DNA of 37,991 nucleotides from Akkermansia muciniphila (GTDB lineage: Bacteria; Verrucomicrobiota; Verrucomicrobiia; Limisphaerales; SXQI01), in assembly GCA_945867235.1 (NCBI GenBank), contig CAMBHS010000010.1, forward strand, positions 1-37,991, given 5' to 3'. The notes beneath the pieces were generated by a model. It did no database searches and had not been told where the DNA came from. It saw only the letters and a list, made by a program, of their open reading frames with translations. Below, piece by piece: positions 1-37,991 of this stretch (within the stretch, counting starts at the first letter, position 1; every line of letters starts with the position of its first letter). Position numbers and translations under genes: made by a program.

Positions 1-279
1 GAATTTCAACGCGAGGTCTTCAGGATGACGGAAGTATTCCTCGCGATATTCTTCCGCCGCCATCCACACGGCAAACACGTTCGTCAAATCCACCTCACGC
101 CAGCCGTGCCCGGCAGCTTTCGTCCGATGTTCGAACTCTTTCAATTTCACGAGCAACCGCCGCTCATCCTCCTTCGGATACACCACAAAGATGATGCGTT
201 GCGCCCCAGCCAGATTGCGCTGCCAAGGAGCGAAAATATGCCGCTCGTATTGCTCTGCCAAATCGTCAATGCGTGACAC
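1..279 (-). CDS. brxB: BREX protein BrxB (DUF1788 family), N-terminal 93 residues
   Basis: The frame opens with GTG at 279 and stays open to base 1, so the gene continues beyond the left edge. The protein starts V/M-SRIDDLAEQYERHIF, followed by PWQRNLAGAQRIIFVVYPKEDE and GHGWREVDLTNVFAVWMA. From memory this matches the start of DUF1788 proteins, which are BrxB of BREX phage-defence systems. BrxB is a small soluble component needed for BREX, with no agreed enzymatic role. The start lies 14 bases inside the end of the upstream gene, so the two are probably translationally coupled. The order brxA-brxB is that of type I BREX operons, in which brxC, pglX, pglZ and brxL usually follow. Those would lie left of the window. 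No alternative ATG is near, and the GTG fits the family N-terminus well. Confidence 0.85.
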   Translation of the reverse strand, partial: MSRIDDLAEQYERHIFAPWQRNLAGAQRIIFVVYPKEDERRLLVKLKEFEHRTKAAGHGWREVDLTNVFAVWMAAEEYREEYFRHPEDLALKF

Positions 280-1024
280 GCGAATCCTTTATCTCTTGTG
301 TGGTTAAGATATTGGTGAACCCGATTTCGATCACGTCTCCCGCCGCTCTCAAGTCCAGTCCGCTCAGCCGTTTCGCCTCTGCCGCGATGTTCCGCAATTC
401 TCCCGGCGACGAATCCAGCACGCGAGTCCAGCTCGTTTTAAACAATCGGCCACCTCGCAGTCCTTCCAAATAGCCAAGCATCAGTGCATAGGCCGTCACC
501 AAAGGAGTGGGGCGGATCAACTGCCGGAATTTACGCGCACGGCCTCGGAGATGCCCGCTCTGCGTCCACGAGGACGAAACATTGCGCACCACCTTGTCGA
601 GTGTCGCGTCATTCAACCGGGTGCCAACAGAAGTGCGGATGGCGTCGGTGATTTTCTGGCGGGAAAGTTCCTCGCCCGAGGTCATGGCGAGAATTGGTTC
701 GGCGGTAGCCCGCAGAAGGGGATCGCGGGCGAGGGAGCACAACAGAGCCAGCACGGGACGCCCCGGCACGTCATTCTGCCAGAACAGGCGCAAGACCCGG
801 AATAAGGGGATCGTCGGTTCGAGGGCGTAAAGTTCGGATAAGTGTTGAGCTGTGATCTTCCGGTTCGCCCCCGTCTGCTTGCCGAGGGCATTTCTCTCGA
901 TGATGGCGGACAAATAGTCCGACCGACCTGCGACAAGGGGAAGACTGTTCAGCAACAAAGAAAGCTCCTCCAGCATGATGGTTCGACTAGAATGAGTTCC
1001 AATCGCCCCGCTTCTAAATCCCAT
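266..1024 (-). CDS. brxA: BREX protein BrxA-like (DUF1819-like), first gene of the operon
   Basis: The product is about 252 residues, with no signal peptide or membrane segment. It contains THSSRTIMLEELSLLL near the N-terminus, ELYALEPTIPLFRVLRLFW and LLCSLARDPLLRATAEPIL in the middle, and SSSWTQSGHLRGRARKFR followed by YALMLGYLEGLRGG near the C-terminus. I recognise this pattern as the DUF1819-type protein that precedes DUF1788 in BREX loci. BrxA is a small DNA-binding, winged-helix-type protein in characterised systems. The longest frame starts at GTG 1051, but the predicted transcription start is near 1052, so ATG 1024 is preferred. ATG 976 is a third option, but it would remove the conserved-looking THSSRT segment. 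No clear Shine-Dalgarno is seen. The family assignment comes from pattern memory and the brxB neighbour. The operon role is inferred. Confidence 0.75.
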   Translation of the reverse strand: MGFRSGAIGTHSSRTIMLEELSLLLNSLPLVAGRSDYLSAIIERNALGKQTGANRKITAQHLSELYALEPTIPLFRVLRLFWQNDVPGRPVLALLCSLARDPLLRATAEPILAMTSGEELSRQKITDAIRTSVGTRLNDATLDKVVRNVSSSWTQSGHLRGRARKFRQLIRPTPLVTAYALMLGYLEGLRGGRLFKTSWTRVLDSSPGELRNIAAEAKRLSGLDLRAAGDVIEIGFTNILTTQEIKDSRVTH

Positions 1025-1058
1025 TTTCTGCGGTAAGTTTTCGGCTCGCACGTCATCA

Positions 1059-1086
1059 TTAATAGCACGGAATTACGAACTGTCAA
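1059..1086 (-). promoter_or_regulatory. Sigma70-type promoter of the BREX operon
   Basis: On the minus strand a perfect -35 box TTGACA (1086-1081) is followed by a 16-base spacer and TATTAA (1064-1059) as -10, four of six matches. Transcription would start near 1052. That leaves a leader of about 28 bases before ATG 1024 and almost none before GTG 1051. Confidence 0.6.
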
Positions 1087-1116
1087 TTGCACCGGCAAGT
1101 TTGCCGGTGCAATTGA
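1083..1116. promoter_or_regulatory. 34-bp perfect-arm dyad overlapping the BREX -35 box (likely operator)
   Basis: The arms TCAATTGCACCGGCAA (1083-1098) and TTGCCGGTGCAATTGA (1101-1116) are exact reverse complements separated by GT. The dyad covers the inner part of the -35 box and extends upstream, where a repressor or class II activator would bind. It is not followed by a T-run on either strand, so a terminator is unlikely. WYL-type BrxR regulators are known to bind inverted repeats upstream of BREX operons. No regulator gene is in the window, so the link is inference. Confidence 0.6.
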
Positions 1117-1245
1117 TTGGATACTTCCGATCGCCACTTGGGGGACTCTTCAAAGCAAGGTGGGGTTCTTTGATGTCACGAAGTTGAGTCGCTAAGTCGT
1201 GAGCCTCCGTGATGTCTATATCTCCCGTCGGGTCGATTACCGTGA

Positions 1246-1452
1246 GGACATCGCCCGGTCAGCAAGATCGGGACACTGCGGAGTTTCGCTCTGTCAGGGC
1301 GACCGTTGGTAGAACACCCGTTCCACATCGTGAAGAATCTGTTTGGCCATCGGAAGGTGCGCTACCGGGGATTGGCCAAAAACGGACATCAACTCTATAC
1401 GCTCTTTGGACTTGCCAACGTGGTGATCGGAGGACGAACCGCCAGAACGTGA
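1246..1452 (+). pseudogene. IS5-family transposase, C-terminal remnant
   Basis: The frame that ends at TGA 1450-1452 reads LSGRPLVEHPFHIVKNLF followed by GHRKVRYRGLAKNGHQLYTL and FGLANVVIGGR. The block VEHPF..K..FG..KVRYRGLAKN is the conserved C-terminal end of IS5-type DDE transposases, including the last catalytic-region helix. The frame is closed upstream by TGA at 1243-1245 and no N-terminal part or DDE core is present, so this is a dead fragment of about 69 codons. It sits just outside the BREX promoter region, which fits an island edge that has gathered insertion elements. Confidence 0.8.
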
Positions 1453-1609
1453 AAAGACTCTGAATCAAATCGGTTGAAGCGGTAAAAAACGGCAAATCAA
1501 CCCCGCCACCAAACCATAACGGATCCGCCAACCCAAGGCACCGGACACAAATCCCCGGCAAGGGACAATCATCCATCAGCAGTAAATACTGAAAAAATGG
1601 AAACTTGGC

Positions 1610-1637
1610 TTTATTCAGCGTTTCCTTAGGAGAGTCC
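1610..1637 (+). repeat. Possible right terminal inverted repeat of the IS5-type remnant
   Basis: Read inwards on the minus strand the segment begins GGACTCTCCTAAGGAAACGC and continues TGAATAAA. The AACGCTGAATAA core resembles ends of several IS5-group elements as I remember them. The transposase remnant ends 157 bases upstream and no left partner is visible, so the assignment is weak. Confidence 0.3.
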
Positions 1638-1676
1638 TGCGGCGGAGAATACGCCTAGGCGTACAGCCCGCCGCAG
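1637..1676. repeat. Symmetric three-part dyad (9-bp arms around a 12-bp palindrome)
   Basis: Outer arms CTGCGGCGG (1637-1645) and CCGCCGCAG (1668-1676) flank the perfect palindrome ACGCCTAGGCGT (1651-1662), with unpaired five-base spacers on both sides. All parts share one symmetry axis at 1656/1657. No T-run follows on either strand, so it is not a standard terminator. It could be a REP-like element or a protein site. Confidence 0.6.
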
Positions 1677-2079
1677 AACCCAAAAGGGATGCCAAAAAGT
1701 AAAACTCGAAAGATTACGTGGGCTCGACCACCGGCGATGTTGACCTAGTCTTTCACAAGACCTTCACCCGATTTGAGTCCGAACCATTGTAGAACAGACA
1801 ACCCCACAAACGCACGAGGATCGCGCAGGACGCGTTTTCATGGTCACCCCTGCCGGTTCCCGTGGAATCGATTTGTGAAATATTTCACAAGCAAGGAGCG
1901 ATCTGCCCTTTGGACACCTAACCTTTGAAAGCTTTTCAATAGATTCCTTGGGGGGGTGGGGGAACAATGGACTCCTTCCACATTCCTCCCTTATCCCCCC
2001 CATCGCGATTGATTTGGCGGTGGAGGCAGCAGAGACGACGAAACTTTCGACGTTCCTCCCCTTTCCTCGTAGAGTCAAA

Positions 2080-2230
2080 TCACTGCGGAATCAAGCGGTA
2101 GAATTGTCGTGGACCACTTTGAGTGACGTTGTTGGTGGCAACCGCAATCCAGATCGGGTTCGCCAGATCCGGGTCACTTGCAGTTCAAGAGTGTTGACCA
2201 GCCCGATCGTGGGCTCGACGCATCAACAAA
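2080..2230 (-). pseudogene. C-terminal remnant of a secreted protein with Ig-like/FYRL tail, frameshifted
   Basis: From 2178 down to the TGA at 2080-2082 the minus strand reads SDPDLANPIWIAVATNNV then TQSGPRQFYRLIPQ. This is the form of the C-terminal domain common in Verrucomicrobiota secreted proteins (…SPDLANPxW…xxFYRL…). The intact protein at 12717-15731 ends in a related way with TYFRLKK. A one-base shift at about 2180 moves the frame to an upstream stretch, LVNTLELQV, that completes the domain start. No further upstream part of the gene is recognisable. It is probably a decayed gene end left by rearrangement at the island edge. Confidence 0.45.
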
Positions 2231-2428
2231 GTCTCCCTGTTCCATTCCTTCCTGCTCGTCGCGAAACAGTCGGGATGTGACGGTGAAAATCCTAACGATT
2301 CCTAACACAGAAGTTTCGTTTTGGGGTGGTCAGACGACTTGAAAGCAAATAGTAAAAAGTGTGCTAAACACCAATAGAAACGCGGTTAAAACACACTTAT
2401 CCCGAACCTCCACGAACGAGCGGAACTA

Positions 2429-2453
2429 GGTTCAAATCTCACCGTCCCGACCA
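2429..2453 (+). other. tRNA 3'-end fragment (tRNA-Pro-like), probable attachment site
   Basis: The segment contains a T-loop GGTTCAAATC, the 3' strand of a T-stem (CTCAC), an acceptor 3' strand CGTCCCG, discriminator A and an encoded CCA. The matching 5' T-stem strand, the anticodon arm and the acceptor 5' strand CGGGACG are absent in the bases upstream, so this is only the tail of a tRNA gene. The C1:G72 pair implied by CGTCCCG-A-CCA points to tRNA-Pro. Tyrosine recombinases that use tRNA genes leave exactly such a 3'-end copy at the far junction. On the plus strand it implies that the intact tRNA and the element lie to the left. Confidence 0.6.
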
Positions 2454-2866
2454 TTTCCTTTGTAAAAAACATCATTTCCGCCCTTATTTAATAGGGCTTT
2501 CCGCATCTTCCGTTTTTTGACCTCCAATTTTGATACATGGTGAAACCCCGCGAAACACGCACAACAATTGCCAACAAAGTAACCAACGGAAACCAACAAC
2601 ATAATCCGCCAAGACCGCAAAACTCTGGTCACGGCGTCACCTACCTAATTCCGTGAGAAGCCTCGGAGGGGTTTTTCCAACCCTCACGCGTAGAGAAAAA
2701 TGGGACAACGGTGACCTCTTGGAGATGACCACCAACGCCCCAGAATGCCTCAGGTTCAACGATAACCGCGGCACAGGGCAAAAACCGCCACCCCCCCTAG
2801 GGAATCTATTAAAAAGTTTTTAAAGGGATGGTGTCCAATGGGCAGTTCGGTCCTTGCCTGTATAAA

Positions 2867-2990
2867 AAGAACCAATTCGATTCCACTAAGTTGGAACGGT
2901 TCTTGCTTTGCAAGTCGCCAAGGTTCGCCCCCACCGTCAAGCTCCTAAAAATCATGCGGCGGCGTGGAGGGGGGCTGGACTATGCCCCCC
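2867..2990. other. Cluster of strong inverted repeats, function unknown
   Basis: Arms AAGAACC (2867-2873) and GGTTCTT (2898-2904) enclose a second stem TTCCA (2881-2885)/TGGAA (2892-2896). About 65 bases downstream GGGGGGC (2969-2975) pairs with GCCCCCC (2984-2990) over an eight-base loop. A 15-bp AT palindrome lies just upstream at 2809-2823. These are direct sequence observations. No known RNA family is recognised and no coding frame explains them. Confidence 0.35.
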
Positions 2991-3215
2991 ATGAGCTTAA
3001 TAATTCATCATAGTAATTCCTCATTATGAATTATGTGTTTGATCTTGGAACGGCTCGAATTATATCCTTTGTATCCCGCTTTTGTATCCCATCGGTCATT
3101 TATTGAGTCAAATTGGGAAAACTACAGAAAAGAGGCAACATCAATTCCATCAACGCCCGCTTGATCTAAGTGACGTTCTGATAATGTAGGATAAGAAGGG
3201 CGAAAGCGTCGTAAA

Positions 3216-3258
3216 CTAATCCGAAGTCAGATACTCTATCCAATTGAGCTACCGGCGC
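3216..3258 (-). pseudogene. tRNA-Arg(TCG) gene, 5'-half fragment (nucleotides 1-43)
   Basis: Read on the minus strand, the segment starts GCGCCGGTAGCTCAATTGG and continues through a full D-arm into an anticodon arm with loop CTTCGGA, so the anticodon is TCG (arginine). Similarity stops after the 3' strand of the anticodon stem. The next bases (TTTACGACG) give no variable loop, T-arm or acceptor 3' strand. The 5' end faces the conserved genes on the right and the broken side faces the island on the left, as expected if an element inserted into or recombined at the anticodon arm. A functional copy must exist elsewhere if this decoder is needed. Confidence 0.7.
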
Positions 3259-3316
3259 GATCGCATACGCCTCGAAGGCTGCTGCGCATTCATAGGTATA
3301 GGCGCAAGCAGGCAGG

Positions 3317-3346
3317 TTGTCAAAACTCGGTGGCGGAAAGTTTATC
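3317..3346 (+). promoter_or_regulatory. Candidate sigma70 promoter for the HupE/UreJ-type gene
   Basis: TTGTCA (3317-3322), an 18-base spacer and TTTATC (3341-3346) precede the ATG at 3383 by 36 bases. The match is moderate and is based on consensus alone. Confidence 0.3.
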
Positions 3347-3382
3347 GGTTCTTAAGATTTGCCCAGTCGCGGGGTTGACCAA

Positions 3383-4588
3383 ATGCATTGTAGCAGGCTG
3401 AATAGCCGCATCACGAAACTAAGCATCCTAATTTCTTTTTACCATGCAGGGAGAACTCTTGCGGCTTTTGCTGTATTTTTGTTGGCCATCGTTTCGAATG
3501 TTCAGGGCCACCACCCAAGCGATAGTTACCTGAATCTAGAAATTTCCGCTGACAAACTGGAAGGGCAATGGGATATCGCCTTACGAGATCTTGAATTTAC
3601 GATTGGGTTAGACAGTGACATTGACGGGGAGGTCACTTGGGGCGAGTTGGAGAGCAAACGAAACGCGGTTGAAAAATACGCTTATGCCCATCTGCGCTTT
3701 TATGTCGATCAGGTGGCGGTTCCAGTGCGAGGCACCGATTTGCTGGTTGCGGATCACAGCGACGGTGTTTACGCGGTGCTCCGGTTTACTTTGCCTCTCC
3801 CTCCGAAGGCGATGGAAATGCGGGTCGATTATTCGCTGCTGTTCGCGACGGATGTGAGGCATCGCGGATTTTACCAGGTTTTGCAAAATGGGACGACGCA
3901 GAACGGAGTATTAAGTCCCACCGAAAATTATTACCGATGTGCCTTGAACAACGGAGAGATGCCTGACTCGACCGATCAAGGATTCAAGGCGTTTTTCAGG
4001 GAAGGCATCTGGCATATCTGGATGGGATACGATCACCTCCTTTTTCTGTTGGCACTCCTGTTGCCGTCAGTGTTGCGTCGAAGGAATGGAAAATGGGTTC
4101 CGATACCCACCTTGAGATCCGCGACACTCGGAGTTGTCAAAGTGATCACTGCATTCACGCTAGCGCATTCGCTGACTTTGAGTTTAGCCGCGCTCGGGTG
4201 GGTTCATTTGTCCTCACGCTTTGTCGAGTCCACGATCGCCGCTTCGGTGATCGTAGCGGCCTGCAATAATATCCGCCCCGTATTTTTGGACCGTGGCTGG
4301 GTGGTGGCTTTTATTTTTGGGCTCATTCACGGATTCGGTTTCGCAAGTGTGTTGGTGGATCTAGGCTTGCAAACTGGGTCTTTAGCCACTGCCTTGATTG
4401 GGTTTAATGTCGGGGTTGAAGCGGGTCAACTGGCGATTGTCGCGGTCTTTCTACCACTTGCTTATGCCTTACGGCGATCTTGGATTTACCAAGGACTCAT
4501 CCTAAAATCGGGCTCCGTGGGGATCGCTGGAATCGCGGCGGTATGGATGTGTGAGCGCGTGTTGAATTTCAAGGTGTTACCTTTTTAA
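3383..4588 (+). CDS. HupE/UreJ-type membrane protein with N-terminal periplasmic domain
   Basis: The longest frame starts at TTG 3359. ATG 3383 is chosen because it places a normal signal peptide (hydrophobic AAFAVFLLAIVSNVQG, cleavage before HHPSD) at the N-terminus, giving about 401 residues. An exported domain of about 170 residues contains DSDIDGEVTWGE, a canonical EF-hand calcium loop. The C-terminal half carries the HupE/UreJ_2 pattern: GIWHIWMGYDHLLFLLALLL, HSLTLSLAALGWV, FGLIHGFGFASVL and FNVGVEAGQL, with five to six membrane segments. The conserved His/Asp residues (H-x3-GxDH and HGFGF) are typical of metal-handling membrane proteins related to nickel/cobalt permeases. The metal and the direction of transport cannot be told from sequence. 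It stands alone, with ilvD 80 bases downstream. Confidence 0.85.
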   Translation: MHCSRLNSRITKLSILISFYHAGRTLAAFAVFLLAIVSNVQGHHPSDSYLNLEISADKLEGQWDIALRDLEFTIGLDSDIDGEVTWGELESKRNAVEKYAYAHLRFYVDQVAVPVRGTDLLVADHSDGVYAVLRFTLPLPPKAMEMRVDYSLLFATDVRHRGFYQVLQNGTTQNGVLSPTENYYRCALNNGEMPDSTDQGFKAFFREGIWHIWMGYDHLLFLLALLLPSVLRRRNGKWVPIPTLRSATLGVVKVITAFTLAHSLTLSLAALGWVHLSSRFVESTIAASVIVAACNNIRPVFLDRGWVVAFIFGLIHGFGFASVLVDLGLQTGSLATALIGFNVGVEAGQLAIVAVFLPLAYALRRSWIYQGLILKSGSVGIAGIAAVWMCERVLNFKVLPF

Positions 4589-4668
4589 GTCGTCATTCGA
4601 AGGTCAGTTCTTGCAAGTTCCCGTTGCACCGGCTGTGTGGATCAGCTTAAATTGATGTCTCGTTTAAT

Positions 4669-6408
4669 ATGAATCGCCCGAATCAAAAACCTCGCCAAAA
4701 AACTCAATCCGAAAGACCAGCCCCCAACATCCGCCAATTTTCAGGCCAGGTTGTTGATGGAGCGGATCGCGCGGCCAGTCGCGCCATGTTGCACGCAGTC
4801 GGTTTTGCTTCGGAGGATTTCAGGAAGTCCCAAATCGGGATCGCCTCGACCTGGAGTATGGTAACGCCGTGCAATATGCACATCGACAAATTGGCGGTGG
4901 AAGCCGCGATCGGCACGAATGCTGCCGGAGGCAAGGCGGTGATCTTTAATACCATCACCATCTCCGATGGGATTTCGATGGGGACCGAAGGGATGAAATA
5001 CTCACTCGTGTCGCGCGAGGTCATTGCGGATTCGATCGAGACTGTGATGGGGTGCGAAGGGTTTGATGGCGTCGTGGCAATTGGTGGGTGCGACAAAAAC
5101 ATGCCCGGATGCATCATGGCACTCGCGCGGCTTAATCGTCCCGGCATTTTCGTCTATGGCGGAACGATTCTCCCGGGATGTTTTCAGAATCGAAATGTCG
5201 ATGTCGTTTCGGTTTTCGAGGCCGTGGGGGCGCATGCGAACAAAAAGATTTCCGACGAGGACCTCGCAGGGATCGAAAAATGCGCGATCCCGGGTCCAGG
5301 TTCCTGCGGCGGGATGTATACGGCCAACACGATGGCGTGTGCTATCGAAGCTCTTGGAATGAGCCTGCCGAATAGCTCAGCTCAATCGGCGATCTCTAAA
5401 GAGAAAGTGCTCGACTGCCAACGTGCCGGAGCGGCTGTGGTTGAGTTGCTCAAGCTTGGGATCCGTCCGCTCGACATCATGACGCGGCGTGCATTTGAGA
5501 ATTCCATTACTGTAGTGATCGCGCTCGGGGGATCCACGAACGCCGTTCTGCACCTTCTCGCCATGGCTCACTCCGCTGGGGTCAAACTATCCATCGACGA
5601 CTTTACAAAAATCGGGAAGCGTGTTCCGGTTCTCGCGGATCTCAAACCGAGCGGTCGATTTGTCATGGCTGAACTCGTGGCGATCGGGGGCATTGTGCCG
5701 CTGATGAAAACATTGCTGGATGCCGGATTGCTTCATGGAGACTGCCTGACGGTGACGGGAAAAACTCTCGCCGAGAACCTCAAGAACGCACCCTCCTACC
5801 CGGTAGGACAGGAAATAATCCGGCCGCTCAATAATCCGATCAAGGCCAACAGCCATCTTGTCGTTCTTTACGGAAACTTGGCTCCGACGGGTGCCGTCGC
5901 CAAAATAAGCGGGAAGGAAGGTCTCGAATTTACAGGCAAAGCCCGCGTATTCAACTCGGAAGAAGCGGCGATGAAAAAGATTCTCGATGGCTCAATCAAA
6001 AAGAGCGACGTCATCGTTATCCGAAATGAAGGACCGCGGGGTGGTCCCGGGATGCGCGAGATGCTCGGACCTACTAGTGCCGTTATGGGACGCGGGCTCG
6101 GCAAAGACGTTGCCCTGATAACGGACGGTCGTTTCTCGGGAGGTAGCCACGGATTTGTCGTCGGTCATATCTCGCCGGAATCTTACGTGGGAGGTCCGCT
6201 GGCTATCGTTAAGAACGGCGACTCCATCACCATCGATGCCCGGAAGCAGACCCTTAATTTGAATATTCCGGCAACGGAAATCAAAGCTCGACTCAAAGCC
6301 TGGAAAAAGCCGAAGCCCCACTACACCAAGGGCGTTCTCGCGAAGTATGCCACCCAAGTGAGTTCGGCACACCTAGGAGCGGTGACAGATTTGAATCTCT
6401 CCGTGTAA
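4669..6408 (+). CDS. ilvD: Dihydroxy-acid dehydratase
   Basis: IlvD dehydrates 2,3-dihydroxy-isovalerate and 2,3-dihydroxy-3-methylvalerate to the 2-oxo acids, the third common step of valine and isoleucine synthesis. The 579-residue protein has the usual length of the compact class. The iron-sulfur and Mg-binding motifs are all present: STWSMVTPCNMHI, GGCDKNMPGCIMALARLN and GPGSCGGMYTANTMAC. GGSTNAVLHLLAMAHSAG, NEGPRGGPGMREML and TDGRFSGGSHGFVVGHISPE follow in the expected order. The three cysteines in TPCN, GCDK and SCGG are the expected cluster ligands. The first 25 residues are a basic, proline-rich extension. No Shine-Dalgarno is seen before ATG 4669. The gene is not linked to ilvN-ilvC, which lie 20 kb away on the other strand. 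Confidence 0.96.
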   Translation: MNRPNQKPRQKTQSERPAPNIRQFSGQVVDGADRAASRAMLHAVGFASEDFRKSQIGIASTWSMVTPCNMHIDKLAVEAAIGTNAAGGKAVIFNTITISDGISMGTEGMKYSLVSREVIADSIETVMGCEGFDGVVAIGGCDKNMPGCIMALARLNRPGIFVYGGTILPGCFQNRNVDVVSVFEAVGAHANKKISDEDLAGIEKCAIPGPGSCGGMYTANTMACAIEALGMSLPNSSAQSAISKEKVLDCQRAGAAVVELLKLGIRPLDIMTRRAFENSITVVIALGGSTNAVLHLLAMAHSAGVKLSIDDFTKIGKRVPVLADLKPSGRFVMAELVAIGGIVPLMKTLLDAGLLHGDCLTVTGKTLAENLKNAPSYPVGQEIIRPLNNPIKANSHLVVLYGNLAPTGAVAKISGKEGLEFTGKARVFNSEEAAMKKILDGSIKKSDVIVIRNEGPRGGPGMREMLGPTSAVMGRGLGKDVALITDGRFSGGSHGFVVGHISPESYVGGPLAIVKNGDSITIDARKQTLNLNIPATEIKARLKAWKKPKPHYTKGVLAKYATQVSSAHLGAVTDLNLSV

Positions 6409-6439
6409 TTGCTCAGAAATCGCCGGAGTGAAAATGGGA

Positions 6440-7267
6440 TCAGCCTTGGATTTTCTTCAAAATCCCTAGCCAGCGTTTCCATGCGTCCTCACGGGCTTTC
6501 TTATTGGCGGCACTTGCGTCGGGGGCCTCGCCAGCCCGCATAAAACCGTGTCCGGCGCCTTCATAGGTTACGGGTTCATAAACCTTGGTTGCCTGCTTCA
6601 TCAACTCGGTCGATTTCGGGATGGTGCCATTGATACGCTCGTCGTTGCCCGCATAGAAACCGTAAACGGGTGCGGAAATTCGGGCGATGGCAGAGGCATC
6701 ATCGGGACCACTGCCATAAAACGGAAATGCAGCCTTCACCTTTTTGTTATTCGCAGCGAAACGGAATGATTGCCCGCCACCCCAACAGAATCCACCGACC
6801 ACGACCTTGCCATTCGATGCCGGCAATGCCATCACATAATCCGTGACGGCGTTCAGATCGGCAGTAACCTGCTCTGGGTTGAGTGCTGAGACGGCTTTCC
6901 GAACCGCATCTCCACTTCCTAATTCAGCCGTTCCACCCCCACCGGGAGCCGCACCGGAGAGGAGGTCCGGGGCGATGGCAACATAACCCGCCTCTGCCAA
7001 TTGGTCCGCCACGCCGCGCACCCAGTCGCTCAAGCCAAAGATTTCATGAATGACGACCACTGCCGTCGCCTTCGTCTTCACTTCGGGAAACGCGACGAAA
7101 CAATTGATCTCGCGGGCACCCTGCTTGACTTTCACCCACTCCATATGACGCGGGGATTTTTCCAATCGCGCCTTAGCCCATTCCTGCGCGACGACTGGGA
7201 CACAAAGACCACAGCAAACCGCAACCATCATCATCAATCTATTCATAAGTGATTTATTCAGGGTCAT
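6440..7267 (-). CDS. Exported dienelactone hydrolase family protein
   Basis: This 275-residue alpha/beta hydrolase has an N-terminal signal peptide (MNRLMMMVAVCCGLCVPVVAQ from residue 8). The cysteine nucleophile sits in the elbow GGFCWGGG near residue 160, the acid in YAGNDERI and the histidine in GAGHGFMRAG, the Cys-Asp-His triad of dienelactone hydrolases. VVVIHEIFGLSDWVRGVADQLA is the conserved N-terminal block. Such enzymes open the lactone ring of dienelactone in aromatic degradation, although many family members act on other esters. The start ATG at 7267 shares one base with the TAA of the upstream dioxygenase gene (TAATG), so the pair is one transcription unit with likely translational coupling. 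It converges on ilvD, with 31 bases between the two stop codons and no terminator visible. Confidence 0.88.
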   Translation of the reverse strand: MTLNKSLMNRLMMMVAVCCGLCVPVVAQEWAKARLEKSPRHMEWVKVKQGAREINCFVAFPEVKTKATAVVVIHEIFGLSDWVRGVADQLAEAGYVAIAPDLLSGAAPGGGGTAELGSGDAVRKAVSALNPEQVTADLNAVTDYVMALPASNGKVVVGGFCWGGGQSFRFAANNKKVKAAFPFYGSGPDDASAIARISAPVYGFYAGNDERINGTIPKSTELMKQATKVYEPVTYEGAGHGFMRAGEAPDASAANKKAREDAWKRWLGILKKIQG

Positions 7268-7935
7268 TAAATTTGAGGGGTGAATCCCATGATGATGTCA
7301 AATCGAGCCGCCATTTCGCCCAGTGTAGATTTGGGTATCCGCGCAAAATCAACTGTCACATTGGCGCGCTGCTTGGCGTCCTTGATCTCTTTATAAACCC
7401 CGTCCTTTTCGTTTTGCTCCTCGCCCTTGATGTAGCATTGGGTCGTCCATTTTTCGCGACCCTTCATCTTGACGGCAAAATGAATATGAGGCGTGCGCCC
7501 AGGATACTTGATGGGTCTGATGGTGCGAAAATAATACTCGCCGGTGGAACCTGTGGAAAACCGCCCGAACCCTTGGAAGTTTGTATCGCGGCTCCCATGT
7601 TTATCGCTCCCAGAATGGAGATAAACACCCTTGCCATCGACCTGCCAAATTTCGACCGTGGCATTGCGAATCGGATTCCCTTTGATATCAAGCACCCGAC
7701 CACTCAAGTGCGTGATTCCCCCTATTGCCGGGGTCAAACCATCGTTAACAATGATTAAATCATTGTCCGTATCCAGCGGTAGATGGTTGGGATAAAACGG
7801 ACCCTCGGTCGAACTCGGAGTCAAGGTGAGCTGTTCGGCCATGAGTCCTGGGACAGCAAATAGAGCCATCCCCATGCTCATGCCACGTATGAAACGCCTT
7901 CTATTGGATTGCAAATCATTGAAATCATTCATCAT
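7267..7935 (-). CDS. Intradiol ring-cleavage dioxygenase, Tat-exported
   Basis: The protein resembles the beta-subunit fold of protocatechuate 3,4-dioxygenase. STEGPFYP, an Ig-like stretch ILTHLSGRVLD-type (here THLSGRVLDIKGNPI), VEIWQVDGKGVYLH and FRTIRPIKYPGRTPHIHF appear in order. The two tyrosines (GVYLH and PIKYPGR) and two histidines (TPHIHF) match the non-heme Fe(III) ligand set of intradiol enzymes, which cleave catechol-type rings between the hydroxyls. The N-terminus NRRRFIRGMSMGMALFAVPG is a Tat-type signal. The longest frame starts at 7956, but ATG 7935 is chosen because AGGAGA lies ten bases before it. Export of both this enzyme and its hydrolase partner is unusual, as most intradiol pathways are cytoplasmic. 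The substrate is unknown. Confidence 0.88.
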   Translation of the reverse strand: MMNDFNDLQSNRRRFIRGMSMGMALFAVPGLMAEQLTLTPSSTEGPFYPNHLPLDTDNDLIIVNDGLTPAIGGITHLSGRVLDIKGNPIRNATVEIWQVDGKGVYLHSGSDKHGSRDTNFQGFGRFSTGSTGEYYFRTIRPIKYPGRTPHIHFAVKMKGREKWTTQCYIKGEEQNEKDGVYKEIKDAKQRANVTVDFARIPKSTLGEMAARFDIIMGFTPQI

Positions 7936-8135
7936 AAGATCGATTCTCCTCATCAAAACGGATTCTCAGCTCCTAAGGCTATATTTCTAAAGACTCAAGA
8001 CCAGTCTAAGGGGTTACAACAATCCTGACGCATTGACCCAACCTATCAAGCCCAAAACTCCTCACCACTATTGGGAATAATTATTCGTTTGCAATGGATC
8101 CTTCATTAAACCAGCGTATTCGGCGAATCTTTGTA

Positions 8136-11100
8136 ATGAAAAAACTGACTTCAATCGTAGTTTCTTTGGTTTTATCGCTCGGAATATCCGCAGCGTTGGC
8201 GGCAGGACGTCAACTCGCAGGTCAACATGCGCCCGCGACGACGCCGGCTCTGACGCCTGCAGAAGCGCAGAAAAAATTTACGGTTCCTGAAGGATTTGAG
8301 GTGCGGCTTTTTGCGTCCGAACCGGACGTGATCAACCCCGTCGCGATGGCTTGGGATGAGCGCGGTCGCTTATGGGTTGCGGAGCTTTATGAGTATCCTC
8401 TGGGAGCACCCGAAGGAACCAAGCCAAGGGATAGAATTAAAATTCTTGAGGATGTGGACGGGGATGGGAAAGCGGACAAAGTGACCGTGTTTGCCGACGG
8501 ATTGAATCTCGCCACAGGACTGCTCCTCGGCAATGGAGGGGCTTACGTAGGGCAGGCTCCCGACCTCCTTTTTTTGAAGGACACCAACGGCGATGATGTC
8601 GCGGATGAAAGAAAGGTCTTCATGACGGGTTTCGGATTGGAGGATCGCCATGAGCTTTTGAATGGATTTACCTGGGGCCCCGATGGATGGCTTTACATGA
8701 CGCACGGGGTTTTCACGAAGTCAAAAGTAAGGGATCCTGATCATCCCGAGGCACCTGGTGTGGAGATGACGGCTGCGGTGGCACGCCTTAATACCAAAAC
8801 AAAGAAATTCGAGGTGTTCGCCGAAGGCACGAGTAACCCGTGGGGTGTGGATTATGATGCGGCGGGTAACATGTTCGTTTCTGCGTGCGTGATCGACCAT
8901 TTATTTCACATGGCGCCCGGAGGGATTTATGACCGACAAGCGGGGAGTCCACCGCACAAATTTGCGTATGAACAGTTACATGCGATCAATGATCACAAGC
9001 ATTTTCGCGCGGCGTATGCTGGGATCCAAGTGTATCAAGGGGATCAGTATCCCGAGGAGTTTAAGGGAACAATTCTGCAAGGAAATATCCACGACAGTGC
9101 GGTGCACCAGGATAAGTTGACACGGAAGGGTTCCGGATTCGTGGCGTCTGCGATGGGTGATTTTGTTCGTGCCAATGACGGTTGGTTTCGTCCTGTGAGC
9201 ACTCAAGTAGGACCGGACGGCGCGGTGTGGATCATGGATTGGTATGACAAGTATCCCTGTTACCAAAATGCGAATGCGGATCCCGAAGGAGTGGATCGGA
9301 CTCACGGCCGTATCTGGCGCGTGGTTTACACTGGAAAAAACACCGGAGCCGCAGTGCCTTCGCACACTCCGGATTTAAACCTCGGCAAAGCGACCACACG
9401 TCAACTGGTTGAAACATTAAACCATGCGAATAATTGGCACCGACGGACGGCTCAACGATTGCTGGATGAACGACGAGATCCAGCGGCGAAAGAGATCATT
9501 GTTGCCTTGCTAAGCGATCAAAAGGCGACGCCTGACGGACGTGTCGCAGCACTCTGGACACTCGGCAGCAGCGGTTTGTTGGACGATGGGTTGCTCGATG
9601 CGATGAGCAAGGATACCCATCCGGTCATACGCACCTGGGTCGCCCGATTCACCGGAGAAAATGGGAACCCAAGCAAAGTTGCATTGGCACGATTGGATAT
9701 CCTCGCGAAGGACAATGACGCCCAAGTCCGACTGGCAACCGCCACAGCCATTCGGCAAATGGTTTCGGGCGACCTGACGATCAACACCCCAACGGTCCAT
9801 AAAACCCAGGCTGATATCGAACCGATTCTCGCCACGTTGGCACTCCATCCTAAGACGGGCGATGACCCCATTATTCCCTTTATGGCATGGATGGCGTTGG
9901 AACCCATGATTGCTCTCGATCCTTCGAGTGCGTTGGATTGGTTTAAAGACAACGGGATGTTGTGCCGATCCGTGGCGACCAAAATCATCACCAAAATCAT
10001 GCGACGCATCTGCGACAGTAATAAGGACGCCCATTACACCATGGCTTCGCAATTCGTGCTGGGGTTATCCCCTGAATCATCACCCCTTGCGGTGGCGGCG
10101 TTGGATGGATTGATCGAGGGACAACGAGGGCGCACCCAAGTTCCTGGTTCATGGACTCGTCCCTTTATTGAAAAACTGTCACTCCATGGGGATCCACAGG
10201 TGGTCGCCCGCGCCCGACAACTGGGAACCCTCTGGGGCGATGCGGCGGCGGTGGAGAACTCCATCCGATCGGCATTGGATGAAAAAGTTTCCGAGGAAGT
10301 GCGGATCAATGCTGTGGCTGCAATTCGTGGTCAAAAATCCGACCGAGTGAGGGACGGATTACTTTTGATCTTTAGAAGCAAGGCTCCGGAGAAAGTTCGC
10401 ATTGAATCCCTCCGCAGCTTAGGTGAAGTGGGAGGCGACGCGGTGTCGTCCTCGGTATTGGACCAATGGATCAATCTCTCCCCTGTGCTCCGACGCACGG
10501 CATCGGAAATCCTCGCCTCGCGCAGGGAATGGGCCTTGCCATTTCTCGCAGCGATCCAACAAAAAAAAGTGGCGGTGGGTGAAATTCCACCCACGGTGGT
10601 GAGGGCGTTAAGCACCAGCAAAGACGAGGCAACTCGGGTCAAAGCACTTCAGGTCATCGGTCGATACCGCGATGCGAATGCGGATAAACTGAAGGTTATC
10701 GCGGCGAAAAAGGAGATGATCCTGACTCCCGGAGTTGTGGACTTCAAGGCGGGACGTGAAATCGCTCAACGGGTCTGTTTCAACTGCCACAAACTGCATG
10801 GCGAAGGTGGCGAGGTGGGACCCGATCTCACCGGGGTTGGTCGCTCAAGCCTCGAAGCGTTGTTGAGCAACGTCATTGATCCCAACCAGATTATTGGAGC
10901 GGGTTATGAAAATATCGAAGTGGAGACCAAGGACGGAAGATCGATCAGCGGACGAATGGTGGAGAATTCCGACGTGCGGGTGCGATTGCTGACAGCCGCT
11001 CCCAAGGATGAGGTCGTCGCCAAGACCGACATCGCTTCTTTGCGGGTCAGTCAAATGTCAGTGATGCCCGAAGGACTTGAACAGATGGTCGATGCGGATT

Positions 11101-12428
11101 TTCGAAACCTGATAGGGTATATTTTGAATCCGCCACAAGACAAAAAACCGATCTCGATTTCCATGCGAGATAAAGCGCTTGCGGTGCAGGTTTATATGCC
11201 GGGTCGAACCGAGCCTGTGGACTTGCTGACCTATGTCATGGATCCAAAATTGCGACCTTATCTGCATCCCGTGATGGATCCCCGAGGACAAACCCAATTG
11301 ACTCATGACAAGCCGTCTGATCACCCTTGGCAACACGGGATATTCACAGGACTCCATTCAGTAAACGGTGTCGATTTCTGGTCAGAAAAGGAAGGAACCC
11401 TACGATTCTCGCGACTTACCGACGTCGTTCAGGAGCAGGATCATGTGGCGTGGAAAGCCGTCTCGGAATGGGTATCGCCCCAAGGCGAAGTTGTTTTAGA
11501 AGAGACGCAGAGGATCACCGTCCATAAGCCTGCAGCCGCTCATTCAAACTACACGATCGATGTGGATTGGACGCTCGAGGCAGGTGAAAAAGCCGTGAAG
11601 GTTGGACGTTACGATTACGGGGGATTCGCTGTGCGAATGATTTTTGATCCCGCCCATCGAATCCTGAACGCTCTGGGAACGACAGGCATCGCTGCGTCGG
11701 GACAGCGCGCCCCTTGGTGCGATGTCAGCCGACCGTTTGGCACTAATTCCTATGGAATCGCTGTGTTGGATCACCCGTCCAATCTAGGACACCCCGCTGC
11801 TTGGCGGGTGGATGGTCAGAGCCTGATCAATCCCAGTCCATCTTTGCAAGGCGATTGGCAGATCGACGCGCAAAAATCTCGTACCTTTCATTATCGGGTC
11901 GTGGTGCATGATGGCATGGGAGATTCCGGCCGACTCGGAGCCGAATACACAAACTTTGCGGCGAGAAAATTTAGTGCCGTTCCAGAACCAAGTTCAAAGG
12001 CCACCGATGGCGAGTCGGTAGCGCTTTGGGCCCCGGCCTGGCGTTTAGTGGCACCCAATTTCGAGGAAACCCCGCGTAAATTGCCTACCTACCTTGGGCG
12101 CGTTAACGTGCTGATGACCCATCCATTCGACAAGGACAAAGGAGCCGCCTTTGAACGTATTCTCGAATTGCCGCTGGGAAAAAAGACCCTACTCAATCTT
12201 GAGGTCGCCAGTCATGACGAAGGCGATTGGGAATTGCGACTCTTTGCCAACGGACAAATTCTTAAAAAGGAGTCGATCTCCAACACAGGTCAGCGTTGGA
12301 AACAGATCAGCGTTGACCTCTCATCGTATGCGGGGAAAAAAATTACCCTGCGAGCCGAAAATGCTGCCAATGGTTGGATCAATGAATTTGCCTATTGGGG
12401 TCTGATTGAGGTCAAATCGTCCAATTGA
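8136..12428 (+). CDS. Giant secreted PVC-type dehydrogenase: beta-propeller, HEAT repeats, cytochrome c and DUF6807-like domain
   Basis: The product is 1430 residues with a signal peptide (MKKLTSIVVSLVLSLGISAALAAG). ATG 8136 is preferred over ATG 8094 because it places this peptide at the N-terminus. Residues about 30-400 form the membrane-bound-dehydrogenase propeller (FTVPEGFEVRLFASEPDV, MAWDERGRLWVAELYEYP, GPDGAVWIMDWYD) with Asp-rich loops such as DVDGDGKADK. About 415-830 are HEAT-like helical repeats. CFNCH near residue 880, followed by KLHGEGGEVGPDLTGVGR, is a single cytochrome c heme site. About residues 1000-1280 (DPRGQTQLTHDKPSDHPWQH, GVDFWSEKEG) resemble the DUF6807 'PmoA' domain. 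The last 120 residues look like a beta-sandwich. Propeller-HEAT-heme proteins are typical of Planctomycetes and Verrucomicrobiota and are thought to oxidise sugars or polysaccharide products. Joining to a DUF6807-like domain is unusual. Confidence 0.85.
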   Translation: MKKLTSIVVSLVLSLGISAALAAGRQLAGQHAPATTPALTPAEAQKKFTVPEGFEVRLFASEPDVINPVAMAWDERGRLWVAELYEYPLGAPEGTKPRDRIKILEDVDGDGKADKVTVFADGLNLATGLLLGNGGAYVGQAPDLLFLKDTNGDDVADERKVFMTGFGLEDRHELLNGFTWGPDGWLYMTHGVFTKSKVRDPDHPEAPGVEMTAAVARLNTKTKKFEVFAEGTSNPWGVDYDAAGNMFVSACVIDHLFHMAPGGIYDRQAGSPPHKFAYEQLHAINDHKHFRAAYAGIQVYQGDQYPEEFKGTILQGNIHDSAVHQDKLTRKGSGFVASAMGDFVRANDGWFRPVSTQVGPDGAVWIMDWYDKYPCYQNANADPEGVDRTHGRIWRVVYTGKNTGAAVPSHTPDLNLGKATTRQLVETLNHANNWHRRTAQRLLDERRDPAAKEIIVALLSDQKATPDGRVAALWTLGSSGLLDDGLLDAMSKDTHPVIRTWVARFTGENGNPSKVALARLDILAKDNDAQVRLATATAIRQMVSGDLTINTPTVHKTQADIEPILATLALHPKTGDDPIIPFMAWMALEPMIALDPSSALDWFKDNGMLCRSVATKIITKIMRRICDSNKDAHYTMASQFVLGLSPESSPLAVAALDGLIEGQRGRTQVPGSWTRPFIEKLSLHGDPQVVARARQLGTLWGDAAAVENSIRSALDEKVSEEVRINAVAAIRGQKSDRVRDGLLLIFRSKAPEKVRIESLRSLGEVGGDAVSSSVLDQWINLSPVLRRTASEILASRREWALPFLAAIQQKKVAVGEIPPTVVRALSTSKDEATRVKALQVIGRYRDANADKLKVIAAKKEMILTPGVVDFKAGREIAQRVCFNCHKLHGEGGEVGPDLTGVGRSSLEALLSNVIDPNQIIGAGYENIEVETKDGRSISGRMVENSDVRVRLLTAAPKDEVVAKTDIASLRVSQMSVMPEGLEQMVDADFRNLIGYILNPPQDKKPISISMRDKALAVQVYMPGRTEPVDLLTYVMDPKLRPYLHPVMDPRGQTQLTHDKPSDHPWQHGIFTGLHSVNGVDFWSEKEGTLRFSRLTDVVQEQDHVAWKAVSEWVSPQGEVVLEETQRITVHKPAAAHSNYTIDVDWTLEAGEKAVKVGRYDYGGFAVRMIFDPAHRILNALGTTGIAASGQRAPWCDVSRPFGTNSYGIAVLDHPSNLGHPAAWRVDGQSLINPSPSLQGDWQIDAQKSRTFHYRVVVHDGMGDSGRLGAEYTNFAARKFSAVPEPSSKATDGESVALWAPAWRLVAPNFEETPRKLPTYLGRVNVLMTHPFDKDKGAAFERILELPLGKKTLLNLEVASHDEGDWELRLFANGQILKKESISNTGQRWKQISVDLSSYAGKKITLRAENAANGWINEFAYWGLIEVKSSN

Positions 12429-12716
12429 CCCCTCAGAAACACTGCTTTTCTTTCGGAAACAGCTGTCCCAATTATTGGTGACACGAACTCGCCCGTGTTT
12501 GTCTTTTATTGGCAATTATTGCATTTCCAATTCAAAAAACGGGTTTTGATGCGAAACGCAGGCTAATAACACTTGATGCTCCTATTCAAGTTCGTAGGCT
12601 TCCTTCGTTACCGACGAATTGTTTAAGCAACGAGAAATTGTTTGCCATGGGATAGTGGCGTTCAGCTCGGTGCAATTTTTCTGTTGGAAGCAAGCAACTT
12701 AAACACGAATATTCTA

Positions 12717-15700
12717 ATGAAAAAGTCTAGCTTACATATAGTAGCCGCGTTGGCGGCGAGTGTGTGTGTTTCGATGGCGCAGGCATTGCCTGGGGCACCG
12801 GAAGATAACGGCCTCGCCCCAAAGTCCAGCACCTTGTTCCTCAACCCCCCATCCGTACTGAATAATGGCCATACGGAAAGTATAGGTATCGGTATCGGAG
12901 CCTCTGGCAATGTTATTGTGGGCTGGGAAGATGACGGCGATAACTTGGCGGACGCCGAGGCGATTTGGACGATACTGGATTCAACGGGCAGTTTCGTGAC
13001 GCCAGAGACAGATCAAGTATCTCTGTCACCTGATTTTACCGGCATGTCGATTAGAAATCGGTTTTTATCCTATTTCCGGGCAGATGGATCTGCGATTTCT
13101 GGATGGACCTCTTGGGGTCCCAAAATCAAGGCCAACCTGTTCGGAGAAGGATTCGGCATGGGTGCCACCTCCTTCGGTTTAGGTACTGAAATTGAGGCAT
13201 TTGCGGAAATCCAAAACGATGCTGGCGGTGGGGGTGATTTTGCATCGGTTCAATTGCTTTCCAAAGTTGGGGCTCCATTGGGACTTGTAAGCGGGATGAG
13301 CGACACCGATGCAGAACCAGCGGGTGACGCTCGGATCGGCGACTGGGATTTCCTCAAGACAGGTAATATCGTCATTGTGAGTGAAAGCCGCCAAAATGGC
13401 GACTTGACCGAGCGCTTCGGAGGAGCTGTAGCTAATCGCCACGCGGGTTATCGCATCGTTACCCCAGCGGGTGTCGAGGTGAAGCCCTATTCCTTGCTGA
13501 GTGAGAAGACTGACAAGGTGGAAATGTGGCATGGAGTTGGTGTCACGGCAAACGGGTTTGCTGCACGGTTCGCTTCTTTAGGGGCGGCAACAGTGCGGAT
13601 GTTTGATAACCTCGGCAACCCAACCAGCACCAATATCAACATCGCGGAAGCCACAGGATTTGCAATCGCAGGCGGCGGCGGACGCGGGGACGGCACTGGA
13701 TTCCATGGAAATGGTAAAGACGCCTATGTCCTTGCTTCAGCAGGCACTGGACCTGATGGCACCCCACAAGTTTGGGTGACTGTGTTGAATGCAAATGGAA
13801 CGATTCGTTATTCCAAACCGGCCATTACCGATGTGCCTCTGACCAACCCCGACCGAGTGGATGCGGCGATCGATGCAAACGGGCGGGTAATAGTAGCTTT
13901 TTCTGATGCAGGCTTTACGGGAATGAAAATAATTTGCGCCCGCATATTGAAAGCAAACGGGGACGGTGAAACAGGAACCTTTTGGGTGAGTGAAGTCGAG
14001 AATCCAAACGCTTGGGCGGCTTATGATGCGAGCACACCCCGTGTGGCTTGGCGCAATGACTTGGTGGCGATCACTTGGATCAGCAAAAACGGACCTGAGC
14101 TTTCGCCAGAAGGAACAGAAATCAAAACGATTGCCGTGCGGTTATTCGGTACGTTCAAACCCGGCAGTGCTGAAGGAGAGGGTCTGACCCGCATTGTGAA
14201 GGACACGCCCCTGATCATCCCTGAGTTTAACGCATTAGGAAACTGGGAACCCCAAGCGAGCGTGATCGGAACCAGCACCTTCCTTATCGAAGGAAATACC
14301 TATGCCACGGATGATATCACTGCACAGCGTTACGTTGTGGGCATCCAACCTGCCGCTGGCGGTGCCATGCGTTTGGGTGACGCTTTCCATTCGGACGATG
14401 GCAAACCTTTTACCAGCAAGATCAACTACTCCCGCCAAAACGGAAATCCGGGACGTGTCGCCGGTGACAAACGCCCAGGAGCCGTCAATTTCGTGGCCGG
14501 CGGTGAAGCATCGCCCCATGTCGTTGAGGCTTTCCGTTCGGACTCGCGATGGGATCTTGGGTTCGACCGCCTTGCCGATGGCCGCTACGGGGTTGTTCAA
14601 GCGTTCTCATTGGATACTACCACCTTGGCTCAAAAGCCCTTGCATAAAGCGCTCGACTCCGCTCTGGGTCGTTTGACGGATGGGGTTGCAGCGGGCAATC
14701 AGATCAGCCGTTACGGCGGTGATATCGCCTTCCTTGACAACGGCAATTACGTTTCAGTCGTCCAAGATAACTCTAGGGCGATCTATGCAGATGCTAACGC
14801 CGCCGTGGCGACAATCTTTGCGCCAGACGGAACCGTGGTGAAGGATTCGTTTGTGGTCCAGCCGCGCGATATTTGGTGCAATCTTGCCGCTTACAAAGGC
14901 GGATTTTGCGTTCGTGTTGCTTCCGTCCTCTACTTCTATGACAACGACGGAACACCCAAAGGTTCGGTTCACCAAAGCACCTCGGGCGCAGCGTTTGATG
15001 GAGGTCGCGGCGATGGAACTCGTCTCTTTGCTCACATCAACAGCCCCTACGTTTATCTCGCTGGGAAAATGACAACGGGTGCCATCGTGCAAGTCGCCGT
15101 ATGGGATTCACGAGATCAAACCTTTGTTGATTCAACCTCCGTCAGCGAGCCTGGCTTTACAGGTGATGCGGATCGCGTCAATGGTGCTGTAGATGCATTG
15201 AACCGATTAACAGTCGCTTGGGTCAGCCAACCCATCGGATTCGTGAAGCAACAAGTTGCCGCACGCGTCCTGAAGTTGGATGAAACCACCAAGAAACTCA
15301 CACCGGTGACATCGAGCTTCTTCGCCTTCCTGAACTCCTCCACGGAGGGAACGATTCGATCCGTCGGAATGTCGGTGGCGATGACCACCAAACAAATCTG
15401 TATCGCGGCGAAGGGTGAAATCAACCGGGATAACAAGCCAGAGGAAGGTGCCAACACACCTACGGAAGTAAACTTCTACACCGTGTTGAGCCATCCAGTT
15501 CCTGCTGAAGATCCAACGACTCCTGTGAGCAGCGGCGCCCTGCCCTCGCTTGCGGTAACGCAAAACGGTGGAAACATCGTTGTTTCATGGCCCTCGGCCA
15601 TCGCCGGGTTCACGCTTCAAAGTGCCTCCAGCCTCTCGAGTCCGATCTCGTGGAGCACGGTCGCCGGTGTCGCCAACAACTCAGTCAGCTTACCTGCCTC

Positions 15701-15731
15701 AGGCACGACCTACTTCCGGCTGAAGAAATAA
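12717..15731 (+). CDS. Large secreted protein with internal duplication and Ig-like C-terminal domain, function unknown
   Basis: The 1004-residue product starts with a signal peptide (KKSSLHIVAALAASVCVSMA, then QALPGAPED). ATG 12717 is chosen over 12642 for that reason. Two stretches, roughly residues 205-430 and 665-865, align with each other. Each has a GD(W/I).FL..GN block, a GGRGDGT motif and DRV(D/N)xA(I/V)DAxxR(V/L)xVA(F/W). This suggests a duplicated beta-rich module, perhaps propeller blades. The last 75 residues (NIVVSWPSAIAGFTLQSASS to TYFRLKK) form the Ig-like C-terminal domain seen at the end of many Verrucomicrobiota surface proteins. I know no enzyme motif in it. The gene has its own terminator and 288 bases separate it from the dehydrogenase gene upstream. 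A surface or extracellular role is inferred. Confidence 0.8.
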   Translation: MKKSSLHIVAALAASVCVSMAQALPGAPEDNGLAPKSSTLFLNPPSVLNNGHTESIGIGIGASGNVIVGWEDDGDNLADAEAIWTILDSTGSFVTPETDQVSLSPDFTGMSIRNRFLSYFRADGSAISGWTSWGPKIKANLFGEGFGMGATSFGLGTEIEAFAEIQNDAGGGGDFASVQLLSKVGAPLGLVSGMSDTDAEPAGDARIGDWDFLKTGNIVIVSESRQNGDLTERFGGAVANRHAGYRIVTPAGVEVKPYSLLSEKTDKVEMWHGVGVTANGFAARFASLGAATVRMFDNLGNPTSTNINIAEATGFAIAGGGGRGDGTGFHGNGKDAYVLASAGTGPDGTPQVWVTVLNANGTIRYSKPAITDVPLTNPDRVDAAIDANGRVIVAFSDAGFTGMKIICARILKANGDGETGTFWVSEVENPNAWAAYDASTPRVAWRNDLVAITWISKNGPELSPEGTEIKTIAVRLFGTFKPGSAEGEGLTRIVKDTPLIIPEFNALGNWEPQASVIGTSTFLIEGNTYATDDITAQRYVVGIQPAAGGAMRLGDAFHSDDGKPFTSKINYSRQNGNPGRVAGDKRPGAVNFVAGGEASPHVVEAFRSDSRWDLGFDRLADGRYGVVQAFSLDTTTLAQKPLHKALDSALGRLTDGVAAGNQISRYGGDIAFLDNGNYVSVVQDNSRAIYADANAAVATIFAPDGTVVKDSFVVQPRDIWCNLAAYKGGFCVRVASVLYFYDNDGTPKGSVHQSTSGAAFDGGRGDGTRLFAHINSPYVYLAGKMTTGAIVQVAVWDSRDQTFVDSTSVSEPGFTGDADRVNGAVDALNRLTVAWVSQPIGFVKQQVAARVLKLDETTKKLTPVTSSFFAFLNSSTEGTIRSVGMSVAMTTKQICIAAKGEINRDNKPEEGANTPTEVNFYTVLSHPVPAEDPTTPVSSGALPSLAVTQNGGNIVVSWPSAIAGFTLQSASSLSSPISWSTVAGVANNSVSLPASGTTYFRLKK

Positions 15732-15757
15732 TCCAGCCCGTCAGAGAACACATCGAG

Positions 15758-15792
15758 CCACCCGTTGATCTTGGTCAACGGGTGGTTTTTTT
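15758..15792 (+). terminator. Rho-independent terminator after the large secreted protein
   Basis: An 11-bp perfect stem, CCACCCGTTGA (15758-15768) with TCAACGGGTGG (15775-15785), has a six-base loop and is followed directly by seven T. Confidence 0.92.
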
Positions 15793-15842
15793 ATCCATGG
15801 ATTGTAGTCGAACCGTCCTGACTTTCGTATTAGGATTTCGGC

Positions 15843-16625
15843 GTGTTTTTATTAAAGATGGCTTCGAGGCTCGGGTGGGTGGGTCTGGTGCTTATTTTAG
15901 GAGTCCAAAGCTTCGCCGAAAACCCATTGGTCGCCCTATTGCAATCCACCTGCAAAGTGACGATCGAAGGACAAACAGGCACTGGTTTTTTTGTGAGACG
16001 TGGATCTGTAAATTTTTTGGTGACCGCGGGGCATATTTTCGACAAGTCCTCGGCGACAGAATGCCGGTTGGTAATACGGGATCAAAAACCTCAATCGGAA
16101 CCCTCACGACGAGAACTAACCATTCCTTTACACAAAGAAGGGAAACCCTTGTGGAAAAAGCATGGCAGTGAGGATATTGCCGCGTTGCCTGTGGTCCTAC
16201 CGGTGGATAGCGACATGGTTTCAATTCCGTTCGATCGCATTTTGAAAGTCACGAAAGCGGGAGCCAGCGAAATCGCTCTGGGTATGGAGGTGTGGTTACC
16301 GGGATACCCAGCTCAGTTGGAATCGAATAAGGAGGGATGGCCGGTGCTCCGAAAAGGCATGGTCGCATCGTACCCCCTGTCACCGATCTCAAAGACTCCT
16401 ACGATGCTGATCGATATTCGAAGTTTTGGCGGAGACAGTGGGGGCGCGGTGTTCACGATGATCAAAGGCGTGCCTTACATCGCCGGGATGATTGTGGGAA
16501 TGCATCGACAAACAGATCGAACTACTTCGGCATTCGAAGATCGCACGGTTCACACGCCGCTTGGTTTGGCGATTGCGGTTCAAGGGCAAGTGGTCGCGCA
16601 GACCGTGAGTCTTTTTGCCCCTTAA
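15843..16625 (+). CDS. Trypsin-like serine protease, secreted
   Basis: The 260-residue protein has a signal peptide (GWVGLVLILGVQSFA) and a chymotrypsin-fold pattern. GTGFFVRRGSVNFLVTAGHI holds the histidine, HGSEDIAALPV the aspartate and SFGGDSGGAVF the nucleophile serine. The GDSGGxV block is the clearest sign. No PDZ domain follows, so it is not a DegP/HtrA protein of standard length. The start GTG 15843 has AGGA seven bases upstream. ATG 15858 would also leave a signal peptide but lacks a ribosome site. It ends 17 bases from the convergent LysR gene. The substrate is unknown, and function as an active protease is inferred from the intact triad. Confidence 0.85.
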   Translation: MFLLKMASRLGWVGLVLILGVQSFAENPLVALLQSTCKVTIEGQTGTGFFVRRGSVNFLVTAGHIFDKSSATECRLVIRDQKPQSEPSRRELTIPLHKEGKPLWKKHGSEDIAALPVVLPVDSDMVSIPFDRILKVTKAGASEIALGMEVWLPGYPAQLESNKEGWPVLRKGMVASYPLSPISKTPTMLIDIRSFGGDSGGAVFTMIKGVPYIAGMIVGMHRQTDRTTSAFEDRTVHTPLGLAIAVQGQVVAQTVSLFAP

Positions 16626-16641
16626 TTTTCCGGCAACCTTT

Positions 16642-17559
16642 TCAAACGGTGGCGGAATTTTTCGACCAAAGTTTTCCGGATTTTTTCCAGGCGATCAATA
16701 ATTCTCGGAACCGTTGGACGGCAGGAGGATCTTCGTCCTCGTGCCAGACTAAAACTAAGGGGACTTTGACAGAGGGGCGCAAAGGAACAAACTTCAACGG
16801 AGACTCCGGGCGAATCACGGAATCGGTGACAACACCCCAACCTGAGCCTGACTCAACGTAATTGAGAACTGTGCCAATCAGGCTGGGGGTGTGAATGAGA
16901 CGAGGAATAAACCCTGCTTGCCGACATCCGGAGATCATCGCATCGTGCAACCCCATCCCTTCGCGTCGGGCCAGAACGATGAGGGGTTGATCTCGCAAGG
17001 CCAGCCATGGAATTGAATGCGCGGAAGCTAGGGAATGGCTCCGTGGGAGAGCAACCCCAAGCGGTTCCTCACGTAGAACCAAGGTTCGCAGCCCCAATGC
17101 ACTATCAGTGAGAACGGGACGCGTCAACCCGGCGGATAACCGATGATTGGCCACCATTTCCCAAACGCGTTCTGGGGTGCGTTCTTCCAGATGCACACCT
17201 ACGCGAGGAAAAGCAGTGCTAAAGTCATGAAGCAGGCGTCCTAGGAATGGTTCGGTTGGCGGTCCGATGTAACCGAGTCTCAATTCACCTTCCTCGCCTT
17301 GCGCCGTGCGACGGACCTTTTGGATTGATTCCTCCCATCTCTCAAACAGACCTGCGGCTTCCGCCAATAAGACTGATCCGGCAGCCGTGAGACGGACATG
17401 GTGGCGGGAACGATCGAGAACCATCGTCCCTAGGTAAACTTCCACCTCTTTGACCGCCCGACTGAGAGCGGGTTGAGCGACGCGAAGTTTGCGTGCGGCA
17501 CCGGAGTAACTTTTCTCCTCGGCAACCGCTTGAAAATATCTCAAATGTCGCAGTTCCAT
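16642..17559 (-). CDS. LysR-family transcriptional regulator
   Basis: The product is 305 residues. Residues 1-60 carry the LysR winged helix (MELRHLRYFQAVAEEKSYSG, AARKLRVAQPALSRAVKEVE), followed by the linker helix LTAAGSVLLAEAAGLFERWEE. A periplasmic-binding-like effector domain starts about residue 90 (GELRLGYIGPPTEPFLGRLL). The length is standard. It is divergent from the antiporter gene at 17654 with 94 bases between the starts, the classic layout in which a LysR protein controls its neighbour and itself. The effector cannot be predicted. Confidence 0.93.
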   Translation of the reverse strand: MELRHLRYFQAVAEEKSYSGAARKLRVAQPALSRAVKEVEVYLGTMVLDRSRHHVRLTAAGSVLLAEAAGLFERWEESIQKVRRTAQGEEGELRLGYIGPPTEPFLGRLLHDFSTAFPRVGVHLEERTPERVWEMVANHRLSAGLTRPVLTDSALGLRTLVLREEPLGVALPRSHSLASAHSIPWLALRDQPLIVLARREGMGLHDAMISGCRQAGFIPRLIHTPSLIGTVLNYVESGSGWGVVTDSVIRPESPLKFVPLRPSVKVPLVLVWHEDEDPPAVQRFRELLIAWKKSGKLWSKNSATV

Positions 17560-17653
17560 CTTATGTTGGTGATAACACTACGGTATTACAATCATAGCGA
17601 AATAATATTTTCGTTACAACAGAGTTTTGTCGTAATTTCAGGAGATGAGCCCC
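17560..17653. promoter_or_regulatory. Divergent LysR/antiporter control region
   Basis: This 94-base AT-rich spacer contains the dyad CGAAA-N6-TTTCG (17598-17613) and an upstream ATAAC…GTATTAC pair. Such T-N11-A-like dyads are usual LysR sites, but which one is used cannot be told. AGGAG at 17640-17644 serves the antiporter start. Confidence 0.4.
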
Positions 17654-18910
17654 ATGCAATTGGCTATCCAGTTCTTTCTGCAGATTGCCCTGATCTTGAT
17701 GGCCTGCCAATTGGTGGGTCTCGTGGCGAAACGATTCGGACAACCCCAGGTTGTCGCCGAGATGATCACAGGGGTTTTGCTCGGGCCTTCCCTTCTTGGT
17801 TTATTCTGGCCAGAACTATCGATCCGATTGTTTCCCGTGGATTCGATGAAAGTGTTATTCCCCGTATCCCAACTGGGACTGGCTGCTTACATGTTCGTCG
17901 TTGGGCTTGAGTTTCGGTTGGATATTATTGAACGCCGTTTACGCAGTGCCGTCGCCGTTTCGATCGCGGGGATGGTCGCCCCATTCATTTTGGGTTCGGC
18001 TCTCGGTTGGTATTTTTATTACCACACCGCATTCTTTCCGCAGAGAACCTCGATCCTAGAGGCCATGTTGTTTTTAGGAGCCTCCATGTGCATCACTGCA
18101 TTTCCGATGCTTGCCCGGATTATTCATTTCAAAAAACTGGCTGGCACCACCATGGGAACCGTGGCGATTGGAGCGGGGGCGATCGACGATGCGGCGGCGT
18201 GGTGCCTATTGGCCATCGTTCTTGCCAGTTTCGATGGCGACTTTTCTCACGCAATAATCAATATTCTCGGAGGAATAGGTTACGTGGCGATTACCTTGCT
18301 GATTATCAAACCATGGATGGCGCGGTGGGCTGTGGGGATAGAAAAGCGCAGGGAGTTATCTGAACACGAATTCGTGATTTGCCTGATCCTCTTGGCTCTT
18401 GGAGCCTGGTTCACAGATAAGATTGGATTGCACGCCGTGTTCGGAGCTTTTGTGATGGGAATCGCCATGCCGCGTGGGGTCATCAGTCGAGCACTCATTG
18501 ATCGGATTCAACCGCTTACGGTTGCCTTACTATTACCGTTATTCTTCTGTTATTCGGGACTCAACACGCGCATTGGACTCCTAGATTCCGGTTACCTTTG
18601 GATAATGACGGGACTCGTCATGGTAGCAGCGATTGGAGGGAAAGGTGTCGCCTGCTGGTTGGCGGCGCGTTCCACTGGAATCTCCAACCGCGAAGCCCTA
18701 GGCATTGGAACCTTGATGAATGCCCGAGGGCTCATGGAGTTGATCATAATCAATATCGGCCTGCAACGCGGGATCATTTCCCCGACATTATTCGCCACAT
18801 TGGTCATCATGGCTGTCATCACCACGTTGATGGCGTCGCCATTATTTGAATGGTTGGTGGGAAGGCATGGACCGACTCCAGAACCGAATTCCTCCAATGG
18901 TGCAGATTAA
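17654..18910 (+). CDS. Cation/proton antiporter, CPA2 family
   Basis: The product is 418 residues, almost all membrane segments (about 12-13). Family marks are FGQPQVVAEMITGVLLGPSLLG near the N-terminus, VFPVSQLGLAAYMFVVGLEF-type text (here LFPVSQLGLAAYMFVVGLEF), AIDDAAAWCLLAIVLA with the twin acidic residues of the ion site, HAVFGAFVMGIAMPRG and MNARGLMELIIINIGL. It would exchange Na+ or K+ for H+ across the inner membrane. It lacks the C-terminal TrkA-N domain of KefB/KefC-type members. The start ATG 17654 has AGGAG nine bases upstream. The longer frame from 17645 would put that site directly against the start. Control by the divergent LysR gene is inferred from layout. Confidence 0.9.
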   Translation: MQLAIQFFLQIALILMACQLVGLVAKRFGQPQVVAEMITGVLLGPSLLGLFWPELSIRLFPVDSMKVLFPVSQLGLAAYMFVVGLEFRLDIIERRLRSAVAVSIAGMVAPFILGSALGWYFYYHTAFFPQRTSILEAMLFLGASMCITAFPMLARIIHFKKLAGTTMGTVAIGAGAIDDAAAWCLLAIVLASFDGDFSHAIINILGGIGYVAITLLIIKPWMARWAVGIEKRRELSEHEFVICLILLALGAWFTDKIGLHAVFGAFVMGIAMPRGVISRALIDRIQPLTVALLLPLFFCYSGLNTRIGLLDSGYLWIMTGLVMVAAIGGKGVACWLAARSTGISNREALGIGTLMNARGLMELIIINIGLQRGIISPTLFATLVIMAVITTLMASPLFEWLVGRHGPTPEPNSSNGAD

Positions 18911-18957
18911 GGAAAAGGCAAAGTCGGTTCATTGACCCACGACGCCATGGGAAACGG

Positions 18958-18994
18958 CAGAAGGACTTAGATTATTTTGTGCTTCTGTTTTTTT
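18958..18994 (+). terminator. Probable terminator after the antiporter gene
   Basis: CAGAAG (18958-18963) pairs with CTTCTG (18982-18987) over an 18-base loop and is followed by seven T. The stem is short, but the T-run is strong. Confidence 0.55.
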
Positions 18995-19027
18995 GCTAGG
19001 CAGTTAACGATGCCGCATCTTTGATTT

Positions 19028-21256
19028 ATGCCTGAAAAGTCTTACAAATTTGTTCACAACTTGTGGAATGACAACGAAGCGGCTGCACTCGACCCGGTCG
19101 CAAGGCTCGTTTATCGCTCTAATAAACTAGGCTCCGATCAGCGCATTACCAATACCGGGGGAGGCAACACCTCCGCGAAGATCATGGAGAAGGACCCACT
19201 CACCGGTGAATCGGTCGAGGTGCTTTGGGTGAAAGGATCTGGGGGAGATTTGCGGACGTCAAATCGGGAAAACTTCTCCTCCCTTTACCAAGGAAAACTG
19301 ATCAGCCTTCAGCAGGTTTATGGCAATCGTTCTGACAAGTGGCTGAAATCAGCCGCAGAGGATGACATGGTGGCGATGTATAATCACACGACCTTCAATC
19401 TCAACCCTCGCGCCTCATCGATCGATACGCCTCTGCATGCGTTCATCCCAGCGAAACATGTCGATCATACCCATCCAAATGCGGCCATTTCCATCGCAGC
19501 GAGTGCACGGTGCGTGGAGTTGACTAAGGAAATCTTTGGGGACGAGGTGGCTTATGTGCCGTGGATGCGCCCCGGATTCGAGTTGGGGCTGGCGATGCAA
19601 ACCATCTGCCACGACAATCCCACGACCAAAGGGATCATGATGGGGCAACACGGATTGATCAATTGGGACGATCAGGAAAAGGCTTGCTACCTACGGAGCC
19701 TCGATCTTATCGAAAAAGCCGCACAGCATATCCATACCCAATATTTAGCGAAAGGTGGTGATGCCACGGTGTTTGGTGGATCGCTTCACGCCACCCTGCC
19801 GGAAAATGTCAGGTACAAGGTTTTTTCAAAACTTCTCCCTTGGTTACGGGGTCAGGTGGGCACCCCAAAACGCTCGGTCGGAACAGTGCAGGACGACGAA
19901 AAAATCCTTCGCTTCGTTAACAGCAAGGAGGCTTTCCGGTTATCAGAATTGGGAACCTCTTGTCCGGACCATTTTCTGCGAACGAAGATCAAGCCGCTCT
20001 TTGTAAATCTCCCAATCAGCACGAGTGAGACTTACGACGACACATGGGTAGATGGATTTGTCGCGGAATTGAAAAAGAATCTGAGCGTGGGTCTCGTTCA
20101 ATACCGCAAGGACTACGCAGACTATTATCATCGGTGCAAACGATCCAATTCACCGGCCATGCGGGATCCGAACCCCACCGTTATTCTGATACCGAGTTTA
20201 GGTATGGTGGCTTGGGGTAAGGATAAAAGTGAGTCGCGCGTCACGGCGGAGTTTTATAATTGTGCCGTCGAAGTCATGCGTGGAGCGGAAGCGATTGACC
20301 GATATATCGCACTCCCACAGCAGGAAGCTTTCGATATCGAATATTGGCTCCTTGAAGAGGCCAAGCTAAAGCGCATGCCGGCGGAAAAAGAACTCGCTCG
20401 CCAAGTGGTGATCGTGATCGGAGCGGGCTCCGGTATCGGCAAAGAGGTGGCGCATCGTTTGGTAAAAGAAGGGGCCCATATTGTGTGTGTCGATATGAAG
20501 GCAGAAAGTGCCCAAGCCACGGCAAAAGAAATTACAGACAAATACGGCGTGGGAATTGGTGTCGCGGGAACTGGGCTTTCCAACTGTGGTCTGGCGATAG
20601 GATTGGGCTGCGACATCACCAACCGGTCCAGCGTGCGCACCATGCTCGATCAGGTCGCGCTCGCTTATGGTGGATTCGATTCGATCTGCATCACAGCGGG
20701 TGTTTTCTGGCCGAGCGACACGACAGGGCATATTCCTGACGAAAAGTGGGCCTTTATCTTTAATGTCAATGTGACCGGATCGTATATCGTGGGCGACGAA
20801 GCGGCGAAAACGTGGAGGGATCAAGGGCTCCCAGGGAGTTTGGTTTTGACCACCTCGGCGAATGCGGTAGTGGCCAAGAAAGGCAGTGTTGGGTATGACT
20901 GTTCGAAGGCCGCAGCGAATCACTTGGTGCGAGAACTGGCCATTGAATTGTCGCCTTTTGTCAGAGTCAACGGAGTCGCTCCCGCGACGGTGGTGCAAGG
21001 CAGCGCGATGTTTCCGCGGGATCGGGTGATCGGTTCGCTCGCGAAATACAATATTCCATTCACTGAAGAAGAGGCCACGGATTCATTGGTGAACAAGTTG
21101 GCCAAATTCTATGCCGATCGCACTCTCACCAAGTCTCCGATTACCCCTGCGGATCAAGCGGAGGCCTTCTTCATTCTAGTCACGCAAAGATTGAGCAAAA
21201 CAACAGGTCAGATCATCACCGTCGATGGCGGACTGCACGAAGCCTTTTTGAGATGA
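19028..21256 (+). CDS. Bifunctional class II aldolase / short-chain dehydrogenase
   Basis: The 742-residue protein is a fusion. Residues about 25-430 are class II aldolase/adducin (ITNTGGGNTSAKIMEKDP, VKGSGGDLRTSN, HVDHTHPNAAIS, MMGQHGLINW) with the histidines that hold the catalytic zinc. Residues about 455-742 are a short-chain dehydrogenase with the nucleotide loop VIGAGSGIGKEVA and active site YDCSK. This is the layout of the RhaD/RhaE-type enzyme, which cleaves rhamnulose-1-phosphate and oxidises the resulting L-lactaldehyde, both in the cytoplasm. No other rhamnose gene (isomerase, kinase, regulator) is near, so the exact sugar is not certain. No Shine-Dalgarno precedes ATG 19028. Confidence 0.9.
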   Translation: MPEKSYKFVHNLWNDNEAAALDPVARLVYRSNKLGSDQRITNTGGGNTSAKIMEKDPLTGESVEVLWVKGSGGDLRTSNRENFSSLYQGKLISLQQVYGNRSDKWLKSAAEDDMVAMYNHTTFNLNPRASSIDTPLHAFIPAKHVDHTHPNAAISIAASARCVELTKEIFGDEVAYVPWMRPGFELGLAMQTICHDNPTTKGIMMGQHGLINWDDQEKACYLRSLDLIEKAAQHIHTQYLAKGGDATVFGGSLHATLPENVRYKVFSKLLPWLRGQVGTPKRSVGTVQDDEKILRFVNSKEAFRLSELGTSCPDHFLRTKIKPLFVNLPISTSETYDDTWVDGFVAELKKNLSVGLVQYRKDYADYYHRCKRSNSPAMRDPNPTVILIPSLGMVAWGKDKSESRVTAEFYNCAVEVMRGAEAIDRYIALPQQEAFDIEYWLLEEAKLKRMPAEKELARQVVIVIGAGSGIGKEVAHRLVKEGAHIVCVDMKAESAQATAKEITDKYGVGIGVAGTGLSNCGLAIGLGCDITNRSSVRTMLDQVALAYGGFDSICITAGVFWPSDTTGHIPDEKWAFIFNVNVTGSYIVGDEAAKTWRDQGLPGSLVLTTSANAVVAKKGSVGYDCSKAAANHLVRELAIELSPFVRVNGVAPATVVQGSAMFPRDRVIGSLAKYNIPFTEEEATDSLVNKLAKFYADRTLTKSPITPADQAEAFFILVTQRLSKTTGQIITVDGGLHEAFLR

Positions 21257-21302
21257 GACTCGGAATGAACGGGATTAATCAATCGAGATGATAGGAATGG
21301 AA

Positions 21303-21339
21303 TTATGTTTTTTGGGGTTCCAGAATGCGAAAAACATAA
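21303..21339. repeat. AT-rich inverted repeat upstream of the tig promoter
   Basis: TTATGTTTTTT (21303-21313) pairs with GAAAAACATAA (21329-21339), ten Watson-Crick pairs and one G-T, over a 15-base loop. It ends one base before the -35 box at 21341. It may be an operator or, weakly, a terminator of the aldolase gene. Confidence 0.5.
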
Positions 21340-21340
21340 A

Positions 21341-21369
21341 TTGACGCCCATTGTCTTGTGTGGTTACTT
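21341..21369 (+). promoter_or_regulatory. Candidate sigma70 promoter of trigger factor
   Basis: TTGACG (21341-21346), a 17-base spacer and TTACTT (21364-21369). Transcription would start near 21376, just before the hairpin at 21384. Confidence 0.4.
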
Positions 21370-21383
21370 TGAAAGCTTGCTCT

Positions 21384-21421
21384 GCGCGGCAACCTAAATG
21401 AGGTGGCCACGCGGTTTTTTT
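21384..21421 (+). terminator. Hairpin with T-run in the tig leader (terminator or attenuator)
   Basis: The stem GCG-C-GGC-A-ACCT (21384-21395) pairs with AGGT-G-GCC-A-CGC (21401-21412), ten pairs and two mismatches, over a five-base loop, then GG and seven T (21415-21421). It lies between the candidate promoter and the tig start, 25 bases before the GTG. Confidence 0.6.
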
Positions 21422-21445
21422 ATCGATAGTCGAAAGGTTCGTGTT

Positions 21446-22771
21446 GTGAATGTAACGATTGAAAATTTGGCTCCTTGCCGGAAGCTTTTGCGCCTAGAAT
21501 TAGATGCGCAAGCTGTTGATGTCGCTTTTGAAGAAATGACTCGTTTGGTACAACGGCAGGTCACCCTGCCCGGTTTCCGACCTGGCAAAGCTCCAAAAGA
21601 GATGGTGGTTAAAAGCCACTCCAAAACGATCCACGACGAGGTGCGTCGTAAGCTCGTTAATGATTCCTACCGTAAGGCGATCGAGGATAACAAGTTGGAC
21701 GTTGTGGCTGGACCGGATTTTGAGGAAGTGCAGTTCGGTCCAGGTCAATCGATGCAATTTACTGCAACGATTGATACGGCACCAGAATTTGAACTGCCCG
21801 AATACAAGGGGCTTAAGGCGACCCGGGAAGTCGGCACAATTGCCGAGCAAGAGATCGACAAAGCGATCGAAGTGCTTAGGAACCAACGCGTGACTTATAA
21901 CGATGTAGATCGCCCCACCCAAACCGGCGATTTCGTAGTGGTTGATTACAGCGCGACGACCGATGGACAGCCGTTGACAACGATTGCTCCCACCGCCAGA
22001 GGTTTGACGAATCAGACCGGATTTTGGATGCAGATCAAGGAGGGACATTTTATCCCGGGCTTCACCGAGCAGTTGGTTGGGGCTGGTAAAGGGGACAAAC
22101 GAACCGTAAATGTTGATTTTCCCGCAGATTTTGTATCTGCACCCCTCCAAGGAAAAAAAGGCGTTTACGAGGTGACGGTCACCCAGGTCAAGGAGTCGGT
22201 TCTTCCGCAAGTGGATTTGGAGTTTGCCAAATCATGGGGAGCAGACTCGATGGAAATCCTTCGTGTGGGGATTCGCTCGGATTTGCAAAGTGAGGCGGAT
22301 AACCGCCGGACACGTGACGTGCGTTCCCAGTTGATCAAACAGCTTCAGGATGCGGTGACTTGCGAGTTGCCTGAATCCATGATCAACAGTGTGACCCGCG
22401 AAGTTGTTTACGAGGTTGTGCGAGAGAACCAACAACGGGGCGTGTCCAAGGAAGAGATTGACCAGCATAAGAATGAAATTTTCACGCTGGCCAATAACAG
22501 CGCAAAGGATCGCGTTAAAATTTCTTTCCTGCTCAGTAAGGTTGCTGAAAAAGAAGATCTTCGAGTTTCACGGGAATCGCTTACGACTCGATTAATTACG
22601 ATGGCCAACCAAAATAAAGTGGCACCCGAGAAGTATGTGAATGACCTCAAAAAGAAAAACGGAATCAATCAGGTTCATGAGCAACTTTTGCTCGAACTAG
22701 CCGTTGATTTTCTTGTGAATAATGCCGTGCTTGAAGAGGTTCAAGCACCATTACCTCAAGCAACAGCCTGA
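21446..22771 (+). CDS. tig: Trigger factor (ribosome-associated chaperone and peptidyl-prolyl isomerase)
   Basis: The 441-residue protein has the ribosome-binding signature in LPGFRPGKAPKEMVVK, an FKBP-type isomerase domain from about residue 140 (GDFVVVDYSATTDG, FIPGFTEQLVGAGKGDKRTV, PLQGKKGVYEVTVTQVKE) and a helical C-terminal chaperone domain. It binds next to the exit tunnel and shields nascent chains. GTG 21446 is chosen because AAAGG lies eight bases upstream and the family N-terminus starts at this point (NVTIENLAPCRK). The longer frame from 21398 would begin inside the leader hairpin. The usual neighbours clpP and clpX are absent here. Confidence 0.95.
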   Translation: MNVTIENLAPCRKLLRLELDAQAVDVAFEEMTRLVQRQVTLPGFRPGKAPKEMVVKSHSKTIHDEVRRKLVNDSYRKAIEDNKLDVVAGPDFEEVQFGPGQSMQFTATIDTAPEFELPEYKGLKATREVGTIAEQEIDKAIEVLRNQRVTYNDVDRPTQTGDFVVVDYSATTDGQPLTTIAPTARGLTNQTGFWMQIKEGHFIPGFTEQLVGAGKGDKRTVNVDFPADFVSAPLQGKKGVYEVTVTQVKESVLPQVDLEFAKSWGADSMEILRVGIRSDLQSEADNRRTRDVRSQLIKQLQDAVTCELPESMINSVTREVVYEVVRENQQRGVSKEEIDQHKNEIFTLANNSAKDRVKISFLLSKVAEKEDLRVSRESLTTRLITMANQNKVAPEKYVNDLKKKNGINQVHEQLLLELAVDFLVNNAVLEEVQAPLPQATA

Positions 22772-22790
22772 TTTCTAAATAATCTCAAGA

Positions 22791-22832
22791 GAGGCGTGTC
22801 TGCAATCGAGCAGGCACGCCTCTTGCTGTTTT
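22791..22832 (+). terminator. Terminator after trigger factor
   Basis: GAGGCGTGTCTG (22791-22802) pairs with CAGGCACGCCTC (22811-22822), twelve pairs with one G-U, with an eight-base loop, followed by TTGCTGTTTT. Confidence 0.85.
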
Positions 22833-22855
22833 AAGGTCGTTAGGAGGAGCGGTGC

Positions 22856-24274
22856 GTGGGAATGTTTTCTGCGTGCTTTCGATTCAGCCGTAACGTAATT
22901 TGTAATGATATGACACTTTGGATTTTAGCCTTAGCAGTATTGGGGCTGTTTGCCGCACTCGGTTTAGCTTTGGGTGCCGTGCGTAATCTGGCCTTTTTTA
23001 TTGGAACGATTGTCGCGGGATTAGTCGCCATCCCTCTGGGGTCGGCATTAACGGGATTGATCAAAATGGCGGGGCTAAAGAACCCATTGTGGATATACCT
23101 ACTACCCCCTGGAATCGCCTATTTACTGGTGATTTTAGTCTTTCTTGGCGTTGGATTCGCCCTTCAGTTTAAGCTGGCGATGATTTACAAATATAAGCGT
23201 GATGATGTTGCCAATCAGCAATGGCTACGTATGGACCGCCATGTGGGAGCGTCGATCGGGCTTTTGACAGGGGTCGTGATTTTTTTCGCGATTTCTAAGT
23301 TAATTTACGCGGGCGGATATTTGACAGCTCAAGTTACGACGGAGGAAGGAAACAATCCGGCGTGGATCAAATTCATGAGTGCGGCGCGGCACGACATGAG
23401 GGCCGTTGGATTCGATCGGGCCATGGCTTCGTTAGATAAAACACCGCGAGCATTTTATTTAGGTGCCGATATTCTGGGTCTGATTTACCACAATCCGGTC
23501 GTCCAAGGACGATTATCCAATTACCCGTTTTTTCTTTCATTGGGTCAAAGGCCCGAATTTCAGGAGATGGGAGCGGACAAGGAATATAATGACCTGATTT
23601 TTGGCAAAGCGAGTATTAGTGCCATTATAGACCACACACGCACGCAAGGGATTTTAGGCAATGCAGAAATTTTGAACGCGATCATGGGTGTGGATCTCAA
23701 GGATTTGCGAACCTATTTGGAGACCGGAAAATCGCCCAAGTATGATGAGGAAAAATTACTTGGATTCTGGGTTCTCGATAAAGAAGCCGTGGTGTTTAAT
23801 GTTCGTAAAACGAAGTTGGACATCAAGCCTGCGGAGTTAATGAAACTCCGAAAAACCATTGACGCGATGCCCGAGGTCACGTTGTTGGCGACGTTGGACA
23901 ATAAGACGTATGCCAAAAGCATAGGTGGGACCCCAGTGCCAACAGAAACCACGGTTGTGGTGCCTGCGGCTCCGACGATGACCCAACCGAATGATCCTCG
24001 GGTTACCTCCCGATACGGACCCCTCGCTCGGAATGCGCCACCACGCCCTGCGCCGACCACTGTCGTCGTCGTGACTCCCCCGCCTCCACCCATTGCACAA
24101 CTTTCTGGCGAAGGAACATGGAAAACCAGCACCAACACGAGTATGGGTGACTATGTTCTAACGATTCCGGATACCAAGGGAACCAACCTGACGTTTATCG
24201 GCAAAGTGGTGGAGAACGAGTTGTTCGTTTCGATGCCGAATCGGCCGACACTTATTTTTTATAAATCAGAGTAA
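22856..24274 (+). CDS. CvpA-like membrane protein with proline-rich C-terminal extension
   Basis: The 472-residue protein starts with four hydrophobic segments (MTLWILALAVLGLFAALGLA, NLAFFIGTIVAGLVAIPLG, WIYLLPPGIAYLLVILVFLG, GASIGLLTGVVIFFAISKLI). The early part, with its glycine-rich helices, fits the CvpA/colicin V production family. About 260 residues follow with no known domain, then a proline/threonine/valine-rich linker (PAPTTVVVVTPPPPP) and a short beta-rich end. The GTG start at 22856 has a perfect AGGAGG eight bases upstream. ATG 22910, at the first membrane segment, is the alternative. Family members affect envelope and secretion traits, but their mechanism is unclear. The family call is tentative. 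Confidence 0.7.
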   Translation: MGMFSACFRFSRNVICNDMTLWILALAVLGLFAALGLALGAVRNLAFFIGTIVAGLVAIPLGSALTGLIKMAGLKNPLWIYLLPPGIAYLLVILVFLGVGFALQFKLAMIYKYKRDDVANQQWLRMDRHVGASIGLLTGVVIFFAISKLIYAGGYLTAQVTTEEGNNPAWIKFMSAARHDMRAVGFDRAMASLDKTPRAFYLGADILGLIYHNPVVQGRLSNYPFFLSLGQRPEFQEMGADKEYNDLIFGKASISAIIDHTRTQGILGNAEILNAIMGVDLKDLRTYLETGKSPKYDEEKLLGFWVLDKEAVVFNVRKTKLDIKPAELMKLRKTIDAMPEVTLLATLDNKTYAKSIGGTPVPTETTVVVPAAPTMTQPNDPRVTSRYGPLARNAPPRPAPTTVVVVTPPPPPIAQLSGEGTWKTSTNTSMGDYVLTIPDTKGTNLTFIGKVVENELFVSMPNRPTLIFYKSE

Positions 24275-24410
24275 ATCCCCGCAAAACCTTGGGGCGCTCA
24301 TCAGGTTTCTAAAAGAGTCGAGGGACGTTGTCCTTGGTTGGAATATCTGTTGAATCCAAGCGGGGTGAAAAGATTTTAGGTTTGTTAGAGTTCAATTTTC
24401 GGTTTGCGAT

Positions 24411-25658
24411 ATGAAAATAGTTTTAGCGTATTCGGGCGGATTAGATACTTCGGTGCTCCTCTCATGGATCAAGGAAAAATATAATGCAGAAATGATCGCC
24501 TTCTGTGCCAATGTGGGGCAGGAGGAAGAATTAAAGGGGCTCGGACCAAAGGCAAAAAAAACAGGCGCATCAAAACTTTATATTGATGATCTTCAGGAGG
24601 AATTTGCACGGGATTTTATTTTTCCGATGATCCAAGCCGGAGCGATTTACGAGAATCAATATTTCCTAGGCACGAGCATCGCCCGACCCTTGATCGCCAA
24701 AAGAATGGTGGAAATTGCACGGGCCGAGGGAGCCGATTACATCGCTCATGGAGCTACCGGCAAGGGAAACGATCAGGTAAGATTTGAGCTTACAGCCGCA
24801 GCATTGGCTCCTGAATTGCAGATTATCGCCCCATGGCGTGACGAATCGTTCCGCAGCGAATTTCCTGGTCGAGCCGAGATGATTGCTTATTGCAACGCAA
24901 AGAAAATACCGGTGCAAGCAACCGCCAAAAAGCCCTATTCGATGGATCGCAATCTTTTACATATCTCCTTCGAAGCAGGAATTCTTGAGGACCCGTGGCT
25001 GGATGCGTCTGCTCCGGAATTCAAGGCCATGTATGTGATGAGCGTCTCGCCGGAGGATGCGCCCGACAAAGCGGAGTATGTGACCCTTGAATTTGAAAAA
25101 GGACTCTGCACGGCTGTTAATGGAAAATCATTGAATCCATTGGGCGTCATGAGGGTGCTCAATAAACTCGGTGGTAAACACGGGGTTGGGCGTGTGGATC
25201 TCGTAGAGAATCGCTACGTCGGAATGAAATCACGCGGAGTTTATGAAACTCCCGGTGGGGCTGTCCTTCATTACGCACATCGGCAAATGGAGAGTATCAC
25301 GATGGATCGAGAAGTGATGCATATTCGCGATGGGTTGATCCCTAAATATGCTGAACTTGTCTATTATGGTTATTGGTATGCTCCAGAGCGACTTGCACTA
25401 CAGGCATTTGTCACGGAAAGTCAGAAGGACGTCACCGGAACTGTGCGCGTCAAGCTTTACAAGGGAAACATCATCAATGCAGGACGTAAATCTCCGGTGA
25501 GTCTCTACAATCCGCAGATCGCCACCATGGAGGCTGACCCCACCAAGGCTTACAACCAAGACGACGCCACCGGTTTCATCCGGCTCAACGGGCTGCGCCT
25601 TCGTGTGGCATCCCAGGTACATGGAGCGGCAAAAATTTCCGCGCAGAAACGTTCATAA
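24411..25658 (+). CDS. argG: Argininosuccinate synthase
   Basis: ArgG joins citrulline and aspartate using ATP, the seventh step of arginine synthesis, in the cytoplasm. The 415-residue length is normal. The N-terminal PP-loop [20 protein letters not shown] is complete, followed by [34 protein letters not shown] and APWRDESF, all family hallmarks for citrulline and aspartate binding. [18 protein letters not shown] marks the C-terminal domain. The gene is 13 bases upstream of the CDGSH gene and likely co-transcribed with it. argH is not in the window. Confidence 0.97.
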
Positions 25659-25671
25659 CCAAATAAACACC

Positions 25672-25911
25672 ATGGCTGAACCCGTAGTTTTTCAGAAAAA
25701 GCCCGTCGTTGAGAAAATGGAGCCTGGTGTTTATTGGTGGTGCTCCTGCGGACAATCTCAAACCCAACCCTTTTGCGACGGGGCTCACAAAGGAACGGAG
25801 TTTAGACCCTTGAAAGTGGAGATTGACGAAGCTCGGACGATCGCCTGGTGTGCTTGCAAGCATTCGAAAAACCCTCCGTTCTGTGATGGGACGCACAGCA
25901 CGTTGCCTTAA
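25672..25911 (+). CDS. Two-motif CDGSH iron-sulfur domain protein
   Basis: This 79-residue protein contains two complete zinc-finger-like CDGSH motifs, CSCGQSQTQPFCDGAH and CACKHSKNPPFCDGTH. Each has the C-x-C-x10-C-x3-H-type ligand set that holds one [2Fe-2S] cluster with three Cys and one His. Bacterial members of this two-motif class are soluble electron-transfer or redox-sensing proteins of unknown partner. ATG 25672 is chosen because it gives the family's usual size. The earlier frame start at 25603 lies inside argG. The close link with argG is positional only. Confidence 0.88.
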   Translation: MAEPVVFQKKPVVEKMEPGVYWWCSCGQSQTQPFCDGAHKGTEFRPLKVEIDEARTIAWCACKHSKNPPFCDGTHSTLP

Positions 25912-25916
25912 AAATC

Positions 25917-25966
25917 CCGTGGGTTGGGAAGATGATGAATGCTTTCATCATCCAAAACCGGCACGG
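25917..25966 (+). terminator. Long hairpin after the CDGSH gene
   Basis: Three stem blocks nest on one axis: CCGTG (25917-25921)/CACGG (25962-25966), GGTT (25922-25925)/AACC (25956-25959) and GATGATGAA (25931-25939)/TTCATCATC (25944-25952). The sequence after it is A-rich, so it lacks the T-run of an intrinsic terminator. It may stop or protect the argG message. Confidence 0.45.
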
Positions 25967-25973
25967 AATAAAT

Positions 25974-26006
25974 AAAAAAGGCACCGACAATTAAAGTCGG
26001 TGCCTT
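25974..26006 (-). terminator. Terminator of ilvN-ilvC
   Basis: On the minus strand, AAGGCACCGAC and GTCGGTGCCTT form an 11-bp perfect stem (25978-25988 with 25996-26006) over a seven-base loop, followed by six T. It lies 23 bases after the ilvC stop. Confidence 0.9.
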
Positions 26007-26028
26007 GAAAGAATTATCGAATCTCCAA

Positions 26029-27054
26029 TTAGTAGGAGGCTTGCGAACCCTTGATGGAACGCTTTTGCATCCAAGGCATCAGCGAACGCAAACGTGCCCC
26101 AACCTTTTCAATGTTGTGCGTCTCACCCTTCTTCATGAGTGCGTTGTATTTCTTATAGCCACCCTTATATTCAGCGATCCAGCCTTTGGCGAATTTGCCG
26201 TTCTGGATTTCGGTGAGAGCCTGCTTCATGCGTTTTTTGACACTGGCATCGATGATTTTAGGTCCTACGCTCACATCACCCCATTTAGCCGTTTCGGAAA
26301 TTGAGAAACGCATGCCGCTAATGCCCGCTTCATTCATCAAATCCACGATGAGCTTTAATTCGTGCAAACACTCGAAATAAGCCATTTCAGGTTGATAACC
26401 TGCTTCGATCAGGACTTCATATCCCGCCTGAACGAGGGCGCTCGCGCCACCGCATAGAACGGTTTGTTCACCGAACAAATCTGTTTCAGTCTCTTCCTTG
26501 AACGTGGTTTCGATCACGCCTGCTCGGGTGCCGCCGATACCCTTGGCCCAAGCCAGTGCGACTTTTTTCGCCTTTTTGCTCTTGTTCTGGAAAATGGCGA
26601 TCAATGCAGGCACGCCTTTGCCTTCGGTGAATTGGCGGCGAACAATGTGTCCAGGTCCTTTGGGAGCCACCAAGATCACATCAACATCGGCAGGGGGAAC
26701 TATCGTTTTGAAATGAACAGAAAACCCGTGGGAGAAAAGAATTGTTTTGCCCTTGGTTAAATTAGGGGCAATGTCCTTTTCATAGGCTGCAGGCTGCTTG
26801 GTATCTGGCAAAGCCACCATGATCACATCGGCACGCCGCACCGCTTCGGCAGTGAGATAGACTTCAAAACCTTTTTCCTTCGCGACAGCAATAGATTTGC
26901 TGCCTTCGTAAAGACCGATGATCACGTTTAGACCACTGTCCTTTAGGTTGAGCGCGTGGGCATGACCTTGCGACCCGAAGCCGAGCACAGCCAAGGTTTT
27001 ATTTTGCAAAACGCTCAAGTCGGCGTCTTTATCCGTGTAAACTTTTGCGGGCAT
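26029..27054 (-). CDS. ilvC: Ketol-acid reductoisomerase
   Basis: IlvC isomerises and reduces acetolactate and acetohydroxybutyrate with NAD(P)H and Mg2+, the second common step of valine and isoleucine synthesis. The 341-residue protein is the short class I form. The Rossmann loop is [33 protein letters not shown] and [20 protein letters not shown] follow, as does [20 protein letters not shown] with the Mg-binding acidic residues. YEGSKS, after the second strand, is the cofactor-preference loop. The gene is 38 bases downstream of ilvN and is closed by a strong terminator. Confidence 0.97.
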
Positions 27055-27092
27055 GTTCTTTTAATGATTGGGGTTGAGTTTGAATTAAAAAA

Positions 27093-27566
27093 TTATTTAC
27101 GAGGCAAAGCCACCTTGCCGGTGCGGGTTAGATCGATCAACCCGAAAGTCGTCATGAGTTCGAGGAATTTCTCCACCTTACCTTCATCGCCTGTGATCTC
27201 GATGGTGAGGGTGTTGGGTTGTATATCCACGATTTTCCCTCTGAAAATATCGGCTATTTGCATGACCTCCGCACGCGAAGCGGAATCCGCGCCGACTTTG
27301 ACCATGACTAATTCACGGTCAACATATTCATTCTCGCGAAAGTCTTCGACTTTAAGCACATCGACCAACTTGTTCAGTTGTTTGATAATTTGCTCCAGAG
27401 TCGAGTCATCCCCACGAGTGACAATCGTCATGAGAGAGGTATTGGGCGTCTGGGTGGGAGCGACATTGAGGGTATCAATATTGTAACCACGTCCGCTGAA
27501 CAATCCAGCCACGCGGGTCAGCACGCCGAATTTGTTTTCCACCAAAACCGAGATCGTATGTCGCAT
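27093..27566 (-). CDS. ilvN: Acetolactate synthase small (regulatory) subunit
   Basis: The 157-residue protein starts with the ACT domain HTISVLVENKFGVLTRVAGL FSGRGYNIDTLNV and continues with TNTSLMTIV-type text (here TPNTSLMTIVTRGD) and the C-terminal regulatory half. It binds valine and controls the catalytic subunit IlvB/IlvI, which makes acetolactate from pyruvate. ATG 27566 is used because the ACT domain begins there. The longer frame to 27659 runs through the terminator-like hairpin of the leader. The catalytic gene normally lies just upstream, but none is adjacent here, so it must be elsewhere. Expression is probably controlled by the upstream leader. Confidence 0.94.
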   Translation of the reverse strand: MRHTISVLVENKFGVLTRVAGLFSGRGYNIDTLNVAPTQTPNTSLMTIVTRGDDSTLEQIIKQLNKLVDVLKVEDFRENEYVDRELVMVKVGADSASRAEVMQIADIFRGKIVDIQPNTLTIEITGDEGKVEKFLELMTTFGLIDLTRTGKVALPRK

Positions 27567-27626
27567 AGATTTCTTAATACCATTCTGAACCACCGAGTCA
27601 CGATGCCGTAACCCTCCCACAAAACC

Positions 27627-27708
27627 AAAAACCCGCGTCCCTTTAAGAACGGCGGGCAAGCTGCACGTAACCCATCCACAATCCGATCCGCCTCAAGCCA
27701 ATCAGGCG
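27627..27708 (-). promoter_or_regulatory. Candidate transcription attenuator in the ilvN-ilvC leader
   Basis: On the minus strand four segments follow: CGCCT (27708-27704), AGGCGG (27693-27688), CCCGCCG (27656-27650) and ACGCGGG (27638-27632), the last followed by five T. Segment 1 can pair with 2, 2 with 3 (GGCGG/CCGCC), or 3 with 4 to give the terminator. This mutually exclusive set is the hallmark of amino-acid attenuation. Segment 1 overlaps the stop of a 14-codon ORF. The 2:3 stem is only five G-C pairs, so the reading is tentative. Confidence 0.5.
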
Positions 27709-27746
27709 AATGGTCTAAGAAGGCGGACGTTGGAAACTGCATTCAT
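27702..27746 (-). CDS. Possible 14-residue leader peptide of ilvN-ilvC
   Basis: The frame ATG at 27746 to TGA at 27704-27702 encodes MNAVSNVRLLRPFA. Valine and leucine make up four of fourteen codons, including adjacent Leu-Leu, fitting control by branched-chain amino acid supply. The stop codon overlaps the first arm of the attenuator. GAAAGA just upstream is a weak ribosome site and the start lies close to the predicted transcription start. Its translation is a prediction only. Confidence 0.35.
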   Translation of the reverse strand: MNAVSNVRLLRPFA

Positions 27747-27761
27747 TCTTTCGAGGAACAA

Positions 27762-27790
27762 AACTAACAACTGGCAGGGGCACTGGTCAA
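27762..27790 (-). promoter_or_regulatory. Candidate promoter of the ilvN leader
   Basis: TTGACC (27790-27785), a 17-base spacer and TTAGTT (27767-27762) on the minus strand. Transcription would start near 27755, just before the leader ORF. Confidence 0.4.
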
Positions 27791-27953
27791 ATGGTTTTGT
27801 TTGGACAATTGTGCATTACCACTACTAATCCAATCGGGGAAGGCATGTTGTGTCACTCGCGCTGTGTCCCCCCATTCAAGATGGGATTATCTTAATTCAA
27901 TGGAGAAATTTTAGGAACAAACACGATCCCGATCCTGCTTTTGAGTTCCAAAT

Positions 27954-27985
27954 AAAAAAGACGTAGAACTCGAAAGCTCTACGTC
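27954..27985 (-). terminator. Terminator of the RRM protein gene
   Basis: On the minus strand, GACGTAGAGCT and AGTTCTACGTC form an 11-bp stem (one G-U) capped by TTCG and followed by six T. It lies 33 bases after the stop codon. Confidence 0.9.
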
Positions 27986-28018
27986 CCTGCAAATTATTTC
28001 TGAGCAGACTCAGATTGA

Positions 28019-28360
28019 TTAGTAGCGGCGATCACGCCCGCCACCGCCGCCGCCGCCGCCGTAACCACCACGGCTGCCGCCACCGCCGCCGCTACCGCCA
28101 CTTGGGCGATCTTCACGAGGACGAGCTTCGTTGACAGTCAACGCACGTCCGTCGATTTGGACACCATTCATCGCTGCGATCGCTGCCTTGGCTCCTTCAG
28201 CTGTTTCCATGGTGACGAAACCAAACCCACGTGGGCGGTTTGTCATGCGATCCTGCATGATATTGACTTCAATAACGGTTCCATGTGTTGCAAAGGCATC
28301 TTGGAGGTCGTTTTCGCTGGTGTTGAAGGAAAGATTGCCTACAAACAATTTATGACTCAT
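28019..28360 (-). CDS. Glycine-rich RRM RNA-binding protein
   Basis: The 113-residue protein has one RNA-recognition motif with RNP2 (KLFVGNLSF, residues 4-12) and RNP1 (RGFGFVTM, about 45-52), ending near residue 80. A 30-residue tail of glycine, arginine and serine (GGSGGGGGSRGGYGGGG) follows. This is the layout of the cold-inducible Rbp proteins of cyanobacteria and of similar proteins in Verrucomicrobiota, thought to act as RNA chaperones. Expression probably depends on the structured leader directly upstream. It has its own terminator and is not in an operon. Confidence 0.92.
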   Translation of the reverse strand: MSHKLFVGNLSFNTSENDLQDAFATHGTVIEVNIMQDRMTNRPRGFGFVTMETAEGAKAAIAAMNGVQIDGRALTVNEARPREDRPSGGSGGGGGSRGGYGGGGGGGGRDRRY

Positions 28361-28364
28361 TTGA

Positions 28365-28432
28365 TAATTCTGGAAGACCGTGCGCCTGCAGACCGTTCCC
28401 GATAGTCGGGTTTCGATGCCATCCCAGAATTA
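28365..28432 (-). promoter_or_regulatory. Structured 5' leader of the RRM gene
   Basis: A nine-base outer stem, TAATTCTGG (28365-28373) with CCAGAATTA (28424-28432), closes a 50-base region that holds the perfect hairpin CCCGA-TAG-TCGGG (28398-28410) and a repeated ACGGTC. The outer stem ends four bases before the ATG at 28360, so it could hide the ribosome site. A temperature- or protein-sensing role is inferred from position and from what is known of cold-shock leaders. Confidence 0.5.
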
Positions 28433-28671
28433 ACTCCCGTTGACGACTCACCAAGCCTGTAAAACAAACAAAACTCTAACAGAGATTTCACAATAATCGA
28501 CAAACTGAGAAAATAGCAAATATAAATTGAAACTATTTATTGAGGCTCTCCGAGCATTAATACAAAGTTCAAATTGGCAAGTGCAGCCGGATGTCGATAA
28601 ACAGGACACTCGGTAAGGCGAACTGGGGGTCTAGCCATTGCATTTTCTAAAAGGGCGACCCGCATGGAAAT

Positions 28672-28688
28672 CTTATCATCATGATAAG
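28672..28688. repeat. 17-bp palindrome in the spacer before the secretion operon
   Basis: CTTATCAT (28672-28679) and ATGATAAG (28681-28688) are exact reverse complements around one C. It lies in a 380-base gene-free stretch between the RRM leader and the ATPase gene, 124 bases before that start. It may be an operator site. Confidence 0.5.
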
Positions 28689-28742
28689 TCACTTCAAAGC
28701 CAACACCTCAAAAGCTATTAATGTTCCTCGTAATCAATAAGA

Positions 28743-28758
28743 TGGCGGATTGCTCGCA
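28743..28758 (+). promoter_or_regulatory. Possible sigma54 promoter of the secretion/pilus operon
   Basis: TGGCGGATTGCTCGCA keeps the GG (-24) and GC (-12) at the required 12-base offset and matches TGGC and T-GCA of the sigma54 consensus. A TATAAA at 28779-28784 is a competing sigma70 -10, but its -35 is poor. Confidence 0.35.
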
Positions 28759-28811
28759 ACTTTCCTAGGTTTGGTTTGTATAAATCGTTGGGATGTTGGA
28801 AAGTTAAAGTA

Positions 28812-30545
28812 ATGGCTCTGAGATCGATCAAAAACGTCTTGGCAGATGCCGCCTTGGCTACTCCGGTGCAGTTTCTGGAATGGTCTAAGGCGTGGAAAAT
28901 AGCGTCGGAAAACGGCTCTAATGAGTCGCTTTTGGCATTTTTCGGTCGAGAGTCTGGCATTGGCGAAGAATTATTTTTACAAAAGTTGGCTGTCGCACTG
29001 GAATGGCCTTATCTGGAACTTTCCAAAGTGGCAGTCACCGCTGAGGCGCAAAAACGAATTCCTACAAAGGTCGCGTTCCAGTATTCGGTTTTGCCGATTA
29101 CTTTCGAGGAGAACTTGCTGCAAGTTGCGGTGAGTAATCCCTTCAATTCAGCATTACTCAACTCAGTCCAATACGCAGCCCAAGCCCCAGTTAAGTTCTG
29201 CCTCGCGCCGCGCGGTGAAATTGAAAAAGCACTGAAACGCTATTATGGAGTTGGGGCGGAAACTCTCGAGGAGTTGGACGAAGACGAATCTCTTGATCTT
29301 GATATTGCATCGGACAAGGAAATCACAGAGGGCGATCAAGAGGCAAGCGTCATCAAGTTCGTGAACCAAGTCATTTGGGAAGCGTTCAAGGATCGAGCCA
29401 CGGATATTCATTTCGAGCCCGCGGAGGACGAGTTACGCATCCGATACCGCATTGACGGGATTCTTCATCAAACGCCCATGCCACCGCAATTGAAGCGGTT
29501 TCAATCGGCTCTGATTTCGCGCATCAAAGTGATGGCAGCGATGAACATTTCTGAGAAGCGTCTCCCTCAGGATGGACGGATCAATGTCCGCATCAAGGGT
29601 GAGGAAATCGACATTCGTGTTTCCACCGTGCCGACTGTTTATGGAGAAAGCGTTTCGTTACGACTTTTGACGCGCGGGAAAATTTTTCTTGGTTTGGAAA
29701 AATTGGGGTTCGCACCTAATGAAGAGAACGCGTTGCGGGAAATTGTGCTCAAGCCCCACGGCATTCTGCTGGTTACAGGGCCGACGGGTGCGGGTAAATC
29801 GACGTCGCTGTATGCGTTTCTCAGCACGATAAACTCTGTTCATAAACGGATTATCACGATCGAGGAACCCGTGGAGTATGAGCTGAAAGGGATCAACCAA
29901 ATCGCGGTGCGAGCCGATATTGGACTCACATTCGCGATGGGGCTCAGGCACATTTTGAGACAAGATCCCAATGTGATCATGGTGGGTGAGGTGCGCGATT
30001 TGGAGACTGCGGAAATAGCCATCCGTGCCGCGCTGACCGGCCATCTTGTTTTTAGCACCCTCCACACGAATGATGCCCCGAGTGCTTTTACGCGATTGAT
30101 CGACATGGGGATAGAGCCCTTTCTCGTTGCTTCATCGGTGGAAGCGGTGTTGGCACAACGCTTGGTTCGGACGATCTGTCAGCATTGCAAGACTGAGCAG
30201 CAGGTCGAAAGGGATTACCTGTTAAAGATCGGTTTCCCTGCGGATAAGATGGAGACAGCTATATTTTACAAAGGAACCGGGTGCGAAGCGTGCCGACATT
30301 TGGGCTACCAGGGCCGAATGGGTATTTATGAATTGCTGATTCTGACCGAAAAAATCCGTCCGCTGATCCTGAACCGGTCCGCCGCTTCGACAATTGCAGC
30401 GAAAGCGATTGAAGGCGGCATGCGCACATTGCGACATGATGGATGGATCAAGGTTATGGCCGGTCAAACCACGATCGAGGAAGTGCTTCGCGTGACTCAA
30501 TCTGAAGAACATATGGGAGCATTGGTGGAAGATTTGACATCGTGA
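28812..30545 (+). CDS. gspE: Type II secretion / type IV pilus assembly ATPase (GspE/PilB)
   Basis: The 577-residue protein starts with a MshEN/GspE N-terminal domain, followed by the core ATPase. Marks are the Walker A GPTGAGKSTSLYAF, the Asp box ITIEEPVEYELKGINQIAV, Walker B LRQDPNVIMVGEVRD and the His box GHLVFSTLHTNDAPSAF. A tetracysteine zinc site is formed by CQHC and CEAC. It would form the cytoplasmic hexamer that drives pseudopilin assembly. ATG 28812 is chosen for GGAAAG about ten bases upstream. The frame start at 28776 has no such site. Its stop overlaps the next start (GTGA at 30542), so the operon is translationally coupled. No retraction ATPase or GspF/PilC gene is nearby. Confidence 0.93.
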   Translation: MALRSIKNVLADAALATPVQFLEWSKAWKIASENGSNESLLAFFGRESGIGEELFLQKLAVALEWPYLELSKVAVTAEAQKRIPTKVAFQYSVLPITFEENLLQVAVSNPFNSALLNSVQYAAQAPVKFCLAPRGEIEKALKRYYGVGAETLEELDEDESLDLDIASDKEITEGDQEASVIKFVNQVIWEAFKDRATDIHFEPAEDELRIRYRIDGILHQTPMPPQLKRFQSALISRIKVMAAMNISEKRLPQDGRINVRIKGEEIDIRVSTVPTVYGESVSLRLLTRGKIFLGLEKLGFAPNEENALREIVLKPHGILLVTGPTGAGKSTSLYAFLSTINSVHKRIITIEEPVEYELKGINQIAVRADIGLTFAMGLRHILRQDPNVIMVGEVRDLETAEIAIRAALTGHLVFSTLHTNDAPSAFTRLIDMGIEPFLVASSVEAVLAQRLVRTICQHCKTEQQVERDYLLKIGFPADKMETAIFYKGTGCEACRHLGYQGRMGIYELLILTEKIRPLILNRSAASTIAAKAIEGGMRTLRHDGWIKVMAGQTTIEEVLRVTQSEEHMGALVEDLTS

Positions 30546-31927
30546 AAGAGCGAAAATCCATCCACCAGTGTAATGTCCTGCATACATCAGCAACCGGAAG
30601 GCAGCTCTGGCATTTTGGCGTGGACAAGGGCAATCCTAGTCTAAGAACTACTTCCTCCGTCGGATCTGCGGTGTCCTTTCCTCAGAAATTTGTCGGTAAG
30701 GATTGGCAAAATATATACCAACCGCGCATCAATGTCGCTTGGTTCACCTCGGAAAAAGTGTTTGTCAGGGTCGTGCAATTACCCACGACGGACCTGAGCG
30801 AAATTGCGTCCATGCTGGAGTTTCAGATCGAGAAACTATCGCCGGTGCCGTCCAGCCAGATCGTATGGAGTTATTCGCTTCTGCCCTCATTACCGGACAA
30901 AGCATTCACAGATGTCATCGCGATCATGGTGGAGCGGGTTCATGTCGAGGCGTTGGTGGGACAACTTGAAACCGAGGGTTACCTTCCAGATCGTATTGAA
31001 TTGCCACAATTGGATCAATTATTGGCGCGGATGCCTGATCAGGAGGGCGTGTGGCTTTATCCCTCCCGTGATCCGAACAACCTTTTTTGCCTAGCAGGTT
31101 GGTGGTATGGCGGAATACTGCGGAACCTTCAACTCATTCAGGTTCCACTCGAAAGCCAACGGTCAGACCTGTTGCAGGATCAAATGTTGAAGACCGCTTG
31201 GGCGGGCGAGGTCGAAGGGTGGATGGAATTTCCGTTGCGTTGTTTCCTTGTTGGCGATGAATCCATCGCGACGACGTGGCTTCCTTTACTTCATGGGTGT
31301 ACGGTGTTACCGGTGGAGATACGATCGGCGTTAACCCGGGATGAATTAGCAGAATTCACCGCTCGGCGCACCGTTCGCCAGGAACAAGCTCCCAATTTGT
31401 TGCCGCCCGAGTTTTCCCAAAAGTACCGGCAATCATTTGTTGATCGTCTTTGGATGCGGGCATTGGGTGTCATGTTTGCGTTTTATACCATAGGAATTCT
31501 TGGTTATTTTGGAATGCTCCAATTCCGGGGGATCCAACAAAGTCAGGTCGAGAGCAAAATCAATTCTCTCAAGGTTGCCTACACGAACGCGCTCCAATTG
31601 AAGGAACAAGTTGCGATCTTACAGGACCAACACAACCTAAAATATGCCTCCATGGATTGCCTGCGGATTGCTTCGGAGTTGCTGCCTCCCGAGATGACGA
31701 TCAGTTGGCTGGTTTTCTCCAAAGGTCAGACGATGGAACTGCACGGCATCGTGCCGGCAGAACAATCCAGCAAACTTGCCGATTATAATGACGCCTTGAG
31801 GCAGGCTATGGCAGGGGAACAAACCATGTTCACAAAAGTTTCCCCACCCACATCGACAACACGCCCGGGTGCTGCGGGTGTGTCATGGACGTTCACCTGC
31901 GAACTCAACCGCTCGGAGGCACCATGA
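30542..31927 (+). CDS. GspL-like / PilM-PilN-like assembly platform protein
   Basis: The 461-residue protein has an actin-like N-terminal half (VRVVQLPTTDLSEIASMLEF, then QIEKLSPVP) and a single membrane segment at about residues 305-325 (ALGVMFAFYTIGILGYFGML). A coiled coil (QSQVESKINSLKVAYTNALQ) and a small PilN/GspL-like periplasmic domain follow. This is the fused form found in GspL, where PilM and PilN are joined. It should sit at the inner membrane and bind the ATPase encoded just before. The start is a GTG that overlaps the ATPase stop, and its own stop overlaps the next ATG. The family call rests on layout and weak motifs, so it is less sure than the ATPase. Confidence 0.75.
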   Translation: MKERKSIHQCNVLHTSATGRQLWHFGVDKGNPSLRTTSSVGSAVSFPQKFVGKDWQNIYQPRINVAWFTSEKVFVRVVQLPTTDLSEIASMLEFQIEKLSPVPSSQIVWSYSLLPSLPDKAFTDVIAIMVERVHVEALVGQLETEGYLPDRIELPQLDQLLARMPDQEGVWLYPSRDPNNLFCLAGWWYGGILRNLQLIQVPLESQRSDLLQDQMLKTAWAGEVEGWMEFPLRCFLVGDESIATTWLPLLHGCTVLPVEIRSALTRDELAEFTARRTVRQEQAPNLLPPEFSQKYRQSFVDRLWMRALGVMFAFYTIGILGYFGMLQFRGIQQSQVESKINSLKVAYTNALQLKEQVAILQDQHNLKYASMDCLRIASELLPPEMTISWLVFSKGQTMELHGIVPAEQSSKLADYNDALRQAMAGEQTMFTKVSPPTSTTRPGAAGVSWTFTCELNRSEAP

Positions 31928-32622
31928 ACAACCTCCTTGATAAACTCAATTTACGTCCGCAAGAACGCCGAATTGTGGTCGGCGTTGGAGTGCTTGTGTT
32001 CGTTGTATTGAACCTGCTTTTCGTCATGCCCCATCTAAGCGATCTAGGACAAACCGAGGTGAAGTTGGATCGAGCCCGGCGCAGTTTGGAAACTTACCAA
32101 AAAGAAATTGCCAAAACATCCCAATCCGTTGAACGACTTCAATCCCTGCAAGGCACAGGATCTGAAGTTTTAAATGAGGAACTCCAACTCCAGCGCATCG
32201 TCCAAACTGAAGCCTCCAACAGTGGTTTGATGGTGAACCGATACGATCCACGTCCGAGGGTGAGTTTGACCAAAACGAATCAGTTTTTTGAGGATCAATT
32301 TCTGACGATAGACTTCAATTCTGACGGCAAATCGCTCGTGGATTTTCTGTCCAACCTAGCCCTTGGAAACTCGATGATCCGTGTCCGTGAGATGAATATC
32401 AAACCCGACGGAAGTCAAACGAGGCTGGTGGGGTCCTTGCTATTTGTCGCGAGCTTTCAGAAAAAACAACCGACATCATCCAACCCTGCTCGAATCGTGG
32501 CGACGAGACCATCCAACCCCTTCCTCACGAACAATACGCCTTCCTCAAGCACCCTAAATCCGCAACCAGATACCGGGGGAAAGACCAACACTCCGGCTCT
32601 GTCTAACCGCCCTCCATCCTGA
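31924..32622 (+). CDS. GspM/PilO-like inner-membrane protein
   Basis: The 232-residue protein has a short cytoplasmic start, one membrane segment at about residues 17-38 (VVGVGVLVFVVLNLLFVMPH) and a coiled coil to about residue 85. A compact periplasmic domain follows, then a proline/serine/threonine/asparagine-rich tail. That layout fits GspM or PilO, which pair with GspL or PilN. ATG 31924 has GGAGG four bases upstream and overlaps the preceding TGA (ATGA). The longer frame from 31885 is an artefact of the upstream gene. Its stop overlaps the secretin start as TGATG. Confidence 0.75.
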   Translation: MNNLLDKLNLRPQERRIVVGVGVLVFVVLNLLFVMPHLSDLGQTEVKLDRARRSLETYQKEIAKTSQSVERLQSLQGTGSEVLNEELQLQRIVQTEASNSGLMVNRYDPRPRVSLTKTNQFFEDQFLTIDFNSDGKSLVDFLSNLALGNSMIRVREMNIKPDGSQTRLVGSLLFVASFQKKQPTSSNPARIVATRPSNPFLTNNTPSSSTLNPQPDTGGKTNTPALSNRPPS

Positions 32623-35060
32623 TGAACCATTTTATGCATCCCCTAACCATCCTCATCCTGTTTGGGTTCGTTTACCTCTCCTCCAACGCGAAGTTGCTTG
32701 CCCAGCCGACCAACCTGCCAACCAAAAAAGCGGCGGAGATTGGCGATGCCAAGATCGCGGCTGAGACACCTCCTGCCTCGCCATTGCCGGATGCACCTTT
32801 TCGCACCCCTACCCTCACCAACACTTCGAAATCGCCCGCTCCGCTTTCGACCACGATCACCAACCCAGTATCGACAAATGCGCCCGCAGCATTGAGGCGA
32901 ACCCTAGCCCCCAATGCGGCTCCTGATAAATTAGGCGTTTTCCCTGCAACTTCCCCACTTTTGAACTCGGCCAATCTTCCAACGGGAAATCCAGCAGCCA
33001 CTGCACGCAGGCCTTCGTTGCCTTCCACCATTCCCGCCACGGCGCAACCGACGGTAGATAATTCAACTAATGCGGCAGCCATTCTCGCTGCGGCTGCTGC
33101 CACGGTGGACCCGGAAGGCGATGAAAATGATGCTTATGAGGCGGGGGATGTTCAATTCCAAGGACTTGATGTCAACACGTTCCTCGACGTGTATGCACTT
33201 TACTCCGGACGTACGGTGCTCCGTGCCTACACATTGCCCGCACCGGCAGGAGTGACTCTCAAAGCACAGACGAAGCTCACACGCCGCGAGGTCGTTGAGG
33301 CGATGGAAGGAGTTCTCTCTCTCAATGGGATTGCGATGATTCCGATCGGTGAAAAATTTGTAAAGGCCGTCCCTTCTGCTCAAGCGGATAAGGAAGGCTC
33401 CTCCATCAATGTGCAGGATGTGAGCGAGTTACCCGATTCGGAAGCGTTCATGACAAAGATCGTTCAGCTGAAGGCCATAAAGCCGAGTGAAATAGGACCT
33501 ACATTGCAGTCGTTTTCAAAATCGGCCACAGCCGTTACGCCTATCGACAGCAATCAAACATTGGTGCTCCGCGATAATGTTTCGAACATTAAACGCATGC
33601 TCGAACTGATTAAGAAAATAGATGTTCCTCCGGAGTCGGATTTTCAGCTCTCAGTCATCCCGATCAAATACGGAAAAGTAACCGACATCTACGCGACGAT
33701 GGGAGCGTTGATCGGTGGAGGTGGCAGCGGGGGAACAGGCACCGGAGCCGTGGGAGCCGCTGGTGTTGGAGGGCAATTAGGAATGGGGGCAAATTTCCCC
33801 ATGGGAGGATCTCGAGGGGGTTCGAGAGGGGGAAATTATAATCGATCTGGAATGGGATCGTCTGGTGGATACGGCGGAGGTTATAACAACTATAATGCCC
33901 GCAGTTCCTTTGGTGGCGGGGGTTACTACCCTCAAGCGGTGGCGACGACACCGGCTGGGATAACGGCGGCCGGGGCTCAGAATTCTTTCCAAAATCGGCT
34001 GAATCAAATTGTGAACAAAGCCTCGGGCACTCCAAAGGAGGAAACGCAAATTCTCGAAGGGGCGAACATCGTGGCGGACGAACGGTCAAACCAGTTGCTC
34101 GTTTTTGCGAATAAACGCGACATGGCGATGATCACCAACATCGTTTCGAAGGTGGACGTGTTGCTCTCGCAAGTGCTGATCGAGGCGATCATTTTGGAAG
34201 TCAAAATAGGCGATTCATTAAAGGTGGGGGTCAGTGCGGTGCAACAACCCCGTGATTTTGGAAAAGGATTCCTAGGTGCTGGGGGAGCCAACAACGGGCC
34301 CAACTTGGTCGGAGCCCTCACGAATATCGGAGCCGCCCTGCCGACGGACGGAGGGTTGACCTACATGGGCAAGATTCCTGGGGATTTCGATATTGCGATC
34401 TCAGCCATCGCCAAGGACAACTCGATCAACATCGTGTCGAGACCGCGCATCCAAACTTCCCACGCCATCATGGGAAGATTCAACATTGGTGAAACGGTGC
34501 CCTACGTAACTGGCACCACCGATTACGGTGGATACATGGGGAATTCAGGGCTGTCCAGCCGCTCGATGGTGACAGAACGACCGATCGGACTGACACTCGA
34601 AGTCACTCCATTCATTACACCAGACGGATTGGTGGTGATGGAGATTTTCCAACAATTTGAACAACGCGGTGCCGATGTGATCATCGATAAAAACCCTATC
34701 CCCGTGGTCAACAATCGTGAGGCAGAAGCCACACTCACACTGAGGGACAAGGACATGATCATGCTGGGTGGTTTCATCAGCGAAAATCGAAGCAAGAGCA
34801 AATCCGGGATTCCATTCCTGAAGGATATCCCAGGGATAGGGTTTCTGTTCCGCAGCACGGCGAATTCTGATGATCGGACCGAGTTGATCATTTTGCTCAA
34901 AGCAACCATTCTGAAGACGCCGGAAGCTGCCGCGATCTTGGCTACAGCAGAACGGATGAATCAGCCAGGGACACGCCAGGCGATCGAGGATTTTGAGGCG
35001 TCCAACGCCAAGCGACAGAAAGCGTTCGATAAATCATCGAAGAAACGCACCACTAAATAA
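32622..35060 (+). CDS. gspD: Secretin (GspD/PilQ-like) with glycine-rich insertion
   Basis: The 812-residue protein has a signal peptide (HPLTILILFGFVYLSSNA) and a 130-residue proline/alanine/threonine-rich stretch. N-domains start at VQFQGLDVNTFLDVYALYSG and repeat at FMTKIVQLKAIKPSEIGPTL and FQLSVIPIKYGKVTDIYATM. Between about residues 365 and 450 a 75-residue glycine/serine/tyrosine/asparagine-rich insertion splits the third N-domain. The secretin core follows: VLLSQVLIEAIILEVKIGDS, GETVPYVTGTT and NREAEATLTLRDKDMIMLGG, with ISENRSKSKSGIPFLKDIPG. It should form the outer-membrane channel of the operon's machine. The insertion is longer than usual and may sit in the periplasmic vestibule. 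No pilotin gene is seen. Confidence 0.93.
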   Translation: MNHFMHPLTILILFGFVYLSSNAKLLAQPTNLPTKKAAEIGDAKIAAETPPASPLPDAPFRTPTLTNTSKSPAPLSTTITNPVSTNAPAALRRTLAPNAAPDKLGVFPATSPLLNSANLPTGNPAATARRPSLPSTIPATAQPTVDNSTNAAAILAAAAATVDPEGDENDAYEAGDVQFQGLDVNTFLDVYALYSGRTVLRAYTLPAPAGVTLKAQTKLTRREVVEAMEGVLSLNGIAMIPIGEKFVKAVPSAQADKEGSSINVQDVSELPDSEAFMTKIVQLKAIKPSEIGPTLQSFSKSATAVTPIDSNQTLVLRDNVSNIKRMLELIKKIDVPPESDFQLSVIPIKYGKVTDIYATMGALIGGGGSGGTGTGAVGAAGVGGQLGMGANFPMGGSRGGSRGGNYNRSGMGSSGGYGGGYNNYNARSSFGGGGYYPQAVATTPAGITAAGAQNSFQNRLNQIVNKASGTPKEETQILEGANIVADERSNQLLVFANKRDMAMITNIVSKVDVLLSQVLIEAIILEVKIGDSLKVGVSAVQQPRDFGKGFLGAGGANNGPNLVGALTNIGAALPTDGGLTYMGKIPGDFDIAISAIAKDNSINIVSRPRIQTSHAIMGRFNIGETVPYVTGTTDYGGYMGNSGLSSRSMVTERPIGLTLEVTPFITPDGLVVMEIFQQFEQRGADVIIDKNPIPVVNNREAEATLTLRDKDMIMLGGFISENRSKSKSGIPFLKDIPGIGFLFRSTANSDDRTELIILLKATILKTPEAAAILATAERMNQPGTRQAIEDFEASNAKRQKAFDKSSKKRTTK

Positions 35061-35086
35061 TCCTTTTTAACATTCGTGATTCAACC

Positions 35087-35123
35087 CCGGACTCCCCACG
35101 GGATTCCGGCGTTGCTCGTTTTT
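35087..35123 (+). terminator. Possible terminator after the secretin gene
   Basis: CCGGA-C-TCCC (35087-35096) pairs with GGGA-T-TCCGG (35100-35109) over a three-base loop, nine pairs and one mismatch. TTTTT follows ten bases later (35119-35123). The late T-run makes it less certain. Confidence 0.45.
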
Positions 35124-35166
35124 GCTTTGCACGAGAACCTGAAAAGAGCGAACGTAATCTTTTGAC

Positions 35167-35460
35167 ATGTCATCAAGCACCCGCCAGATTAGCCAACTCC
35201 GCAGCCTTGCTCAGAAGATCGATCCTATACTTGTCGTCGGCAAGAATGGGGTGAGCGCATCCTTTATTCAATCCGTGAAGGAGGTTCTTGTTCATCATGA
35301 GCTGATTAAAATCCGACTCGGAGATCATAAGGACCAGCGCAAAACAATTGCGCCGGATTTGGCGGCTAAAACAGGTTGCGAATTAGTCACCCTTGTCGGT
35401 CACGTGATCGTGCTGTACCGCCAGCATCCTGATCCAACCCTGCGTAAAATAGTCCTCTAA
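35167..35460 (+). CDS. yhbY: YhbY/CRM-domain RNA-binding protein
   Basis: The 97-residue protein is a single CRM domain. LRSLAQKIDPILVVGKNGVS holds the GxxG-like loop region. SFIQSVKEVLVHHELIKIRL and GHVIVLYRQ complete the fold. E. coli YhbY binds the pre-50S ribosome subunit. The length fits. It is 46 bases upstream of the hydrolase gene on the same strand and has no close functional link to it. Confidence 0.9.
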   Translation: MSSSTRQISQLRSLAQKIDPILVVGKNGVSASFIQSVKEVLVHHELIKIRLGDHKDQRKTIAPDLAAKTGCELVTLVGHVIVLYRQHPDPTLRKIVL

Positions 35461-35506
35461 ATGCGACCGGATTCCGTCATCTCATCAAGGCGACGCTGAC
35501 TTTCCA

Positions 35507-36871
35507 ATGGCGATCCAGATCAACCAAGAACTTTCGGCCGCGTCCTTGATTCCCCAAATCAGACGGCTATGGAAAGTTTCTGGACTCAAGATTCAGCGGC
35601 TCCAAACGAGGTGGGAATCGGCTCGCGGGACACCTGTGTTCACGGAGAAAGGTGCCTATTCTTCCCGAGGTTGGACGGAATGGACACAGGGCTTCCAATA
35701 CGGTTCGGCACTTCTGCAATTTGAAGGAACCGGGCAATCAAAATTCTTGAAGATTGGGTTGCAGGGGACTCGCGACTGCATGCCGAATCACCTGACTCAC
35801 ACAGGGGTGCATGACCACGGATTTAATAATGTTTCCACCTATGGCAACCTCTGGAGGATGGCTCGTGAAGGAATCTTGCCCACCCAAGCTGTGCCACTGG
35901 AAGCATGGGAGTTGGCACTAAAAGTCTCCGGAGCAGTTCAAGCCTCACGCTGGACAAAAACGGAGAATGGGGGTGGATATATTTATTCGTTCAATGGCCC
36001 TCATTCCCTGTTTATCGATACGCTTCGATCCTTGCGTTCGCTGGCGTTGGGTCATCAGTTGGGTCATGTATTGATGGCTGAAGGAGACGCCCGCATTTCG
36101 TTGCTGGAACGGCTGATCCAGCATTTAGTCACCACGATTCGTCATAATATTTTCTTCGGAAAGGGTCGGGACACCTATGATGTCCGAGGGCGTGTGGCTC
36201 ATGAATCTATTTTCAACACGAACGACGGGCGGTATCGCTGTCCGAGTTCTCAGCAAGGTTATTCTCCCTTTACTACATGGACGCGAGGCTTGGCGTGGGC
36301 CATCTGCGGCTTGACGGAACAATGGGAGTTTCTAATAAACCAACCTGAAAAATCGTTTCCCACTTCCTCACCCCGCCAGACCACCCTTCGATTGGTAAAA
36401 GATGCCGCCCTAGCAACAGCAGATTATTACATCTCACAATCGCCCACTTGTGGGATTCCCTATTGGGACACGGGGGCTCCCGGTTTGACTCGGTTGGGTG
36501 ATTACTTGAATCATCCTGCCAATGCTAACAACGATCATGAACCTGTGGATAGCTCGGCCGCTGCGATTGCCGCGCAAGGTCTGCTACGCCTTGGAAGATT
36601 GCTCGGTGGGGTGAAAGGTAAAGAATACTGGCAGGCTGGGCTCACCGTGGCGCACACGCTTTTTTCTCCGCCTTATCTTTCGACGTCCCCCCTCCATGAA
36701 GGCTTGCTACTGCACTCGGTTTATCACCGACCGAATGGGTGGGACATGATCCCGAGCGGGCAAAAGGTGCCGAACGAGGAAAGCTCGATGTGGGGAGATT
36801 ATCATCTTCGTGAATTGGCTCTCTTGATTCAACGCGAGGCTCAATCGCGACCTTGGCTACGTTTTTTCTGA
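35507..36871 (+). CDS. GH88-like glycoside hydrolase (unsaturated glucuronyl hydrolase type)
   Basis: The 454-residue protein has no signal peptide and should be cytoplasmic. Two aspartate-containing blocks, THTGVHDHGFNN (Asp near 103) and HSLFIDTLRSLRSLA (Asp near 171), match the positions of the two catalytic Asp of GH88. SPFTTWTRGLAWAICGL and GAPGLTRLGDYLN give the alpha/alpha-barrel pattern. GH88 enzymes hydrate the vinyl ether of unsaturated glucuronic ends made by polysaccharide lyases. The family assignment is by motif memory. Sequence divergence from classic GH88 is clear, so a GH105 or unclassified member is possible. No lyase or transporter is next to it. Confidence 0.65.
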   Translation: MAIQINQELSAASLIPQIRRLWKVSGLKIQRLQTRWESARGTPVFTEKGAYSSRGWTEWTQGFQYGSALLQFEGTGQSKFLKIGLQGTRDCMPNHLTHTGVHDHGFNNVSTYGNLWRMAREGILPTQAVPLEAWELALKVSGAVQASRWTKTENGGGYIYSFNGPHSLFIDTLRSLRSLALGHQLGHVLMAEGDARISLLERLIQHLVTTIRHNIFFGKGRDTYDVRGRVAHESIFNTNDGRYRCPSSQQGYSPFTTWTRGLAWAICGLTEQWEFLINQPEKSFPTSSPRQTTLRLVKDAALATADYYISQSPTCGIPYWDTGAPGLTRLGDYLNHPANANNDHEPVDSSAAAIAAQGLLRLGRLLGGVKGKEYWQAGLTVAHTLFSPPYLSTSPLHEGLLLHSVYHRPNGWDMIPSGQKVPNEESSMWGDYHLRELALLIQREAQSRPWLRFF

Positions 36872-36911
36872 ACCACACCGCATCGCCCTAGGGCACCGTG
36901 TTGGGGAAAAA

Positions 36912-37757
36912 TTACCGCGAGCGGCTCGAAGTGCGGTCTGAAAGCCAGATCATATCTTTGTTGTTTGCCGAGGGAACATTCAGAGCCAATTTACCATCGT
37001 AAGTGGGCTTGGGTTTGGTCCGGGCATCAATCCATTTATGCGTTTCCGCGTGACCATCCGCGAACGAAATGCCAGCAGCCCCATTGTGGTAACTTGCCGG
37101 AAAATCGACGATGCGTGCCGCCGCTGGAGATTCGACCATGGTATTGGCGAAGCCACCCGCATTCATGCTATCCGGATGCTCATCCAACATGACCCAACAT
37201 TGAGCTGGAGAAGGCCCGTTGATTTCTGATCCCTTGTAAAACACCTTGTATTTCTTTGAGGACACATTGGCTGTAAACCCCGCAGGGTCCAACCAATCAC
37301 CTGGCCCAAAGGTTTGACTCATGCTCATGCTGCGGACGCGGCTGATTTTTTTTGCGGCGATCGTCACCGTGCTCCTATCCGCCGGGCATTGATAGACTCC
37401 GATGTTTTTCAATATGTAAGCAAACTTGGAGCGTTTCGGATCCTGAAGAGCCAGAGTGTTTGTGTTATCCTTATTGCCGGGATTAAAATCGAGCCAACCG
37501 TCAATCCACGCGGAGGGTTCTACGGGATTCATGTAACCGGAAGTGGTCAGCCGATCATTGTTATCATCGGCGTAGAGTTGCCAAACCAACTGGAGCTGTT
37601 TCAAATTGCTCAGACACTGAATTCCTTGAGCTTTTGTTTTCGCCTTACTCATCGCGGGGAGAAGCATGCCAGCCAAAATTGCGATGATCGCGATTACGAC
37701 GAGCAATTCGATGAGTGTGAAAGCGTTTTTCGAACGGTATGCGGCAACAGTTTCCAT
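36912..37757 (-). CDS. Prepilin-like protein with type IV leader and C-terminal H-x9-DG-type motif
   Basis: The 281-residue protein carries the class III leader SKNAFTLIELLVVIAII (peptidase site before F, Glu at +5), continuing AILAGMLLPAMSKAKTKAQG. A pseudopilin domain with YADDNNDRL and WLDFNPGN follows. HNGAAGISFADGHAETHKWI near the C-terminus is the H-x9-DG-type pattern seen in great numbers in PVC bacteria. Such proteins are thought to be exported pseudopilins of the type II/IV machinery encoded just upstream at 28.8-35 kb. ATG 37757 is preferred because GGAAGG lies upstream. ATG 37769 and TTG 37793 are alternatives. Confidence 0.87.
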   Translation of the reverse strand: METVAAYRSKNAFTLIELLVVIAIIAILAGMLLPAMSKAKTKAQGIQCLSNLKQLQLVWQLYADDNNDRLTTSGYMNPVEPSAWIDGWLDFNPGNKDNTNTLALQDPKRSKFAYILKNIGVYQCPADRSTVTIAAKKISRVRSMSMSQTFGPGDWLDPAGFTANVSSKKYKVFYKGSEINGPSPAQCWVMLDEHPDSMNAGGFANTMVESPAAARIVDFPASYHNGAAGISFADGHAETHKWIDARTKPKPTYDGKLALNVPSANNKDMIWLSDRTSSRSR

Positions 37758-37867
37758 GGCACAAGACATCCTTCCAACGGTTCCTGAATTCAACCTCCAA
37801 AAGAATGTGTTGGCAATACTTTTCTAATGGGTTGCTGAATTGGGGGCGCAGGACAAAATACTTCAAA

Positions 37868-37991
37868 TTAGGCGGAGAGGCTTAGGGTGTCGTTGAGGGC
37901 GGCGTGGTGGTTGGCCCGTAATTTCCAGAAGTCGTCCCAATGCCGGCTGCGTTCGAGGCAGCGCAAGGCGAGGATGTTTTCGGCGCCCGGC
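37868..37991 (-). CDS. C-terminus of a transposase-like protein (right edge, partial)
   Basis: From base 37990 to TAA 37868 the minus strand reads PGAENILALRCLERSRHWDD FWKLRANHHAALNDTLSLSA. The form GAxxxLALRC…xxWxxFW is the end of ISKra4-type and related transposases as I remember them. The gene enters from beyond the right edge, so only about 40 codons are seen. The assignment to a named family is uncertain. GC content is higher than in the genes beside it, fitting a mobile gene. Confidence 0.5.
   Translation of the reverse strand, partial: PGAENILALRCLERSRHWDDFWKLRANHHAALNDTLSLSA

Follow-up and report, generated by a model that had tools for sequence, protein, structure and literature searches.

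A conserved palindrome upstream of brxA is a candidate BrxA-read operator of BREX operons

In the BrxR-controlled BREX systems of Acinetobacter NEB394 and E. fergusonii pEFER, the first BREX gene has an inverted-repeat operator at its promoter, and the BrxR site of Acinetobacter NEB394 overlaps the -35 element (PMC9122589). Type I restriction-modification islands are likewise subject to a defence-operon autorepressor, RptR, which acts at palindromic promoter sites (PMC12255303). The BREX core protein BrxA has itself been linked to DNA: the E. fergusonii protein (PDB 7ZGE) has two helix-turn-helix (HTH) motifs and binds dsDNA according to its authors (PMC9240713), a 2026 comparative study did not exclude a regulatory role for the protein (PMC12839542), and its recognition specificity and DNA target were described as unknown in a biochemical paper of 2026 (PMC13326643). 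Our literature search, which covered openly accessible journal papers, returned no report of the box described here or of BrxA autoregulation. The BREX locus that we analysed resembles the BrxR-controlled systems in having an inverted repeat at its promoter, and the Acinetobacter site in the overlap with the -35, but it differs from these systems in arm sequence and spacing, has no brxR gene, and has the core protein BrxA as its presumed regulator. It also differs from the RptR systems, since RptR is a dedicated regulator that binds TAGCTA repeats, whereas the candidate here belongs to the defence machinery itself.

The DNA under study (37,991 nucleotides, henceforth the window) is one whole contig (G000:C10) of a MAG of 199 contigs that is 96% complete. 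The original prediction placed the start of a BREX operon at its left end, and profile searches bear this out: the minus strand encodes brxA (266..1051; 261 residues; PADLOC BrxA PDLC02450, E 7.7e-95) followed, as in BREX type 1, by the N-terminal 93 residues of brxB (1..279, GTG start at 279; PADLOC BrxB PDLC02469, E 8.6e-37, residues 1-91 of 184), which is cut off by the contig end at position 1. The brxA start codon is most likely GTG 1051, as the reading frame stays open and conserved as far as this codon, homologues with 91, 79 and 74% identity align to the N-terminus, and the PADLOC BrxA model scores better from here than from ATG 979. The contig ends inside brxB, and searches of the MAG for brxC and pglZ found neither, using the profiles PF08665 and NF033441 and then, because PglZ and BrxC of this kind belong to divergent PADLOC families and empty profile searches were insufficient alone, the proteins of relatives. 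In the closest relatives brxC follows brxB, and the G196 genome has the order brxC-pglX-pglZ-brxL. Two other box-bearing BREX operons have a gene that by eye looks TIR-like between brxC and pglX (L066:12584-13624 and L087:10810-11862), and the matched stretch of one further brxA (L102:1206-1955) contains an in-frame stop, indicating a decayed gene or an assembly error.

Upstream of brxA, positions 1083..1116 form an inverted repeat of 16+2+16 nucleotides, the putative BrxA operator. It had been described as a near-perfect 34-bp dyad; its arms are in fact fully perfect, making it the longest perfect inverted repeat of the window, with the longest arm in 20 whole-window dinucleotide shuffles reaching 11. 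The core of the dyad, ACCGGCAAGTTTGCCGGT (1091..1108), is an A-class variant of GCCGGC-WAGTTT-GCCGGC. On the minus strand, a TTGACA -35 hexamer (1081..1086) begins 4 nt after this 18-bp core and shares 4 bp with the outer arm, and a TATTAA -10 hexamer (1059..1064) follows after a 16-nt spacer, so that the promoter reads leftward into brxA. Both the promoter and its overlap with the dyad thus agree with the original prediction. A generic promoter scan did not list this promoter, since it ends in A instead of T; we accept it because it is conserved in relatives, the same geometry being matched in 11 other loci. GTG 1051 sits 7 nt past the -10, and the brxA mRNA is therefore probably leaderless.

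The remainder of the window holds several features that we record in passing. Adjoining the dyad, an open stretch on the plus strand (1246-1449, containing HPFHIVKNLFGHRKVRYRGLAKNGHQLYTLFGLANVVIGG) resembles by eye the C-terminal remnant of an IS5-type transposase. Two 95-nt inverted arms (1862-1956 and 2792-2886), 78% complementary and 835 nt apart, lie in DNA with no convincing genes and are possibly a decayed mobile element. A 1029-residue open frame with a TTG start (12642-15731, plus strand) has no Pfam match, and a perfect 11-bp stem with a 7-nt loop (25978-26006), lying between the genes for argininosuccinate synthase and a convergent ketol-acid reductoisomerase, is probably a bidirectional terminator.

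The first sign that the dyad is conserved came from brxA homologues of the same order, several of which are preceded by a related palindrome. We then assembled a locus set by scanning GTDB genomes for BrxA peptides alone, without regard to the DNA upstream, which yielded 80 loci (79 usable), and searched within 260 nt upstream of brxA. The resulting box has the consensus TTTN-GCCGGC-WAGTTT-GCCGGC-NAAA, and GCCGGC-NNGTTT-GCCGGC is matched at 15-16 of 16 positions in 43/79 loci, compared with 0/1580 shuffles and 0/2530 other stretches of the same loci. The core in the window, a palindrome of the GCCGGC-N6-GCCGGC type, scores 14/16. Recurrence upstream of related BREX operons, which the original prediction proposed as a check, thus extends far beyond Verrucomicrobiota. 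Both orientations of the box are about equally common (36 versus 32), and five loci (L121, L127, L149, L152 and L168) have two boxes about 50-90 nt apart upstream of brxA. A genome-wide repeat or regulon was ruled out: the dyad is present as a single copy in this MAG, Moorella and Carboxydocella each have one exact site per genome, at brxA, and those exact core matches away from BREX that we inspected elsewhere in the order lie in or beside unrelated reading frames. Searches of plasmid sequences with a 30-mer of the box and of phage records with BrxA returned no match.

Where a promoter is recognised, the box takes one of two positions relative to it: immediately upstream of the -35, or across the transcription start. 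TTGAC is found 4-5 nt past the core in 10/66 sites, against about 0.3 expected, and in twelve loci, including the window and one locus recognised by eye (L086), the -35 starts at a distance of 13-14 nt from the box centre. In these same twelve loci the start codon lies 39-41 nt past the core, at the predicted transcription start, and their mRNA is therefore probably leaderless. In another set, made up of Firmicutes, Desulfobacteraceae and others, the -10 precedes the box centre by 18-31 nt, which places the box over the transcription start or closely behind it; at about a third of all box sites no good promoter was recognised. Both placements suit steric repression, and where the box lies just before the -35 it may also serve activation.

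We asked how the box is distributed over the phylogeny of BrxA. In a maximum-likelihood tree it is present in 61/63 rows of one clade (support 99/97) and in 0/17 rows of the sister group, where L156 has a shortened GCCGGC-N5-GCCGGC. The 61 include L135, whose box is degenerate, and L129 and L138, whose boxes had been dropped from the tree labels by our filters; the two clade members lacking a box are L120 and L133. By label the box-bearing clade spans about a dozen phyla, some of which may be wrong since many loci are metagenome bins. The box is thus co-inherited with the operon, and its reader should therefore be co-inherited as well.

This expectation bears directly on the regulator. The original prediction implied a BrxR/WYL protein, and the dyad could indeed serve a BrxR-type WYL repressor, as the operators of Acinetobacter and E. 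fergusonii do, with the gene lying elsewhere. Known BrxR operators are likewise inverted repeats located at BREX promoters, with one overlapping the -35 (PMC9122589, PMC9122601), and the MAG has one WYL gene, on another contig. That gene, however, is of a kind found widely in the order, whether or not BREX is present, the repeat is of another sequence class, and no brxR (WYL) gene is present at the locus. No BrxR homologue was found next to any box-bearing brxA. Searches of whole genomes detected none in this MAG, in 6/7 other box-bearing genomes of the order (the seventh, G239, has only a 79-residue WYL-domain match), or in Moorella, Carboxydocella and Sedimenticola. Conversely, a BrxR-type gene stands beside brxA only in L150, L159 and a Pseudomonas veronii plasmid, and all three lack the box. 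Nor does any other gene family recur upstream of brxA, the largest being found in 4/79 loci, compared with 68 for brxB and 73 for brxC downstream. The known Acinetobacter site, ATACCGTAAAAATAATTTACTGTAT, is unlike the box, and the covariation described below points to BrxA. A BrxR-type reader is thus strongly disfavoured, and we regard it as very improbable. At one locus lacking the box, a small helix-turn-helix-like frame lies directly upstream of brxA (L158:5690-5974, plus strand) and could encode an alternative regulator.

Box variants alter both half-sites together, and we compared them with the alignment columns of BrxA, BrxB and BrxC. A change of base 1 from G to A pairs with BrxA T63 to N/V in 7/8 loci versus 0/44 canonical loci, and with R70 to H/N/K in 6/8 versus 0/44, while a change of base 4 from G to T pairs with K153 to T/S in 5/5 versus 0/44 (Fisher p 6e-8, 1e-6 and 5e-7, respectively, all ignoring relatedness). 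Because relatedness is ignored in these tests, we used BrxB and BrxC, which share the history of the operon, as controls, together with branch-by-branch parsimony. Neither protein has such a pattern, the best p being 1e-2 for BrxB and 2e-3 for BrxC (over 1142 positions). By parsimony, 4/4 base-4 changes and 4/4 K153 changes fall on the same branches, two reversions included, and 4/5 base-1 changes fall on branches where residue 63 changes. The BrxA of the window (N63, H70, K153) fits its box variant, which has A at base 1 and G at base 4; one locus, L145, is an exception, as its A-class box goes with T63/R70. The canonical box is accompanied by T63/R70, and by K153 where covered, in four further loci (an Azospirillum plasmid, two IMG/VR contigs and G086); as all four are canonical and none variant, they check the rule one way only. 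We also considered that our locus search pattern LNDATLDK, which contains K153, might have biased the set, and excluded this because 79/80 tree rows carry a second pattern, SSWTQSGH, by which they can be found without the first.

The covarying residues map to two helices of a predicted BrxA model (pLDDT 93): residues 63, 66 and 70 lie in helix 61-75, spaced as one helix face, and residue 153 in helix 148-165. A sequence search recovered no solved BrxA structure, and it was by fold search only that the best PDB match was found, the E. fergusonii BrxA 7ZGE (Foldseek probability 1.0), which is of the same family and fold as the BrxA of the window.

From position, inheritance, the lack of a linked regulator and covariation together, all of them read from sequence, we consider it likely that this BREX operon is autoregulated, with the dyad as its operator and the product of its first gene as the reader. 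Two other explanations must be weighed against this, the first of which dispenses with a sequence-specific duplex site altogether. The palindrome might act as a hairpin or cruciform, either in a structured mRNA leader or as extruded DNA. The window dyad folds very stably as a single strand (-20 kcal/mol, z -8.4), and across loci outer arm positions 1, 3, 4 and 5 remain complementary beyond shuffles while their sequence varies, which contact of a protein with two half-sites would not by itself require and which counts against BrxA as the reader. Yet in the twelve loci with a flanking -35, of which the window is one, the -35 comes after the dyad, which would thus not be part of the mRNA, the two loop orientations are equally common, the window dyad has neither the stem with T-run of an intrinsic terminator nor an Rfam match, and base pairing alone leaves the coupling to BrxA residues unexplained. 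We therefore hold a purely structural role to be quite unlikely.

The box might instead be bound by another BREX protein or by the complex once assembled, serving for instance as a place of loading or assembly, and BrxA would then provide specificity from within the complex. Such a site would accord with a box that travels only with BREX core genes and with the reported ability of Acinetobacter BrxA to bind BrxC and to inhibit the binding of DNA by BrxC (PMC13326643). Against it, the BrxB and BrxC columns lack covariation, and the box is placed to occlude the promoter wherever one is recognised, which a loading site would not need. This explanation, too, appears unlikely to us.

BrxA thus remains our preferred reader and probably represses its own operon, as judged from these alignments; we infer physical binding, two molecules per site, repression over activation, and the release signal. 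In such a mechanism, two BrxA molecules would bind the two GCCGGC-type half-sites, in each of which helix 61-75 (residues 63, 66 and 70) would read base 1 and helix 148-165 (residue 153) base 4. Bound BrxA would cover the -35 region in the window, or the -10/start region in other lineages, and thereby block RNA polymerase. Expression of the operon would stay low until BrxA is depleted, as might happen through assembly of the BREX complex or through incoming DNA; the idea of release by assembly we base on the reported inhibitory binding of BrxC by Acinetobacter BrxA. Two published observations count against this reading, although the BrxA proteins concerned may or may not belong to the box-bearing clade: the E. 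coli protein did not discriminate between a BREX-site probe and a scrambled one (PMC11842806), and that of E. fergusonii, a monomer in the crystal, bound lambda DNA (PMC9240713). The two clade members without a box and the mismatched locus L145 also speak against it. More tentatively, BrxA may combine two roles, being a core BREX part and also repressing its own operon in a sequence-specific manner by a readable code (63/66/70 for base 1, 153 for base 4). Its recruitment to BrxC or incoming DNA would free the operator, so that transcription would report how much of the BREX machinery is free or engaged; we see this fuller scheme as a possibility rather than an expectation.

These results provide BrxA with a specific candidate DNA target and with predictions at the level of single residues. 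They also suggest how control may be exerted in BREX operons that lack BrxR, and autoregulation by BrxA would tie the assembly of the system to its expression.
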